A stretch of 64,000 bases of DNA from Labilibaculum filiforme (GTDB lineage: Bacteria > Bacteroidota > Bacteroidia > Bacteroidales > Marinifilaceae), in the NCBI RefSeq assembly GCF_002843315.1, contig NZ_MVDD01000016.1, positions 1 to 64,000 of the forward strand, written 5' to 3'. How positions within the stretch are numbered: the first letter of the stretch is position 1; each line of letters starts with the position of its first letter. A program made the position numbers and the translations under genes. This document shows positions 1 to 64,000 of this stretch, one piece after another. The notes under the pieces are model-generated. The model was given only the letters and a program-made list of their open reading frames with translations, was not told where the DNA came from and did no database searches.

Positions 1-1
1 C

Positions 2-91
2 AATGCAAAACTGAAAGCATTCAGAGCATCACTTAGAGGGGTGAGGGATATTAACTTCTTCCTTTTTAGAGTCGCTAAAATATATGCTTAA
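2..91 (+). mobile_element. 3' end of an IS transposase gene, cut by the window edge
   Basis: Reading from base 2 gives 29 codons and a TAA stop at 89-91. The peptide contains KAFRASLRGVRDINFFLFR and ends in KIYA. This resembles the C-terminal tail of the DDE transposases of ISL3-like elements that are common in Bacteroidota (recognised from memory of the family). Only the tail is visible, so completeness cannot be judged. The bases after the stop (about 98-123) may hold the right terminal inverted repeat, but without the left end this cannot be shown. No other gene lies between here and the terminator at 154-191. Confidence 0.6.
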
Positions 92-153
92 AAAATCTTA
101 CTCCACCTGATATTCGAATTGATCCAATTATTATAGAAAAAGAATGCTATTCA

Positions 154-191
154 ATAAAAAAATCCCGATCTGCAACTGCAAATCGGGATTT
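154..191 (-). terminator. Intrinsic terminator of the S9 peptidase gene
   Basis: A 10-bp perfect stem (AAATCCCGAT at 160-169 with ATCGGGATTT at 182-191) and a 12-base loop. On the minus strand it is followed by a run of seven T. It lies 24 bases beyond the stop codon of the peptidase gene. Confidence 0.85.
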
Positions 192-214
192 CAAATATCT
201 AGATAAAGAGAGTT

Positions 215-2728
215 TTAGTTTCTTGGCTGATCGTTTTGCATTTCTACATAATCGGCGCTGTTTCTATAATCGCCAAGTAAATGCTTACAGAAATATTCAC
301 CACGCAACCAAAACGAATATTCGCTCATGTTGCCAAATCCATGTCGTTGTCCGGGATAAACAAAGAAATCGAATCGTTTGTTGGCTTTTATCAAGGCATT
401 GGCCATTCTAATGGTATTACCAGGATGTACATTGTTGTCGATATCGCCAGTAACAATTAGTAACTTTCCTTTTAGGTTCTTAGCCAAGCTTGGATTCTCG
501 TCGATTTTATAAATAAAGCTAGTGTCTCCTTTTTCAGAAACTTCCTCTTTTACACCATGATGAGTCTCGCTCCACCAGCGGTTGTAAATGTTGTTGTCGT
601 GATTTCCGGCTGCCGAAACAGCTACTTTAAAGAAATCAGGGTAAACCAACATTGCAGCTGTAGACATGAACCCACCGCCTGAGTGTCCAAAGATTCCTAC
701 TTTAGTAATATCGATAAAGTTAAATCGGTCGGCCAATTGTTCCAAACCAACTTTTTTATCTTCCAAACCATAATCTCTTAGGTTGCCATAACCATAGTTG
801 TGATACCATTTCGATCGGGCAGGATGTCCACCTCTGTTTCCAATAGTAACCACAATAAATCCTAATTGTGCCATACGGTCGGCTCTGTCCATATGAGTCG
901 AAAAGCTTTTGTAAACGGCTTCGGTTTGTGGTCCTGGGTAAACATAGGTAAGAACAGGATATTTTTTGTTAGGATCAAAATCGAATGGCTTGTACATCAC
1001 CCCATAAATATCGGTTACTCCGTCGCCAGCTTTCACCATAAATGGCTCTGGAAATTGATAGCCAGTTTCAAATAATCGAGAAAGATCAGTGGTTTCCAAA
1101 TCGATTATTTTACTGCCTTTTGAATTGTATAAGGCCGAAACAGGAGCTGTATTTACTCTAGATGAGTTGTTTACAAAGTAGTTGTTCTGATCGTTCAGAC
1201 TAACATCGTGCGAAAAGTTTCCTTTGTTTAATAGCTTAAGTCCTGTACCATCAAAATTTACACTGTAAAGGTGAGTGTAGTATGGATCTTCGTCCTTCTC
1301 ACGAGCATTTCCTGTAAAGTAAAGCACTCTGTTTTTTTCATCAATTCCCTCAATTTCTTCACAGTGCCATGGTCCTGATGTGATTTGATTCTTTAGGTTT
1401 CCTTCTCCATCGTAAAGGTAGAAATGTGCCCAGCCATCGCGTTCCGACCAGTGAATTAGTTCTTTTCCATTGTTTACAAAACCCAATTGCTTGGTTTCAA
1501 TATAGGTGTTTAAACGTTCTTCAATAAGTACTTTTACTTCACCGGTTGTGGTGTTGGCAGTACAAATATCAACACGTTTCATATCGCGACTCTGACGCTT
1601 GAAATACAATAAATCGCTTGTGGCCGACAGCCATTTTGAAAACTTTAGTTCATCATCGGCATCCATCTTTTTTCGAGGAGCTCTTAGAATAGAAAGGGTT
1701 TGATCTTTAAAAGCTGCGGTTTTAACTTTTACAGATTTTTTACTTTCCCAATCGAAAATTAGAATTTCATATTGTGGAGCTTCTTTTTCTCCTGGCATAT
1801 GGTATTTGTATTTTTCTAATGTTGGTCGGGGCGAAGCTACCGAGTTAATCACCCAAAGATCTTTAACTTCACGCTCATCTTCTCGGGTTAGTGCAAACTT
1901 TTTAGAGTCGGAAGAAAAAGTTACATAGGTTTCTTTTCGTTTGTCTTTTTCTTCTTCTATCTCTTTGTTGGTTTTGCCATAAGTGCCACTACCATAGCTA
2001 TAATATTCTACACCATCGGTAGTTAATTCATGTTCGATAATGGTAGAATCTTTCTCGTTTTTTTGTGCTTTTTTATAGTTTTCGGCATCCATCCAATAAA
2101 GGTTGTGATGTTTTGCAAAAATCACATACTCTTGATTTGGAGCTACCGAAGCCCACTCTTTTTGCTCTAATGGCTTTTCAAACTCATTCAACAAATTTAG
2201 TTTTTGAGAAGCAATATGGTATTCGAAATGCCATACTTTAGGAATCATTTTCTTTTTGGCTTTTTTCTTTTTTTCGCCATCTTTTTCTTCTTCCTGTTTG
2301 TCTCCGTCTTCCTCGTCGTCTTTTTCTTCCTCTTCTACCAGCTCACTTTTTACTTCAAACTGAATTGTTTTTTCATTATTAATAAATTTCAGCTTACTAA
2401 TATCTAAGTGCTGTGCATCAAACGGATCGGCAGTTAAACGGCTAATGTCAGCAGCCATTTTTACGGCATTAAACAGTTCCGATTTTGTGTTGTTTACCGG
2501 ATTAACTAAATAGTAGAATTCTCCTTCAGATGTTTTGTAGTTGTACCAGAATTTTTCACCACTTTTTAGCCAATGAGGATCAACACTGGTCGAAAAAACT
2601 ATTTTTCTTAGTCGGTTTGGCGAGAATTTAGCCGCCAATTCATAATTTGCTTTGGTAACAGGCGTTTCCTGTGCAAATAATCCTATTCCCATTACTACTA
2701 ATAGGAGGGTAAGTAAATTTTTTTTCAT
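215..2728 (-). CDS. Exported S9 family peptidase, dipeptidyl-peptidase IV-like
   Basis: 837 residues. A signal peptide (about residues 1-19, ending GLFAQ) sends it to the periplasm. The N-terminal DPPIV beta-propeller spans about 50-570 and the C-terminal alpha/beta hydrolase about 600-825. The catalytic triad is visible: Ser683 in GHSGGG, Asp764 in DNNVHP and His796 in GQRHGFG, with the order and spacing of family S9B. Such enzymes remove N-terminal dipeptides, usually after Pro or Ala, during peptide use. Residues about 132-160 form a very acidic then Lys-rich low-complexity stretch inside the propeller, which is unusual. The gene stands alone with its own terminator. Confidence 0.9.
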   Translation of the reverse strand: MKKNLLTLLLVVMGIGLFAQETPVTKANYELAAKFSPNRLRKIVFSTSVDPHWLKSGEKFWYNYKTSEGEFYYLVNPVNNTKSELFNAVKMAADISRLTADPFDAQHLDISKLKFINNEKTIQFEVKSELVEEEEKDDEEDGDKQEEEKDGEKKKKAKKKMIPKVWHFEYHIASQKLNLLNEFEKPLEQKEWASVAPNQEYVIFAKHHNLYWMDAENYKKAQKNEKDSTIIEHELTTDGVEYYSYGSGTYGKTNKEIEEEKDKRKETYVTFSSDSKKFALTREDEREVKDLWVINSVASPRPTLEKYKYHMPGEKEAPQYEILIFDWESKKSVKVKTAAFKDQTLSILRAPRKKMDADDELKFSKWLSATSDLLYFKRQSRDMKRVDICTANTTTGEVKVLIEERLNTYIETKQLGFVNNGKELIHWSERDGWAHFYLYDGEGNLKNQITSGPWHCEEIEGIDEKNRVLYFTGNAREKDEDPYYTHLYSVNFDGTGLKLLNKGNFSHDVSLNDQNNYFVNNSSRVNTAPVSALYNSKGSKIIDLETTDLSRLFETGYQFPEPFMVKAGDGVTDIYGVMYKPFDFDPNKKYPVLTYVYPGPQTEAVYKSFSTHMDRADRMAQLGFIVVTIGNRGGHPARSKWYHNYGYGNLRDYGLEDKKVGLEQLADRFNFIDITKVGIFGHSGGGFMSTAAMLVYPDFFKVAVSAAGNHDNNIYNRWWSETHHGVKEEVSEKGDTSFIYKIDENPSLAKNLKGKLLIVTGDIDNNVHPGNTIRMANALIKANKRFDFFVYPGQRHGFGNMSEYSFWLRGEYFCKHLLGDYRNSADYVEMQNDQPRN

Positions 2729-2872
2729 GTAATTGAGTTATGCTGTGTTGTATTAAGACAACTAAAATAGAAATAGGATGAATAAGAAGTCTTCTTTTTT
2801 TTCACTTTTCGATAAGAGGGTTCATTTTCGGGATGTATGAGCGGTAATTAAGATTCTAAAGTCTGCTAAATT

Positions 2873-3418
2873 TTATGTTGCCGATAGTTCTAATAGTTTA
2901 AGAACAGTATTCCAGTTGCGTGATGTGGCTTTTACTTTTAGTTTCGATTCGAAAAACTGATTGCTGAGTTTGGTTTTGTGATAGGGACCAGAACAGTAGA
3001 TAAAAATATCTTTATGGATAATTTGAAAACAGTCTGGTTCAAAGTTTAATGCACTAATTGTTTTGATTAAATCTTCTTTTGGGTTTTCGTTAAGAAAAGT
3101 AAGACAGAGGTTTTTATTTTCATGAATTCCGATATATGGATTTGTCTGAACAGATTGTTGCCATTCTTCTTGTGTTCGCACAATTACCGGTACTTCGAAT
3201 CCGTATTTTTTTAAGATATTCTGACTTATTATTAATGCTACTTCATGATTTGGGCATTTTTGGTAGTCGAAAATTACGTTTCCGCTTTGTATGTAACTTT
3301 TACAATTTGTAAACCCTAAATCGGCATACATATCTTTAAGATCTGCCATTAATATTTTCCGCTTACCACCAACATTTATTCCTCGTAACAGGGAAATATA
3401 TTTTGTATTCTCGTTCAT
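2873..3418 (-). CDS. DUF1697 family protein
   Basis: 181 residues. The N-terminus has the family pattern SLLRGINVGG followed by MADLK and a SYIQSGNVIF segment, so it is a full-length DUF1697 protein. The biochemical function of the family is unknown. No signal peptide or membrane segment is seen, so it should be cytoplasmic. It lies 37 bases downstream of the thioesterase gene on the same strand and the two may be cotranscribed. No terminator is evident after it. Confidence 0.85.
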   Translation of the reverse strand: MNENTKYISLLRGINVGGKRKILMADLKDMYADLGFTNCKSYIQSGNVIFDYQKCPNHEVALIISQNILKKYGFEVPVIVRTQEEWQQSVQTNPYIGIHENKNLCLTFLNENPKEDLIKTISALNFEPDCFQIIHKDIFIYCSGPYHKTKLSNQFFESKLKVKATSRNWNTVLKLLELSAT

Positions 3419-3455
3419 AGTAATTAGTTAGTGGTGAGTAATATAACTTAGTAAA

Positions 3456-3884
3456 TTATTCTGCTTGTGTTTGCAGTTTTGCTTCTTCGTAAGCTTTAAG
3501 TAAGCGCTTTGGAACTAGGGAAGGTCTTTGTTTTTCAAGATTGTAAAAACAACCGATTTGTTTGCCTTTGCAATGAATAAGGTCACCAGAGAATATTTCA
3601 AGATCCATTTCCCATTTGCTCGATCCTAAATTTTTAATTCTGCATATTCCCCTGGGATGATCATGAATGGTTAAGGGAAGCTTGTAATGTACTTCTGTTT
3701 TAATTAATATAGGAGATATGTTGGTGGCTATCATTTCATTATAGGGGAAGTGTTTCTCTAAAAAAAGATGCCTTAAATCTTCAAACCATCTAATATATAC
3801 AATATTACTTACGATTCCCATTGCGTCAATATCATAGGCTTTAATGCCTATTTCCATTTCAACGATCATTAAATTATCTGTCAT
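3456..3884 (-). CDS. Acyl-CoA thioesterase of the hot-dog (4HBT/YbgC) family
   Basis: 142 residues, the normal size of a single hot-dog domain. The segment YDIDAMGIVSNIVYIRWFED (about 17-36) matches the 4HBT active-site region, where an Asp followed by a helix containing YxRWFE is conserved. Members hydrolyse acyl-CoA thioesters. The chain-length preference cannot be read from sequence, and some relatives are acyl-ACP thioesterases. Its downstream neighbour is the DUF1697 gene. The upstream gap holds the aroC terminator, so this unit is separate from the aromatic operon. Confidence 0.8.
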   Translation of the reverse strand: MTDNLMIVEMEIGIKAYDIDAMGIVSNIVYIRWFEDLRHLFLEKHFPYNEMIATNISPILIKTEVHYKLPLTIHDHPRGICRIKNLGSSKWEMDLEIFSGDLIHCKGKQIGCFYNLEKQRPSLVPKRLLKAYEEAKLQTQAE

Positions 3885-4029
3885 TATTTATGATTTTTAG
3901 GTGCTTGTTTTGTTGCGTGGTAAATGTAATTATTTAAGGGTTAATATTTAATTGCATTTACTATGAAATTAATGCTTTGCTTTGCGAATTGCTAAGGAGG
4001 TGTAGCTATTCATTGAGAAATTGAAATAA

Positions 4030-4067
4030 GAAAACCCCACAAAGAAATTAATCTAGTGGGGGTTATG
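4030..4067 (-). terminator. Terminator at the 3' end of the aromatic operon
   Basis: Stem AACCCCAC (4033-4040) with GTGGGGGTT (4056-4064). On the minus strand the stem is followed by TTTTC and an AT-rich tail. It sits about 20 bases beyond the aroC stop codon. A weaker T run on the other side could also stop plus-strand transcription. Confidence 0.75.
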
Positions 4068-4085
4068 TTTTTAGTGATCTGTGCC

Positions 4086-5066
4086 TTATCTTCTGGCTTT
4101 ATCTAATAATTTTAAATCAGCCAATGCAATTGCAGTTGCGGCTTCAATAATTACTGGTACTCGTAATGCTATGCAGGCATCGTGTCTACCTTCAATTAGT
4201 AAATCTTCTACTTCTCCTTTGGCAAAATTCATGGTTTTCTGATTAATGCCAATCGATGAGGTTGGTTTAATAGCCACACGAAATACAAGTTCGTTTCCGT
4301 TGGTAATTCCTCCATTAATTCCTCCTGCATGATTGGTTTCTGTTTTTCCTGATGCATCAATAAAATTATCGTTGTGCTCCGAACCTTTCATTTTAGCAGC
4401 AGCAAAGCCAGAACCAAATTCGATTCCTTTGGTTGCAGGGATAGCAAAAATAAGGTGAGAAATCATCGATTCTACCGAATCGAAGAAGGGTTCGCCATAT
4501 CCAATTGGAAGATTGTTAGCGCGACATTCTACAATACCTCCAACCGAATCGTGTGCAAGTAAAGCTTCTTCAACAGCAGCGTCAAAATCTGTTTTACCAC
4601 CAACTTCAGTTAGTTTGGCATCAATTTTCACATTGCCTAATATCTTTTTGGCAACCACGCCTGCCGCAACAATACCAAGGGTAATTCTTCCTGAAAAATG
4701 ACCACCTCCCGTATAATCATTGTGTTCTCCAAATTTATGTTTCGCAACAAAATCGGCATGTCCAGGGCGTGGACTGTCTAATAAATTACTGTAGTCTTTC
4801 GATTTAGTATTTTTGTTGTGGAATAGGATAATTAAAGGGGCACCAGTAGTTTTTCCTTCAAAGGTACCACTTAGTATGCTTGGCATATCTGCTTCAATTC
4901 GCGGGGTTGTACCTCTCGCTCCAGCCTTTCTACGACTTAAATCCGGTAAAAGGTCTTCATCTGTTAAGTCGATTCCCGATGGGCATCCGTCGATGGTAAT
5001 TCCAACTCCTTTGCCATGAGATTCTCCAAATATGCTAAGTCTAAATATTCTTCCGAAATTATTCAT
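4086..5066 (-). CDS. aroC: Chorismate synthase
   Basis: 326 residues. It converts 5-enolpyruvylshikimate-3-phosphate to chorismate using reduced FMN, the last shikimate-pathway step. Visible family signatures are FGESHG near residue 13, the RRKAGARGTTPRIEAD region (about 45-60), the GHADF segment, TGGGHFSGR, and NHAGGINGG toward the C-terminus. Many orthologues have about 350-360 residues; this one is somewhat shorter, but all core blocks seem present. It is the last gene of the leftward aromatic operon, 54 bases after the DUF523 gene, and is followed by a terminator. The operon is expected to be controlled by the tandem attenuators at 11482-11765. Confidence 0.95.
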   Translation of the reverse strand: MNNFGRIFRLSIFGESHGKGVGITIDGCPSGIDLTDEDLLPDLSRRKAGARGTTPRIEADMPSILSGTFEGKTTGAPLIILFHNKNTKSKDYSNLLDSPRPGHADFVAKHKFGEHNDYTGGGHFSGRITLGIVAAGVVAKKILGNVKIDAKLTEVGGKTDFDAAVEEALLAHDSVGGIVECRANNLPIGYGEPFFDSVESMISHLIFAIPATKGIEFGSGFAAAKMKGSEHNDNFIDASGKTETNHAGGINGGITNGNELVFRVAIKPTSSIGINQKTMNFAKGEVEDLLIEGRHDACIALRVPVIIEAATAIALADLKLLDKARR

Positions 5067-5120
5067 TTATTGTAATTATTAGTATACAGTCATATAGTAG
5101 CTAGTAAAAATAGCTATTGT

Positions 5121-5570
5121 TTATTTTTCATTGTCAAGTAGTGAATGAAAATTTACTTCATTTCGAATTTGCACTCCATTTTTTGCCAGTAATTCGGCAG
5201 TAAGGCCATTTCCTTTTCGATGTTTTCCAGTGAAACTGCCATCATAAATTTTTCCATATCCGCATGACGGACTGTTGGCTTTTAAAATTACCATGTTGCA
5301 ATTTAAGGCTTTTGCAACATTTATGACTATTTCGGCACCTTTTGTAAATTGGGATGTATAGTCGTTTTTATCTTGGTCAATCACCTTTAATTCATTATTT
5401 ACTTGTACAATTTCGCAAGATATACGAGGCGTACCTAGGCCTCCTAATACCTCTGGACAAAGAGCGAGGGCTTTATTTTCCAGTACAAGTTGCTTAATTT
5501 CTGGAATTTCGTTGCTTTTGCCATCGTACCTGCATTCACAACCGGCTAAACAAGCGCTAACTATTATCAT
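5121..5570 (-). CDS. DUF523 family protein inside the aromatic operon
   Basis: 149 residues. The N-terminus VSACLAGCECRYDGKSN, the CPEVLGGLGTPR block and the NSPSCGYGKIYDG block are the conserved Cys-containing motifs of DUF523. The function is unknown; the conserved cysteines suggest metal or redox chemistry (inference). It lies between aroA (87 bases upstream) and aroC (54 bases downstream) on the same strand. No terminator separates them, so it is probably cotranscribed with the shikimate genes. Whether this placement means a role in aromatic metabolism is open. Confidence 0.85.
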   Translation of the reverse strand: MIIVSACLAGCECRYDGKSNEIPEIKQLVLENKALALCPEVLGGLGTPRISCEIVQVNNELKVIDQDKNDYTSQFTKGAEIVINVAKALNCNMVILKANSPSCGYGKIYDGSFTGKHRKGNGLTAELLAKNGVQIRNEVNFHSLLDNEK

Positions 5571-5656
5571 AGGTAAATTTAAATGCTTAAAAAGGGTTTC
5601 ATGTCAAGTAGTGATTTATTGTTTCACTTCTTAGATCTAATGTTTTATTCTATTGT

Positions 5657-6934
5657 TTATACAAACTGACTATCGAAATAAAATTGAGCAACTCCGCCAC
5701 CTATTTTTCGTAAATCCGTAAAGAATTCTGGATACGATTTGGCTACGCATTCGTGCTGACCAATTTCAATCGGACTTGGAGATGCTAATGCGGTAACCGC
5801 AAGTGCCATGGCAATTCGATGATCGTTATTACTTTTTGCTAATCCTCCTTTTACTTTGCCACCGGGAATAATCATTTCATCACCTTCGATGCGAATTGGA
5901 ACTCCGAGCTTTAAAAATTCTTTTTTTAGAACGAGACCACGATTACACTCTTTATATTCTAATCGGTGAACTCCTGTAATTCTGGTTTCTCCAGCACAAT
6001 GAGCTGCTAAAGCAACTAAAGGAGGGAAAAGATCAGGACTATGTGTTGCATCAAAATCAAAGGCATTTAAGCCTTTCTTCTCTACTGTTAAATTGTTTCC
6101 TTCCCATTTAATGGAAGCTCCGCATTTTTGCAAGGCATCTAAAATTGCTTTGTCAGCTTGATAAGAATCAGGATTCATATGCTCCAAAGTAATACTTCCT
6201 GTTAATGCTCCAGCAACTAAAAGAGGAGCTGCCGAACTCCAATCTGCCTCAATTGTGTACTCCGTTGGTTGATAGATTTGATTTCCTTTTATATGAAAGT
6301 TCTCGTAATTCTCATGCTCTATTTCAATACCGAAATGCTTTATTAGATCCAGAGTCATGTTGATGTAAGGAATACTTTTTAAGTCTTTTACTTTCAGTGT
6401 TGTATCTTCGTCTCGTAAGGGCAGAGCCATTAATAGACCTGTGAGGAATTGAGAACCAAGCGATCCGTCAATTTTTGCAAAATTACTCTTGTAGCCACCT
6501 TTTATACGAATGGGTAGAAATCCTTTGCCAGGATTTTGACAATCAATACCCAAATTTTCCAATCCTTCGATAATGTTCTGAACGGGTCTTTTTAAGATGC
6601 TTCCAGTTCCAGTAATTTCCATTTCTTCTGGTTTTAACGCAACAATCGGCGAGAACATCCTTAATGAAAGTCCCGATTCTCCAACATGAATGCTTTTGGG
6701 AGCTTCGCTTACTTTGGAAGTTATCTCTAAAGAATTTTCCTTTTTGGTGACAACCGAACCCATTCGCTGGATGATATCTGTTGCGGCATCCGCATCTTCA
6801 CATTTACAAGGATTGTGAATTACAGAGTTTCCGTTAGCCAACATGGTAGCGGCTAAAGCTCTTTGCATCATGCTTTTCGAGGAAGGAGGGGTTAGTTTTC
6901 CTTTAATGGTTGAGGATTGGATTCGAACTCTCAT
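5657..6934 (-). CDS. aroA: 3-phosphoshikimate 1-carboxyvinyltransferase (EPSP synthase)
   Basis: 425 residues, normal length. It transfers the enolpyruvyl group of PEP to shikimate-3-phosphate. The N-terminal LTPPSSKSMMQRALAA matches the substrate-binding PxSKSxxxRAL pattern, and GESGLSLRMFSPI matches the GNAGTAxR-like PEP-binding block. Near the C-terminus, SNNDHRIAMALAV is the family DHRxAM motif. It lies 12 bases downstream of aroB and upstream of DUF523 in the aromatic operon. The start ATG at 6934 fits the family N-terminus. Confidence 0.95.
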   Translation of the reverse strand: MRVRIQSSTIKGKLTPPSSKSMMQRALAATMLANGNSVIHNPCKCEDADAATDIIQRMGSVVTKKENSLEITSKVSEAPKSIHVGESGLSLRMFSPIVALKPEEMEITGTGSILKRPVQNIIEGLENLGIDCQNPGKGFLPIRIKGGYKSNFAKIDGSLGSQFLTGLLMALPLRDEDTTLKVKDLKSIPYINMTLDLIKHFGIEIEHENYENFHIKGNQIYQPTEYTIEADWSSAAPLLVAGALTGSITLEHMNPDSYQADKAILDALQKCGASIKWEGNNLTVEKKGLNAFDFDATHSPDLFPPLVALAAHCAGETRITGVHRLEYKECNRGLVLKKEFLKLGVPIRIEGDEMIIPGGKVKGGLAKSNNDHRIAMALAVTALASPSPIEIGQHECVAKSYPEFFTDLRKIGGGVAQFYFDSQFV

Positions 6935-6946
6935 AATTTTGGTTTT

Positions 6947-7990
6947 TTAAAGGGCTGATTTAGGATTGGCACAAAGTCCAATCACCATGGTTTTTAGTTC
7001 TTCAATAGGAATGGTAACAATGGTGGCTTCTCCTATTTTTTTTAGTAGAATAAAATCTATCGTTGATCGATTTTTCTTTTTGTCTTTAATTAAATATTGA
7101 TTAATAGTTTCCGCAGAAACATCATGCTGTAATGGTAATCCAAAGTCATTTAATAAATTATTGACCTTTTTAGTGTTATCCTCACTTAATTCACACAAAT
7201 CTTGAGATATCCGGCAAGCTAAATTCATTCCTACAGATATCGCTTCTCCGTGAGTTAAATCAGAATTATTTTCAATAGCATGACCAATAGTATGGCCGAA
7301 ATTTAATTTCTTACGTTCTCCTTTTTCAAGAGGATCGCCTTCTACCACTTCAGTTTTAATGGAAACAGCTCGGTATACTAAATCTTCCATCAAATTAGGA
7401 TCTAAATTCAGTAATGCTTCCCGATTTTCCTTTAGAAAATAGTACAGATTTTCATCTTTAATGAAAGCGTGCTTAATTACTTCCCCAAATCCACTTCTAA
7501 CTTCCCGTTTAGGTAAGCTTTGTAGCAAAACCGGATCGCAAATCACAAACCTTGGAGGATTAAACCTGCCAATCATATTCTTTAGTTTGCCAAAATTGAT
7601 TCCATTTTTGCCACCAACACTCGCGTCTACCTGAGATAGTAGGGAGGTACTAATAAAGCCGAACTCAAGTCCTCTCATAAAAATAGAAGCAACAAAACCA
7701 GTAACATCAGAAACCAAACCGCCTCCCATTCCCAACAAAAAACTATTTCTGTCAGCACCTCTATCTAGCAATTGCTCAATAATTTTTTCGACCGTTAGCC
7801 AGTTTTTATTTCCTTCGCCACAACCCATAACGATATAATCGAATTGCTTAACAAAGTCGGAATAATGTTTATATATATTCTCATCGCAAATCAGAAAGCA
7901 TTTCTTCTCGGGGAGATACTTGCTAAGGTTGAGATAAGATTCTCCAACATAAATACTGCTGTTTTGTTTTTCGATGTGTATGGTCTTCAT
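6947..7990 (-). CDS. aroB: 3-dehydroquinate synthase
   Basis: About 347 residues from the ATG at 7990. It cyclises DAHP to 3-dehydroquinate with NAD and a divalent metal. Family blocks seen are GGGLVSDVTGFVASIFMRG (NAD binding), TSLLSQVDASVGGKNGIN, and the metal-binding GHTIGHAIE. An in-frame ATG at 8047 would add 19 residues (MRLIVSHNL...) that do not look like the family and come from a TCTC-rich spacer, so 7990 (MKTIHIEKQ) is preferred. It sits between the DAHP synthase-chorismate mutase gene and aroA in the aromatic operon. Confidence 0.93.
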   Translation of the reverse strand: MKTIHIEKQNSSIYVGESYLNLSKYLPEKKCFLICDENIYKHYSDFVKQFDYIVMGCGEGNKNWLTVEKIIEQLLDRGADRNSFLLGMGGGLVSDVTGFVASIFMRGLEFGFISTSLLSQVDASVGGKNGINFGKLKNMIGRFNPPRFVICDPVLLQSLPKREVRSGFGEVIKHAFIKDENLYYFLKENREALLNLDPNLMEDLVYRAVSIKTEVVEGDPLEKGERKKLNFGHTIGHAIENNSDLTHGEAISVGMNLACRISQDLCELSEDNTKKVNNLLNDFGLPLQHDVSAETINQYLIKDKKKNRSTIDFILLKKIGEATIVTIPIEELKTMVIGLCANPKSAL

Positions 7991-8076
7991 TGTTTTAAAG
8001 AGATGTGAGATAGGAGATATTAGATTATGAGAGACGATCAATCTCATCTCTCATTTCTAAATTCTCAAACCTATTG

Positions 8077-9162
8077 TTATGAGTTCATGATTTCTTCCTG
8101 CTGATTGATTGATTCTTGGTGGATGGCTTTGAATAAGCTATTAATGAATTGTTCACTAAATCCTTTTTTCTTTCCATTTTCCATGCTTTTTTCTAAAATA
8201 GATCCCCAACGTTTGTTTTGTAAAACGGTGATGTTATTTTCTTTTTTATAGTGACCAATAGTTTTGGCAACCTGCATGCGATTTTCCAATAACTCTAATA
8301 ATTTTTGATCGAAATCATCAATTAAATGTCTTAATTCGCCAAGGGTGTTGTCAACCAGTTCATTACCAGCTTCTGGGTCGCGAAGTACCAAGTTGGCCAA
8401 AAGTTCTTTAAGTGCTACTGGGGTTAATTGTTGTTTGGCATCACTCCAAGCTTCTTCTGGCTTGCAATGCGATTCAATAATTAATCCTTCGTAGTTTAAA
8501 TCCATCGATTTTTGAGCTACTTCATCTAATAAATCACGGTCTCCTGTAATATGACTAGGATCGCAGAATATTGGCAGTTGTGGCATTCTTCTCTTTAATT
8601 CAATTGGAATTTGCCATTGAGGATCATTTCTGTATTTTAATTTCTGGTAGGTCGAAAATCCACGGTGAATTGCGGCTAATCGTGTTAGTCCAACAGCATG
8701 AAGTCTTTCTATTGCACCCATCCATAATTCTAGATCGGGATTGATAGGATTTTTTACTAAAACTGGAATGTCGTGACCACGTAAAGCATCAGCAATTTCC
8801 TGAACAGCAAATGGATTAACTGTAGTTCTTGCTCCAATCCATAAAATATCTACGCCTGCACCTAAAGCTAGTTCAACGTGACGGGCATTGGCAACTTCTG
8901 TTGCAGTAATTAATCCGGTTTCTTCTTTTACTTTTTGCAACCAGATCAATCCTTTTGCTCCAATTCCTTCAAAACTATTTGGACGGGTACGTGGTTTCCA
9001 AATTCCGGCACGGAAAATTGGAATACCCGCTGCTTTAATGCCACGTGCAGCATCCATTACTTGTTCTTCAGTTTCTGCACTACAAGGTCCTGCAATAACA
9101 AGAGGGCGCGTACTGACATCTATTGGCCAGCTACTTAGTGGTTTGATATCCATGTCTTTCAT
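8077..9162 (-). CDS. aroF: Bifunctional DAHP synthase / chorismate mutase
   Basis: 361 residues. Residues about 15-265 form a class I (KDPG aldolase-like) DAHP synthase, with PLVIAGPCSAETEEQ, FRAGIWKPRTRPNSFEG and ITGDRDLL visible. It condenses PEP with erythrose-4-phosphate, the first shikimate step. Residues about 270-355 form an AroQ-type chorismate mutase (LRHLIDDFDQKLLELLENRM, then K-ENNITV), which makes prephenate. In related fusions the mutase domain also mediates feedback inhibition (family knowledge). It is flanked by tyrA upstream and aroB downstream on the same strand. The symbol aroF is a family-level label; Bacteroidota naming varies. Confidence 0.93.
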   Translation of the reverse strand: MKDMDIKPLSSWPIDVSTRPLVIAGPCSAETEEQVMDAARGIKAAGIPIFRAGIWKPRTRPNSFEGIGAKGLIWLQKVKEETGLITATEVANARHVELALGAGVDILWIGARTTVNPFAVQEIADALRGHDIPVLVKNPINPDLELWMGAIERLHAVGLTRLAAIHRGFSTYQKLKYRNDPQWQIPIELKRRMPQLPIFCDPSHITGDRDLLDEVAQKSMDLNYEGLIIESHCKPEEAWSDAKQQLTPVALKELLANLVLRDPEAGNELVDNTLGELRHLIDDFDQKLLELLENRMQVAKTIGHYKKENNITVLQNKRWGSILEKSMENGKKKGFSEQFINSLFKAIHQESINQQEEIMNS

Positions 9163-9311
9163 TATATTGTTTTTTATACTCTTTTTCGAGTGATTAAAAA
9201 TATGGTTTTTACTTAGATGATATTCCGTACTATATTATGCTACTTTTTAACTAAACTACATGTATAAGAAGCAAATTGTTATTTTATTCTTGTCGCCTTT
9301 TTTGCAAATAA

Positions 9312-10211
9312 TTATGCTCCAGTCTTAATTTTTGATGCTTGTTGTATGGTTTCTTTCTCGTTTTTTTCTTTCTGATCAAGAACTCTTCTAATATCGTTGG
9401 CTTCAAATATTAAATCATTAATGCCATTTAAATCATCCTTCTCAATTAAATCCTTAAATTGTTGAAGTTGGTCAATATATTTTTGAAGTACTTTTCCAAC
9501 ATTCTTTTTGTTTTGCTGAAAAATTGGAGTCCACATTTCAGCCGAACTTTTTGCTAAACGAACGGTAGAATCAAATCCACCACTAGCTAATTCAAAAATG
9601 TGTTTGTCTGCTTTTTCTTTGTGCAATACGGTTAAGGATAGAGCGAAAGCACTAATGTGCGATAAATGAGAAACATATGCAGTTTGTCTGTCATGTACTT
9701 CGGCATCCATAAACACACATCTCATTTTCAAACAATGAAACATTTCGCTAATCAGTTGAACTGCTTTTTTGTCGGAATCTTCGGGATTACAAATAATGGA
9801 ACATTTTCCATCGAATAATCCTGAATGTGCAGCCTGTGGTCCTGAAAATTCAGTTCCGGCCATTGGGTGAGCTGGTACAAATTGACTTCTTTTAGGATGA
9901 TTTGCAATCGACTCTATTAATTGTTCTTTGGTAGATCCTAAATCACTTACTATTTGATGATGAACTAGATCCATAATTTTTGGCAGCACTCTTAAGCAGG
10001 CATCTACGGGAATGGCTAGAAGAACCAAATCGGCGGCTTGCACTGCAGTTGTTAAATCCTGAATTTCATCAATTAAACCTAACTTTTTAGCAGCGTGAGC
10101 ATTAAGGGTGTTGTTGTCAACACCAATTACCTTGTTTACGAATCCTCTTTTTTTCAAATCAAGAGCTATCGAACCTCCAATTAATCCCAATCCTATTACT
10201 GATAGTATCAT
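9312..10211 (-). CDS. tyrA: Prephenate dehydrogenase
   Basis: 299 residues. It makes 4-hydroxyphenylpyruvate, the tyrosine precursor, by oxidative decarboxylation of prephenate with NAD(P). A Rossmann fingerprint VIGLGLIGGSIALDL lies at residues 4-19, DLGSTK near 90, and the HPMAGTEFSGP substrate block around 115. The protein has no fused chorismate mutase; that activity is fused to DAHP synthase in the next gene. It lies 84 bases downstream of the aminotransferase gene, and the 149-base gap to the DAHP synthase gene shows no terminator. Confidence 0.93.
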   Translation of the reverse strand: MILSVIGLGLIGGSIALDLKKRGFVNKVIGVDNNTLNAHAAKKLGLIDEIQDLTTAVQAADLVLLAIPVDACLRVLPKIMDLVHHQIVSDLGSTKEQLIESIANHPKRSQFVPAHPMAGTEFSGPQAAHSGLFDGKCSIICNPEDSDKKAVQLISEMFHCLKMRCVFMDAEVHDRQTAYVSHLSHISAFALSLTVLHKEKADKHIFELASGGFDSTVRLAKSSAEMWTPIFQQNKKNVGKVLQKYIDQLQQFKDLIEKDDLNGINDLIFEANDIRRVLDQKEKNEKETIQQASKIKTGA

Positions 10212-10295
10212 TTTATTTCAGTATTGAGTAATAAGCTTAAAGTAACAAGTATTACTATTTTTAAAGTATGGATACTTGTGTCTCGAATCTTGTTA

Positions 10296-11447
10296 CTATT
10301 TTTTAATTCGTTTTATGGCTTCTTCAATTACAGCCTCGCTACTACATAAAGAAATGCGAATGTATTTATCGCCTTGATCTCCAAATATTCCTCCTGGAGT
10401 AATAAATACTTTTGCTGTATTGAGTATTTTGTCACTCAATTCGTAGCCATCTTTGTATTTCTCTGGAATTGCAGCCCAAACAAACATCCCGCCCTGATCT
10501 TCTCTGGGAGTGCATTCAATTAGTTTCATTAGTTGGAAAACTAATTTACGTCTGGTTTTATACACTTTATTAATAGATTCGTACCAACTTTTATCCTGCG
10601 ATAAGGCTTTAATTGCAGCTTGTTGAACTGGGTAAAACATCCCAGAATCCATATTGGTTTTTACCTTTAATACAGGCTCTAACATTTCGGCTTTTCCGCA
10701 AATCATTCCAACTCTCCAGCCCGGCATATTGTGCGATTTGCTCAGCGAGTTTAATTCAATACAACAATCTTTTGCTCCTTCAATGCTCATAATACTCATT
10801 GGAGAGTCATTTAAAATAAAGCTGTAGGGATTGTCATTCACGATTAATATTTTGTATTTTCTTCCAAAAGCAACTATTTTTTCTAGTAATTCTCTACTTG
10901 CTCGAGCTCCTGTAGGCATATGAGGATAGTTGACCCACATAATTTTCACCTTGCTTAAATCTCTTTTTTCCAGTGCCTCAAAATCGGGTTGGTAATTATT
11001 CTCTTCAATCAAAGGATAAGAAACAATTTTTCCGCCTAATAGGTTGGTTACCGATGTGTAAGTAGGATAGGAGGGATTTGGAATTAATACTTCATCACCT
11101 TCATTCAAATAAGCCAATGAGGTTACCATGATTCCTTCTTTAGATCCCATTAAGGGTAAAATTTCGTTGGCCGGATTTAAATTTACATTGTAGAAGGTTT
11201 TGTACCATTTCGAAAATCCTTCTCGTAAAGCAGGAATTCCTTGGTAGGATTGGTATCCGTGACTTTTAGGATGAGAACAGGCTTCTTTAAGCATTTCCCA
11301 AGTATCTTCAGAGGGAGACATGTCCGGATCACCTATTCCTAGGTTAAGAACTTTTACTTTACCTTCGTTAAGTTTTGCTATTTCTTTTAGTTTTATAGAG
11401 AAATAGTACTCCTTTATTCCCTGAGTTCTGTTTGCTGGTTGAATCAT
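10296..11447 (-). CDS. PLP-dependent class I/II aminotransferase, first gene of the aromatic operon
   Basis: 383 residues. Fold-type I aminotransferase with PLP lysine Lys237 in LNSLSKSHNMPGWRVG and the upstream NPSYPTY and NDNPYSF segments that contact the cofactor. Placed at the head of a Tyr/Phe operon, it probably transaminates aromatic keto acids or prephenate (inference from context). Other members act on aspartate or LL-diaminopimelate. The start codon is only about 35 bases downstream of the second attenuator terminator, so transcription of this gene needs read-through of both attenuators. In Bacteroides the comparable gene is often preceded by prephenate dehydratase; that gene is absent here. 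Confidence 0.88.
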   Translation of the reverse strand: MIQPANRTQGIKEYYFSIKLKEIAKLNEGKVKVLNLGIGDPDMSPSEDTWEMLKEACSHPKSHGYQSYQGIPALREGFSKWYKTFYNVNLNPANEILPLMGSKEGIMVTSLAYLNEGDEVLIPNPSYPTYTSVTNLLGGKIVSYPLIEENNYQPDFEALEKRDLSKVKIMWVNYPHMPTGARASRELLEKIVAFGRKYKILIVNDNPYSFILNDSPMSIMSIEGAKDCCIELNSLSKSHNMPGWRVGMICGKAEMLEPVLKVKTNMDSGMFYPVQQAAIKALSQDKSWYESINKVYKTRRKLVFQLMKLIECTPREDQGGMFVWAAIPEKYKDGYELSDKILNTAKVFITPGGIFGDQGDKYIRISLCSSEAVIEEAIKRIKK

Positions 11448-11481
11448 TATGCTTGTGGTTAAAATTTTGGTTCCGAGTTAT

Positions 11482-11514
11482 AAAAAAAATCCTGCTCGTT
11501 AGGAACAGGATTTT
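11482..11514 (-). terminator. Attenuator terminator 2 of the aromatic operon
   Basis: Twelve-bp stem with one G-U pair: 5' arm AAAATCCTGTTC (11514 to 11503), five-base loop, 3' arm GAGCAGGATTTT (11497 to 11486), then a T run to 11482. It lies 11 bases after the stop codon of the second leader peptide and 35 bases before the aminotransferase start. A competing pairing is possible between GGCGGGAU inside the leader (11556 to 11549) and AUCCUGUU in the terminator 5' arm (11511 to 11504). That pairing has eight pairs, three of them G-U. Confidence 0.85.
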
Positions 11515-11525
11515 AGTTATACTTT

Positions 11526-11618
11526 TTACTTAAAATTAGGTATAAGGCATCCCGCCCGGTCGTTGTTGTACCAGAAATAAAAATAATAATATCGAAATGC
11601 TAATCCTAAATTGGTCAT
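11526..11618 (-). CDS. Leader peptide 2 of the aromatic operon (Tyr/Phe/Trp run)
   Basis: A 30-residue ORF from ATG at 11618 to TAA at 11526-11528. Residues 8-17 read FRYYYFYFWY, with eight consecutive aromatic codons (10-17): five Tyr, two Phe, one Trp. Such a run matches classical leader peptides, where ribosome stalling on scarce charged tRNA decides between terminator and antiterminator. The ORF lies directly before terminator 2 and directly after terminator 1. No family match is expected for so short a peptide; the call rests on composition and position. The 13 residues after the aromatic run cover the proposed antiterminator arm. Confidence 0.82.
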   Translation of the reverse strand: MTNLGLAFRYYYFYFWYNNDRAGCLIPNFK

Positions 11619-11634
11619 TGTAATTTTTTATATG

Positions 11635-11668
11635 AAAAAGGTCCTACCTGATGGGCAAGACCTTTAAA
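11635..11668 (-). terminator. Attenuator terminator 1 of the aromatic operon
   Basis: Outer stem AAAGGTC (11665 to 11659) with GACCTTT (11643 to 11637), inner CC-GG pairs, then five T on the minus strand. The segment UCUUGCCC (11660 to 11653) overlaps its 5' arm and inner stem. That segment is perfectly complementary to GGGCAAGA (11705 to 11698), which follows immediately after the stop codon of leader peptide 1. The two structures exclude each other, as expected for terminator and antiterminator. Confidence 0.83.
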
Positions 11669-11705
11669 TGTATCTGTTCGAGTTGTTACATATCAATTCT
11701 TGCCC
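11653..11705 (-). promoter_or_regulatory. Antiterminator pairing of attenuator 1
   Basis: On the minus-strand transcript GGGCAAGA (11705 to 11698) begins at the first base after the leader-1 stop codon. It is the exact reverse complement of UCUUGCCC (11660 to 11653). A ribosome that finishes the leader would cover the first arm and allow the terminator. One stalled on the early aromatic codons would leave it free to pair and disrupt the terminator. The mechanism is inferred from layout; the 8-bp complementarity is seen directly. Confidence 0.75.
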
Positions 11706-11765
11706 TTATCGTTGTGGATAATAGAAATACCAGAAATAATAAAAGTAAGTACTGAATGTTTTCAT
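11706..11765 (-). CDS. Leader peptide 1 of the aromatic operon (Tyr/Phe/Trp run)
   Basis: A 19-residue ORF, MKTFSTYFYYFWYFYYPQR, with ATG at 11763-11765 and TAA at 11706-11708. Eleven of 19 residues are aromatic and codons 7-16 are ten in a row (six Tyr, three Phe, one Trp). It starts about 30 bases after a near-perfect Bacteroidota promoter and is followed by a mutually exclusive antiterminator and terminator pair. The natural reading is a ribosome-mediated attenuator sensing charged tRNA-Tyr and tRNA-Phe, perhaps also tRNA-Trp, for the operon that makes these amino acids. Expression itself is inferred, not shown. Confidence 0.88.
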   Translation of the reverse strand: MKTFSTYFYYFWYFYYPQR

Positions 11766-11798
11766 TGTAATAATCAATTGTTTCATTATTGTCTGCAC

Positions 11799-11829
11799 CA
11801 AATGTAGGAATTATTTCTTATCCTGCAAA
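11799..11829 (-). promoter_or_regulatory. Promoter of the aromatic operon
   Basis: On the minus strand TTTG (11829 to 11826), 19 bases, then TACATTTG (11806 to 11799). This is an exact match to the Bacteroidota -33/-7 pattern TTTG-N19-TAnnTTTG. Transcription would start near 11790, about 25-30 bases before leader peptide 1. Confidence 0.75.
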
Positions 11830-12170
11830 TCTATTTTTTAGAATTAATTAATTGCTAACGTTTGTATTGTTCGGGTTCATTTGCCTGCAGAGGTTATATA
11901 GTGAAGGAAAATGAGAATTTTAGATAAAAAAATAAAAAAAATATATCCTTGTTAGGTTTTTGATTGTGAGAAAAGGGAGTGTTGTGATAAAAAATAGACT
12001 TTCTTATTGGGAAACCCCTTTGTAGTGATGGTGAACTTGTAAAAGTATTTAAATAGGTTTTTAGTTTTGTGATTTTTTTTTTAAGAAAAATAAAATATCC
12101 TGTATCCCTTTGTAGTAAGGGGATTGATTGCTTTTGAATTGGTTTTAAAAGATTTTTTTAATTATTTATA
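11830..12170. other. AT-rich spacer between the divergent aromatic promoters
   Basis: About 340 bases with no credible gene. The word CCCTTTGTAGT occurs twice (around 12014 and 12106), once within a short inverted repeat of the type CCCTTTGTAGTAAGGG. It might be a regulator site, but nothing else supports that. I recognise no known riboswitch. Confidence 0.5.
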
Positions 12171-12203
12171 TTTGGATTTTGAATAAATTATTAATTAGAT
12201 TTG
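12171..12203 (+). promoter_or_regulatory. Promoter of the trp operon
   Basis: TTTG (12171-12174), 21 bases, then TAGATTTG (12196-12203), fitting the Bacteroidota -33/-7 consensus. Transcription would begin near 12210, only about 15 bases before the leader peptide ATG. The leader would therefore be the first thing translated. Confidence 0.7.
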
Positions 12204-12224
12204 TAGGAAGAAAAAAGACAAAAG

Positions 12225-12293
12225 ATGATTGGAATGATTAACAAATATTGGTGGTGGCATAGCTGTGAACTCTCAAAACCAGAGCAGAGGTGA
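12225..12293 (+). CDS. trpL: trp operon leader peptide with a triple Trp codon run
   Basis: A 22-residue ORF, ATG at 12225 and TGA at 12291-12293. Residues 7-12 are KYWWWH: three consecutive TGG codons after a Tyr codon. It lies between the trp promoter and a strong terminator 48 bases after its stop, the layout of a classical trpL attenuator. The predicted effect is that scarcity of charged tRNA-Trp stalls the ribosome at codons 9-11 and favours read-through into trpE. I could not identify a convincing antiterminator arm by eye. The symbol is by analogy of position and role, not homology. Confidence 0.85.
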   Translation: MIGMINKYWWWHSCELSKPEQR

Positions 12294-12340
12294 CCCCCGT
12301 ATGTGCAAAAATTAGTTCCTAAAAATATAAGAACATAGCA

Positions 12341-12376
12341 AACGGCCTACTGATACTCAGTAGGCCGTTTTTTTTT
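12341..12376 (+). terminator. Attenuator terminator of the trp operon
   Basis: Thirteen-bp perfect stem (AACGGCCTACTGA at 12341-12353 with TCAGTAGGCCGTT at 12357-12369), three-base loop, then an uninterrupted T run to 12376. It lies after the Trp-rich leader and 25 bases before the trpE start, so full-length trp mRNA requires read-through. Confidence 0.92.
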
Positions 12377-12400
12377 GAATCGAAATTAACTATTAGCCAA

Positions 12401-13801
12401 ATGATAAAGTTTAAATACTTAAAAAAAGAATTACTAGCCGATGTAATTACTCCGGTGAGCATGTATCTAAAATTGAGAGATCGGTTTCCTGGTGCAATTC
12501 TATTGGAGAGTTCGGATTACCACAGTCCGGAAAATGCCAGTTCGTTTATTGCCTTGGAACCAATTGCCAGCATCACTTTAAGAGATGGACAATTGATAGA
12601 AGAAATTGAAGGCAAAAAAGAAGTTTGTGATGCAAGAGGCAAAGGCAAACGCTTTGTGTCTGGGAAGCTGAAAGACTTTGTTGGTAAGTTCGATTTAGAA
12701 GGAAAGGAAAATGTGCCAAAGGCAAATGCACTGTTTGGTTATACCACTTACGATGCAGTTCCTTACTTCGAGGATTTATATTTTGATTTGAACAAGAAGC
12801 AGTCGGGCATTCCTCAAATGTGTTATTCCCTTTATCGTTTTATTATTGAGGTAAATCATTTCAATAATACCTTGAAAATTATTGAGTTAGTTAAAAATGG
12901 TGACGATTCCAGAATACGTGAAGTAGCTGATTTATTGAATAATAGAAACCTTCCTTCTTTTACTTTTTCTTTGAATGGGGAGGAACATTCTAATATGGAT
13001 GATGAAACCTATATAAATATGGTGACACAGGGGAAAAAGCACTGTAAGAGAGGTGATGTATTTCAAATTGTTCTTTCTCGACAGTTTTCTCAAGCTTATA
13101 AAGGTGATGATTTTAATTTGTATCGTGCTTTACGATCAGTTAATCCATCGCCTTACTTGTTTTATTTCGATTACGGATCGTTTCGGATCATGGGCTCATC
13201 GCCCGAGGCACAGATCGAAATAAAAGATAAGAAAGCATACATTCACCCAATTGCAGGTACCTTCCGAAGAACTGGCGATGCTGTAAAAGATGCCGAATTG
13301 GCGAAAGAGTTACTAAAGGATGAAAAAGAGCAGGCTGAACATGTGATGTTAGTGGATTTGGCAAGAAATGATTTGAGCCGCGATGCACAGAATATCAAAG
13401 TAGAAACTTTTTGTGAGGTGCAGTACTTTTCGCATGTAATTCATTTGGTATCTAAGGTTTCGGGTGAACTTCCTAACGGATATAATCCTTTTCAGTTAAT
13501 GGGAGATACCTTTCCGGCTGGAACCTTATCGGGTGCACCAAAATACCGTGCTATGCAGTTAATTGATCAGTATGAACCAACAGCTAGAGGTTTTTATGGC
13601 GGATGCATTGGTTCTTTGGGTTTTAATGGGGAAGTGAATCAAGCGATCATGATTCGTAGTTTTATGAGCAAGGACAATCAGTTGTATTTTCAGGCTGGAG
13701 CCGGAGTGGTTGAAAAATCGAAAGAGGTGAACGAGTTGAACGAAGTGAGTAATAAATTAGCAGCCTTGCGAAAAGCAATGGAATTAGCGCAAACTATATA
13801 G
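12401..13801 (+). CDS. trpE: Anthranilate synthase component I
   Basis: 466 residues. It makes anthranilate from chorismate with ammonia delivered by TrpG. The N-terminal ILLESSD (about 32-38) is the LLES motif of the Trp feedback site. C-terminal chorismate-binding blocks include IMGSSPEAQIEI, HPIAGTFRR, EHVMLVDLARNDL and FPAGTLSGAPK. It is the first structural gene of the trp operon, 24 bases after the attenuator T run. trpG starts three bases after its stop codon. Confidence 0.96.
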   Translation: MIKFKYLKKELLADVITPVSMYLKLRDRFPGAILLESSDYHSPENASSFIALEPIASITLRDGQLIEEIEGKKEVCDARGKGKRFVSGKLKDFVGKFDLEGKENVPKANALFGYTTYDAVPYFEDLYFDLNKKQSGIPQMCYSLYRFIIEVNHFNNTLKIIELVKNGDDSRIREVADLLNNRNLPSFTFSLNGEEHSNMDDETYINMVTQGKKHCKRGDVFQIVLSRQFSQAYKGDDFNLYRALRSVNPSPYLFYFDYGSFRIMGSSPEAQIEIKDKKAYIHPIAGTFRRTGDAVKDAELAKELLKDEKEQAEHVMLVDLARNDLSRDAQNIKVETFCEVQYFSHVIHLVSKVSGELPNGYNPFQLMGDTFPAGTLSGAPKYRAMQLIDQYEPTARGFYGGCIGSLGFNGEVNQAIMIRSFMSKDNQLYFQAGAGVVEKSKEVNELNEVSNKLAALRKAMELAQTI

Positions 13802-13804
13802 GAT

Positions 13805-14374
13805 ATGAAGATTTTAGTTTTAGATAATTACGATTCCTTCACCTATAATTTGGTGGAATATTTGCGAAACTTAGGTGCGAAGGATATTGAAGTGCACCGA
13901 AATCGAGAAATAGATTTGAAAGAGGTGGCAAAGTTTGATAAGATTCTTTTGTCTCCCGGACCAGGGATTCCTGACGAAGCGGGTATTTTAAAAGATGTGA
14001 TTAGAGAATACGCTGCAACGAAATCAATATTAGGTGTTTGTTTGGGTGAACAAGCTATTGCAGAAGTGTTTGGAGGGAGTATTCAGAATTTAGATAAAGT
14101 TTATCATGGAGTAGCGACTTCAGTTTTTAGAACTGCTGATGATAAGGGTGTTTTGCAGGGAATCGATCAGGAGTTTACAGCAGGAAGATATCATTCTTGG
14201 AATGTGGTGAAAGAGAATTTACCGGCTTGTTTAACTATTACCTGCGAAGACGCTGAAGGACAAATCATGGGAATTCGCCATAAGGAATACGATGTACAAG
14301 GTGTTCAGTTTCATCCTGAATCTGTATTGACTCCTAATGGTCTGAAAATGATTGAAAATTGGTTGAATTCTTAA
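13805..14374 (+). CDS. trpG: Anthranilate synthase component II (glutamine amidotransferase)
   Basis: 189 residues, a stand-alone class I glutamine amidotransferase. The catalytic Cys lies in ILGVCLGEQAIAE (about residue 80) and the His/Glu pair in QFHPESV near the C-terminus. It supplies ammonia to TrpE. The start lies three bases after trpE, so translation is probably coupled. No trpD fusion is present; trpD is the separate next gene after a 41-base TCTC-rich spacer. In some bacteria the same protein also serves 4-aminobenzoate synthesis. Confidence 0.95.
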   Translation: MKILVLDNYDSFTYNLVEYLRNLGAKDIEVHRNREIDLKEVAKFDKILLSPGPGIPDEAGILKDVIREYAATKSILGVCLGEQAIAEVFGGSIQNLDKVYHGVATSVFRTADDKGVLQGIDQEFTAGRYHSWNVVKENLPACLTITCEDAEGQIMGIRHKEYDVQGVQFHPESVLTPNGLKMIENWLNS

Positions 14375-14415
14375 GTCTAATATCTCAATTCTCATATCTC
14401 AAATCTATATAAACA

Positions 14416-15408
14416 ATGAAAAATATACTTCACCATTTATTTGAACACAAAACGCTTAAAAGAGAAGAAGCCAAAGAGGTTTTGATTCAGATTACAAAAG
14501 GAAATTTTAACGAATTTCAAATTACTTCTTTTCTAACGGTGTTTATGATGAGAAGCATTACGGTTGATGAACTAACCGGATTCCGGGAAGCTCTTCTTGA
14601 ATTGTGTCTTCCGGTGGATCTGTCAGAATACAATGGCGTTGATTTGTGCGGAACTGGTGGCGATGGCAAGAATACTTTTAATATTTCTACTTTAGCATCT
14701 TTTGTAGTTGCCGGAGCGGGGGAAAAAGTGACAAAGCATGGAAATTATGGTGTGTCTTCTTTTTGTGGATCATCGAATGTAATTGAGCATTTAGGTTATC
14801 AATTTAAAAATAAAGAGGCCGATTTGAAACGAGATTTGGACGAAGCGGGAATTTGCTTTTTACACGCTCCTTTATTTAATCCAGCCATGAAAAATATTGC
14901 ACCTATTCGTCGCGATTTAGGAGTTCGAACTTTTTTTAATATGCTGGGTCCATTGGTGAATCCATCGCGACCAAAAAATCAGATTGTAGGAGTTTTCGAT
15001 TTGGAATTGGCTCGTTTGTATCAGTATTTATTGCAGGAAACAGATTCTAATTTTACAGTGATTCATGGTATAGATGGCTACGATGAAGTTTCGTTGACCG
15101 GAAAAGTGAAGTTGATTGGAAATAGAATGGAAGAGCTGTTGGAGCCGGAAGCATTTGGCAAGAGAAGCTTAAAGCCTGAAGAATTGTATGGTGGCGAAAG
15201 TGTAGAGGAAGCAGCCAAAATCTTTGTTGATATTCTGAAAGGAAAAGGGACTTACGCTCAAAATGCGGTGGTAGGCATTAATGCTGGCTTAGCCATTCAT
15301 TGTTTGCATCCTGAAATAACCCGGGCAGATGCAATTGGAAGAGCAGAAGAGGCTTTGCTTTCGGGAAAATCGTATGAGGTATTAAAGAAATTGACCAAAA
15401 GAAACTAG
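14416..15408 (+). CDS. trpD: Anthranilate phosphoribosyltransferase
   Basis: 330 residues. It joins anthranilate and PRPP. Family signatures are DLCGTGGDGKNTFNISTLA (PRPP binding, about 76-94), KHGNYGVSSFCGSSNVIE and NPARPKNQ-like NPSRPKNQ near 195. The length is normal. It follows trpG after a 41-base spacer made of TCTCATATCTC-like words and precedes trpC by two bases. Confidence 0.95.
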   Translation: MKNILHHLFEHKTLKREEAKEVLIQITKGNFNEFQITSFLTVFMMRSITVDELTGFREALLELCLPVDLSEYNGVDLCGTGGDGKNTFNISTLASFVVAGAGEKVTKHGNYGVSSFCGSSNVIEHLGYQFKNKEADLKRDLDEAGICFLHAPLFNPAMKNIAPIRRDLGVRTFFNMLGPLVNPSRPKNQIVGVFDLELARLYQYLLQETDSNFTVIHGIDGYDEVSLTGKVKLIGNRMEELLEPEAFGKRSLKPEELYGGESVEEAAKIFVDILKGKGTYAQNAVVGINAGLAIHCLHPEITRADAIGRAEEALLSGKSYEVLKKLTKRN

Positions 15409-15410
15409 TC

Positions 15411-16202
15411 ATGAATGCAAAGCAAAATATACTAGACAAAATAGTACAACAAAAATTGGCTGAAGTAGCCCTTCAGAAGGAACAAATGCCCATTTTTCAA
15501 TTGATGGAGCAGGATAATTTCAAGCGAGTTTGTTATTCTGCAAAAGCTTCGATTAGTAAGGAGGGAGCTTCGGGTGTAATTGCGGAATTTAAGCGTCAAT
15601 CTCCTTCAAAAGGAGTGATTAATGGTGATGCGAAGCCAGAACAAGTGGTAAAGGCTTATCAGGATGCAGGGGCGGCCATGGTTTCTGTTTTAACTGATGA
15701 GAAGTTTTTTGGAGCCAAATCTACCGATTTCGAGGTGGCTAGAAATACTTTGAGCATTCCATTGCTACGGAAAGAGTTCATCATTGATGCTTATCAAATT
15801 TACCAATCGAAAGCAATGGGAGCCGACGTGATTTTATTGATTGCCGCTATATTGAGCCCGCAACGATGCAAGGATTTTGCCTTTATCGCCAAGGATTTGG
15901 GGATGGAGGTACTACTCGAATTGCACGATGAATCGGAATTGGAACATGTGAATAGTTTTGTTGATTTGGTAGGAATCAATAATCGAAACTTAAAAGATTT
16001 TTCGGTAGATACCGATCGATCGATACGATTAGCAAGCCAATTACCTGTAAATATGATTCGTGTTGCAGAAAGTGGTTTGGATAGTCCCGAAGTGGTTCAA
16101 AAAATGAAGAAGAATGGTTTTCAGGCTTTTTTAATGGGCGAACACTTCATGAAAACGGATTCCCCAGGCGTGGCTTGCAAACAATTTATTTTGGAAATGT
16201 AG
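15411..16202 (+). CDS. trpC: Indole-3-glycerol-phosphate synthase
   Basis: 263 residues, a TIM-barrel enzyme that closes the indole ring. Signatures are VIAEFKRQSPSKG (about 56-68), SVLTDEKFFGA, LRKEFIIDAYQIYQSKAMGAD, VGINNRNLKDF and RVAESGL. The protein is monofunctional; trpF is a separate gene. The 180-base gap to trpF holds a REP-like repeat, the only large interruption of this operon. Confidence 0.95.
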   Translation: MNAKQNILDKIVQQKLAEVALQKEQMPIFQLMEQDNFKRVCYSAKASISKEGASGVIAEFKRQSPSKGVINGDAKPEQVVKAYQDAGAAMVSVLTDEKFFGAKSTDFEVARNTLSIPLLRKEFIIDAYQIYQSKAMGADVILLIAAILSPQRCKDFAFIAKDLGMEVLLELHDESELEHVNSFVDLVGINNRNLKDFSVDTDRSIRLASQLPVNMIRVAESGLDSPEVVQKMKKNGFQAFLMGEHFMKTDSPGVACKQFILEM

Positions 16203-16340
16203 GGACAACGCCATGACGTTGAAAGATGTCCAAAAAAACGGGTAATTGTCATTCTGATCCCGATGGATCGGGACGAAGAATCTCATGGTTTAAGAAACAG
16301 ATGTTTCGACAAGCTCAATAGGTCATTAATATATTGAAAG
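16203..16340 (+). repeat. REP-like intergenic repeat inside the trp operon
   Basis: The spacer holds the words GTCATTCTGATCCCGATG, GACGAAGAATCTCA and AGATGTTTCGACAAGCTCA. I recognise these as parts of a dispersed Bacteroidota repeat (from memory; no search was run). A GATCCCGATGGATCGGGA hairpin lies in it, around 16255-16273, but no T run follows, so it should not fully terminate. Confidence 0.6.
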
Positions 16341-16382
16341 TTTTTTTTGGATATCCTTATGCAAACAAGAAAATAAAAAACA

Positions 16383-17009
16383 ATGAAAATTAAAGTCTGC
16401 GGTCTTCGCGATAAAAGTAATGTTAAAGATCTGATGGTGTTGTCTTTGGATTATATGGGCTTCATCTTTTATTCAAAATCTGCCCGCTTTGTAGGAGACG
16501 ATTTTGATGCGGAAATTACGAAGATGATTCCTTTACATATCCGTAAAGTTGGCGTTTTTGTGAACGAATCAGTAGAAAAGATTCTGGCTTTGGCAAAGAA
16601 ATATCAACTCGATGTAATTCAATTACATGGCGATGAAAGTCCGGAAGATTGTAAGTTGATAAAAGATGCAGGCCTAGAGGTGTTTAAGGCTTTTCAGCTG
16701 AATGAGGCCTTTCAATTTAAAGTGCTGGATAAATATCATAAAACTTGTGATTATTTTCTATTTGACACGAAATCGGAAGCTTATGGTGGAAGTGGTAAGA
16801 AGTTTAATTGGGAAATCTTAAAAAAATACAAAGGCGAAACAGCTTTTTTTTTAAGCGGTGGAATAGGAAGTAAGGATGTGGAAGCGATAAAAGAGTTTAA
16901 GCATCCTAAATTAGTTGGTTTGGACGTAAATTCAGGTTTTGAAAAGAGTCCGGCTTTAAAGGATGCGGTGTTGGTAAAAGAGTTTTTAAAATCAGTAAGA
17001 CAAAATTAA
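16383..17009 (+). CDS. trpF: Phosphoribosylanthranilate isomerase
   Basis: 208 residues, TIM barrel. It catalyses the Amadori rearrangement of phosphoribosylanthranilate. The catalytic Cys lies in KVCGL at residues 4-8 and the catalytic Asp in [18 protein letters not shown], followed by FFLSGGIG and GLDVNSGFE for phosphate binding. The start ATG sits after the REP-like spacer, and trpB starts one base after its stop codon. Confidence 0.95.
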
Positions 17010-17010
17010 G

Positions 17011-18195
17011 ATGAGCAATAATAAATATGCAGTAAATGAACGTGGTTACTACGGGCAATTTGGTGGTGCTTACATTCCGGAATTGTTACGTGCTAACGTA
17101 GATGAGTTACGGGAAAACTACTTGAAAATTATTAATTCGGAGCAGTTTCAAAAGGATTATAAACGATTGTTGGATAATTATGTAGGGCGACCAACGCCAT
17201 TAACAAAAGTGGAGAATTTGTCGAAGCGTTTCGGAACGAATATTTACCTAAAAAGGGAAGATTTAACGCATACTGGAGCGCATAAAATTAACAATACCAT
17301 TGGGCAGATTTTAATTGCTAAATACATGGGCAAAACGCGTATTATTGCCGAAACAGGAGCAGGGCAACATGGAGTAGCAACGGCTACTGTTTGTGCTTTG
17401 TTTGGTTTGGAATGCGTTGTGTATATGGGAGCTCTGGATATTGAACGTCAGGCGCCTAATGTTGCTAGAATGAAAATGCTGGGCGCTAAGGTTGTGCCTG
17501 CTATTTCGGGTAATCAAACCTTAAAAGATGCTACCAACGAGGCTATTCGCGATTGGATTGCTAATCCGTATTCTTTTTATTTGATAGGATCGGTGGTTGG
17601 ACCACATCCTTATCCCGATATGGTAACAAGATTACAGTCGATTATATCGAAAGAAATTCGTGAACAACTAACTGTCGAAACGGGAAATCCGAATCCTAAT
17701 TATGTGATTGCTTGTGTGGGTGGAGGAAGTAATGCTGCTGGTGCCTTTTATCATTATTTAAATGAGGAGAATGTGAAATTAGTAGCTGTGGAAGCATCAG
17801 GTTTGGGTGTAGACAGTGGCGAAACAGCTGCAACCATAACTATCGGAGATGTAGGTTTTATTCACGGAAGTAAAACCATGCTAATGCAGGATGAAGATGG
17901 ACAGATTACGGAGCCTTACTCTATTTCAGCTGGTTTGGATTATCCAGGTGTAGGTCCCTTGCATGCACATTTGGCCGAGACTGGCAGGGCACAATTCCTC
18001 TCTGTTACCGATCAGGAAGCTTTGGATGCTGCTAAAGTGCTGGCGCAATCAGAAGGAATTATTCCGGCTTTGGAATCGGCACACGCTTTAGCTGCTTTGG
18101 AAAAAATAAAATTCTTAAAAGAGGATGTTGTGGTGGTGAATTTGTCAGGTAGAGGCGATAAAGACATGGAAACCTACATGAAACATTTCAATTAA
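17011..18195 (+). CDS. trpB: Tryptophan synthase beta chain
   Basis: 394 residues. It condenses indole with serine in the alpha2beta2 tryptophan synthase complex. The PLP lysine lies in [13 protein letters not shown] (about residues 83-95). GQHGVATAT, the phosphate-binding [10 protein letters not shown] and LSGRGDKD are also seen. It belongs to the TrpB1 type that pairs with TrpA, encoded 75 bases downstream after a low-complexity AATTAACAATT-type spacer. Confidence 0.96.
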
Positions 18196-18270
18196 TAATT
18201 AGTAATTAACAATTAACAATTGGATTTTAGTAATTATTAATTTCTAATTGTTCATTATTCATTGTTTATC

Positions 18271-19020
18271 ATGAACCGAATAGATCAATTATTTCAAAAT
18301 AAAGGAAAGGATATTTTATCCATCTATTTTCCTGCTGGATATCCAAATCTGAACGATACTGTTCCTAACTTGCAGCTTTTGCAGGATAAAGGAGTCGATT
18401 TGGTAGAAATTGGAATTCCATTTTCCGATCCTTTGGCCGATGGGCCGGTAATTCAGCTTGCAGCAAAACAAGCTTTAGATCAAGGAATGAGTCTTAAGTT
18501 GCTTTTTGAGCAATTAAAAGAGGCTCGAAAAACAATTACAATGCCTTTGATATTGATGGGCTATTGGAATGTAGTGTTTAAGTATGGTGTTGATTCTTTT
18601 GTGGCAGATTGTCAAAGCTGTGGTATCGATGGAGTGATTTTGCCAGATTTGCCTTTGGAAGAGTATGAAGAGGAATTTAAGGTAAGGTTTGAGGCGCATG
18701 GTGTATATAATATTTTGTTAGTAACGCCACAAACTACGGAACAACGTATGGTAAAAATTGAAAAAGCTGCGAAAGGGTTTTTATATATGGTTTCGTCCTC
18801 GGCAACAACTGGTGGAGCTTTAGAACAAAGCAAGGAGCGGGAAGAATACTTTAAAAAAGTAGCAAGTCTGAATATTCCTTCCCTTATCGGATTTGGAATA
18901 CGCGACAAACAAAGCTTTCAGCATGCCTCCAGTTTTTCGAACGGAGCAATTATTGGAACAGCATTCATTAATGCGTTAACGAGCGGCACGGCTCCCGAAT
19001 TTCTGGATTCATTATTGTAA
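18271..19020 (+). CDS. trpA: Tryptophan synthase alpha chain
   Basis: 249 residues from the ATG at 18271. A TTG nine bases upstream is in frame but less likely. It cleaves indole-3-glycerol phosphate to indole and glyceraldehyde-3-phosphate. Catalytic residues are seen in LVEIGIPFSDPLADGP (Glu and Asp), and GFGIRDKQS is the phosphate site. It is the last gene of the trp operon and is followed by a long-stem hairpin at 19036-19087. Confidence 0.95.
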   Translation: MNRIDQLFQNKGKDILSIYFPAGYPNLNDTVPNLQLLQDKGVDLVEIGIPFSDPLADGPVIQLAAKQALDQGMSLKLLFEQLKEARKTITMPLILMGYWNVVFKYGVDSFVADCQSCGIDGVILPDLPLEEYEEEFKVRFEAHGVYNILLVTPQTTEQRMVKIEKAAKGFLYMVSSSATTGGALEQSKEREEYFKKVASLNIPSLIGFGIRDKQSFQHASSFSNGAIIGTAFINALTSGTAPEFLDSLL

Positions 19021-19035
19021 ATTGAATCTCAGCTC

Positions 19036-19087
19036 GTCATACCCTGACTATAAGCGAGCCGTTCCTATCAGGGTATGACTTGTTTTT
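19036..19087 (+). terminator. Hairpin after trpA, probable trp operon terminator
   Basis: A 12-bp perfect stem (GTCATACCCTGA at 19036-19047 with TCAGGGTATGAC at 19068-19079), a 20-base loop and a modest T run (TTGTTTTT). It may also be a REP-type unit, since its sequence begins GTCAT like the repeat in the trpC-trpF gap. Confidence 0.6.
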
Positions 19088-19221
19088 AAGCTTTGAGCAA
19101 TAGGTTTGGAATTAAAATTTGTCTCGTTTAATTTTCTTTGTGGTATTTCGTAATATTCTTCGTTACCTTGGTGATTCAACTTTTAGACTAGTTTAAAATA
19201 TCAGCTTGATAGCTATTGCAA

Positions 19222-20478
19222 TTAAAAAAGTAATATATACGTTAAAGCACCCGCAAAATAACCAATTAATGCTACCCAGCTAATTTTTTTCAAGTACCAA
19301 AAGAAGTCTATTTTTTCGATTCCCATTGCTGCTACACCCGCAGCCGATCCAATAATAAGAATACTACCACCAGTTCCAGCACAATAGGCAATAAGTTCCC
19401 AAAAATAATGGTTGGTAGGAAAGGTATGTAAATCGTACATTCCCATAGATGCTGCTACTAAAGGCACATTATCTATTATAGAGGAAAGAATTCCAAGCGA
19501 CATGGCTATGGTAGTAAGATTTCCAACCGATTTGCTAAGCGCTGTTGCTAGGTTTGCAAGTAAGCCAGTAGATTCTAATGCGGCAACAGCCATCAGAATA
19601 CCCAGAAAAAATAAAACACTTGGGATGTCTATTTTGCGTAATGCATTTGTTACCGTAATTTTATGCTCGTAGGCTTTATCTTTATTCAAAAGTTCAGTTA
19701 CAATCCATAATATCGATAAGCCAATTAGTATTCCCATAAATGGAGGTAAATGAGTGATCGATTTAAAGATAGGAACAAAAATTAAGGCGGCTATCCCGAT
19801 AAAAAAGACGATATTTTTCTCGTGATTTAAAATGTGAGATTCATGACTGGGTTGATCCATTTGCTGAAAGCTTCCTTTTACCATTTGCGAAATTAAAAAT
19901 AGAGGAATCAGCATACTGATTAAACTAGGTAAAAATAATTTATGCATGATATTCACCGTAGTTATCTGACCACCAATCCACAGCATGGTTGTTGTAACAT
20001 CACCAATGGGAGTCCAGGCTCCTCCAGCATTTGCCGCTATCACAATCATACCAATAAACATTAATCTTTCGTGTTTTTCATGCAATAATTTGCGGATAAG
20101 CGTTACCATTACAATCGTAGTGGTAAGATTATCGAGAACTGCCGAAAGGAAAAAAGTAATAAAGCTTAAAATAATCAGCAGTGTTCGTTTATTTTTTGTT
20201 GTAATTTGTTTTGTGATTACATCAAAGCCACTGTACGAGTCAATTAACTCGACTATGGTCATAGCTCCTATAAGGAAAAATAGAATTTGTGATATACTCC
20301 CAATGTGTTCTACCAGTTGATGAACGATTGCTTCCGAATCGGACTGAAATAAAACGTAAGTGGTCCAAATTACACCTCCTGTTAAAAGAGCAATAGCTGC
20401 TTTATTGATTTTAACTTTACTTTCGAGGGCAATTAGTGCATAGCCAATGCTAAATGCAATGAGAATAATCGTGTTCAT
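19222..20478 (-). CDS. nhaD: NhaD-type sodium:proton antiporter
   Basis: 418 residues, about 11-12 membrane segments. Segments SAVLDNLTTTIVM (about 113-125), NAGGAWTPIGDVTTTMLW (about 148-166) and SSIIDNVPLVAA (about 333-345) are the paired ion-site motifs of the NhaD branch of the ion transporter superfamily. It exports Na+ (or Li+) in exchange for H+ across the inner membrane, which fits a marine or saline habitat. It stands alone, convergent with the trp operon. Confidence 0.85.
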   Translation of the reverse strand: MNTIILIAFSIGYALIALESKVKINKAAIALLTGGVIWTTYVLFQSDSEAIVHQLVEHIGSISQILFFLIGAMTIVELIDSYSGFDVITKQITTKNKRTLLIILSFITFFLSAVLDNLTTTIVMVTLIRKLLHEKHERLMFIGMIVIAANAGGAWTPIGDVTTTMLWIGGQITTVNIMHKLFLPSLISMLIPLFLISQMVKGSFQQMDQPSHESHILNHEKNIVFFIGIAALIFVPIFKSITHLPPFMGILIGLSILWIVTELLNKDKAYEHKITVTNALRKIDIPSVLFFLGILMAVAALESTGLLANLATALSKSVGNLTTIAMSLGILSSIIDNVPLVAASMGMYDLHTFPTNHYFWELIAYCAGTGGSILIIGSAAGVAAMGIEKIDFFWYLKKISWVALIGYFAGALTYILLF

Positions 20479-20925
20479 TGTTATCTTTTTTGTAGTAAGT
20501 GAAACTATGAAAATAAATTACTTTTTTAGTGTTTATTCTTGGCAGGGGGGACACGATGCCTTAAAGTTTCAGCTTGTGAAACTTCTAACGAATGTAATCA
20601 TAAAACAGGGTTGGGTGTTTTCGGTTTGAGAAAAAAAATAATTGTTTTAACGATTCTTAACTATTCCTATTGAATTTTTTATTTGAGTGATTTGAATTTT
20701 GTATCGTAGGATAGGCTAGGGAAGTGGAATTTGGTGTTTTTTGATATTGGGCTTTTATTTAGACTTAAAGTATCCTATTAATTAAATACAACATAATAAA
20801 AATAGTTTTAGAGAAATATAGCATCTAGCGTCGTCATCAGCTTTCGATTCTGGTGGGTAAGTAAAAGAATTTTGAATGTAGAGAAGAAAATTGATGATAG
20901 GTTTTGGAATGCTAATAAAGTGTTG
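20479..20925. other. 447-base stretch without a recognised gene
   Basis: AT-rich sequence upstream of nhaD and downstream of the symporter gene, both on the minus strand. It contains a GGCAGGGGGGACACG segment around 20533 and no recognisable RNA gene or clear terminator. Confidence 0.5.
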
Positions 20926-22374
20926 TTATCGCATTCCAGCTTTTTTAATAAAAGCTTCGGCTTTTTCGGTTTCTGGTTTTGTAATAATACTAACGCTTAT
21001 AAATATAACGGCGGACGCAAGCATTCCAATAAGAGCTTGTTGTACGGAAGCAGTTTCCCATGCTTTTGGTAAATTTACTCCTAATGCAATTAAAAGATTG
21101 TAGGTAGAGAATAGTAAGCCAAATAGGATTGATACTGTTGCAGCTTTGGAATTTCCTGCTTTCCAGATGAAGCCAAGTACCAAAGGAACAAAAGCTCCTG
21201 TTGCCAGAAAATCGGAACCAATCCATGTAATTTTAAGAATTGAACGTATCTCAAGTGCGATTAGTAATCCTAAAAAAGAGATAATTACAGTTGAGATCTT
21301 ACCTGCCCAAACCATTTGTTTTGGTTCAGCATTCTGGCGAAATAATTTTTTGTAAATGTCGATACTTAAAACCATAGCACCAGTATTAATCATCGAGTCC
21401 ATGGTCGACATAATGGCGGAGCACAAACCAACAAATAGTAATGCTGCTAAACCAAGGGGCATGTACCGAATTATGATGGCTGGTACAATTCCACCTTCGG
21501 GTACGGAATCGAATAAACCGAAACTAAGCACTCCAGTTAAAGTAACAATAAGGTATAATGGAATAAAGATGACAAAAGCCAAAGACATCATCTTCTTTGC
21601 ATCGCCAGGAGTTTTACTAGCCGAAATTCGTTGCCAGATGTTGGCTTGAATCATCCAGGAACAACCGAAGGTAATGATAAAAACAAAGTTGTTGGAGAGG
21701 TTATGAAAGAAGGAAAGGAATTCAGTTTTGTTTGCATTTAATGCTAGTTGTTGCACTTTCTCGAAGCCTCCCGAATGTTTGTACGCGAAAACGAAGAGTA
21801 CAATTGCCGCAATCAGTAAAAAAAAGAATTGAATGATATCGGTAACCACTACACCTTTAAATCCGCCAAAGAAAGAGTAGAGTAGAACGATGCTTGTACC
21901 TGTTAAAGCAGCAATTTTGTAATCGATATTGAAAAAAGCCTGAAAGAATTTACCGATTACTACCGCTTGGGTGGCAACTCCTAAAATCATAAAAACAAGA
22001 ATAAGCAAGGAAAGAAGAAAAGCAACTGTTTTGTTGTAACGTAATTCCATTAGCTGTGGTTGGGTAATGGTTCCTATTTTTCGGATGGCTTTTGAAAATA
22101 GGTACATTAAAAAGGTAGCAAAGAGAACCGGCATCCCATAAATCCAAAACGAACTGATTCCCTGATTAAATCCATGATCGACCAAATCAATAGCAGATCC
22201 ACCTCCCCACCACGATGCAATAAAAGTGATTGCTAGAGCCCCAAATGACAGCTGTCTGCCAGCTAAAAAGTAATCTTCGGAGTTTTCGCTTTCTTTTGAG
22301 CGAAGAACAATAATCATAATTGCTGCAAAGTAAAGAATTAGTAGAAGTATGGAGAGTAGTTGAAGTGGATTCAT
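20926..22374 (-). CDS. Sodium:solute symporter (SSS family)
   Basis: 482 residues, about 13 membrane segments. The N-terminal SEDYFLAGRQLSFGALAITFIASWWGGGS matches the SSS family pattern near the Na+ site, and the body has the family's LYSFFGGFKGVVVTDIIQF segment. The solute cannot be read from sequence. The upstream region holds a 19-bp perfect inverted repeat (22401-22444) only 27 bases before the start codon, which may regulate it. Confidence 0.85.
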   Translation of the reverse strand: MNPLQLLSILLLILYFAAIMIIVLRSKESENSEDYFLAGRQLSFGALAITFIASWWGGGSAIDLVDHGFNQGISSFWIYGMPVLFATFLMYLFSKAIRKIGTITQPQLMELRYNKTVAFLLSLLILVFMILGVATQAVVIGKFFQAFFNIDYKIAALTGTSIVLLYSFFGGFKGVVVTDIIQFFFLLIAAIVLFVFAYKHSGGFEKVQQLALNANKTEFLSFFHNLSNNFVFIITFGCSWMIQANIWQRISASKTPGDAKKMMSLAFVIFIPLYLIVTLTGVLSFGLFDSVPEGGIVPAIIIRYMPLGLAALLFVGLCSAIMSTMDSMINTGAMVLSIDIYKKLFRQNAEPKQMVWAGKISTVIISFLGLLIALEIRSILKITWIGSDFLATGAFVPLVLGFIWKAGNSKAATVSILFGLLFSTYNLLIALGVNLPKAWETASVQQALIGMLASAVIFISVSIITKPETEKAEAFIKKAGMR

Positions 22375-22400
22375 TTATTTTTTGTTTGAAATAAAATAAT

Positions 22401-22444
22401 ACCTTAAGTCATTTAAAGAAAAAAATCTTTAAATGACTTAAGGT
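22401..22444. repeat. Perfect 19-bp inverted repeat between divergent genes
   Basis: Arms 22401-22419 (beginning ACCTTAAGTCATTTAAAG) and 22426-22444 with a six-A loop, all 19 pairs perfect. On the plus strand it is followed by five T and would act as a terminator. On the minus strand it lies in the 5' leader of the symporter gene. It could also be a dimeric regulator site. Confidence 0.75.
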
Positions 22445-22668
22445 TTTTACTGTGAAATGTTTACTGGGATGTTAGTTCGCTAAAACATTCTTAATTTGTT
22501 GATTTTAGACAGTTGTAACGTTATAAATATACTTTATTTACTTTGATATCGATTGCAATATTTTTTTGAAAAAAAAATATGTTAATTCAGTATTGAGTAC
22601 ACATTAAGATGAGGAAAAAATAATATAAAAAAGCAAGGATATGCTGTGTTTATTATGAATTAATTTGA

Positions 22669-22676
22669 TAACTTTG
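22669..22676 (+). promoter_or_regulatory. Candidate -7 box for the glycogen genes
   Basis: TAACTTTG matches TAnnTTTG, with TGTG about 19 bases upstream as a poor -33 element. It lies 74 bases before the debranching enzyme ATG. Confidence 0.4.
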
Positions 22677-22750
22677 GTGATATGCAAGCTTTTTTTATGA
22701 TAAAGCAACGCATCTAATCGACTGAAAACCAAATCCAAAATCGTTTGCGC

Positions 22751-24685
22751 ATGGACTACCTTAAGTTTGACAAAGCTCAATTGGTAAATACCGAATATTC
22801 CTTAAAAAAGGAGTATATCCGAACCAATCGTGCTGGCTCTTTCGCCAGTTCGACTATTATCAATTGCAATACTCGAAAATATCATGGACTTTTAATTTGT
22901 CCAATTGATCATTTTGGAGGTGATAATCATGTATTGCTATCCTCTTTGGATGAAACAATTATTCAGCATGATGCACCTTTTAATCTAGGGATTCGTAAAT
23001 TTCCTGGCGAGTATAGTCCAAAAGGGAATAAGTATGTTCGTGAGTATTTTATGGATCCAACTCCTACCATAGTTTATAGGGTAGGTGGTGTGGTTCTGCG
23101 AAAGGAATTTTTATTGGTTGAAAAAGAGCAACGGGTTTTGGTTCGTTATACATTATTGGAGGCAAATTCACCTACGATTATCCGTTTGCAACCTTTTCTC
23201 GCATTTAGAAATATTCATGCCCTAACAAAGGCAAATATGGATGCGAATACCAGATCCGAGACCGTGTGTAATGGGGTTAAAATCCGATTGTATCAAGATT
23301 TTCCTTATTTATACATGCAATCGTCGGTTGAGTCGGAATTTGTTCATGTGCCCGATTGGTATTACAATGTAGAGTACAAGGAGGAGAAAAGAAGAGGATA
23401 CGATTGTCACGAGGATTTGTTTGTGCCTGGTTATTTCGAAATGAATATTTCAAAAGGGGAGTCTATTGTATTTTCGGCAGGAACAAAAGAGGTTTCACCA
23501 AACACAATAGCAAAGCAATTTGCTTCGGAGTTAAAAAAGAGAGTTACTCGCGATAGTTTTAATAATTGTTTGGAAAATTCAGCAGTTCAATTCTTTTCAA
23601 AAAATGGAAAAGGAACTGGAATTATTAATGGTTTTCCTTGGTTTAGTACCAGCGAACGAAATACTTATTTATCCTTGCCGGGATTAACACTATCTCGTGG
23701 GGATCAGAAAACATTTTTGGAGGTGTTTAATACAACCTTTGGTAGGATATGTGATCGTTTTTCAAAAGATCCGGTACTTAATAAAAATAGATTCTCAGTA
23801 GATGTTCCATTATGGTCATTTTGGACACTGCAAAAATATATTGAAGCAGGAGCGGATAGAAAGGAAGTTTGGAAACACTATCGCAAAAAACTCAAGGAGA
23901 TTTTACAGCATTATAAGCAGGGATCAAATTTAGCAATTAAGATGCATGATAATGGTTTGCTATGGACAATAGAACAAGGCGTAACCTGGATGAATGTTAA
24001 AAATAATGGAGTATTTCTTAATCGACGAATGGGTTATGTGGTAGAGATAAACGCTCTTTGGTACAATGCAATTTGTTTTGCATTAGAAATGGCCGAAGAG
24101 GCGAACGAGAAAGCTTTTGTTGAAGAGTGGTTTGGTGTTAAAGAAAGCTTGAAGAAATCATTTATAGAAACGTTTTGGGATGAAAGTAAAACTTACTTGT
24201 CGGATTATGTAGATACAACACATAAGAGTTGGGCGGTTCGACCTAATCAATTATTTGCTGTGTCGCTTCCTTATTCTTGTCTTTCCCGCGATCAAAAGAA
24301 AGCTGTGATGGATATGATTAAAAAGGAGTTATTAACTCCCAGAGGGCTTCGTACGCTTTCTCCTAATAGTCACGAATATATTGGAAAGATTTTGGGAGGA
24401 GAAGAAGTTAGAAATTCAGCTTTTCATTACGGATCGGTATATCCATGGCTTTACGGACACTATGCTGAAGCATATATAAAGCTATTTAAGGAGGCAGGAG
24501 AAGGGTCTGTTCGACGATGGTTTGTTGAATTTGAGGATTGTTTAAATGAGCGGGGACTTGGTACAATATCTGAGGTTTATGATGGAAATCCACCATATCT
24601 CCCCAATGAAGCAACCTCCTACGCATTAAGTGTAGCCGAAATTATTCGAGCAAGTAAAATGTTACATCAATCATCTTTAAAATAG
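22751..24685 (+). CDS. Glycogen debranching enzyme (amylo-alpha-1,6-glucosidase type)
   Basis: 644 residues from ATG 22751; an in-frame TTG two codons earlier is less likely. The N-terminal domain (EYIRTNRAGSFASSTIINCNTRKYHGLLI, about 20-48) is that of the archaeal/bacterial GDE family. The C-terminal two thirds form the GH133-like (alpha/alpha)6 barrel, with LWTIEQGVTWMNVK and SFIETFWDE segments. It would remove alpha-1,6 branch stubs from glycogen. The genes after it on the same strand (GT4, GH57, synthase-phosphorylase) form one glycogen cluster, with only 6 bases to the next gene. Confidence 0.88.
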   Translation: MDYLKFDKAQLVNTEYSLKKEYIRTNRAGSFASSTIINCNTRKYHGLLICPIDHFGGDNHVLLSSLDETIIQHDAPFNLGIRKFPGEYSPKGNKYVREYFMDPTPTIVYRVGGVVLRKEFLLVEKEQRVLVRYTLLEANSPTIIRLQPFLAFRNIHALTKANMDANTRSETVCNGVKIRLYQDFPYLYMQSSVESEFVHVPDWYYNVEYKEEKRRGYDCHEDLFVPGYFEMNISKGESIVFSAGTKEVSPNTIAKQFASELKKRVTRDSFNNCLENSAVQFFSKNGKGTGIINGFPWFSTSERNTYLSLPGLTLSRGDQKTFLEVFNTTFGRICDRFSKDPVLNKNRFSVDVPLWSFWTLQKYIEAGADRKEVWKHYRKKLKEILQHYKQGSNLAIKMHDNGLLWTIEQGVTWMNVKNNGVFLNRRMGYVVEINALWYNAICFALEMAEEANEKAFVEEWFGVKESLKKSFIETFWDESKTYLSDYVDTTHKSWAVRPNQLFAVSLPYSCLSRDQKKAVMDMIKKELLTPRGLRTLSPNSHEYIGKILGGEEVRNSAFHYGSVYPWLYGHYAEAYIKLFKEAGEGSVRRWFVEFEDCLNERGLGTISEVYDGNPPYLPNEATSYALSVAEIIRASKMLHQSSLK

Positions 24686-24691
24686 CTGTAT

Positions 24692-26002
24692 ATGAAAGTT
24701 TTAATGTTTGGGTGGGAATTTCCACCACATATTTCTGGAGGATTAGGTACGGCTTGTTATGGATTAACCAGAGGCTTGGCAAAAATTGATGATTTAGACA
24801 TTATTTTTGTGGTCCCTAAAGCTTATGGGGATGAGGATCAGACTAAAATGAGTTTGGTGGGAGCCAATTCTGTTACTATCCAACAGGTACAATCCCACGT
24901 CGAGAAATTTAAATCTCAACACACTTATCTCGAAGTAGATTCCCATTTGGTTCCCTATAACGATCCGGATGAATATTATACCTTTTCGAGTCAGGATTTA
25001 TATGGAAAAAATAAATTTATAAAAGTTGATAAGGAAGGAAAACTGGAGTTTAGTGGTAAATATGGTACTAATTTAATCGAAGAGATTTATAAGTATGCAT
25101 ATGTTGCATCAACAATTGCCTCGGCTCACGAGCATGATGTGATACATGCTCATGATTGGCTTTGTTATCCTGCTGGAATAGCAGCAAAGGAAGTATCCGG
25201 GAAACCATTGGTAATTCATGTACACGCCACCGATTTTGATAGAAGTGGAGGTAATGTAAATCCAAAAGTTTACGAAATTGAAAAAAAAGGAATGGATGCG
25301 GCTGATAAGATTATCGCGGTTAGTAACCTAACTCGTAATATTGTTATCGAAAAGTACGGACAGGACCCGAATAAGGTGGTAACCGTTTACAATGCTGTTG
25401 AACCAGTTTCTTTAGAAGAAAAACTCAAAATTAAAAAAGGGGTTAAAGAAAAAGTTGTAACTTTTTTAGGTCGTATCACCATGCAAAAAGGACCGGAATA
25501 TTTTGTGGAAGCAGCTTATCAAGTCTTAAAAAGGACAAATAATGTACGATTTGTGATGGCTGGTAATGGAGATATGTTGGAACAGATGGTGGATCGGGTA
25601 GCTCAGTTAGGAATTAGTGATAAATTTCATTTTACAGGCTTTTTAAAAGGAGATGACGTATTTAAAATGTTCCTTTTAAGCGATGTTTATGTGATGCCTT
25701 CCGTGTCGGAGCCCTTTGGTATATCGCCTTTAGAGGCTATGCAATCAAATGTGCCAGTAATTATTTCTAAACAATCTGGTGTGTCGGAGATACTGACCCA
25801 TGCAGTAAAGGTTGATTATTGGGATATAGAAGCAATGGCAGATGCCATTTATGGAATAATTAAATACAATGCTCTTTCGGAAGTTTTTAAGGAAGATGGA
25901 AAAGAGGAAGTGGATAATTTGAAGTGGGCGAATGCGGCTATCAATGTTCATGATGTTTATGTTTCCGCAATTAAATTATTCAAACCACTAACTAAAAATT
26001 AA
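24692..26002 (+). CDS. GT4 family glycosyltransferase, glycogen synthase-like
   Basis: 436 residues. N-terminal MKVLMFGWEFPPHISGGLG is the acceptor-side GT-B signature of GT4/GT5 enzymes. The C-terminal half carries VTFLGRITMQKGPEYF and EPFGISPLEAMQS, the E-x7-E donor motif. Flanked by debranching enzyme and GH57 genes (6 and 4 bases away), it probably acts in alpha-glucan synthesis or primer elongation (inference). A role on another glycan cannot be excluded. Confidence 0.82.
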   Translation: MKVLMFGWEFPPHISGGLGTACYGLTRGLAKIDDLDIIFVVPKAYGDEDQTKMSLVGANSVTIQQVQSHVEKFKSQHTYLEVDSHLVPYNDPDEYYTFSSQDLYGKNKFIKVDKEGKLEFSGKYGTNLIEEIYKYAYVASTIASAHEHDVIHAHDWLCYPAGIAAKEVSGKPLVIHVHATDFDRSGGNVNPKVYEIEKKGMDAADKIIAVSNLTRNIVIEKYGQDPNKVVTVYNAVEPVSLEEKLKIKKGVKEKVVTFLGRITMQKGPEYFVEAAYQVLKRTNNVRFVMAGNGDMLEQMVDRVAQLGISDKFHFTGFLKGDDVFKMFLLSDVYVMPSVSEPFGISPLEAMQSNVPVIISKQSGVSEILTHAVKVDYWDIEAMADAIYGIIKYNALSEVFKEDGKEEVDNLKWANAAINVHDVYVSAIKLFKPLTKN

Positions 26003-26006
26003 GATT

Positions 26007-27296
26007 ATGAAAGCACTTTGTTTATATTTTCAAATTCATCAGCCATTACGTTTAAAAAGATATCGATTCTTCGATATTGGAAATGATCACTACTATTACG
26101 ATGATTATACCAATGAGTCCATTATGAGAAAAATTGCAGATGAATGTTACTTGCCTGCCAATAAAATCATTTTGGAACTATTGAAGAAGTATAAGGGAAA
26201 GTTTAAAATATCTTACTCTATTACAGGAATTGCACTGGATCAGCTAGAGCAATATGCTCCTGAAGTAATTGATACATTTAAAGAGCTTGCAAAAACAGGA
26301 GATGTAGAGTTTTTAGCGGAAACTTATTCGCATTCATTGGCTTCATTAATTCATAAAGAGGAATTTATTTATCAGGTTACTGTTCATAGCGATAGAATAG
26401 AAGCACTTTTTGGAGTTCGTCCAACTGTATTTAGAAATACAGAAATGATTTATTCGGATGAAATTGGAGAGATGGTTTCCAAAATGGGATACCAAGGAAT
26501 TTTAACAGAAGGAGCAAAACATATTTTGGGATGGAAAAGTCCAAATTATTTGTACTGTAATGCCATCAACCCTAAGTTGAAAATTTTAATGCGTAACTAT
26601 AAACTCAGCGACGATATTTCATTTCGATTCTCCTCGAGAGGATGGAAAGAATGGCCTTTAACAACAACAAAATTAGTTGGTTGGCTAAATGAAATGGATG
26701 ACAAAGAGGATTTGGTGAATATATTTATGGATTATGAAACCTTCGGGGAACATCAGAAAAAGGAATCCGGAATATTTGAATTTTTAACTTATCTCCCACA
26801 GGAGGTGATTTTGAAATCGAAATATAAATTTGCAACCCCATCGGAACTTACTTCCGAATTTCACCCTATTGCACAAGCACACGTACCAAATGTAATTTCG
26901 TGGGCAGATGAAGAGCGGGATTTGTCGGCATGGCTTGGTAATAAGCTTCAGGATGAGGCCTTTCGAAAACTATATGCACTGCGCGATGATGTTATAGCAG
27001 TGAATGATGAACGTATTAACGAGGATTGGAAATTCTTGCAAGCTAGTGATCATTTTTATTACATGTGTACCAAGTTTGCTTCGGATGGTGATGTGCACTC
27101 TTATTTTAATCCTTACAGCTCTCCTTACGATGCTTTTATTAATTATATGAATGTTTTAAGTGATTTTCAGATCCGCTTAAATGAAATTAAAGATAGCTTG
27201 ACGGTTGATCCAAAAGAATTGCAAAATCAGATTTTGCAAAAGGATGAGTTAATTGCCAAATACGAGCGGGAACTTGATGAATTTAAGCATTGTTGA
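26007..27296 (+). CDS. GH57 family alpha-amylase or 4-alpha-glucanotransferase
   Basis: 429 residues. It opens with CLYFQIHQP (the conserved HQP block). The catalytic nucleophile is Glu146 in VFRNTEMIYSDE and the acid/base Asp242 in FMDYETFGEHQ. It acts on alpha-1,4 glucan in the cytoplasm; no signal peptide is present. The C-terminus (about 395-425) is a short acidic coiled coil. It is the third gene of the cluster, four bases after the GT4 gene, with a 133-base gap before the fusion gene. Confidence 0.88.
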   Translation: MKALCLYFQIHQPLRLKRYRFFDIGNDHYYYDDYTNESIMRKIADECYLPANKIILELLKKYKGKFKISYSITGIALDQLEQYAPEVIDTFKELAKTGDVEFLAETYSHSLASLIHKEEFIYQVTVHSDRIEALFGVRPTVFRNTEMIYSDEIGEMVSKMGYQGILTEGAKHILGWKSPNYLYCNAINPKLKILMRNYKLSDDISFRFSSRGWKEWPLTTTKLVGWLNEMDDKEDLVNIFMDYETFGEHQKKESGIFEFLTYLPQEVILKSKYKFATPSELTSEFHPIAQAHVPNVISWADEERDLSAWLGNKLQDEAFRKLYALRDDVIAVNDERINEDWKFLQASDHFYYMCTKFASDGDVHSYFNPYSSPYDAFINYMNVLSDFQIRLNEIKDSLTVDPKELQNQILQKDELIAKYERELDEFKHC

Positions 27297-27429
27297 AAAT
27301 TAAGGATTTAAAAATAGTTAATTAGTCGAAGTTTATTTATTAATTAAATGATTAATAAATAATATGTAATTTTGAACTAGTTAATATTTTAGCTATTTAA
27401 GCTAAAGAAATAAGTAACGAATTATAAGT

Positions 27430-30400
27430 ATGGATAATAGCATAGTAACTCCAGATTTTATATTTGAAGTTAGTTGGGAAGTTTGTAATAAGGTAGGTGG
27501 AATTCATACAGTTATTTCGACTAAAGCCTTATCACTAAAGCCACTCTTTAACGATAGAATCATTTATATTGGACCGGATTTTAATAAGCCAGAACATCGT
27601 GAAAAAGAGTTTCAGGAAGATGACACATTATTTCCAGAGTGGAGAAAAAAGTTAAAAGCAGATGGTTTATCTGTTCGGGTTGGACGTTGGAAAATACCAG
27701 GAAAACCAATTGTTATTTTGATTGACTTTTCGAGTTTGCTGGCTCAAAAAGATACCGTATATAGTAAGTTGTGGGAGATTTATCGATTGGAATCTTTGTA
27801 CGGACAGGATGATTACCACGAAGCTGCAATGTTTGGTTATGCAAGTGGTAAAATTATAGAGAGTTTTGTACAGTTTAACGAGTTATCCGATAAGAAAATA
27901 ATTGCGCAGTTTCATGAGTGGATGACAGGTGCAGGATTATTGTATTTGAAAGATCAGGCGCCAGATATTGCAACAATTTTTACCACCCATGCAAGTATGT
28001 TAGGGCGAGTATTGGCAAGTAATTACGAAAATTTGTACGATAATCTGATTCATTTTAATGCCATCGAAAAGCCAAGACAATATAATGTAACGGCTAAATG
28101 TTCCATGGAAAAATGTGTTGCTTTGGCTGCGAACTGTTCCTCTACCGTAAGTGATATTACAGCAAGGGAATGTAAGCAGTTTCATGGTAGGAAAGTAGAC
28201 GTTATCATGCCAAATGGTTTCGAAGATGACTTTGTGCCTAATTCGGAACAGCTTGAATTTACCAGACAAGAGTCGAAAAAAACTTTTAAAAAAGTAGCTG
28301 AGTCGCTTTTGGGATATGAGATGAAGGAAGATACTTTGTTTATTGGTACAGGTGGCCGATACGAATATAAAAACAAAGGTCTTGATGTTTTTTTAGAAGC
28401 TTTGGCGCAACTTAATGAAAATAAGTATTTAGACCGGGATATTGTAGCTTTCTTTTTAATTCCTGGCGATCAACGAGGACCTCGAAAAGATTTGCAGGAG
28501 AATTTAACGAATTATCCAGAGGAAAAATCATTGGTGAATCCTTTCTTAACTCATTATTTGGGAGATGTAGATCACGATGAGATTTTAAAAAAAATTAAGT
28601 CTTTAGGTTTTGATAATTCACAAAACGAGAGAGTTAAAATTGTATTTGCACCTACTTATCTTGACGGATCGGATGGCATATTTAATAAAACTTATTACGA
28701 ACTATTAATGGGATTGGACTTGTCCGTTTTCCCTTCCTACTACGAACCTTGGGGATATACTCCAATGGAAAGTGTAGCCTTTAGTGTTCCAACCATTACA
28801 ACTTCATTGTCAGGTTTTGGCCAATGGGTTCAGATGATTGGAGAAGCAGATAAAGGAGGAGTTGCCGTTGTAGAACGAAACGACTCCAATAGAAAAGAAG
28901 TTATTGGAAATATTGCTTCTCACATATTTAATTTTTCAACCAAATCAGAGGATAATGTAACCAGGTGTAGGGAAAATGCAAGTAGCATTGCCAAAAGAAC
29001 ATTATGGAAAAATTTTATAGGCAATTATTATAAGGCTTACGAATTAGCAATCAAAAATAATATGAAAAAAGATAATGAATCACCTGTTCAGGTTTCGGTG
29101 GAAAATCATTTGAATGTTTCCAAAAGCAATCAAATAAATTGGAGAAAATTAATTGTTGAAACCAACCTTCCAAAGGAGTTGCTTGGTTTGGAAGAATTGT
29201 CGAAAAATTTATGGTGGTGCTGGAATTATAAAGCTATAGATTTGTACGAATCGGTTGATCCGAAACTATGGCATGATTGTAAACACAATCCTATTTTATT
29301 GCTTAAGCAAGTGTCAAGTTTGCGAATGAAAGAGTTAGCTGATGATGCAACTTTCATGCAGAGCTATACTGCGGTTATTCAGGAATTTAGATCTTATATG
29401 GCAGAAAAACCAGCCGAAGGACAGCCTAAAATCGCTTATTTTAGCATGGAATATGGCTTAAATAATAATCTGAAAATATATTCTGGAGGTTTGGGAATAT
29501 TAGCAGGTGATTATTTAAAGGAGGCCAGCGATTCTAATGTTGATATGGTTGCGGTTGGATTCATGTATCGATTTGGATATTTTACTCAACATTTATCATT
29601 AAATGGGGAGCAGTTGGTAGAGTTAGACGAACAAAAATTTTCTCAGTTACCAATTAGTAGGGTTAGAGATAAATCAGGATTTGCGAAAACCATAACTCTG
29701 CCTTTAGAGGATAGAACTGTTACTGCAAAAATATGGAAGGTGAAAGTGGGAAGAATTTCCTTATATCTTTTAGATACCGAAACATCCATGAATGACGAAA
29801 GAGATCGTTCTTTGACTCATCAATTATATGGTGGCGATTGGGATAATCGTATTAAGCAGGAAATTCTTTTGGGAATGGGAGGTATTAAAACCTTGGATGC
29901 CTTGAATATTAAACCCGATTTGTATCATTGTAACGAAGGACATGCGGCTTTAATTAATGTGGAGCGTTTAATTCATTTAATATCTGAAGGTTATCAGTTC
30001 GATGAGGCGATGGAAATTGTTAGAGCGTCCTCTCTTTTTACAACGCATACGCCGGTTCCAGCCGGGCATGATACCTTTTCTCCAGATATGATTAGGCATT
30101 ACTTATCCTATGTTCCTGAAAAATTAAATTTAGGATGGGATCAATTTCTTGCTCTTGGTAGAGTAAATCCTTTGGATTATAACGAGAAATTTTCAATGAG
30201 TAATTTGGCAGCCAATACATCGGTTGCAATGAATGGAGTAAGTTGGCTGCATGGAAAAATTTCTCAGGAAATGTTTAACAATCTTTACGAGGGATATTTT
30301 CCGGAAGAGTTGCATATTGGTTATGTAACAAATGGAGTTCACTATCCTAGTTGGGTAGCAAAAGAGTGGCGTGTTTTGCACGAGCAGGAATTTAAAGATG

Positions 30401-31665
30401 GATTCCTAAATGATTTATCGAACAAAGAATATTGGAAAAAAATATACGATGTTCCAGATGAAAAGATTTGGGATATTAAAAACGTATTGCGTAAAAAATT
30501 GATTGATTTTGCGAAGAATCGTTTCCAAAAAAATTGGATTAAAAGATATGAGGATCCTCGCTCTTTAGTAGAGATTATCGATTCCATAGATGAGAATGCT
30601 CTTACTATTGGTTTTGCTCGACGATTTGCAACGTATAAGCGTGCGCACTTGTTGTTCAGCGATTTAGAGCGTTTATCCGAGCTTTTAAATAATCCTGAAA
30701 AACCAGTACAATTTATTTTTGCAGGAAAAGCACATCCTGCCGATAAAGCTGGTCAAGACTTAATTAAGCTAATTGTTAATATTTCTCGTCGTCCGGAATT
30801 TGAGGGAAAAATTTTATTCCTGGAAAATTACGATATGGAATTAGGACAACGATTGGTGAAAGGGGTTGATATTTGGATGAATACTCCAACACGACCACTG
30901 GAAGCTTCTGGAACCTCAGGTGAAAAAGCGGTGATGAATGGAGTACTTAATTTTAGTGTGCTCGATGGATGGTGGTTGGAAGGTTATCGCGAAGGAGCAG
31001 GATGGGCTCTTACCGAAGAGAGAACTTATGATAATCAAGAGTTTCAGGACGAATTAGATGCACAAACAATTTATTCAATCTTCGAAAACGAAATTATTCC
31101 TCTTTACTATAAGCGCGACGAAAATAATATTCCGGTTGAATGGGTACAGTACGTTAAAAAATGTATTGCTGAAATCGCTCCTGAATATACAACCAAGCGG
31201 ATGATTGATGATTATAAAGATCGTTTTTATAGCAAAATGTATCAACGTGTTTTAAAGTTGAAAGAGAACGATTATCAAATTTCAAAAGATACCGCGAAAT
31301 GGAAACAAAAAATTCTTGCTTCGTGGGGTAAAATTGAAGTAGTTTCTGTGGATGCTCCTAGTACACCAAAACATAAATACTTGTCAGGTGAAAACTATCA
31401 CGTTGAAGTAGCATTGGATTTAAAAGAATTGATTGATGAGGATATTTGTGTGGAATTGGTAGTGAGAGCTGCAATGGATGCTCAAAAACCAGGTCCGATC
31501 CGAACTGAAAAATTAATTCTGGATCGAAAGTTAGATTCTTTAGCTTTCTATCGTTTGGATTTGGTGTTGAACGATCCTGGTATTTTCGATTTTGGATTAA
31601 GAATGTATGCTTTTAATAGCAATCTTCCACATCGACAGGATTTTAACTACGTAAAATGGATTTAA
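27430..31665 (+). CDS. Glycogen synthase (GT3) - alpha-glucan phosphorylase (GT35) fusion
   Basis: 1411 residues. Residues 1 to about 540 form a GT3 synthase of the eukaryotic Gsy type: SWEVCNKVGGIHTVIS near 15-29, QFHEWMTGAGLLYL, and the donor E-x7-E pair Glu439/Glu447 in YYEPWGYTPMES. After a linker (about 541-575) comes a DUF3417-type start (LPKELLGLEELSKNLWWCWN, about 579) and a GT35 phosphorylase, with PLP lysine Lys1166 in EASGTSGEKAVMNG. One chain would thus both add glucosyl units (GT3, normally from UDP-glucose) and release glucose-1-phosphate. It ends at a bidirectional terminator. Confidence 0.93.
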   Translation: MDNSIVTPDFIFEVSWEVCNKVGGIHTVISTKALSLKPLFNDRIIYIGPDFNKPEHREKEFQEDDTLFPEWRKKLKADGLSVRVGRWKIPGKPIVILIDFSSLLAQKDTVYSKLWEIYRLESLYGQDDYHEAAMFGYASGKIIESFVQFNELSDKKIIAQFHEWMTGAGLLYLKDQAPDIATIFTTHASMLGRVLASNYENLYDNLIHFNAIEKPRQYNVTAKCSMEKCVALAANCSSTVSDITARECKQFHGRKVDVIMPNGFEDDFVPNSEQLEFTRQESKKTFKKVAESLLGYEMKEDTLFIGTGGRYEYKNKGLDVFLEALAQLNENKYLDRDIVAFFLIPGDQRGPRKDLQENLTNYPEEKSLVNPFLTHYLGDVDHDEILKKIKSLGFDNSQNERVKIVFAPTYLDGSDGIFNKTYYELLMGLDLSVFPSYYEPWGYTPMESVAFSVPTITTSLSGFGQWVQMIGEADKGGVAVVERNDSNRKEVIGNIASHIFNFSTKSEDNVTRCRENASSIAKRTLWKNFIGNYYKAYELAIKNNMKKDNESPVQVSVENHLNVSKSNQINWRKLIVETNLPKELLGLEELSKNLWWCWNYKAIDLYESVDPKLWHDCKHNPILLLKQVSSLRMKELADDATFMQSYTAVIQEFRSYMAEKPAEGQPKIAYFSMEYGLNNNLKIYSGGLGILAGDYLKEASDSNVDMVAVGFMYRFGYFTQHLSLNGEQLVELDEQKFSQLPISRVRDKSGFAKTITLPLEDRTVTAKIWKVKVGRISLYLLDTETSMNDERDRSLTHQLYGGDWDNRIKQEILLGMGGIKTLDALNIKPDLYHCNEGHAALINVERLIHLISEGYQFDEAMEIVRASSLFTTHTPVPAGHDTFSPDMIRHYLSYVPEKLNLGWDQFLALGRVNPLDYNEKFSMSNLAANTSVAMNGVSWLHGKISQEMFNNLYEGYFPEELHIGYVTNGVHYPSWVAKEWRVLHEQEFKDGFLNDLSNKEYWKKIYDVPDEKIWDIKNVLRKKLIDFAKNRFQKNWIKRYEDPRSLVEIIDSIDENALTIGFARRFATYKRAHLLFSDLERLSELLNNPEKPVQFIFAGKAHPADKAGQDLIKLIVNISRRPEFEGKILFLENYDMELGQRLVKGVDIWMNTPTRPLEASGTSGEKAVMNGVLNFSVLDGWWLEGYREGAGWALTEERTYDNQEFQDELDAQTIYSIFENEIIPLYYKRDENNIPVEWVQYVKKCIAEIAPEYTTKRMIDDYKDRFYSKMYQRVLKLKENDYQISKDTAKWKQKILASWGKIEVVSVDAPSTPKHKYLSGENYHVEVALDLKELIDEDICVELVVRAAMDAQKPGPIRTEKLILDRKLDSLAFYRLDLVLNDPGIFDFGLRMYAFNSNLPHRQDFNYVKWI

Positions 31666-31681
31666 GATAATTTGTATTAAG

Positions 31682-31712
31682 AAAGGCTACTTCAATTTCG
31701 GAGTAGCCTTTT
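31682..31712. terminator. Bidirectional terminator between the fusion gene and kbp
   Basis: A 10-bp perfect stem, AAAGGCTACT (31682-31691) with AGTAGCCTTT (31702-31711), with T-rich flanks on both strands. It lies between two convergent genes. Confidence 0.88.
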
Positions 31713-31716
31713 ACTT

Positions 31717-32181
31717 TTAGTTTAAAGGAGGAATAACAAGAACTTGTCCGGGATAAATTAAATTTGCATCCTTTAACATGGGTTTGTTGGCCTCAAAAAT
31801 AATATCATATTTATTCGATTTTCCGTAAACCTCTTTTGCTATTTTAGATAAATAATCACCCTTTTTAACCGTGTAGAATTGCTTTTCTGGCTCAGGTGGA
31901 GCAACAGAAGGAGGATTGGTAAGTGTAATTTGATCATTAACCAATGAAATACCGGCTACATTTCCAGCAACAACAATTATTTTATTCTTATTTTCGTAAG
32001 TGTCGATGCTTCCACTAAGCGTAACTTTTTCGTTATCCACCAATACTTGTATAGTACTGGTGTCAAAACCAAATTTTTTAATATGGCTCGAAATTAACTC
32101 TGCCTTCTCTATTTTCAGAGTTTCCTCCGATTTCCCGAAAATTTTTTCGCCTGCACTTTTTATAAATGAAATTAGTCCCAT
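31717..32181 (-). CDS. BON-LysM protein, Kbp (YgaU)-like
   Basis: 154 residues, with the same size and domain order as E. coli Kbp (about 149 residues). A BON domain spans about 25-90 (VTLSGSIDTYENKNKIIVVAGNVAGI) and a LysM domain about 103-152 (YTVKKGDYLSKIAKEVYG ... LIYPGQVLVIP). E. coli Kbp is a cytoplasmic K+-binding protein. No signal peptide is present here, which agrees with that location. It lies 44 bases downstream of the dodecin gene on the same strand. Confidence 0.88.
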   Translation of the reverse strand: MGLISFIKSAGEKIFGKSEETLKIEKAELISSHIKKFGFDTSTIQVLVDNEKVTLSGSIDTYENKNKIIVVAGNVAGISLVNDQITLTNPPSVAPPEPEKQFYTVKKGDYLSKIAKEVYGKSNKYDIIFEANKPMLKDANLIYPGQVLVIPPLN

Positions 32182-32225
32182 TCTCGATTATTTTTATTTA
32201 GTATTTACTGTTGTAAATAAAAGGA

Positions 32226-32429
32226 CTAGTCCAGTAATTGAAAGGTTATTTTAACATTTACTCTGTATTCAGTAATGTTATTTTTATCTACGACGGCACT
32301 CATATCCTGTACGTAAACGGAACGGATTTCTTTCACTGTTTTAGCCGCCGTTTTTACAGCATTTTTTGTGGCATCTTCCCAACTGGTCTTTGATGAGGCC
32401 ATTACTTCAAGCACTTTTAAAATGGTCAT
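32226..32429 (-). CDS. Dodecin family flavin-binding protein
   Basis: 67 residues from the ATG at 32429 (a TTG nine bases upstream is in frame). The sequence ILKVLEVMASSKTSWEDA followed by VKTAAKTVKEIRSVYV and a final beta strand KITFQLLD has the beta-alpha-beta-beta plan of dodecins. These form hollow dodecamers that store or buffer flavins. The Trp in SW is the family's flavin-stacking residue. It is probably cotranscribed with kbp. Confidence 0.85.
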   Translation of the reverse strand: MTILKVLEVMASSKTSWEDATKNAVKTAAKTVKEIRSVYVQDMSAVVDKNNITEYRVNVKITFQLLD

Positions 32430-32640
32430 AATATTCAATTTAAGTGAATGTATAAAATAATTTAGCTAATCGATTTAATTAGATTCAGTTAGCTTTTTTG
32501 TAAGTATCCTTAATTTACTGAATTATTCGCGAACTAGTAAATTTATTTTAAGATCTAGTTATACAATTCACACCTAACAGGTATTTCGAATCAGATTATT
32601 TATGGCATACCATTTATTTCGTAATTCAATTAACTGGTAA

Positions 32641-32678
32641 ATAAAAAAAAGCTCGATCCGGTTAGGAATCAAGCTTTT
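32641..32678 (-). terminator. Terminator of the small Lys-rich gene
   Basis: Minus-strand stem of about 11 bp (AAAAGCTTGAT with ATCGAGCTTTT, one mismatched or G-U position) with an inner CC-GG, then a run of T to 32643. It lies about 66 bases after the stop of the 34-residue gene. Confidence 0.75.
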
Positions 32679-32743
32679 AGATTTTAAAAATACATTATTA
32701 CTGTTGCGTTTAGCTTTAGTTCGAATTATAAGAACGAAGAAGA

Positions 32744-32848
32744 TTAATTTCTCTTTGCTTTTTTTTCTCTTTTTTCTTCTTTTTTTTCTTTCGCAGTTTT
32801 CGCAGGTTCTTTTTTAACGTTTTTCTTCGCGTCTTGTGACTTAGCCAT
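32744..32848 (-). CDS. 34-residue Lys/Glu-rich small protein
   Basis: ATG at 32846-32848, TAA at 32744-32746. It begins MAKSQDAKKNVKKEPAKTAK and continues with alternating Lys/Glu/Arg to the end; 16 of 34 residues are Lys. Short proteins beginning MxKSxDAKK and containing EPAKT occur in Bacteroidota as I remember them; function unknown. High charge suggests binding to nucleic acid or ribosomes (inference). The gene stands alone with its own terminator, which supports it being real despite its size. Confidence 0.65.
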   Translation of the reverse strand: MAKSQDAKKNVKKEPAKTAKEKKEEKREKKAKRN

Positions 32849-32947
32849 GATATTTTACTCTAAGTTAATATTTCATTTTTTACTGATAAAAATTCCATTT
32901 CTAAATTACAAAATAAATTAGAATACAATAGCACTCTCCTAATTCGT

Positions 32948-34045
32948 TTATAATAATTTTAGGACCCATAATTCCACCATTTCTTCGTGGCGCCAATTTT
33001 GGTTTCGTTTGGTGTTTTTTGAAGCGGAACGAACCTTTTTGTGTAAAAATAACTCCTTCACAAATCGGCCTCCTTCGACTAATTCCTTTTCAATCGGATG
33101 ACTTTCCTTTTGATTCGTAATTTGTGCAAGGTTCGAAAATAGAATTACAACTCTACCATTTAATCGCGTGTGTTTTTTAGCTTCTTCGAAAAAGCGTGGA
33201 AATAAATCTTTTTCGTAGTAAATAGCATTATCTAATCCTTCCGATTTATTGGATGCTGGTAACCAAGGTGCATTAAATACAATTAAATCTGATTTAGCAT
33301 TGTTTTGAGCAAATAAATCTCCAAACTGAAGTTCAATTTTTGAGTCTAATTTGCTTTCTTTTAAGCTTTTTGATAATCCAACAATCGCATTTGGATTATT
33401 GTCTGTTCCACAAATATGTTGAAATCCATGTTTCAATAATTGAAAACTTAATATTCCCGAACCAATTCCTATATCGGTTGCCGATTTTTTTTCTCCTTTA
33501 TAACGATCCAACCATTTGTCGAATAATTTTAGGTGTTCGAATCGAGTTGGGAAGTAGGTGCCATAAAACGGATGTACGTTTCTGTCAATTACAGGAATAA
33601 AAATACCTTTATCGTACCATTGCCAAGAACTATTTAAGCCTTGAACTTGGGGAAATGGTAAAAGAAATTCTGTAAAATCGGGATATAATTTTTCTAACCA
33701 ACCAATTTCTGGAGCTTTTCTAACAGCGAGTTTGTTATTGGTTATATGCAAAAGCAATTTATGCGAAAGCTTACGATAAGCAGTGCGCATTTCACGTTGT
33801 CCTCTAAACGATTGATCGGGATATTTTTCTTCAAGATGCTTTTTTAATTCATTTAGCACGGTAAGTCCGCTACTATAGTAGTCAACAATTAAAACCGAAT
33901 AACCATCAATTAGTGCATCCACTGCATCCATTGGATCCATACGTTTTTTGTAGGGTACTACTTCAATATCTGCAACAATTGGTTCTGGTCGGTTTACAGA
34001 TATTTTTTTACCTGATAGGTTGAGTTCTAATTCATTCTTTAACAT
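32948..34045 (-). CDS. SAM-dependent class I methyltransferase
   Basis: 365 residues from ATG 34045. A TTG start at 34111 would add 22 residues. Rossmann-type SAM site ATDIGIGSGILSFQLLKHG (about residues 188-206), acidic GTDNNPNA after strand 2, and FNAPWLP in the position of the NPPY motif of N-methyltransferases such as PrmC or RlmF-like enzymes. The substrate (glutamine side chain, rRNA base or DNA) cannot be decided. The N-terminal about 150 residues have no motif I recognise. It lies between the small Lys-rich gene and the GH13 amylase gene, all on the minus strand. Confidence 0.72.
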   Translation of the reverse strand: MLKNELELNLSGKKISVNRPEPIVADIEVVPYKKRMDPMDAVDALIDGYSVLIVDYYSSGLTVLNELKKHLEEKYPDQSFRGQREMRTAYRKLSHKLLLHITNNKLAVRKAPEIGWLEKLYPDFTEFLLPFPQVQGLNSSWQWYDKGIFIPVIDRNVHPFYGTYFPTRFEHLKLFDKWLDRYKGEKKSATDIGIGSGILSFQLLKHGFQHICGTDNNPNAIVGLSKSLKESKLDSKIELQFGDLFAQNNAKSDLIVFNAPWLPASNKSEGLDNAIYYEKDLFPRFFEEAKKHTRLNGRVVILFSNLAQITNQKESHPIEKELVEGGRFVKELFLHKKVRSASKNTKRNQNWRHEEMVELWVLKLL

Positions 34046-34210
34046 TTCTGCTTTGTTTTTCTGCGTTTTGCAAAACCGAGGCAAATTCCTTAGGTTATGT
34101 TGATATCGCAATAAATTTTAAAAATTGTGTAAACGTAGTACAATTAATGATGATAATACGTTCCATTCCTGTAAATATTGATTCTATAGCCTGCAAATAG
34201 TTCTGTTTTT

Positions 34211-35911
34211 CTAATATTTAATCTCGAACAGAAGATATTGATAGGCTGGAATACTTAAATCGATGCCATTGGTTGCTATCTCGTCGCAAGTAATTTTAGT
34301 TTCAGTATTTGATTGCAAATTGGTAAAATGTAAGTCTACAGGACGAGGAATTTCCATTGTTTCGAGGGCATGCATTGGAATTTTCACTTGTAAATGTTGA
34401 GTGAAAGCATCAAAATTACAAATTATTAGAAGTTTTTGTGTTGCTGTGTGGCGCAAAAAGGCATAAACTTTATCCGAATTGAAAGTAGCGAAATCTGTAT
34501 TTTGCCACATAATGTCGTAAAATTCGCCATTGGTAATGGCTGGTAGCTGTGCAAATTTTAGAATGTCTTGGTAAGCTTGTAGTAAGTTTTTTTGCGCATC
34601 GGATAATAATTTGCCATCAAATTGTCCATCATTCATCCATTTTTGATGTTCGGGTAAATTCCAGTAATCGAATATGCTTGATCGTCCATCAGCACCACTA
34701 TACCCAGATATTTCCATTCCAGTTTCAGCAAATTCTTGTCCCGAATAAATCATAAATGGGCCTCGATGCAAGCAAAGCGAAAGCATTATCCCCGGAAGGG
34801 CTTTTATTGGGTCGGATGCAAAATAGGGAGAAGCAATCCGCTGTTCATCATGATTTTCAAGAAAACGAAGCATGTAAGCATCTAAATTATTTAAAGATTG
34901 CCAGCATTGCGAAATATCTCTTGCCGCTCTTTCGCCTCGAATTATTCCTTTTAGTGTGTCATACAAACCAACTTTATCGTACAAATAGTCGAATTTTCCA
35001 TTTTTAATATAAGTATCGTATAAATAGGGGTTGTATACTTCGGCAATAAAAAGAATAGATGGAAATTCTGCTTTTATTTCGGTTATTACCCAGTGCCAAA
35101 ATTCAACGGGCACCATTTCAGCCATATCGCAACGGAAACCATCAATTCCTTTTTTTGCCCAATAAAGTAAAACATCCTTCATTTTTAGCCAAGTATCTGG
35201 AATTGGTTGAAAATGTGTGTCGTGACCATTTTGGTAATCAACTCCATAATTCAGCTTCACGGTTTCGTACCAATCGTTTAGTTGTGGATGGGCGGTAAAT
35301 AGATCATTACCAGTTGCCTTAGCGGGATATTCCTGGTAATCCATATCCGGAAAGCGATTTCTTATTTCATCAGATAAATGGAGGTGTTCGTGCGCTAAGT
35401 AGTAGAAATTATTAGTGGCAGAAAAAGCTTTACTACTATCATCATTTGCTCCAAAATCAGAAAATTCTTCTGGTTTTGCATCCGAATGATATTCTCTGGC
35501 TAAATGATTGGGAACAAAATCGATAATTACCTTCATGTCATTTTTGTGAGTTCGGGTAACGAGATTTTGAAATTCTTTCATTCTTTGGTTTACATCCAAA
35601 GCCAAATCCGGATTTACATCGTAGTAATCTTTAATTGCGTATGGAGAACCTGCTTTTCCTTTAATTACTAAAGGATTTCCATGCGAAATTCCTGCATCGG
35701 GATAGCCTTCTACAATTGCATGCTCAATAATTCCGGTGTACCAAATATGAGTAATCCCAAGTTTTTTTATTTCTTGCAGAGCTATGTTGCTGATATCGTT
35801 AAATTTACCAGTTCCATTTTCACTTCGGGAGCCATTAAAAACAGCTTTCGTATTTTTGTTTCCAAATAAACGAGGAAATAACTGATAGATGATTGGTTTT
35901 TTAGTGCTCAT
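34211..35911 (-). CDS. GH13 alpha-amylase family protein, cytoplasmic
   Basis: 566 residues, no signal peptide. All four GH13 regions are visible: VIIDFVPNH, GFRCDMAEM (nucleophile Asp), FIAEVYN (acid/base Glu) and LENHDEQR (third Asp). It acts on alpha-1,4 glucosidic bonds of glycogen or maltodextrin. It starts two bases after the glgB stop codon, so the two are certainly cotranscribed. The C-terminal about 70 residues form the usual beta-sandwich. Confidence 0.9.
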   Translation of the reverse strand: MSTKKPIIYQLFPRLFGNKNTKAVFNGSRSENGTGKFNDISNIALQEIKKLGITHIWYTGIIEHAIVEGYPDAGISHGNPLVIKGKAGSPYAIKDYYDVNPDLALDVNQRMKEFQNLVTRTHKNDMKVIIDFVPNHLAREYHSDAKPEEFSDFGANDDSSKAFSATNNFYYLAHEHLHLSDEIRNRFPDMDYQEYPAKATGNDLFTAHPQLNDWYETVKLNYGVDYQNGHDTHFQPIPDTWLKMKDVLLYWAKKGIDGFRCDMAEMVPVEFWHWVITEIKAEFPSILFIAEVYNPYLYDTYIKNGKFDYLYDKVGLYDTLKGIIRGERAARDISQCWQSLNNLDAYMLRFLENHDEQRIASPYFASDPIKALPGIMLSLCLHRGPFMIYSGQEFAETGMEISGYSGADGRSSIFDYWNLPEHQKWMNDGQFDGKLLSDAQKNLLQAYQDILKFAQLPAITNGEFYDIMWQNTDFATFNSDKVYAFLRHTATQKLLIICNFDAFTQHLQVKIPMHALETMEIPRPVDLHFTNLQSNTETKITCDEIATNGIDLSIPAYQYLLFEIKY

Positions 35912-35913
35912 AT

Positions 35914-37926
35914 TTAAAAGATGCTTTTTGATGGAATGTACTTGAATACTAGCGCAGTTCTACTTGGTAGATATAAGTATAACCGATGATTTTTAGACAT
36001 TGGCGCTTCGGGTTTGGAATAGTAGAGAAGTTTGCTGTCCACACGATCAAAGCCTCCATAGGTACTGTCATCCGAATTAAGTATTAGCTGATATTTTCCC
36101 GCTTTCGTTGGAATTCCGTAAAAAGTAAACGATTCGTTTGGATTCAGATTGAAAACAAAAAGCAAATCTTTTCTTAGAACAGCTAAAACTTGATTGTTTT
36201 GATCTGCTTGAGCGCAATGAATATAAGCTTCGTTAATAAATTCCTCTTTATTTTGTAGGGCAATCATATCCCTATCGAACTCATTTAAATGTTCGAAACG
36301 TAATTTTGGATTGTCCACCAAACTCCACTGACGGCGTGCATGTTGGTAGGACCAATTGTTTCCTGCGCGTGGAAAATCAATCCATTCAGGATGTCCAAAT
36401 TCATTTCCCATGAAATTCAAATAGCCATTCCCGGAACAGGATAGAGTGAGCAACCGAATTAGTTTGTGAAGAGCAATACCACGGTCAACTAGCAAGTTTT
36501 GACTCGACTTGTCCATGCTATCGTACATCGCTTTTTCTATTAATCGAAAAATAAGGGTTTGATCACCAACTAAAGCCTGATCGTGAGATTCTGCATAACT
36601 AATGGTTTTTTCTTCGGCACGTTTGTTTGATAATTCGTAGAAGATATTGCCTACGTTCCAGTTTTCATCAGGAGTTTCCTTAATCAGTTTAATCCAATAA
36701 TCGGGAATTCCCATGGCCAATCTAAAATCAAAATCTAAGCCTCCATCTGTTAAAGGAGCAGCTAAACCAGGGTATCCGCTCATTTCTTCGGCTACACTAA
36801 TTGCATTAGGATGGTACTCGTGAATTAGTTTGTTTGCTAGACTTAAATAGCAAATTGCATCTTCATCTTGTCCGCCATCAAAATACATCTCATAGCTTGT
36901 AAAATCTCTCGATAAACCATGATCGTAGTACAGCATACTTGTAACACCATCAAAACGATAGCCATCGAAATGATATTCTTCCAACCAATACTTAATATTC
37001 GATAAAAGAAGATGAAGTACCTCATTTTTACCGTAATCATAACAAAGAGAGTCCCATGCAACATGTTCTCTTCGCTTATCTGCATGAAAAAACTGATAGG
37101 GAGAACCATCAAATTTTCCAATGCCTTCCAATTCATTTTTTACGGCATGCGAGTGAACGATATCCATAATTACCATAATGCCTAAAGCATGTGCGGCATC
37201 AATTAATTGCTTTAGTTCTTCGGGAGTCCCAAACCTCGATGAAGCAGCAAATAAACTAGAAACATGATATCCGAAAGAGCCATAATATGGATGCTCTTGA
37301 ATGGCCATAAGCTGAATTGTATTGTAACCAGCCTTATAAATTCGAGGCAATACTAATTCACGAAATTCCTTATAGCTGCCCACACCTTCTTTTTCGGTAG
37401 CCATTCCAATATGGGCTTCGTAAATAAGAGGAGAGGTGTATTTAACTCTTTTGGTATCCGATTTCCATTCGAATGGTTTTTCGTTTTGCCAAACTTGAGC
37501 CGAGTATATAAGTGTATTTGGATCCTGTACTACTCTGGTGCACCAAACGGGAATTCGTTCTCCCTGACCACCGGGCCAATGCAATAGTAATTTATATAAG
37601 TCGGCTTGTTTTAGAGAATTTATTGGCAGTTTTAACTCGAAATTCCCATTGTCGATTTTCTCAAATTGAAAGTTTTCATTTTCTTTCCAATTTGAAAATT
37701 CACCGATTAAATACATTTTAGTTGCATTTGGTGCCCATTCCCGAATTATCCAATGATCGATATTTCGATGGAGTCGATAGTAATGATGGCCATTTGCAAA
37801 GGTTGAAAGGTTGCTTTTTGTTAATTCTTTCTCTTTTAGAGATGTTTTCTGAAGCCTTTTTAAGATCACATTTTGATAATCATGCAACATGGGATCCGAA
37901 TCAACTATTTTAAGATGTTTAATCAT
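35914..37926 (-). CDS. glgB: 1,4-alpha-glucan branching enzyme, eukaryotic-like GH13_8
   Basis: 670 residues. An N-terminal CBM48-type domain (about 55-150, REWAPNATKMYLIGEFSNW) precedes the barrel. TSPLIYEAHIGMA, MDIVHSHAVKN, DGYRFDGVTSMLYYDHG (nucleophile), SVAEEMSG (acid/base) and YAESHDQ (third Asp) match the branching enzymes of plants and animals (GH13_8) better than E. coli GlgB. It introduces alpha-1,6 branches. It is the first gene of a minus-strand pair with the GH13 amylase; the plus-strand glycogen genes are 6 kb away. Confidence 0.92.
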   Translation of the reverse strand: MIKHLKIVDSDPMLHDYQNVILKRLQKTSLKEKELTKSNLSTFANGHHYYRLHRNIDHWIIREWAPNATKMYLIGEFSNWKENENFQFEKIDNGNFELKLPINSLKQADLYKLLLHWPGGQGERIPVWCTRVVQDPNTLIYSAQVWQNEKPFEWKSDTKRVKYTSPLIYEAHIGMATEKEGVGSYKEFRELVLPRIYKAGYNTIQLMAIQEHPYYGSFGYHVSSLFAASSRFGTPEELKQLIDAAHALGIMVIMDIVHSHAVKNELEGIGKFDGSPYQFFHADKRREHVAWDSLCYDYGKNEVLHLLLSNIKYWLEEYHFDGYRFDGVTSMLYYDHGLSRDFTSYEMYFDGGQDEDAICYLSLANKLIHEYHPNAISVAEEMSGYPGLAAPLTDGGLDFDFRLAMGIPDYWIKLIKETPDENWNVGNIFYELSNKRAEEKTISYAESHDQALVGDQTLIFRLIEKAMYDSMDKSSQNLLVDRGIALHKLIRLLTLSCSGNGYLNFMGNEFGHPEWIDFPRAGNNWSYQHARRQWSLVDNPKLRFEHLNEFDRDMIALQNKEEFINEAYIHCAQADQNNQVLAVLRKDLLFVFNLNPNESFTFYGIPTKAGKYQLILNSDDSTYGGFDRVDSKLLYYSKPEAPMSKNHRLYLYLPSRTALVFKYIPSKSIF

Positions 37927-38351
37927 AAGCTATATAAGAGTACCAGGTTAGGAAGTAAGTTGTAGGTGCAACAAGTTTAAAGATACAATTTATCTGTTGT
38001 AATTATTTTAAAATTGAGGGAAGTTTTTCAGATTTTTTGAATGTTTATTAATTAAAAATTTTCATTTGATTCGTTAAGTAGAGACAGTAAAAATAAAAGA
38101 GGTAAAAGATGATAATAAGGAAGTATTGATAGACTTTTAATTTTCGTTAAATAGGTTGTTGGAGGTTCATGACGAAATGTAATTTGTGATTTGAAAATAT
38201 TTTGGTGGTTTAAATCGTTTATAGAGAGGGGGTAATTGTTAACGTTTTTCATTTTTTAAGGAATCGGTTTTCATTTCGTTATTCTCAATCCATTTTCTTA
38301 TCTTAATAGTCTTATTTTATATATGTATATAAGGGGAAGAAATAGAAGTCT
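37927..38351. other. 425-base divergent intergenic region
   Basis: AT-rich region between glgB (minus) and PEP carboxylase (plus), so it must hold both promoters. I could not find a clear TAnnTTTG box with proper spacing on either strand. A short ORF in it (38052-38252, minus) is not supported. Confidence 0.5.
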
Positions 38352-40901
38352 ATGAGATCAGAAAAATTCCAAAATGAAGTTGATTTAAAGTACAAATTGT
38401 ACAACAGTATATTCCTAACCTTGCCATTAGATGGGATACATGGAACAGGAATATTAATTCCTATTTTAAAGGATGAATGCTCGAAAGGATTGGAGATAGG
38501 AAAATCACCTATTGAAATATTTAATCATTTTTTTGAGAAACAAACTTCTTTTCGAACAGAGAAGGAACAGTTCGATTTTATGTTTCGGGTAATTCATTTT
38601 ATTGAAAGACAGGTAGTTCTGTTAGATGCAGTGGAGGATGCTGTTTTTGATAAAATGAATGATTTGAATGGAGCCGGAAGCTTAAAAGCATTAAAATCGA
38701 AGGTAAAGCAGACTGGCAAATGGGAATCGTTTAAGAGCGATTTAGAGAAGTTTGCTGTTCGTGTTGTATTAACTGCGCATCCTACACAGTTTTATCCGAG
38801 CACGGTTTTGGCAATTATTAATGATTTAATTCGGGCAATTCAAAAAAGCGATTTGCTTCAAATTAAGCTATTGCTAACACAGCTTGGAAAAACTCCGTTT
38901 TTAAAAAAAGAGCGACCAACACCTTACGATGAGGCAAAAAATTTAAGTTGGTATTTAGAGAATATTTTCTATCAATCGGCTTCTAATTTATATTCCGAAT
39001 TAGTTAAAGGGGAAGGTATGTCGGAGGAAAAAGCAGGTCCGGTAATCTCGTTTGGTTTTTGGCCGGGAGGCGATCGCGACGGAAATCCTTATGTAAATAC
39101 GGAAACAACATTAAAGGTTGCGGCAAGACTTCGATATATTTTGTTCTCGAACTACTATAAGGATTTAAGGGTTTTACGCAGGCGTTTAAGTTTTAAAGGC
39201 GTACAGGAGTTAATTGTAGATTTAGAAGAAAGAGTTCTTATTGCTTTGAATGATAGCGATTCTAGTGCTGGAATATCGGTGCTCGAGATTACGGATTATT
39301 TGAATAAAATAGAGAAGATTCTAGTAGAAGAACACGATGGCTTTTTCCTTGATTTATTGAAGAAGTTTCAGAATAAAGTGAAACTATTTGGCGCTCATTT
39401 TGCAAATATTGATATCCGCCAAGATAGTCGTATTATAGGGAAAGCTTTCCAGGTTTTGCGAGAATCTTCAACGGAAATAGACAGGCAAATTGGAAATGCT
39501 TCTACTGATAGTTTATTTAAAGTGAAAGGATTGCTTAGCTATTTTAAAACAGATGATGAGGTGAGTAGAGATACAATTAGTGTTTTTTCTACTATCAAAG
39601 AGATTCAGGAAAAAAATGGAGAAGCAGCTTGTAATCGTTTCATTATTAGTAATTGTCAGACATCGGTTGATGTAGCTCGAGTTTATGCAATGGCGAAACT
39701 CTGTGCGTGGGAGGAGGGGTTGCCACTCGATATTGTGCCTTTGTTCGAAACCATTGATGATTTGGCAAAGGCTGATGAAACAATGAGAGAGCTGTTTGAG
39801 AATGAAGTGTACTATCAGCATTTAGTTTCGAGAGGCAAGAAGCAAACTATAATGCTTGGTTTTTCGGATGGAACTAAAGATGGTGGTTATTTTTCGGCAA
39901 ACTGGAGTATTTACAAAGCAAAGGAGAATATTACGCGATTGGCTCGTGAAAAAGGAATAGTGGTTGTCTTTTTTGATGGACGTGGAGGACCGCCAGCACG
40001 TGGAGGAGGAAATACACATAAATTTTACTCTTCATTGGGAAATAATATCGAAAACCAGGAAATACAAGTAACCATTCAAGGCCAAACGATTAGTTCGAAG
40101 TTTGGTACCAAAGCATCGGCAAAATATTATCAGGAATTACTGATTACTGCTGGTTTAGGAAATCGATTATTCGAGGATCAAAGCAAACAATTTTGTGCGG
40201 AAGATAGAGAAATTATGGAAGCGCTTTCGAAGTATAGTTTGGAGGAATATCAGCGTTTTAAGTCGTCGGATAAATTTGTACCGTATTTAGAAAAAATGAG
40301 TGCCTTAAAATATTACGGAGAGGCAAAAATTGGTAGTCGCCCGAGCAAGCGAAACGCTTCGGCAACATTAAATTTTGAGGATTTACGGGCAATACCTTTT
40401 GTAGGTGCATGGAGTCAGATGAAGCAAAATGTACCTGGTTTTTTTGGTGTGGGAGCCTCTATTAAAAGGCTGAAAGACGAAGGAAGAATGGAGGCTTGTA
40501 AGCATCTGTACCAGAATTCTTTGTTTTTTAGAACCTTAGTGGAAAATAGTATGCAGTCGATCAGTAAATCGCATTTTTCATTAACACAATACATGCAAAA
40601 GGATGAAGAGTTTGGTGAGTTTTGGAATTGGATCTATAGAGAATATCAATTAAGTATTGATATGTTATTGGAAGTTTCCGGACAAAAAGAAATCATGGAA
40701 TTGTCACTGGAATTAAAAGATTCAATTCAATTAAGAGAAGAAATTGTATTGCCTTTAATATGTATTCAACAGTTTGCACTGATGAAAATTCGAGAAATGG
40801 ACTTGTCTGGAAATATTGATCAAAATAAATATAACCTACTTCAAAGCTTGGTAATTCGTTCACTTTATGGTAATATTAACGCCAGTAGAAATTCAGCCTA
40901 A
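38352..40901 (+). CDS. ppc: Phosphoenolpyruvate carboxylase
   Basis: 849 residues. It carboxylates PEP to oxaloacetate, an anaplerotic reaction. The catalytic His143 lies in VVLTAHPTQ, and GFWPGGDRDGNPYV (about 235-248), MLGFSDGTKDGGYFSANW, and FFDGRGGPPARGGG carry the family's substrate and bicarbonate residues. The C-terminus is somewhat shorter than in E. coli (883). The gene is followed by a hairpin at 40906-40928 and is monocistronic. Confidence 0.95.
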   Translation: MRSEKFQNEVDLKYKLYNSIFLTLPLDGIHGTGILIPILKDECSKGLEIGKSPIEIFNHFFEKQTSFRTEKEQFDFMFRVIHFIERQVVLLDAVEDAVFDKMNDLNGAGSLKALKSKVKQTGKWESFKSDLEKFAVRVVLTAHPTQFYPSTVLAIINDLIRAIQKSDLLQIKLLLTQLGKTPFLKKERPTPYDEAKNLSWYLENIFYQSASNLYSELVKGEGMSEEKAGPVISFGFWPGGDRDGNPYVNTETTLKVAARLRYILFSNYYKDLRVLRRRLSFKGVQELIVDLEERVLIALNDSDSSAGISVLEITDYLNKIEKILVEEHDGFFLDLLKKFQNKVKLFGAHFANIDIRQDSRIIGKAFQVLRESSTEIDRQIGNASTDSLFKVKGLLSYFKTDDEVSRDTISVFSTIKEIQEKNGEAACNRFIISNCQTSVDVARVYAMAKLCAWEEGLPLDIVPLFETIDDLAKADETMRELFENEVYYQHLVSRGKKQTIMLGFSDGTKDGGYFSANWSIYKAKENITRLAREKGIVVVFFDGRGGPPARGGGNTHKFYSSLGNNIENQEIQVTIQGQTISSKFGTKASAKYYQELLITAGLGNRLFEDQSKQFCAEDREIMEALSKYSLEEYQRFKSSDKFVPYLEKMSALKYYGEAKIGSRPSKRNASATLNFEDLRAIPFVGAWSQMKQNVPGFFGVGASIKRLKDEGRMEACKHLYQNSLFFRTLVENSMQSISKSHFSLTQYMQKDEEFGEFWNWIYREYQLSIDMLLEVSGQKEIMELSLELKDSIQLREEIVLPLICIQQFALMKIREMDLSGNIDQNKYNLLQSLVIRSLYGNINASRNSA

Positions 40902-40905
40902 AAAC

Positions 40906-40928
40906 AAGAGTAATAAAAATTACTCTTT
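40906..40928 (+). terminator. Probable terminator after ppc
   Basis: A 9-bp perfect stem AAGAGTAAT (40906-40914) with ATTACTCTT (40919-40927), four-A loop and a short T-rich tail. The T run is weak. Confidence 0.55.
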
Positions 40929-40999
40929 ACTAACAATTTTCTAAGTCAAATATCGTTTCCTTTTTAATTGAGAAACGAATAAAAACAAAAAGAATCCCA

Positions 41000-41704
41000 A
41001 TGAAGTTGTACAAATCATTATTTTCAATCGCCCTTTTCATCTTGTTTAGCTCTGCAATACTTGCACAGACAACAGAAACTTCTACCGAAGTAAAACCCGA
41101 AGTGAAGAAACAAGAACCAGTAAAGAAGGAGGTTGCTACTCCTGCAGTTGAGAAACCTGTAGTAAGAAAGCCTGTTAAGGCTTTTCTTGATGAAGGAACA
41201 ATTAAAGAGCAGTTTGACTATATGATGACAAAATCGAATCGATATGAAGATTATAAAGTGGTTAAAATTAACGCTTTAGAAAAATTCAACGAAAATATTA
41301 CCGATTCGTTAAATGTAGCAAAAAAGAATTTGTTGGATTCAAAAGCGTTACTTTCGAATCAAAATGCCGAAATGACTTCTTTAAAAAAGGAATTGCAAAC
41401 GGTAAAAGATAAATTGGAAAACACAGTGAATTTAAAAGATAGTATGAGCTTTTTGGGAATGCAACTTCCAAAATCGACTTACAATACAATTGTGTGGGTT
41501 CTAATTTTAGCATCCTTTGTAGTTGCTGGATTGTCTTACTTTTTATTTAAAAGGAGCCATGTTGTTACAGTCGAAACTAAAGAAACTTTGGAAGATGTGA
41601 GAGAAGAATTTGATACGCTTCGAAAAAATGCATTAATACGCGAGCAAAAATTAGCAAGAAAACTTCAAGATGAGGTGATAAAAAATAAGAATTTGGGTTT
41701 ATAG
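41000..41704 (+). CDS. Exported coiled-coil membrane protein of unknown function
   Basis: 234 residues. A signal peptide (about 1-22, ending ILAQ), then a Pro/Glu/Lys/Val-rich segment (25-62), a conserved-looking block FDYMMTKSNRYEDYKVVKINALEKF (about 75-100), a coiled coil (about 105-150), one membrane helix (about 163-182) and a cytoplasmic helical tail. Similar proteins are known to me from Bacteroidota only as hypotheticals. The layout suggests a periplasmic tether or scaffold (inference). It is monocistronic, with a terminator at 41727. Confidence 0.7.
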   Translation: MKLYKSLFSIALFILFSSAILAQTTETSTEVKPEVKKQEPVKKEVATPAVEKPVVRKPVKAFLDEGTIKEQFDYMMTKSNRYEDYKVVKINALEKFNENITDSLNVAKKNLLDSKALLSNQNAEMTSLKKELQTVKDKLENTVNLKDSMSFLGMQLPKSTYNTIVWVLILASFVVAGLSYFLFKRSHVVTVETKETLEDVREEFDTLRKNALIREQKLARKLQDEVIKNKNLGL

Positions 41705-41726
41705 AAACTAAATTCACAAAAACATA

Positions 41727-41764
41727 AAAGAGTTCTAATAGCAATATTGGGGCTCTTTTTATTT
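41727..41764 (+). terminator. Terminator after the coiled-coil protein gene
   Basis: A 14-bp stem including four G-U pairs (41727-41740 with 41745-41758), GCAA loop, then a T-rich tail. Confidence 0.75.
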
Positions 41765-41898
41765 AGTTTTCTTTGATTTAAGGACGAGCTAATCGATTAA
41801 AGATATCGCAGAAAAGATTAGTAGCAGGAGTGAGGTTTGTTCATTATTCCATCTGTTTATTGTAAAATCAAAGCTTAAGTTAAGCAGGTAAAAATTAC

Positions 41899-41926
41899 TT
41901 GTTGTGAATGTTTTATCTTATATTTG
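41899..41926 (+). promoter_or_regulatory. Candidate promoter of the Crp/Fnr regulator
   Basis: TTG (41899-41901), 17 bases, TATATTTG (41919-41926), matching the Bacteroidota -7 pattern. It lies 22 bases before the ATG, implying a very short leader. Confidence 0.5.
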
Positions 41927-41947
41927 TGATAATTATATTACATCATT

Positions 41948-42652
41948 ATGTTGCAACAACCAGATACTACCGTTTTTTCGAATTGTGAAACTTGTGCCGA
42001 TAAGTCTTGTGCGGTTCAAATGCTTTCAGATACTGAATTGGCTTTGCTAAATGGAAGCTATCATGAAACGGTTTTTGAAAAGGGAGACATTATATTATCG
42101 GAAGGATCTTCTTCTGCCTACGTTATTTATTTGCGAAAAGGCCTAGTGAAGGAATATGGTAAAGGAGACCAAAATCAGGAGTATATTTTGCAGGTGATTA
42201 AGCCTCATTCTTATCTTGGCTTACATTCTATTTTTAGTGATGGAGGAAATCATTATTCGTATATGGCGCTAACAAGTGTTAAGGTTTGCTATATTGAGCT
42301 GAAGGCATTTTCTAGTTTCATTAAAGAAAATGGGCAATTTGGATATGAAATTTTGAATTCGGTATGTAGCGATAGTGTAAGGAATTACCATCGATTTGTG
42401 GATCAGCACCAAAAAAAGATTTTTGGTAAGGTTGCAGATGCACTTCTGTATTTTTCAAGTGTGATTTTTGAATCTTCTAATTTTACATTGCCACTTAGTA
42501 GAAAGGAAATTTCTTATATGATTGGAACCAGTCGCGAGAGTGTTTCTAAACAGATTTGTGGTTTCGAATCCGACAAAATTATAAAAGTAAATGGTCGGAA
42601 TATTTCCATTTTAGATATGGATAAATTGAAGCAAATTAGTAGGGTAGGATAA
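41948..42652 (+). CDS. Crp/Fnr family regulator with FNR-like cysteines
   Basis: 234 residues. A cyclic-nucleotide-binding-like beta barrel spans about 30-150 and a winged HTH lies at the C-terminus (LSRKEISYMIGTSRESVSKQI). Cys13, Cys16 and Cys21 stand before the barrel and Cys114 within it. In E. coli FNR the [4Fe-4S] ligands are Cys20, 23, 29 and 122; the distance from third to fourth ligand is 93 in both proteins. The recognition helix reads ESVSK against ETISR in FNR. It may therefore sense oxygen or redox state (inference). The molybdate transporter operon follows 222 bases downstream on the same strand. Confidence 0.82.
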   Translation: MLQQPDTTVFSNCETCADKSCAVQMLSDTELALLNGSYHETVFEKGDIILSEGSSSAYVIYLRKGLVKEYGKGDQNQEYILQVIKPHSYLGLHSIFSDGGNHYSYMALTSVKVCYIELKAFSSFIKENGQFGYEILNSVCSDSVRNYHRFVDQHQKKIFGKVADALLYFSSVIFESSNFTLPLSRKEISYMIGTSRESVSKQICGFESDKIIKVNGRNISILDMDKLKQISRVG

Positions 42653-42874
42653 TTATCAGCCTGTCTAAAGCCTACATTTTAGTAAATAGTTGTTCTTCTT
42701 TTTCGTTCAGTAAAGATTAAAAATAGGAGGTTTTCCTTTTACAATAGTATCCTATTTATTTTTCTCGCAATGGTATTAGTTAGTTTTAAATTAATCTTCC
42801 AGTTTAAGGAGCTATTAAGTCTTCGGAAAAATTACTAATTTCAAGTCTTTAAAGCCCAACTAATCTTCTACTTC

Positions 42875-43654
42875 ATGAAATTGTTCCTGAATATTAAGAC
42901 TTTGTTTCCTCGTTTGCTTCTATCTTGTTTTTTATTATCCTGCTCCTCGTCCAATAAACCTACAAATACAATTAGTGTTTTTGCTGCTGCAAGTGTCTTG
43001 GATGTGATGACAGAAATTGCCGATGCGTTTAAAGCAGAAACAGGAATAAGTGTTCGTTTAAATTTTGCTTCCTCGGGGATATTGGCACGTCAAATAGAAA
43101 ATGGGGCAAGTTTCGATTACTATATTTCGGCAAGTAAGGACTGGATGGATTATTTGGATTCTTTGCAATTGGTGGATCGACATTCGATTCAGAGTTTGGT
43201 AGAAAATAGAATGGTAGCAATTGTTCCAATTGAGAATACAGATTTGTACTTGGATTCGGTTTCGATTATTAATTTTCCCGATGTATTTAAAGGGAGAATT
43301 TCTATTGGCGATCCGGCACATGTGCCAGCGGGTAAATATGCGAGGCAGATTTTAATTACGAATAGATGGGAGAGTAGATTAGCTGATCGTTTATTGCCCG
43401 CAAAAAATGTACGAGATGCGCTTTTTATGGTGGAAATGGGAGAAGTGGAAATGGGGATGGTGTATTTGTCGGATGCAAAAAAATCGAAAAAGGTGAGAAT
43501 AGTTTACGAATTTGCACTGACTGATTGTGAACCAATGCGATACTATGGTGCAAAACAGTTGAAGTCTAATGAAAAACTACAGGCTTTTAGTGTTTTTTTA
43601 AATCAGGGAAAGGTTAAGTCGATTTGGAAGAAAAATGGTTTTAAAGTAGACTAA
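42875..43654 (+). CDS. modA: Molybdate ABC transporter, substrate-binding lipoprotein
   Basis: 259 residues. A lipobox LLSC near residue 23 makes it a lipoprotein tethered to the membrane. The mature part begins with ISVFAAASVLDVM and continues with FASSGILARQIENGASFDYYISA, the oxyanion-binding segments of ModA/WtpA proteins. GDPAHVPAGKYARQ is the second binding block. It captures molybdate (or tungstate) for ModBC. The modB start lies two bases after its stop codon. Confidence 0.92.
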   Translation: MKLFLNIKTLFPRLLLSCFLLSCSSSNKPTNTISVFAAASVLDVMTEIADAFKAETGISVRLNFASSGILARQIENGASFDYYISASKDWMDYLDSLQLVDRHSIQSLVENRMVAIVPIENTDLYLDSVSIINFPDVFKGRISIGDPAHVPAGKYARQILITNRWESRLADRLLPAKNVRDALFMVEMGEVEMGMVYLSDAKKSKKVRIVYEFALTDCEPMRYYGAKQLKSNEKLQAFSVFLNQGKVKSIWKKNGFKVD

Positions 43655-43656
43655 AT

Positions 43657-44352
43657 ATGGAAGATTGGTACGTGTTTTCGGAAGCAGAGATGAGCGCAAT
43701 AGGTCTTTCTTTTAAGGTGGCTTTATGGTGTGCTATATTGGTTTTGCCCATAGCAACTTTGATAGGCTGGTGGTTGGCTCGCAAAAATTTTCGGGGAAAA
43801 GCTTTTATCGAAGGATTTATAAATTTGCCCTTGGTGTTACCTCCTGTAGCAACAGGATTTATTTTGTTACTATTATTAGGAACTAAAGGCCTAATTGGGC
43901 ATTGGTTGAACGAATTGTTTGGAATACGAATTGCATTTACCTACTATGCAGCTCTAATAGCTTCTATGATTGTTTCATTTCCATTGGCTGTGCGAGCTAT
44001 TCGCCTTTCTATAGAAATGGTCGATCCGGGCTTTGAAGAAGCCGCGAAAACCTTGGGAGCAAGTACTTTTCAGAGTTTTATCCGCGTAAGCTTGCCATTA
44101 GCTTTACCAGGAATCATAAGTGGCTTTATTCTTTCCTTTGCCAGATCGTTGGGGGAATTTGGTGCTACTATAATTTTTGCTGGGAATATTTCGGGCGAAA
44201 CGCAAACCATTCCTCTGGCTTTATTCAATCAGATTCAAATGCCGGGAATGGAAAGTTCTGCATTTCGATTGCTTTTAGTTGCGGTGCTTTTTTCTTTTCT
44301 GGCCATGGCCTTTTCCGAATACTTAGTGAAGAAATTACATCGGAGCAACTAG
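43657..44352 (+). CDS. modB: Molybdate ABC transporter permease
   Basis: 231 residues, about five to six membrane helices. The EAA loop LGASTFQSFIRVSLPLALPGIISG (about 143-166) contacts the ATPase. LVLPPVATGFILLLLLG near the N-terminus is typical of ModB. It is translated immediately after modA and precedes modC by 50 bases. Confidence 0.92.
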   Translation: MEDWYVFSEAEMSAIGLSFKVALWCAILVLPIATLIGWWLARKNFRGKAFIEGFINLPLVLPPVATGFILLLLLGTKGLIGHWLNELFGIRIAFTYYAALIASMIVSFPLAVRAIRLSIEMVDPGFEEAAKTLGASTFQSFIRVSLPLALPGIISGFILSFARSLGEFGATIIFAGNISGETQTIPLALFNQIQMPGMESSAFRLLLVAVLFSFLAMAFSEYLVKKLHRSN

Positions 44353-44402
44353 TTTAAGAATCTTGTTGTAAAAAATAGTTTTAATTGAATAATTAGTTGT
44401 TT

Positions 44403-45497
44403 ATGCACGCTTTGTCAGCACATTTAAAACGGAGTAAAGGCGATTTTACTTTGGATATTAAAGTAGATTTTATTCAGGGAATTACTGGGGTTTTTGGACC
44501 ATCGGGAGCAGGCAAAACAACTTTGATGCATTTGTTGGTTGGTTTGGAAAATCCCGACCAAGGATACGTTAAAATTGAAGAAACAATCCTGGTAGATACT
44601 TTTAAAAATATTTGTGAACCGACCCGAAATCGTAAGATTGGATATGTGTTTCAGGAAGGAAGATTGTTTCCGCACATGAGCGTTCGGAAAAATTTGCTTT
44701 TTGCCACAAAATACATCCCGAAAGGGCAGCAGGTAATCGAATTTGAAGAATTGGTAAACTTGCTGGAATTAAATAATTTGTTGGAAAAACGACCAAAACA
44801 GCTGTCGGGAGGAGAGAAGCAACGAGTGGCAATTGGGCGCGCTTTACTTAGCTCTCCAAAGCTTTTATTGATGGATGAACCATTCTCTTCTTTAGATGTA
44901 AAGCTGCGTCGGCAAATTATTCCCTACCTGATTAAAATTAACCGAAAATTCAATATCCCTATGCTGGTGGTTAGTCACGATTTGCCCGATTTGTTGAGTT
45001 TGACGAGGGAATTATTCTTGCTTAAAAAAGGACGAGTTGTTGGTCATGGTACCTACCTTGATTTACTAGAACAGGAAAATATGTTTGAATTAATGCGAGG
45101 TGGTGGTTTAATGAATGTAATTCCATTTAAAGTGGAGAAACATGATAAAAAGGATGGATTAACCATTTTATCGAACAAGAGTGCAAGCGAAACAATAAGT
45201 ATGGAAAGGGAAATGGAGCTAGATTGTTGTCAAATAGGTGATTATGTGAATCTGTCTCTTCGTCCGGAGGATATTGCCTTAAGTTTGGAGAAAATTTTAA
45301 ATATTTCCATTCGAAATCAGCTACCAGGAACAATAGTAAAAATAATTCAACAAGATAGTCGAAACTATTGCTTGGTAGATGTTGGTTTTAAATTATTGGT
45401 TTCGATTACACATGCTTCTCTACTGAAAATGGAGCTAGCAGAAAATAAAAAGGTGTGGTGCCTGTTTAAATCGATGGCTTTACAAACCAATTTCTAA
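44403..45497 (+). CDS. modC: Molybdate ABC transporter ATP-binding protein
   Basis: 364 residues from ATG 44403; an upstream in-frame TTG at 44397 is less likely. Walker A GPSGAGKTTL, the Q-loop VFQEGRLFPHMSV, signature LSGGEKQRVAIGRAL and Walker B LLLMDEPFSSLD are intact. The C-terminal about 90 residues (IRNQLPGTIVKIIQQDSRNYCLVDVG) form a Mop/TOBE-like molybdate-binding domain as in E. coli ModC. It is the last gene of modABC. Confidence 0.92.
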   Translation: MHALSAHLKRSKGDFTLDIKVDFIQGITGVFGPSGAGKTTLMHLLVGLENPDQGYVKIEETILVDTFKNICEPTRNRKIGYVFQEGRLFPHMSVRKNLLFATKYIPKGQQVIEFEELVNLLELNNLLEKRPKQLSGGEKQRVAIGRALLSSPKLLLMDEPFSSLDVKLRRQIIPYLIKINRKFNIPMLVVSHDLPDLLSLTRELFLLKKGRVVGHGTYLDLLEQENMFELMRGGGLMNVIPFKVEKHDKKDGLTILSNKSASETISMEREMELDCCQIGDYVNLSLRPEDIALSLEKILNISIRNQLPGTIVKIIQQDSRNYCLVDVGFKLLVSITHASLLKMELAENKKVWCLFKSMALQTNF

Positions 45498-45518
45498 GCT
45501 AAATAAGCATTTTACTGC

Positions 45519-45758
45519 TTACTGATATTTTCGACAAAGAGGCCGTAGCATTCCTTCTAATCCGTTTAATTTTATTTCGTACATCGAAGCTAGCATTTCG
45601 CCCAATTTTCCGGGAGGAAAACCTTTTTGTCGGTACCAAACTAAATAGGGTTCAGGAATATCTATTAAATAGCGTCCTTTGTATTTGCCATACGGCATTC
45701 GCATGCGAATTAATTTAATTAATTCTTCATTCATAAAATCCCCATCGATAGTTTCCAT
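45519..45758 (-). CDS. DUF3820 family protein
   Basis: 79 residues from ATG 45758; ATG 45734 or GTG 45782 are alternatives. The core MPYGKYKGRYLIDIPEPYLVWYRQKGFPPGKLG is the DUF3820 signature. The function is unknown. The gene is convergent with modC, whose stop is only 21 bases away, and no clear terminator separates them. Confidence 0.82.
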   Translation of the reverse strand: METIDGDFMNEELIKLIRMRMPYGKYKGRYLIDIPEPYLVWYRQKGFPPGKLGEMLASMYEIKLNGLEGMLRPLCRKYQ

Positions 45759-45889
45759 AGCTGTTCGCAGATTAATTTGCACAAAGATATTTTAGAAATT
45801 ACGATAATCAGAAATTTAAGCACTTATTTTCTCTTGACATTCTGTTTAATTTTTCCTTAACTTTACGAGTAATCTTAAAATTAGTGGTA

Positions 45890-46384
45890 ATGAATGCAAT
45901 AGAAAATCAACATATAAATTCAAATATCGTATCGAAATGGCAGGCAAAAATAGATTTACTGGAGGATTTATTAAAAGTGTCGGCAATTTTGATCATGAAA
46001 TTGCACCCTCACGAATTAGAAGTATTTGTTAGTTCGGCGAATGAGAATAATCCCTATTTAATAGGCGATAGAGGAGAGTTAAGTATTGGCTCGTACTGCG
46101 ATTCGGTTGTAGCTAGTAAGGCAAAGATTGAAATTGAAGATGCTTACAACAATAACTATTGGAAAGAAAAAGTAGAACACAATGGTGGAATGAGTTGTTA
46201 TTTAGGATCGCCAATATTTTATCCAAACGAAGATCTTTTTGGAACCCTTTGCGTTTTAAACGATACCAGTAGAATATTCGACGATTTGGATCATAAATTA
46301 GTAGATCATTTTCGAGAAAGTATCGAGGCAGATTTGCTTATTGACGAGCAGAATGAGATCATTCGAAATGCTTCGATTTACTAA
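45890..46384 (+). CDS. GAF domain protein
   Basis: 164 residues from ATG 45890 (GTG 45884 is an alternative). A single GAF domain covers most of it: LEDLLKVSAILIMKLHP, the GSYCDSVVASKAKIEIEDA block and CYLGSPIFYPNEDLFGTLCVLND, which resembles the GAF core of phytochrome-like and sensory proteins. There is no attached kinase, cyclase or DNA-binding domain, so it would act through a partner or as a small-molecule binder. No partner gene is adjacent; mnmA next to it is convergent. Confidence 0.8.
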   Translation: MNAIENQHINSNIVSKWQAKIDLLEDLLKVSAILIMKLHPHELEVFVSSANENNPYLIGDRGELSIGSYCDSVVASKAKIEIEDAYNNNYWKEKVEHNGGMSCYLGSPIFYPNEDLFGTLCVLNDTSRIFDDLDHKLVDHFRESIEADLLIDEQNEIIRNASIY

Positions 46385-46422
46385 GGATCGCCATACGTAC
46401 CGTAAATTACTGTAAGAGTGAT

Positions 46423-47514
46423 TTATTCGGCAAAGCCACCACCAATTAGTTTATTGCCTATATAAAATGCTACGGGTTGTCCGGGGGCAATGGCCCAAGC
46501 TGGATCTTCCAGTTTTACTTCCAATTCTGTTGTGTTGAGTAGTTGTAGGCAGCTAAATTTTTGTGGGTTTCGGCCCAGACCACGAACAATGGTACTGATA
46601 TTTGGCAACTTGCTGTCTGCGATATCATTAAAATAGTAATCGGAAACCCTTAAATTCATTACATTTAAATCTTCTTTCTTTTCTAGAATAAGTGTATTGG
46701 TACCTGCATCAATACGACTTACCATCAAACCCGATTTCTCTTTTAGTTCTAGTCCTCTTTTCTGGCCCACGGTGTAATATGGGTATCCATCGTGCCAACC
46801 CAGATGCTTTCCTTTGGTATCGGTTACTTTACCACGACCAATTTTCTGATCTAAATCAGGAATCATTTCCTGTAAAAAGTCGCGGTAGTCCATACGATCC
46901 ATAAAACAGATGCCCATACTTTCCTTCTTTTTTGCGACCTCTGCAAAGCCAAAATCTTTGGCAATTTCGCGCACTTCTGTTTTTGTATATATTCCCAATG
47001 GAGTAAGTGTTCTCGACAAAATATTTTGTCCTAAATTCCATAGAAAATACGATTGATCTTTTGCGGGATCTTTGCCTTTAAAGATGTAGAAGGTATTGGC
47101 CTCTTTCCGAATTTGAATGTAGTGACCAGTGGCAATAAATTCGCAGTTCAATTCATTGGCTTTTTCTAAAAGCAATTTCCATTTTAATTGTGGATTGCAC
47201 TGTATGCACGGACTAGGAGTTCGTCCGGCTAAATATTCATCCAAAAAGAATTGAATGATGGTTTCGCGGAATTCTCTGCGAGCATCAATCACATGGTGTT
47301 CGATTCCTAACTGTTGTGCTAGTTTTTGCGCTTCAAGAATAAAATCGGGGATAGGATCGGAAGATTCAAAGGAATTGTTTGTCCCAAAAAACCAAAGTGA
47401 AACACCAATAACATGGTATCCCTGCTGTTGCAGTAGCATTGCTGTAACCGACGAATCGGTTCCTCCGCTCATTCCCAATACTACTTTGGTTTTTGTATCT
47501 TTCTCCTCCTTCAT
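46423..47514 (-). CDS. mnmA: tRNA-specific 2-thiouridylase
   Basis: 363 residues from ATG 47514; a TTG at 47526 is in frame. It thiolates U34 of tRNA-Lys/Glu/Gln. The PP-loop reads GMSGGTDSS where most family members have SGGVDSS. The two catalytic cysteines lie in TPSPCIQCN and ESMGICFM, and the family block GQKRGL is present. Bacteroidota often carry more than one mnmA copy, and the Thr in the PP-loop may mark a paralogue (inference). It is divergent from the M13 peptidase gene. Confidence 0.9.
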   Translation of the reverse strand: MKEEKDTKTKVVLGMSGGTDSSVTAMLLQQQGYHVIGVSLWFFGTNNSFESSDPIPDFILEAQKLAQQLGIEHHVIDARREFRETIIQFFLDEYLAGRTPSPCIQCNPQLKWKLLLEKANELNCEFIATGHYIQIRKEANTFYIFKGKDPAKDQSYFLWNLGQNILSRTLTPLGIYTKTEVREIAKDFGFAEVAKKKESMGICFMDRMDYRDFLQEMIPDLDQKIGRGKVTDTKGKHLGWHDGYPYYTVGQKRGLELKEKSGLMVSRIDAGTNTLILEKKEDLNVMNLRVSDYYFNDIADSKLPNISTIVRGLGRNPQKFSCLQLLNTTELEVKLEDPAWAIAPGQPVAFYIGNKLIGGGFAE

Positions 47515-47685
47515 AAATTCCTCCAATTTGTAATGCGATGCAAAAATATCTCTTTCAAAGCGGATAACAAAATTAGTCTTGTCGGGGGAATCATAATGAT
47601 TATCGAAAAAATAGGTAGATATCCTGCCTTTTTCCTATTTTTGAGGACACAAAAGTAAATAGTATTAACAACAAATCGCATAGTA

Positions 47686-49731
47686 ATGAATATGAAAAGA
47701 CTGTCGGGTGGAATTCTGAGCGCAGGTCTAGCTCTTTCCATTATAGTAGGATGTGCCGAAAAGGAACAAAAAGGTGCAGGAGTACTAAAAAAAGAAGACA
47801 TGAATTTATCCGTTAATCCGGGGGATGATTTTTTTGAATATGCCAATGGTAATTGGATGAAAAATACTCCAATTCCTGCAGATAGAAGTCGCTACGGTGC
47901 TTTCGATATTTTAGCAGAAAGTGCCAATGGTGCAGTACACGAATTATTGGAAGAAGCAGCAAAAACAGAAAATGCCGAGGCAGGAAGTAATTTGAAGAAG
48001 ATTCAGGACTTTTATGCTACTGGGATGGATGTGGAAAAAGTAAATTCTATTGGTGTTCAACCACTGATGCCTGAGTTCGAAAGAATTGCGAGTATCTCTA
48101 ATGCGGTTGATTTGCGGGAGACTTTGGTTCACCTACACAAAATGGGTATTAGTGCTTTGTTTGGTGCTGGTGTTGAGCAAGACATGAAAAACACGACAGT
48201 AAACCGCATGTATGTTTCGGAAGATGGACTTTCTTTATCGGATCGTGATTACTATACTGAAGATAACGAAACTAGCGCGAACATTCGCGTTGAATTTGTT
48301 AAGCACATTGCTAAAATGTTCGAATTAATTGGTGAGAATGCTGAGCTTGCAACAAGCAATGCAACATCGATTATGCGATTCGAGACTCGCATGGCTGAAA
48401 AATTCAATACCAATCTGGAAAACAGAAATTATCCAGCTATGTATAATCCTAAAACATTGGAAACATTGGCGAAGGAGTATCCAAATTTCGATTGGGCTGC
48501 TTATTTCAAAGAAATTGGGGCAGAAGTAAACGAGTTTGTAATTACTTCGCATCCAAGATACATGGCTGAGCTAAATAATATTTTGGCAGATGAAAAGTTG
48601 GAAGACATTAAATTGTACTTAAAGTGGAAACTACTTGACGAATCGGCTGGTTATTTAAATAGCGAGTTAGATGAGCAAAACTTTGCATTTTATGGAACGG
48701 TTCTTTCTGGTACAACAGAACAACAACCTCGTTGGAGACGCATGGCAAATGCTACTGGTAGTGTTTTGGGCGAAGCGGTTGGACAATTGTATGTAGAGAA
48801 ATATTTTCCTGCTGAGGCAAAAGAAAGAATGGATAAATTGGTTTCTAACCTGAAAACAGTATTGCGCGGAAGATTGGAAAAGTTAGATTGGATGAGCGAC
48901 GAAACTAAAGTAGAAGCATTAGCGAAATTAGATGCTTTTGGGGTGAAAATTGGTTATCCTGAGAAATGGGAGGATTATTCGAAACTTGAGGTCGCAACCG
49001 ATTCGTATGTGCAGAACATGTGGAGAGCTTCTGAGTTTGAACACCAGAAGAATATTGCGAAACTTGGCGAGCCTGTTGATACTAAAAAATGGGGCATGAC
49101 TCCACAAACTGTAAATGCATACTACCATCCATTGTTAAACGAAGTAGTATTTCCAGCAGCAATTCTTCAGCCTCCATTCTTTTATATGAATGGCGACGAT
49201 GCTGTAAATTACGGTGCTATTGGAGTTGTTATTGGTCACGAAATGACTCACGGTTTTGATGATTCGGGTCGCAGATTCGATAAGGATGGTAACATGAGAG
49301 ACTGGTGGACTCCGGAAGACACAGAGAAATTTAATGCAAGAGCAGAAAAATTAGTGGAGCAGTTTAATGGCTTTAAGGTATTCGACGATTTAAATGTAGA
49401 TGGTAAATTAACCCTTGGCGAAAATATTGCCGATTACGGTGGATTAACCGTTGCTTTGGAAGCTTATAAACTAACTTTGAATGAAGAGGCTCCTGCTGAT
49501 ATTGATGGTTTTAATAACATGCAACGTTTTTTCCTTTCTTACTCTAAAGTTTGGAGAGGAAATGTAAGGGATACTTACCTGCGTAAATTGATTAAAGAAG
49601 ATGTTCACTCGCCAGGAAAATATCGCGTAAATGGTGGTTTGTTTAACATCCCAGAGTTTTATGCAGCTTTTAATATTGGTGACGATGCTCCATTGTATCG
49701 TACCGAAGAGCAAAGAGCTAAAATTTGGTAA
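47686..49731 (+). CDS. M13 family zinc metallopeptidase (PepO/neprilysin-like) lipoprotein
   Basis: 681 residues. A lipobox IIVGC (Cys about residue 23) predicts lipid anchoring in the envelope. The M13 N-terminal domain spans about 40-430. The zinc site is HEMTH at 518-522 and Glu579 in ENIAD (579-583), followed by the family's C-terminal YR-NG-L-N-PEF pattern. Such enzymes degrade oligopeptides. The start could also be the second Met (codon 3). A strong terminator follows at 49754. Confidence 0.93.
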   Translation: MNMKRLSGGILSAGLALSIIVGCAEKEQKGAGVLKKEDMNLSVNPGDDFFEYANGNWMKNTPIPADRSRYGAFDILAESANGAVHELLEEAAKTENAEAGSNLKKIQDFYATGMDVEKVNSIGVQPLMPEFERIASISNAVDLRETLVHLHKMGISALFGAGVEQDMKNTTVNRMYVSEDGLSLSDRDYYTEDNETSANIRVEFVKHIAKMFELIGENAELATSNATSIMRFETRMAEKFNTNLENRNYPAMYNPKTLETLAKEYPNFDWAAYFKEIGAEVNEFVITSHPRYMAELNNILADEKLEDIKLYLKWKLLDESAGYLNSELDEQNFAFYGTVLSGTTEQQPRWRRMANATGSVLGEAVGQLYVEKYFPAEAKERMDKLVSNLKTVLRGRLEKLDWMSDETKVEALAKLDAFGVKIGYPEKWEDYSKLEVATDSYVQNMWRASEFEHQKNIAKLGEPVDTKKWGMTPQTVNAYYHPLLNEVVFPAAILQPPFFYMNGDDAVNYGAIGVVIGHEMTHGFDDSGRRFDKDGNMRDWWTPEDTEKFNARAEKLVEQFNGFKVFDDLNVDGKLTLGENIADYGGLTVALEAYKLTLNEEAPADIDGFNNMQRFFLSYSKVWRGNVRDTYLRKLIKEDVHSPGKYRVNGGLFNIPEFYAAFNIGDDAPLYRTEEQRAKIW

Positions 49732-49753
49732 GCGATTATAATCGAAATATAGA

Positions 49754-49786
49754 AACCGTCTCAAGAAATTGAGGCGGTTTTTTTTG
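49754..49786 (+). terminator. Terminator of the M13 peptidase gene
   Basis: An 11-bp stem AACCGTCTCAA (49754-49764) with TTGAGGCGGTT (49769-49779), GAAA loop, one G-U pair, followed by eight T. Confidence 0.92.
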
Positions 49787-49790
49787 TTAG

Positions 49791-50111
49791 TTGAACCACT
49801 TCGTGGTTCTATTCTCGCATTGCATGCTGTTTCCGTCCCCGCATTTCATACGGGCTTATTGGTGTTGAACCACTTCGTGGTTCTATTCTCGCATTGCATG
49901 CTGTTTCCGTCCCCGCATTGCATACGGGGTTATTGGTGTTGAACCACTTCGTGGTTCTATTCTCGCACTGCATGCTGTTTCTGTCCCCGCATTTCATACG
50001 GGGTTATTGGTGTTGAACCACTTCGTGGTTCTATTCTCTCGCACTGCATGCTGTTTCCGTTCCCGCGTTTCATACGGGGTTATTGGGCTTGAACCACTTC
50101 GTGGTTCTATT
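49791..50111. repeat. 74-bp tandem repeat, four copies and a partial fifth
   Basis: Units start at 49791, 49865, 49939 and 50013 (74, 74, 74 and 76 bases); a partial fifth begins at 50089. Each unit opens with the palindrome GAACCACTTCGTGGTTC, then TCGCA-TGCATGC, then a CCCCGcattTcatacGGGG hairpin and TTATTGGTG. Copies differ at only a few positions. There are no unique spacers between them, so this is not a CRISPR array. No gene is present. Confidence 0.92.
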
Positions 50112-50222
50112 GCTTTACATACCGGAGAAATCCCGAAGGGATTGAATTTGAATAGTCATAGGTGCAACCTATGGTTATGAATGATCGAATGGTGTAAGAA
50201 GCCTGAAAGGCTTCAACTTGGT
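50112..50222. repeat. REP-like hairpin cluster following the tandem repeat
   Basis: Three small palindromes in a row: ATCCCGAAGGGAT (about 50131-50143), CATAGGTGCAACCTATG (about 50157-50173) and GAAGCCTGAAAGGCTTC (about 50199-50215). I remember such phrases as common dispersed repeats of Bacteroidota genomes; a genome search would confirm. Confidence 0.7.
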
Positions 50223-50223
50223 A

Positions 50224-50778
50224 CTAGTTAGTAACCAAAACTCCAATAAGTATTCCAACACCTATGCCCGCAATGCCAGTGAGAGCTTTTTGTCCGGTGG
50301 CATTCCATTTCTCTTTACGGATTAGTTCATTAGCACGTTCGAGTTTTACCATGGCTTCGTCGAGAGAGTGTTGGTTAGCAAGCAAACTTTGCTGGGTGTT
50401 TTCCAGCGATTTTTTGGTGTTCGCAATAATATCGAGAGAAATTTGTTCGCTACGTTTACTGTTGGCCAATATTTGGCTGTAGCTAGCTTCATGATCCTTC
50501 AATCGGTTTTCGAAAGCAAGTAACAAACTAGTACAGGAGTTGCTGTTATTTTCGAGGGTAGCTTGATGGATTTTTTTGTAAAACTCGTAACGAATTTTAT
50601 TAATTAAGAACATGGTATCGCATGCTACCACCAGGGTGTCGCCAGCAACCAATTGCAGGGGCGTTTCGTTCGAAGTGCAATATTGTTGCGAATAATTTTT
50701 CATTTTGCCAGCGTTTTGGGCCAGGGCAGAGAGGCCGAAGCACACTAAAATAAGTATTAATACAATGCTTTGTTTCAT
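50224..50778 (-). CDS. Exported coiled-coil protein with a C-terminal membrane helix, unknown
   Basis: 184 residues. A signal peptide (about 1-20, ending ALAQ), a region with three Cys (CTSNETP, VACDT, NSCTS), a long helical segment (about 85-155) and a Gly/Ile-rich membrane helix at the end (ALTGIAGIGVGILIGVLVTN). I do not recognise a family. It is the second gene of a minus-strand pair, 13 bases after the next entry, so the two proteins probably work together, both anchored in the inner membrane with coiled coils in the periplasm. Confidence 0.65.
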   Translation of the reverse strand: MKQSIVLILILVCFGLSALAQNAGKMKNYSQQYCTSNETPLQLVAGDTLVVACDTMFLINKIRYEFYKKIHQATLENNSNSCTSLLLAFENRLKDHEASYSQILANSKRSEQISLDIIANTKKSLENTQQSLLANQHSLDEAMVKLERANELIRKEKWNATGQKALTGIAGIGVGILIGVLVTN

Positions 50779-50791
50779 GTGTTTTTTTTGT

Positions 50792-51163
50792 TTAAAGTTC
50801 GAAGCTTTGGGCGGTTTCTTTTAGTGCTTTTTGTTGAGCTTCTTTGTTTGCAATTTTCTCTTTTAATACCTGTAATTGGTTCAGATCTTTTGTTAGTTTT
50901 TGCTGGGCTTCCAATTCCAGAATATCCCGTTCGGTTCGAAGAATCTTTAGCTCGGTTTCGGCAAACTCCAACTTGCGAATTACCACACCAAGCGATTGTT
51001 GCGTACTGCTAATACTATCTTTAAGTACCGATAATTCGGTATTTACCTGCTTAATGGTGTGTTGTGCCTGCTTTAACTGACTGTTGCCTGCTACTACAAA
51101 ATACAAGACCAAAGCAACGAGTAGGATAAGAACTATGTTAAGAGCATTTTTAAATTTTTCCAT
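50792..51163 (-). CDS. Single-pass membrane coiled-coil protein, unknown
   Basis: 123 residues. One N-terminal membrane helix (about 8-25, IVLILLVALVLYFVVA), then almost entirely coiled coil (about 30-115) with heptads rich in Leu, Glu, Gln and Lys. The size and layout recall phage Rz-type spanins or division-like FtsB proteins, but no specific motif supports either. It is the first gene of the pair with the preceding entry. Confidence 0.65.
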   Translation of the reverse strand: MEKFKNALNIVLILLVALVLYFVVAGNSQLKQAQHTIKQVNTELSVLKDSISSTQQSLGVVIRKLEFAETELKILRTERDILELEAQQKLTKDLNQLQVLKEKIANKEAQQKALKETAQSFEL

Positions 51164-52117
51164 AAGGGGTGCTACTGTGTAGTTTTTTTATTAGTAATTA
51201 TTAGTTGTTATTGCCTAAGGGGCTTTTTATTCAAAAATCCTTTCCAAATAAACCCCTTCAGCGACTTTCAATATGTCAAAAAGGAGGTTTTATTTTTTCG
51301 AAGTCCAAGGTAACCATAAATAGCGGAAGTAGTTTCGCTTTTACCGGTCAAATTATAAAATTATTGACGGGACAATGCTTTTTGCTGTAGTAGGAATATT
51401 TGCAGACTATTGTGTTTTAGGGAGGTTTGGCTTGTTGCATTTCCAAGTGTAATGTGACTTGTTTGTTTTTAAAATGAGCGCATTAGTGTTTGTAGTTGGT
51501 AGTTTTTCTTGTTTTTGGGGTCTATCGTTATTATTTTACCATGGTGGGAGTAGTAATCAAAAAAAAATAATCCACGTAAAGTGGCATATTTTTCCAGATA
51601 AATAGGGATTGGTTACATAATGAAATATACTTCCGATAAATAAAAAACATAAGGGTGTGTAATTATTTGCTAAAAATGTTTTAAATTCATTCCGTTTTGT
51701 TAAATGGATGGGTGCGGGGCAGGAGGAATAATCCAAATAAATAGAAAAAGGGATTGTTGGTGTTGGGAAAGAAGGTGTTGCTGGTAATAGAGAGGGAGAA
51801 AAGCCAATAAATAGTAAAAAAGTCAATAAATTAAGGCTTCCCAGACTTGCGGGACTAATTGTTTACTGGAGTGGAAAGCTTGGCAGGCAATAAAAAGGAG
51901 ACATCAACAAAAGTAGAAAGCGACTTTTTTATAAAAAAGAAGGCAAACACGAAAGTTGGAGCATGGTTTTGGATGCAGAAAAGAGCATCAATTAGAGAAG
52001 ATTGCTTAATCCGCATAAAAAGCATCGTGTTTTTAAATGCCAAAAGTATCGAAATTAATTTTTTATTATTGTTAATTAATTATAAACCCAAAAATAGTAA
52101 CCCAAAAACAGTAAAAC
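51164..52117. other. 950-base region without a convincing gene
   Basis: AT-rich. It contains several copies of a motif close to CC-ATAAATAG (around 51311, 51592, 51732 and 51803). Short ORFs exist on both strands but show neither family patterns nor plausible composition. It separates the coiled-coil pair from the DUF6261 pseudogene and may be decayed mobile or intergenic DNA. Confidence 0.5.
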
Positions 52118-52860
52118 ATGAAAATTGAAACATTTAATTTTTCCTGGTTTCGAAATGCCGAGCTAGTTTCTTTAGGAAATGATGTGCTAAAAATTACCAG
52201 CGATTAAGATTGGGCTGGATTGCAGGTAGAAGGTTTTATACACAGGTAAAAACCAGTTTGCAAAAGTTCGAAGAGCAATTGAATAGGATAAACACCGTAC
52301 CCGAAACCAAAGATATAGAGGAAGCCGATACTCTTTTTAATAATGCGTGGCGTGGCTTAAAGTTTTATTTGAAGGCCTATATGTTGAATTCGGATGCTGA
52401 TAAAAGAAAAGCAGCTAATTTACTGAATAATTTATGCAAGATACACGACTATAATTTGCACACAGAGAGTTATCAGGAACAAAATGCCAAGGCTAAAATG
52501 TTTTTGACCGATTGCGATGGCAAGGCCGAAATGAAGCAGGCAATTGAAACGATTGGGGCGCAAAGTTTTATTAGTACTGTTCAGAATGCTTTGGATGCAA
52601 TTCTATTTAATATTGCAAATCGCAAAAGCAAAGAAGCGGAAGCCTTGGGCTACGAAATTACCAAAATATATCGCGAGGCTTTAAGTAACGCTATGGTGGA
52701 TATGTTTAAATACATGGAGTCGATGTCGGGTTTGCGCACTGGCGGTGCACTGGATACAATCATTAAAAATGTGAATGGCAGTATTCAGAAAATTGAGGTG
52801 AATCATAAATTACGTGGCTCCCGCAATTCGGAACACGGTCAGGATTCGGATCAGGAATAG
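52118..52860 (+). pseudogene. DUF6261 family gene, broken by a stop and a frameshift
   Basis: It opens MKIETFNFSWFRNAELVSLG (ATG 52118), a typical DUF6261 start. An in-frame TAA at 52205-52207 interrupts it, after which the same frame continues DWAGLQVEGF. At the four-T run 52234-52237 the reading must shift by one base to continue YTQVKTSLQKFEEQLNR to the natural end at 52860. The C-terminal part (about 210 residues) is intact. Two independent lesions suggest decay rather than programmed frameshifting. DUF6261 proteins are Bacteroidota-specific and of unknown function. Confidence 0.8.
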
Positions 52861-52898
52861 AATTATATTTTAACCACATACAACTAATATTAGTGATG

Positions 52899-52924
52899 AG
52901 GGAGCCATTTGACTCCCTTTTTTT
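52899..52924 (+). terminator. Terminator after the DUF6261 pseudogene
   Basis: Stem AGGGAG (52899-52904) with CTCCCT (52913-52918), an eight-base loop and a seven-T run. Confidence 0.75.
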
Positions 52925-52983
52925 GTGCTATTCTTCGGTGTTTGTGCTTTTGGTTTTCTGCCAAGGCAAGCCATTTGCTGGCA

Positions 52984-53020
52984 CAAAAAAAGAGATGTAA
53001 GCAAGTGTCACATCTCTTTT
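52984..53020 (-). terminator. Terminator of the BCCT transporter gene
   Basis: Minus-strand stem AAAAGAGATGT with ACATCTCTTTT, 11 bp perfect, 11-base loop, followed by seven T. It lies 23 bases after the transporter stop codon. Confidence 0.88.
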
Positions 53021-53042
53021 CTATTAATGTATGCTGTTATTT

Positions 53043-54581
53043 TTACTCTTCGATATATTCCTGTAAGGATTTATGAAAACTGTAACACATGATTATTAGA
53101 ATCACTGCAAAGGGAATTGCTGTTAGTATCGATGCTGTTTGCAGGGCTTTTAATCCACCACCAACTAACAAAACTGCAGCAAGTAAACCTTCCATCGAAG
53201 CCCAAAAAATCTTTTGTCCTTTAGGAGCATCGTGTCGGCCACCAGAGGTAAGCGTGTCTACCACAAAAGAACCCGAATCGGAAGAGGTGACAAAAAAGCT
53301 AGCCACCAGTATTACTGTTAAAATCGACGAAAATGTGGTTAATGGGTATTGTTCGAGAAGATGGTAAATGGCCGTTGCCACATTCTTATTTACCGCTTCG
53401 GTAATGGCGTGGTTTCCCATCAACTCCTGATAAATTGCCGATCCTCCAAATACCGTTAACCAAAGCATGGTTAGTAGGGTTGGCACCAACAAAACACCAA
53501 AAATAAACTCTTTAATAGTTCGTCCTTTCGAGATGCGGGCAATAAAAATTCCAACAAAAGGCGACCAGGATATCCACCATGCCCAGTAGAAAACAGTCCA
53601 AGAACTTTGCCAGTTCTTTACTTTATCTACACCGTTGTAACTATTTGTCCAAAAACTCATTTCGAAAAAAGTATCGATATAGTGTCCAATGTTTTGGATA
53701 AAAGATTTGAATATGAAAAGAGTAGGACCAACTATCAACATAAAAACAAGTAGGAAGATTGCTAGCTGCATGTTCCATTCGCTCAGCTTTCGTATTCCTT
53801 TATCCAATCCTAAAATTAAGGAGAGAGTTGCTAAAATTGTAATTGCTACAATAATAATAATTTGTACGGCATTGCTAATTTCTACCTGAAAAAGATAGCC
53901 CAGACCAGCATTAATTTGTTGAGCTCCCAAGCCCAGGGATGTTGCCAAGCCAAATATGGTTGCAATTACCGAGATAATGTCAATAATATCCCCTATAGGG
54001 CCATATATTTTATCTCCCAGTAGGGGATAAAAAATGGATCGGATGGTAAGGGGCAGTTTTTTGTTGAAGGTGAAAAAAGCCAAGGCAACCCCAACAATGG
54101 CATACAATGCCCAAGCGTGAACGCCCCAATGCAAAAAGGTAATACCCATAGCTGTTTTTGCCGCAAATACATCTCCTCCGGTTGTTTTTAGAAAAGGATT
54201 GCTGTTGAAATGAAAGATAGGCTCTGCTACACTCCAAAATAAAAGTCCGATTCCCATACCGGCACTAAAAAGCATCGAGAACCAACCTTTTCTTGAAAAC
54301 TCAGGTTTGGCATCTTTTCCACCAATTCGGATATCAGAAAATTTTCCGAAACCCAAGTACAAGGCATAAATTAGTAAGCCATTTACCAATAGAATAAAGA
54401 GCCATCCTACTTTATCGGCTACATAATCTTGAGTGTGGGCAAACCATTGCTCCATTGGTTTACCAACAATTAATGTGGTACATACCAGGGTAAATATTAC
54501 CAGTAAAGAGGTAATAAAAACCGGTCCGTTGGCTTTTATTCCTAAAAATGTTTTTTTATCACTCCGTATTATTTTACTCAT
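53043..54581 (-). CDS. BCCT family betaine/choline/carnitine transporter
   Basis: 512 residues from ATG 54581 (MSKIIRSDKK); an upstream Met at 54656 would add 25 atypical residues. About 12 membrane helices. GIGLLFWSVAEPIFHF is the substrate-site segment of helix 3-4, and FYWAWWISWSPFVGIFIARISKGRTIKEF is the BCCT signature with its Trp cluster in helix 8. It takes up compatible solutes such as glycine betaine, driven by Na+ or H+, which fits the NhaD gene and a saline habitat. The outer-membrane protein gene lies upstream on the same strand. Confidence 0.92.
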   Translation of the reverse strand: MSKIIRSDKKTFLGIKANGPVFITSLLVIFTLVCTTLIVGKPMEQWFAHTQDYVADKVGWLFILLVNGLLIYALYLGFGKFSDIRIGGKDAKPEFSRKGWFSMLFSAGMGIGLLFWSVAEPIFHFNSNPFLKTTGGDVFAAKTAMGITFLHWGVHAWALYAIVGVALAFFTFNKKLPLTIRSIFYPLLGDKIYGPIGDIIDIISVIATIFGLATSLGLGAQQINAGLGYLFQVEISNAVQIIIIVAITILATLSLILGLDKGIRKLSEWNMQLAIFLLVFMLIVGPTLFIFKSFIQNIGHYIDTFFEMSFWTNSYNGVDKVKNWQSSWTVFYWAWWISWSPFVGIFIARISKGRTIKEFIFGVLLVPTLLTMLWLTVFGGSAIYQELMGNHAITEAVNKNVATAIYHLLEQYPLTTFSSILTVILVASFFVTSSDSGSFVVDTLTSGGRHDAPKGQKIFWASMEGLLAAVLLVGGGLKALQTASILTAIPFAVILIIMCYSFHKSLQEYIEE

Positions 54582-54727
54582 CCTATAAAATTCCTTTTTG
54601 ATTAAATAATGGTTCGTTAAGTTTTTGTAATGCCTCGATAATGAGTTTATTTGCAATCTGTTGTGTTTTGTCGATATTGTTGATTATAAATAGCTTGCAA
54701 ATCATCTCATGTCTCACGAACTATTGA

Positions 54728-55891
54728 TTAAAAGTAATAGCCTATATTAATATTGAAACGCATTTCCCAGTCGGCATCGGGAGCGCCTGAAGCTAGAGCA
54801 TTGGTCCATTCAGATCCTAGCCAAGGCTGATTTTTTCCTGCTGCCAAATCGAAATAGGTGTAGATATTGCCTGCAGTAAATAGAGCACCCGTTACATTCA
54901 TCATCGAACTTTCGAAATTACTTTCGGCTTTATCCATGTATCCAAAATCGTTGTAAATTACCACGCTCGATATCGGCCCCCATTCCAGAGGAATGGAATA
55001 GCTTACACCAAGCGTATAGATACTCGCTTCGGCGGCAACCAAATAAGGAGCTCCATAGGCAGTCATGGCAACAACATCATCGCGTTCGCCATCAATATTT
55101 TCGGGATTGTATTTGTAGTTGGCTACCTGAGCTTTTATACCAAATTTACCAGCCTTTAGCTCGTAATAGGCAGCAAGAGCATATCGGTTTCCTGTTTCTT
55201 CGGTGTCTAAATTAAACAGACCTCCATATTGTGCCGATATCCCCAAATGATGCTGTGCATTTGCACGATCAATTTTATAGCTTAGGTTTCCATTCAATTG
55301 ATTCACCTCTTTGTTTCTGATATTCAAATTGCCATCGCCATTCAAGTCAATCGAACCAACATCGTAGGAATAACGACTATTCGAAACATCAGAATTACTT
55401 CCAAAGCGAAGTTCTTCGGCATTTTTAAAGAAGGCAAAACTGTAATCCCAATTTTCTCCTTGGTGAGTATATTTTATTCCCATATCGTGATCGTCTTCCA
55501 AACCAACATAGTAGTTTAAGCTAAAAAACCAGGAATTTGAATTGTAGGTGGTGATACCAAATGGCACTTGAGTTAATCCGAATTGCAACTCGTCATTTTT
55601 CGTAAAATCGTAAGCTATCCAGCCTTGTTTCAGCATGGCTCCTCCAAAATCTTCGGAATAGAAACGATATTCTGCGTTTAGTTTTAATCCCTTGTATTTG
55701 GCTTTTGCATTTAATCGGAATACATCGAAGCCTAAATCGCCGCCACGTTTTTTTTGTGCTTCCTTCCAGCTTGAATAGTTGTAATTGAATCGAAGCGCAC
55801 CGCCAATATCAACAGTAGCTTTTTCTTGAGCGTGAACGCAAATAGTGGACGCAAGGAAACAAATCCCCAGCCACGTTTTTAAATAAAACAT
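54728..55891 (-). CDS. Outer-membrane porin-like beta-barrel protein
   Basis: 387 residues with a signal peptide (about 1-21, CVHAQ). The rest is alternating hydrophobic/aromatic strands, beginning VDIGGALRFNYNYSSW and ending RFNINIGYYF with a terminal Phe, as outer-membrane barrels do. It includes an EF-hand-like DLNGDGNLNIRN segment (about residues 185-196). It resembles phosphate-selective porin-like proteins of Bacteroidota. Placed just upstream of the BCCT gene (147 bases), it may serve as the outer-membrane channel for the same solute (inference). Confidence 0.78.
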   Translation of the reverse strand: MFYLKTWLGICFLASTICVHAQEKATVDIGGALRFNYNYSSWKEAQKKRGGDLGFDVFRLNAKAKYKGLKLNAEYRFYSEDFGGAMLKQGWIAYDFTKNDELQFGLTQVPFGITTYNSNSWFFSLNYYVGLEDDHDMGIKYTHQGENWDYSFAFFKNAEELRFGSNSDVSNSRYSYDVGSIDLNGDGNLNIRNKEVNQLNGNLSYKIDRANAQHHLGISAQYGGLFNLDTEETGNRYALAAYYELKAGKFGIKAQVANYKYNPENIDGERDDVVAMTAYGAPYLVAAEASIYTLGVSYSIPLEWGPISSVVIYNDFGYMDKAESNFESSMMNVTGALFTAGNIYTYFDLAAGKNQPWLGSEWTNALASGAPDADWEMRFNINIGYYF

Positions 55892-56612
55892 AGATGTAGT
55901 TTAAATGATTATAACATGCAGCAATTATTGCATGTAATTAGATCTACCCTTTCGGGATATAAGCTTGGTTTATTGGAATGATGGGGGTAGGAATTTATTC
56001 GACAGAATTCTAAAAATAAGAAACTGAAAACTATAGATTCTGGTATTCCTTTTATCGTGAAGTTGACTTGGTTTTAATCCCATAGCGCGCAAAGATAAGT
56101 ATTAATTACTTTTTCGCAATTTTAAAAAACTGTTTAGTAAGCTGTTTCATTTGTAGTTAGATGGAATTATGCCTTGTGGCGGTTAAGTAAATGTTGCACT
56201 ATATTCTAATAGCGAGAGGAATAACTGTACTCTTGTGTTTCTGGTTCGTTAAAGTGGAATTGATACATCTTTTTGCAAGAAAAAACGAATCTGTCAACAT
56301 TCAAGCTACAATATAGTAGCACTACACGCTAACGAATCTATTTTTCGGGCTTCCAGTTAAAGTGGGATTTCCAATCAACAAGTTTTGTACTGCTTTCTTA
56401 TTGCAGAAAGAATACGAATTGTATCACTTTAGTGAGATTGTAAGTGATAAATCGGTCGATTTTCTTCATGCCTTCGCGAAACGGTGGGGAAGCATTATGA
56501 AACAGATGAATCGTTAAGTAATCATAGTATTGTATTTTTCGCTTATTTAAACTATGTTCGTTGTCACTATTCTATTTTTTATAATAAAACTTAATGTTTA
56601 GGAATTAAATTC
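55892..56612. other. 720-base intergenic region holding a duplicated gene fragment
   Basis: AT-rich, with no complete gene. Bases 56410-56462 duplicate 53 bases of the downstream MutS-like gene exactly (see the separate entry). Elsewhere I see no gene, RNA or clear promoter. Confidence 0.6.
56410..56517 (+). pseudogene. Fragment of a second MutS-like gene
   Basis: The first 53 bases (56410-56462) are identical to 58071-58123 in the MutS-like gene and encode EYELYHFSEIVSDKSVDF in the same frame. The reading then diverges (LHAFAKRWGSIMKQMNR) and stops at 56515-56517. This looks like the remnant of a tandem paralogue or of an incomplete duplication. Confidence 0.7.
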
Positions 56613-58256
56613 ATGAGAATAATCACATACTTTAAGTATTTAAACTCTTTTTTTACAAGTCTCACCTTTAAAGGCAAGAAAAATAAATCTCAAAAGCTAC
56701 TTAATTCCTTCGGAAAGCTAAAAGACACTTCTTTCAATTTTGAACTAATAGAAAAATATTTTAAGAATAAAGAACATACAAAAACTCTACAGGTGATTTC
56801 TGATAAAACTTGTGACGATTTGGATTTCGAAGAGCTGTTCATGTTCTTAGATCGGACAAATTCAAAAATAGGACAACAACACCTGTACAATAAATTAAGG
56901 GTGATTTCGCATGAAGATGGAAATTTGGATGTGGATGAAGAGCTGATTGCCCAATTTACAAACGATTCTGATTTTAGGGTAGAGGTGCAAATTGAGTTGG
57001 AGAAACTAAATGGACGAGAGGCTTATTTTGTTTCAGGTTTGTTTCAGGAAGAACATTTGGAACAAGCAAAATGGTTTTTTGTGATGCGTTTGTTATCCTT
57101 TACAAGCATCTTATCACTTATTTTATTGCCTTTTAATCCTCATATGTTTTTAGTCTTAATTGGCGTTTTCATTATTAATATCTGTTTCCATTTGTGGAAT
57201 AAGAAAAACTTGTCGACTTATTCCGATTCTATTCCTCAGCTTATGGTTTTGAAACAGGTCGCGAATAATTTTCTTCAAGATGAACAATTAAAAAAGCTAA
57301 GTCCTTTATTGTCTGAATCTATAAAAATACTCGATCAGGTGCGAAATAGAATGCTCTTCTTTAAATTGGAATCGAAAATAGAAGGTGATTTTCAAGTGAT
57401 CTTTTGGTCCTTTTTAGAGTTGTTCAAAATTTTATTTCTGCTAGAGCCATTGCTTTTGTTTGGCGTGCTGAAACGTTTGGATACAAGAAGAAAGGAAATT
57501 GAGGAGGTTTTCACATTTGTGGGACGAATCGATGCGCTACTATCTATTGCTTCCTTACGAAAAGGGGCCGACTGTTGTATTCCTAAAATCGATGAGGAGA
57601 ATGGTCAGATTAAAGCAAATAAGATTTATCATCCCTTACTAATTGATTGCGTTCGAAATAACATTACTGTAAACGACAAATCAATATTATTATCGGGTTC
57701 TAACATGTCGGGCAAAACATCTTTTATTCGGGCCATAGGCATCAATGTAGTTACGGGATTAACGATAAATACTTGCTTTGCAAAATCGATGGTGATTCCA
57801 CGCACTTGCATCCATTCAGCCATCCGCATTAGCGATGATCTTATGAATGACAGGAGTTATTACTTCGAAGAGGTTCTCACCATTAAGGATATGATTGATA
57901 ATGCCGACAAGGGCACAGTCAATTTATTCTTGTTGGATGAGATTTTTAAAGGTACCAATACCGTCGAAAGAATTTCTGCAGGAAAAGCGGTATTGTCTGC
58001 GCTCACAAGAAATAACAATCGGGTATTCGTATCTACTCACGATATCGAATTAACCGATTTACTGGAGGATGAATACGAATTGTATCACTTTAGTGAGATT
58101 GTAAGTGATAAATCGGTCGATTTCGATTACAAATTGAAAGAAGGCAAGCTAAAAAATAGAAATGCCATCCGAATTCTTGAAATTAACGGTTACCCGGATG
58201 AAATAATTGAAGAGGCGATAGCATTAGCGACAGAACTGGATCGAAACAGACTTTGA
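56613..58256 (+). CDS. Membrane-anchored MutS-family ATPase
   Basis: 547 residues. The N-terminal helical region (about 40-150) resembles the MutS lever/core. Two membrane helices follow (about 158-195) and perhaps one more near 270-285. A MutS domain V ATPase fills the C-terminus, with Walker A GSNMSGKT at 362-369, FLLDEIFKGTN as Walker B and STHDIEL. It lacks the mismatch-reading domain I of MutS1, so a role in ordinary mismatch repair is unlikely. Membrane-bound MutS relatives are known in Bacteroidota by annotation only, as far as I know. A fragment of the same sequence precedes it. Confidence 0.83.
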   Translation: MRIITYFKYLNSFFTSLTFKGKKNKSQKLLNSFGKLKDTSFNFELIEKYFKNKEHTKTLQVISDKTCDDLDFEELFMFLDRTNSKIGQQHLYNKLRVISHEDGNLDVDEELIAQFTNDSDFRVEVQIELEKLNGREAYFVSGLFQEEHLEQAKWFFVMRLLSFTSILSLILLPFNPHMFLVLIGVFIINICFHLWNKKNLSTYSDSIPQLMVLKQVANNFLQDEQLKKLSPLLSESIKILDQVRNRMLFFKLESKIEGDFQVIFWSFLELFKILFLLEPLLLFGVLKRLDTRRKEIEEVFTFVGRIDALLSIASLRKGADCCIPKIDEENGQIKANKIYHPLLIDCVRNNITVNDKSILLSGSNMSGKTSFIRAIGINVVTGLTINTCFAKSMVIPRTCIHSAIRISDDLMNDRSYYFEEVLTIKDMIDNADKGTVNLFLLDEIFKGTNTVERISAGKAVLSALTRNNNRVFVSTHDIELTDLLEDEYELYHFSEIVSDKSVDFDYKLKEGKLKNRNAIRILEINGYPDEIIEEAIALATELDRNRL

Positions 58257-58385
58257 AGTGAACGAGTTTAGTTATTAATTATGAACCAGAATTTGTTAAA
58301 GTTCGATAGTACGCATGATTTATAATTAAGTAAAATTACTATTTTTGAGGCATTACTATAAATTATAAAACTGTAGATTTTGAAA

Positions 58386-59399
58386 ATGAAAATTCATTTG
58401 GTTTCAGGCTTATTATTGCTTCTCATAACAGCCTCCTGTTCTCAAAAAGATGCGACAAAGAAGGTCGTTTCTTTTTATCATTGGAAGTCGAAAGCGACAA
58501 TTAATCAGCAATATCAGCAAGCTTTAAAGAGTACAAATACACATAAAATATACTTGCACTATTTTGATATTGTATCCGAACACGAAGCCAATTGGTACGA
58601 TGATGGTATTTTTCCTACCTACGTATTAAAAGAGGTAGACCCAGCTTATCAGAATTTTGAAATTGTTCCTGTTGTTTACATCACCAATCAAGTATTTCAG
58701 GTTTCTAATTTGGAGGTGCAAAAACTATCCAATCGAATTAAAGATTTGGTTCATCAGATCAGTCAGAAACATTTTAAGAAGGATATTTCGCAAATTCAAA
58801 TTGATTGCGATTGGACCGAAAGTACCAAATATGCCTATTTTGAATTGCTGGAAAGTTTGAGTGATGAATTTGATTTGGATGTAACCATTCGTTTGCATCA
58901 AATTAAATTTAAAGAAAAAACAGGTGTGCCTCCAGTGAAAAAAGGGACTCTGATGGTTTATAATGTGGGAGATTTAAAAGATTTTGATCAAAATTCTATT
59001 TTGCAAAATAGCATTGTGAAACAGTATATTACTGCCGACACTAAATATCCTATGCCATTGAATATTGCGTTGCCTCTTTTTTCACAAACGGTGATAAAAA
59101 ATAAGGACAATAAAATTAAAATAATTAACAGTGTAGATAGACCAACGTTCGAGAACGATAAGCATTTTAAACAAATAAATACGAGTCAATTCGAAGTAGT
59201 AAAAGATACGCTTTACAAAGGGTTTTATTTGAGCGAAGCTTATGGAATTAAGTTGGAAGAATTAGCGGTTACCGAAATTGTGGATTCTTATAACACAATA
59301 AAACAAAGTAAATTAATCACGAACGAGATCCTATTTTATCATTTGGATAAAAATTCTCTTTCGAATATCAACCTTAGCGAATTAGTCGAGAAATTATGA
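58386..59399 (+). CDS. Lipoprotein of unknown function, possibly a TIM-barrel protein
   Basis: 337 residues from ATG 58386. Lipobox LITASC (Cys about 18). Segments such as KIYLHYFDIV, FEIVPVVYITNQVF, QIQIDCDWTESTKYAYFELLESL and VTIRLHQIKF have the spacing of beta/alpha barrel strands, and the DCDW block recalls DUF3142-type glycoside-hydrolase-like proteins. This resemblance is weak. The stop codon overlaps the next gene's start (ATGA at 59396-59399), so the two are translationally coupled and probably act together in the envelope. Confidence 0.65.
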   Translation: MKIHLVSGLLLLLITASCSQKDATKKVVSFYHWKSKATINQQYQQALKSTNTHKIYLHYFDIVSEHEANWYDDGIFPTYVLKEVDPAYQNFEIVPVVYITNQVFQVSNLEVQKLSNRIKDLVHQISQKHFKKDISQIQIDCDWTESTKYAYFELLESLSDEFDLDVTIRLHQIKFKEKTGVPPVKKGTLMVYNVGDLKDFDQNSILQNSIVKQYITADTKYPMPLNIALPLFSQTVIKNKDNKIKIINSVDRPTFENDKHFKQINTSQFEVVKDTLYKGFYLSEAYGIKLEELAVTEIVDSYNTIKQSKLITNEILFYHLDKNSLSNINLSELVEKL

Positions 59400-61666
59400 A
59401 GAGTATTTTAACTTATTTATTGGTATTTATATCATCTGCAACATTTGCTTGCGGTGGTGGCGATTGGGAAGGAATGTATTTTTACAATTTGTTTTCGCAG
59501 ACTAATATTTCGGCAAAAGAGTTTTATCCATTTTTAAGGGATGAATACAATGCTTTTTATGGAGATAGTTATTATTCCGAACCCGAGGAAATGGTTTATC
59601 CCGAAGGGAATGTGAATTTATGGAAAAAGCTACTCACCAATTGGAGTACCGAAGAAATTGAAAGTGCAATTTACAAATCAGAAGGTTTTGACTGGAGCAA
59701 CAAGCAGTCCGAAACAGAAAAAAGAGCGAAATTGTATATCGATTTTGCACAGGAGTGTAGCGAGGCTTTTAGTTATAGAACTAGAAGAAATTCTTGGGAT
59801 TACGAGGAGATTATCGAAGAGAAAAGTGTAGACGTCACTGCTTTACTAGAAAAAGCAAATTTATTGATGAGTAGCGAAACCAATTCTCAATTACAAACAC
59901 GTTACTACTACCAACTTATTCGTATCATGCATTATTCAAAAGCATGGGACGAAGCGATTCGCTATTTTGAAGCAAAAATTGAAAATAAAATAGAAAAGAA
60001 TGAAATGTACTATTACATTCTTGATCAGGTGGCTGGTTGCTATTATTCTACCGAGAATTACGAAAAAGCGGCTTATTTATTTACTAAAATTGTGAGTAAG
60101 AGTATCGATAGAAAAAAATCGGCATTTGTAAGTTTTAATTTTTGTACTTCAAACGAGGCCGATGGCCGATCTTTTGCGAATGGAATTGAAGATGAAAAAG
60201 ATTTTCTTTTAATTACAAGTTTACGTAGTTTTTCGGATGAGATAGATAATATTGAAAGGTTTATGGCCTTAGATGCTAACGATCTTCGACTTGAGCTTTT
60301 ATTTATGCGTGCCTTAAATAATGTGGAGCGTGATGTTTGGCCAATAGGTATTGGAGTAGAGGATAAAACACTACCTAATTTAGAGCCTACCGAAATTTAT
60401 AATGAGTTATTAGCTGTTACCGATTTACAGGTTGCGAATCAGAAGGTGAACAATAAGGATTTCTGGAGAATGGCGAGTTCGTATTTGTCTTTTATACAGA
60501 AAAATATACCAGAAGCACAAAAAAAGCTGGAGGCAGTAAAATCTTTTTCGCATCAAAAAAAGATGCTTGCTATTGCTTACAAGGTGTTTAGCTGGGAAAC
60601 GATTTCTACCGAAAATGAAAACTTTATTTCTCAGGTATTTAAATTAGACTCCGAATTGGAAGGTTTTATTCAGGAGAAAATTGCAAATACTTACTATAAG
60701 AATAATCAAATTGCAAAAGCATTTTTGGTTCACAATACATTGCAATTAGGAGAGCATATTAATTCTATTGAGCTACTAGATGCTCTGGAGGTTTTCTACA
60801 ATAAACCCAATAAAAGCGATTATGAGAACGAGCTTTTGAATAAAAAGGGCAGTAAATACGAGTTTATGGATTATCTGAACTATCAGAAAGGAATCTATTA
60901 TTTGTATCAGAAAAATACCGAATTAGCATTGGAGCATTTTGGCAAAAGCAATAATTTATGTAGTACAATCGCTTTATCGAAGAGAATATTTAGTAATAAT
61001 ATTATAGAATGTTTTGATTGTCCGGAGGAGGGGGTGATGCTCGATGAAGTTTACAAGGCAGATGTTTTCTCTTTTATTAAAACCGATTTTTCTATTTATG
61101 ATTTGGCTGTTTATTTAATTGAATTGGAAAAGCTGACTGCTAACGAAAAGCAATGGAAATCGAAATTAGCGAACTATTTGCTGGCAAATTTTTATTATAA
61201 TATCTCCAATACAGGATATTACCGAGGTGCTTTACTCAATTATGGGAACTGTTGCGATTATGGATATATTAATTATGCAGGAGATAATTACCGAGATAAT
61301 AAAAATGGGGTGGATATAATTGCAAGCAGAAAAGGTTATAACCTTTCCAATATCACTTCTTACAATAAAAAATATTTTGGATTAAGTGATATTTCTATGG
61401 AGTACTATCAGGCAGTGATTGACCTATCAACAGATAAGGAATTGAATGCCAGATGCCTTTATTTAATGGCAAAATGTGAATTGAATAAGTATTATAACGA
61501 GGGAAGTGATGCTACTTTCGAAGTTAGTTTGAATGAGTATTGTGAAATTGAATTGCCTCAATATAAGAGTTTTAAGGTGTTGAAAGCAGATTATTCAGAA
61601 ACAAAATTTCATGATATGATTATTAATCATTGTAGCTATTTTAGATTGTATAGTTCATCGCATTAA
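59396..61666 (+). CDS. Large exported helical-repeat (TPR-like) protein, unknown
   Basis: 756 residues. A signal sequence ends TFACGGGDW, where the Cys fits a lipobox. The N-terminal part is rich in Trp and Tyr (WEGMYFYNLFSQ, FYPFLRDEYNAFYGD). From about 150 on, paired helices such as SKAWDEAIRYFEAKIENKI and YYSTENYEKAAYLFTKIV suggest TPR repeats. Near the C-terminus are NYGNCCDYGYINYAGDNYRDN and further repeats. I recognise no named family. It is the second gene of a coupled pair, followed by a 14-bp-stem terminator. Confidence 0.68.
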   Translation: MKSILTYLLVFISSATFACGGGDWEGMYFYNLFSQTNISAKEFYPFLRDEYNAFYGDSYYSEPEEMVYPEGNVNLWKKLLTNWSTEEIESAIYKSEGFDWSNKQSETEKRAKLYIDFAQECSEAFSYRTRRNSWDYEEIIEEKSVDVTALLEKANLLMSSETNSQLQTRYYYQLIRIMHYSKAWDEAIRYFEAKIENKIEKNEMYYYILDQVAGCYYSTENYEKAAYLFTKIVSKSIDRKKSAFVSFNFCTSNEADGRSFANGIEDEKDFLLITSLRSFSDEIDNIERFMALDANDLRLELLFMRALNNVERDVWPIGIGVEDKTLPNLEPTEIYNELLAVTDLQVANQKVNNKDFWRMASSYLSFIQKNIPEAQKKLEAVKSFSHQKKMLAIAYKVFSWETISTENENFISQVFKLDSELEGFIQEKIANTYYKNNQIAKAFLVHNTLQLGEHINSIELLDALEVFYNKPNKSDYENELLNKKGSKYEFMDYLNYQKGIYYLYQKNTELALEHFGKSNNLCSTIALSKRIFSNNIIECFDCPEEGVMLDEVYKADVFSFIKTDFSIYDLAVYLIELEKLTANEKQWKSKLANYLLANFYYNISNTGYYRGALLNYGNCCDYGYINYAGDNYRDNKNGVDIIASRKGYNLSNITSYNKKYFGLSDISMEYYQAVIDLSTDKELNARCLYLMAKCELNKYYNEGSDATFEVSLNEYCEIELPQYKSFKVLKADYSETKFHDMIINHCSYFRLYSSSH

Positions 61667-61781
61667 AATAAATAAGTACTATGAGTAATGTGTTGTTGTA
61701 TTTTATTATTTATAATCAACTGACATACAGCTTGTATTGTAATTATTGATTTCTAATTACTTATATATTCGGGCTAAACAA

Positions 61782-61818
61782 AAACAAGCAACTTTCTATT
61801 ATAAAGTTGCTTGTTTCG
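61782..61818 (+). terminator. Terminator of the lipoprotein/TPR pair
   Basis: A 14-bp perfect stem AAACAAGCAACTTT (61782-61795) with AAAGTTGCTTGTTT (61803-61816) and a seven-base loop. The T run is within the stem end only. Confidence 0.75.
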
Positions 61819-61923
61819 TATCGTTAAAAAAAGTGTTTTTTGTTGATAGATAAAAAAATGTACTGCTATTTTAGGCAGATTCCCTGAATTAGAGCTAAGT
61901 TGCAGAAATAATTCATAAATAGA

Positions 61924-62706
61924 TTGGAAGCAATAAAAATAACCGTTCAGATTCAGGCCATAAAAGAGCAGGAAATAGATTGTTTCCTTTCCGATGAAAA
62001 GGAGAGGATGCGTATTGTTTATTTTCCTGAAGAAGGAAATGTTGTGTATTTAGACGATTCTATTTTGGTAGAAGTCGTTCGTAAAATTCAATTCCAGTTC
62101 GAGAAGGTAATGCGCTCGGCAATTAAAGGCGGATTACGACTTGGACAAACAATTCATTGTGTGTTTTTTGACGGTTTTAGATTTGTGAAAGAAGCAGATT
62201 TCCAACACTATATTCGAGTAGATCGGCGGAACGATCAACTAAAAATTACCACCAGTGAAACGGAACTAAAAGGCATTCATAAAATTTTTGCTGATGGATC
62301 GTATGCTTCGGAAAGAAAGCAGTCGGGTTATGGTGGTTTTACCGAAACTCCCAATGGGGAACAACATATCTATCATCAGTCTTTTAAGCAGGGAAGTAGC
62401 AATTTAATGGAGTTGCTGGCGGTTATGGAAGGCTTAGAACATCTGGAATCTGTTGAAAAAATTCAAGTAAATACCGATAGTCGCTTTGTAATACGTGGAC
62501 TTGTGCAGTGGATTCATTTCTGGCAACATAACAATTGGGAAACGGCTCATGGTAAGGAGGTTAAATTCGCAAAAGATTGGCAAAAAATGAATCGGCTTTG
62601 CGAAGGGAAATTGATGGAGTTTAAATGGATAAAAGGACATTCTGGAAATGAGAAGCAAGATTTTTGCCATCAGTTAGCCAAAGAATCTACTAATGGTGAA
62701 AAATAA
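61924..62706 (+). CDS. RNase H family protein with an N-terminal extension
   Basis: 260 residues. The C-terminal RNase HI domain (about 117-252) has its acidic residues in IFADGSYA, NLMELLAVMEGLE and NTDSRFV, the basic-loop-like HFWQHNNWETAHGKEVK, and WIKGHSGNEKQDFCHQLA. It would cleave RNA in RNA-DNA hybrids. The N-terminal about 110 residues show no motif I recognise and are not the usual caulimovirus-type hybrid-binding domain. The only start near the ORF beginning is TTG at 61924, since an in-frame stop lies at 61909; a later ATG would remove part of the extension. Confidence 0.82.
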   Translation: MEAIKITVQIQAIKEQEIDCFLSDEKERMRIVYFPEEGNVVYLDDSILVEVVRKIQFQFEKVMRSAIKGGLRLGQTIHCVFFDGFRFVKEADFQHYIRVDRRNDQLKITTSETELKGIHKIFADGSYASERKQSGYGGFTETPNGEQHIYHQSFKQGSSNLMELLAVMEGLEHLESVEKIQVNTDSRFVIRGLVQWIHFWQHNNWETAHGKEVKFAKDWQKMNRLCEGKLMEFKWIKGHSGNEKQDFCHQLAKESTNGEK

Positions 62707-62758
62707 ACGGATTTGTGCCTCGAACCCTTTTTTGAGAAGCATACTCTGATTAGGAATT

Positions 62759-63256
62759 ATGACAAAAAAAAACTGTAGTTTTGCTGTCCTCATTCAAATG
62801 GAGGCTATCAATAGGTTTAAAAAGGCAATAATGAATATAAAAATAGTTGATTACGGAATTTGTAAAGCGATAGGAGAGACCAAGAAAGACATTGTTCCGG
62901 GTAGTACGACAGGATACTTTTTGCATTCTTACGATATGGAATTTTTGGAGAGAACCGATGTTATATCTCCTAAAGTTGGTTTAAGTTTTGGAATAAGTTA
63001 TGAGTTCGAAGATGATTTAGAAGAAGCGGAACTGGTTGATTATGTGTGTAGAATTAGACATCCTAAATTGGTGAATCCGATTAATATGGAACAATTTATT
63101 GAATGCACAGAGGAAAAAGATGCTTATGTGGATGAATTGGGTACTGACTTTTACACATTCGAATTTGATTGGGAATTGCAGTTAGGAGAATGGATTTTTG
63201 AGATTATTTATGAGGATGAGATCATGTGCAGTCAGACATTTATTATGACAGAATAA
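62759..63256 (+). CDS. DUF3859 family protein
   Basis: 165 residues from ATG 62759; ATG 62831 (MNIKIVDYGI) is an attractive alternative that gives 141 residues and begins at the conserved part. The pattern KIVDYGIC...PGSTTGYF, then LSFGISYEFE and VDYVCRIRHPKLVNP, matches DUF3859, an immunoglobulin-like beta-sandwich domain of unknown function. No signal peptide is seen. It is convergent with purU, with a strong shared terminator in between. Confidence 0.75.
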   Translation: MTKKNCSFAVLIQMEAINRFKKAIMNIKIVDYGICKAIGETKKDIVPGSTTGYFLHSYDMEFLERTDVISPKVGLSFGISYEFEDDLEEAELVDYVCRIRHPKLVNPINMEQFIECTEEKDAYVDELGTDFYTFEFDWELQLGEWIFEIIYEDEIMCSQTFIMTE

Positions 63257-63271
63257 AGTGAGTTTTACTAA

Positions 63272-63320
63272 AAATACAAAATGGTCTTTCGAATACAGTT
63301 CGGAAGACCATTTTGTATTT
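63272..63320. terminator. Bidirectional terminator between DUF3859 and purU
   Basis: A stem of about 22 bp (AAATACAAAATGGTCTT at 63272-63288 with AAGACCATTTTGTATTT, plus inner TCGAA-TTCGG) around a five-base loop. Both strands end in T-rich tails. Confidence 0.85.
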
Positions 63321-63339
63321 GAACAATTTCTTAAATTAA

Positions 63340-64000
63340 TTAAAAAACAATGGTTCGGGTGCCATCCACAATAATTCGGTGTTCTGCTTTGTAGCCAAGG
63401 GCTCTAGCTAGCACAATACGCTCCAAATCTCGACCTTTACGGATTAAATCTTTAATGGTGTCTTTGTGCGTGATACGCATAATATCTTGCTCGATAATTG
63501 GTCCTTCATCCAGATCTTCGGTTACAAAGTGACTGGTTGCTCCAATCATTTTCACACCTCGTTCGTAAGCTTGTTTGTATGGATTACCACCTACAAATCC
63601 AGGTAAAAAGGAATGGTGTATGTTGATAATCTTGTTTTTAAACTCGCGAATAAAGTTGGACGATAATACCTGCATGTAGCGAGCCAATACAACCAAATCG
63701 ATATTGTGCTCTCTTAGTAAAGCAATTTCCTTGGTCTCTTGTTCTGCCTTAGTTTCTTTAGTTATAGGAAAAACATGGTAGGGAATTCCCGCAGCATCGG
63801 CAATTGGTTTCAAATCGGGATGATTGGATACAATCAAAGGAATTTCAATATCGTATTCGCTCATGTTATAGCGCCACAAAATTTCCTGAAGACAATGGTC
63901 GTATTTCGATACGAAAATAGCTACGCGTTGTTTCTGATTCGAGAACTCAATTCTCCAGTGTGCATTAAATGCCTGAGCAATTGGTTCGAAAGCTTCATGA
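63340..64000 (-). CDS. purU: Formyltetrahydrofolate deformylase, 5' part beyond the window
   Basis: The gene enters from the right edge; about 219 codons of its 3' part are present, against about 285 in the family. The visible part starts HEAFEPIAQAFNAHWRIEF, in frame with the later Met at 63879, so this Met is internal. Catalytic segment INIHHSFLPGFVGGNPYKQAY contains the Asn and His, and HFVTEDLDEGPII the Asp, of the formyltransferase fold. It hydrolyses 10-formyl-THF to formate and THF. The N-terminal ACT domain lies mostly outside the window. Confidence 0.93.
   Translation of the reverse strand, partial: HEAFEPIAQAFNAHWRIEFSNQKQRVAIFVSKYDHCLQEILWRYNMSEYDIEIPLIVSNHPDLKPIADAAGIPYHVFPITKETKAEQETKEIALLREHNIDLVVLARYMQVLSSNFIREFKNKIINIHHSFLPGFVGGNPYKQAYERGVKMIGATSHFVTEDLDEGPIIEQDIMRITHKDTIKDLIRKGRDLERIVLARALGYKAEHRIIVDGTRTIVF

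Follow-up and report, generated by a model that had tools for sequence, protein, structure and literature searches.

Leader-peptide attenuation of amino acid operons is a textbook mechanism, which has been described mostly in Proteobacteria and Actinobacteria. In the trp, phe, and his attenuators of Escherichia coli, a short open reading frame (ORF) with regulatory codons and an alternative between terminator and antiterminator are located before the cognate operon, and the trp attenuator also has a protector hairpin (segments 1:2). In this study, we analyzed a leader region of Labilibaculum filiforme in a window of 64,000 nucleotides (the whole stretch of DNA analyzed). It has in common with the E. 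coli type the ORF with a codon run, the terminator/antiterminator pair, and the position upstream of a cognate operon. It differs by two predicted complete attenuators, mixed Tyr/Phe/Trp runs of 8–10 codons, a Bacteroidota promoter, and the lack of an Rfam match, since Rfam covariance models including T-box gave 0 matches in the window at the gathering threshold.

Leaders with two attenuators are known as well. The Salmonella mgtCBR leader carries mgtM and mgtP as tandem attenuators for ATP and proline on one transcript (PMC3641672). According to the part of that article available to us, the common feature is a pair of leader ORFs that serve as tandem attenuators within a single RNA, whereas the mgtCBR stem-loops are unlike intrinsic terminators and its signals differ; the leader studied here has predicted intrinsic terminators and a nearly identical codon set at both stages. 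Also, the mefA/msrD operon has two attenuators, an arrangement termed a double-lock against basal expression (PMC10314930). There, as far as the accessible portion of the text describes it, the second attenuator regulates msrD exclusively and the system is macrolide-responsive, while here both stages precede the first gene and carry amino acid codons. The metE leader of B. clausii contains riboswitches in tandem and two presumed intrinsic terminators (PMC3641672, in part); it likewise places two sensing elements in series, but these are riboswitches for two different metabolites without leader peptides. In several Gammaproteobacteria, the rimP leader has a second terminator in tandem (PMC2965389). 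Two terminators in one leader are thus shared, but rimP is not an amino acid operon, and the excerpts of that article describe no aromatic leader peptide.

For Bacteroidota, clues to leader-peptide attenuation in flavobacteria were reported, along with a conserved, structured 5′ element that precedes pheA (PMC9723704). This Flavobacteriaceae element shares the gene context with our loci, but no tandem, no reading of aromatic codons, and no relation to operon content is described in the sections of that article at hand. Long 5′-UTRs of B. thetaiotaomicron contain short ORFs reminiscent of leader peptides, according to passages of PMC7366714, and none of five leader-related terms occurs in a ribosome-profiling paper on F. 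johnsoniae (PMC6847099). We recognized no description of tandem aromatic attenuators in Bacteroidota in the open-access PMC literature, as represented by partial texts excluding supplementary tables. The author of an earlier note on this DNA knew of no description of the arrangement in the phylum; this holds for the tandem in that literature, but leader-peptide attenuation itself was already hinted at in the accessible part of PMC9723704. Attenuation and two-attenuator leaders being known, what was not found in the literature searched is a recurrent version with the same signal at both stages and two terminators.

The leader is located on the minus strand, to which all following coordinates refer unless stated otherwise. 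Its elements are arranged 5′ to 3′ as promoter-like site, ORF1, terminator 1, ORF2, terminator 2, and an aspC-like gene that starts at 11447. The promoter-like site TTTG-N19-TACATTTG (11799–11829) ends 33 nt 5′ of the ORF1 ATG and fits the Bacteroidota -33/-7 consensus, for which TAnnTTTG with TTTG near -33 is given in the portion of PMC7366714 available. A sigma-70 promoter scan yielded 5 sites with 4.9 expected, i.e., was at chance, and the sigma-70 model is not informative for Bacteroidota promoters. ORF1 encodes MKTFSTYFYYFWYFYYPQR (11706–11765; ATG at 11765, stop at 11706) and contains 10 uninterrupted aromatic codons (YFYYFWYFYY) at 11747–11718. An ATG at 11786 was rejected as its start, because it is not kept in all relatives and would be located nearly at the promoter. 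ORF2 encodes MTNLGLAFRYYYFYFWYNNDRAGCLIPNFK (11526–11618; ATG at 11618, stop at 11526) with 8 uninterrupted aromatic codons (YYYFYFWY) at 11591–11568.

Each ORF is followed by a predicted intrinsic terminator, i.e., a hairpin and a T tract: terminator 1 at 11638–11664 (-15.3 kcal/mol, z -5.1) and terminator 2 at 11486–11514 (-14.6 kcal/mol, z -6.5). Of these two, a simple terminator scan of the window detected terminator 2 alone. The earlier note had described two such ORFs with aromatic runs of 10 and 8 codons, each with a terminator, before an operon, and the predicted sequence features bear this out; its interval 11482–11765 takes in ORFs and terminators, but should be widened to about 11829–11480 to include the promoter. 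A competing antiterminator is present at both stages, with the 5′ arm starting 10–12 nt past the aromatic run. At stage 1, the 5′ arm GGGCAAGA (11698–11705) abuts the ORF1 stop codon, and the 3′ arm TCTTGCCC (11653–11660) overlaps the 5′ arm of terminator 1. At stage 2, the 5′ arm GGGCGGGAT (11549–11557) is located within the ORF2 tail, and the 3′ arm ATCCTGTTC (11503–11511) overlaps the 5′ arm of terminator 2. When the upstream arm is included in the fold, the preferred structure is the antiterminator in attenuator 1 (whole stretch -18.5) and the terminator in attenuator 2 (whole stretch -19.6).

The downstream cluster starts with the aspC-like class I/II aminotransferase gene (10296–11447; PF00155), followed by tyrA for prephenate dehydrogenase (9312–10211; NF006307 above cut-off), aroG/CM for DAHP synthase fused to chorismate mutase (8077–9162; PF00793, PF01817), aroB for 3-dehydroquinate synthase (6947–8047; TIGR01357 above cut-off), aroA for EPSP synthase (5657–6934; PF00275), and aroC for chorismate synthase (4086–5066; PF01264). 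Between aroA and aroC, a gene of the 2-thiouracil desulfurase family (5121–5570; PF04463) is placed within the aromatic cluster. All genes are on the same strand with gaps of 12–149 nt, and they are presumably co-transcribed. By its genes, the cluster is predicted to lead to chorismate, the precursor of all three aromatic amino acids, and into the Tyr branch; family matches thereby agree with the operon function proposed in the earlier note. The pheA gene for prephenate dehydratase is located elsewhere in the genome, outside the aspC-tyrA cluster.

Judged from these features, both stages appear to have the hallmarks of an attenuator, namely a run of codons for product amino acids, an intrinsic terminator before the first gene, a mutually exclusive antiterminator past the run, and a cognate operon, and two apparently complete attenuators seem to be under one promoter. 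Very probably, two ribosome-mediated transcription attenuators in series on one leader RNA control the aspC-tyrA-aroG/CM-aroB-aroA-aroC cluster. The leaders would be translated, and under shortage of charged tRNA-Tyr, -Phe, or -Trp the ribosome would stall within the aromatic run at each stage. The segment 10–12 nt downstream could then pair with the terminator's 5′ arm, which would let RNA polymerase read on. With all three tRNAs charged, the ribosome would reach or pass this segment, the terminator would form, and transcription would stop. As the polymerase would have to pass one stage after the other, their basal read-through levels would approximately multiply. This would be a double lock with a multiplied dynamic range of regulation, and either stage alone could keep the operon shut.

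The earlier note had named the conservation of both aromatic runs and both hairpins as a check, and the loss of the frames among relatives as a refutation; frames, runs, and hairpins are all kept. In 59 genomes searched, 15 had a close aspC (82–100% identity), i.e., the focal genome and 14 relatives spread over five genus groups, and ORF1 and ORF2 are present in series and in frame in 15/15. The box TACATTTG is invariant across the 15 aligned leaders. The further comparisons are based on an alignment (A1) of 14 distinct leaders, the leader of L004 being identical to that of L003. The run codons differ among the leaders chiefly at their second and third positions, through silent substitutions or exchanges between Tyr and Phe: the first, second, and third positions are variable in 1, 4, and 4 of the 10 codons of ORF1 and in 1, 5, and 2 of the 8 codons of ORF2. 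Non-aromatic residues are found in 4/140 run positions of ORF1 and 3/112 of ORF2. In the terminators, pairing amounts to 96.7%, and both sides of a pair have changed in 3 cases, which was matched by 1/500 shuffles. For the antiterminators (GGGCAAGA with TCTTGCCC; GGGCGGGAT with ATCCTGTTC, the latter extended by TTATAC with GTATAA), 95.9% of positions are paired, compared to 39.5–47.5% after sliding by 1–3 columns. Both-sided changes are absent from the antiterminator helices of the 14 leaders, and their covariation score was matched by 26/500 shuffles. Antiterminator 2 is maintained through wobble changes, e.g., from G-U to G-C; antiterminator 1 has a mismatch at its second pair in 5/14 rows and at its outermost pair in 2/14, and its score is weak in L008–L010.

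Since the leaders are A+T-rich, TTT and TAT codons would arise easily, and the aromatic runs could be a by-product of base composition without any regulatory reading. We regard this as extremely improbable in view of the chance controls and of the match between codon content and operon content described below. A strict leader criterion (ATG ORF of 8–45 codons with ≥7 F/Y/W within 10 codons) gave at least one leader upstream of the operon in 99/131 loci and two in 33/131, one of the 33 (L073) being a mis-anchoring artefact; a later count of 251 loci uses tblastn anchoring instead. Dinucleotide-preserving shuffles contained one leader in 7/2620 cases and two in 0/2620, and the reverse strand met the same definition in 0/131 loci. 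Also, a terminator of ≤ -8 kcal/mol was found after 253/260 leaders (254/260 under slightly different limits) versus 14/520 shuffled stretches. A loose phylum-wide pattern of two Trp-containing runs matched 135/395 genomes, but the reversed control also gave many matches, and this pattern was not counted.

The later count started from 263 pheA/aspC loci anchored by tblastn, of which 257 had at least 420 nt upstream and 251 were non-duplicate; because the loci come from similarity-ranked or group-sampled searches of Bacteroidota, the sample is not random. No leader was found in 41 of the 251 loci, one in 160, and two in 50, and with 41 loci lacking a leader by the criterion, the device is therefore not universal. 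The 50 tandem loci comprise 14 focal and 36 non-focal ones, the latter including six Chitinophaga loci, Hymenobacter mucosus, and several Bacteroidales, so the tandem arrangement extends beyond this genome and this operon. The named Bacteroides and Phocaeicola loci have a single leader, as do the named Flavobacterium loci; among the latter, L099 has a second weak frame, and L118 and L121 fall below the strict criterion, L121 being F. psychrophilum with one aromatic leader ORF. In Cytophagales, aspC-first operons of Pseudarcicella, Flectobacillus, Arcicella, and relatives (L059, L061–L064, L071) carry short Tyr-run leaders from YYYY to YYYYY; these six loci miss the strict criterion and are scored there as having no leader.

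The 50 tandem loci also bear on the number of transcripts. In 7500 bases before ORF1 and 4527 bases between the ORFs, the strict promoter motif was found 5′ of ORF1 in 29/50 loci and between the ORFs in 0/50, and the -7 box alone in 41/50 and 1/50, respectively, the box before ORF1 being absent in 9/50. On the reverse strand of the upstream stretch, used as control, the strict motif was found in 2 loci and the -7 box in 9. The near confinement of the box to the region 5′ of ORF1 suggests that both leaders are on one transcript. It also argues against the upstream unit being an independent gene for a small RNA that has a terminator to itself, followed by an ORF2 with its own promoter. Terminator 1 would indeed end a transcript of about 160 nt, but in view of the promoter distribution we consider such a gene very improbable.

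Both terminators were detected in 48/50 tandem loci (L056 and L132 are without a clear first one), and in 27/33 two-leader loci of the earlier, narrower search. Over all leaders, the 5′ arm of the antiterminator starts a median of 9 nt past the run (IQR 7–11), and the pairing was better than all but ≤3 of 60 shuffles in 236/254 attenuators. In tandem loci, 42/48 first and 48/50 second stages passed this test, and 8/98 scored stages failed to beat the shuffles (L010, L206, L210, L213, L215, L223, L231, L232). The arm sequences differ among groups, while pairing is kept. The tail past the run has ≤5 aa for ORF1 in 42/50 tandem loci and >5 aa for ORF2 in 42/50, and the geometry of the two stages therefore differs. 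The distance from ATG to ATG is 126–197 nt in 49/50 and 260 nt in one.

Mapped onto a FastTree phylogeny of 228 AspC proteins, the tandem state requires a minimum of 14 changes, of which 9 are forced by well-supported branches, with gain and loss indistinguishable. Such frequent turnover, together with the single leader in 160/210 leader-bearing loci, would be expected if one stage alone were functional and the other were a decaying or newly arising copy in a lineage switching between types. However, frames, runs, terminators, and antiterminators persist in the focal genome and its 14 relatives with pairing largely kept, and the spacing and the tail pattern recur in tandem loci of other groups. 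A single working stage is hence improbable in our estimation. Tandem leader-peptide attenuators are the best reading, because the frames are conserved, two terminators and two antiterminators are predicted behind one upstream promoter, and the codons follow the operon content.

Concerning the latter, Tyr codons outnumber Phe codons in the leaders of 23/32 loci without pheA versus 20/165 with pheA, where absence stands for no tblastn match to the focal PheA within 400 nt, so that a divergent pheA could be missed. For independent pairs on the tree, 7.4 of 10 changed in the same and 0.1 in the opposite direction (median p 0.016, range 0.004–0.22). Loci of the L251 type, with pheA and scored as lacking aspC, were excluded as evidence, as their aspC may be too divergent for the search. 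Trp codons were counted only next to F/Y/W, a rule fixed after the leaders but before the downstream genes had been seen. As a sign test of Trp against aroA/B/C had 3 independent pairs among the named loci, the downstream stretches of 60 further loci were added, comprising all 32 eligible loci with leader Trp and 28 drawn from 71 without; L044, L170, L240, and L244 were too short and were dropped from the test. Trp beside the run was found in 26/30 loci with aroA/B/C downstream versus 16/75 without (Fisher 6e-10, inflated by related loci), and in 12/15 versus 12/41 when only the 56 newly fetched loci are considered (p 0.0016). The tree offers no more than 5 independent pairs for this relation, 3.2 of them in the same and 0.1 in the opposite direction, so that it is not significant there. 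No association was seen on the tree between the presence of Trp and the absence of pheA. Taken at sequence level, leader codons appear to follow operon content, being Tyr-rich without pheA and including Trp with aroA/B/C, the second relation not being significant on the tree.

The same codon data bear on whether the stages integrate different signals, e.g., with Trp read by one stage alone, or with one stage sensing tRNA charging and the other overall translation. Trp is present in both ORFs at 23 of the 50 tandem loci, in ORF1 alone at 10, and in ORF2 alone at 3; in six Chitinophaga loci it is confined to ORF1, and this pattern and the different stage geometry noted above would suit such an integration, which may apply in those Chitinophaga loci. 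Against it, the two ORFs of the tandem loci show no significant difference in Phe share (p 0.09; 0.31 in the 36 non-focal loci), both focal runs contain Tyr, Phe, and Trp, and both leaders before the focal pheA are Phe runs. We therefore hold a division of signals to be rather unlikely. Multiplying repression is preferred because the two focal stages share one mixed set of codons, and the two pheA stages are alike in their Phe codons.

In the focal clade, the stand-alone pheA is likewise preceded by two Phe-run leaders in series, at 7/7 loci (L159–L165). The first leader contains RFFFF and the second is, e.g., MRTVFFNNWFFIFFFFKREKNRILMK, with one Trp in 4/7 and one Tyr in one locus (L165). Each leader at the 7 loci is followed by a hairpin with T tract and a candidate pairing arm. 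At L163, the focal genome's own pheA (contig C3, about 300 kb), the second hairpin is weak (-7.6) and the second leader starts with GTG. As the first pheA leader is below the strict criterion, these loci were scored as single in the 251-locus count.

Leaders for other amino acids were observed in the same genome. The divergent trp operon (trpE at 12401, plus strand) has a leader of its own at 12171–12368, with a promoter-like site TTTG-N21-TAGATTTG (12171–12203, plus), a leader ORF MIGMINKYWWWHSCELSKPEQR with three Trp codons (WWW; 12225–12293, plus), and a candidate hairpin followed by T's (12342–12368, plus). A single His leader, MIFTAIHHHHHYTYQSVS, is located before hisG (contig C3; L292 positions 1363–1419, minus). 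The genome-wide search for His runs gave 59 matches versus 23 in the reversed control; three were examined, and two of them, on contig C5, were spurious, lying inside a 392-codon ORF on the opposite strand.

Beyond the focal leader, a more general reading appears plausible to us, if somewhat short of probable. It would be a modular two-stage device built from two attenuator types, an upstream one with a short tail, in which the stop codon abuts the antiterminator, and a downstream one with a long tail, in which the frame runs through the antiterminator. The pair would have been gained or lost many times, and its codons would be a fast-evolving readout of the operon genes, with Phe accompanying pheA, Tyr its absence, and Trp aroA/B/C. 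If this is true, the two geometries may give differing response curves, and the leader would be a graded double lock and not a simple repeat.

Widespread and repeatedly doubled attenuation in Bacteroidota would extend the mechanism to a major gut and environmental phylum. The natural occurrence of none, single, and double states in related species would allow the benefit of adding a second attenuator to be tested. Likewise, the correspondence of leader codons to operon genes would be a natural experiment, in which regulatory specificity is rewritten as genes enter or leave the operon.
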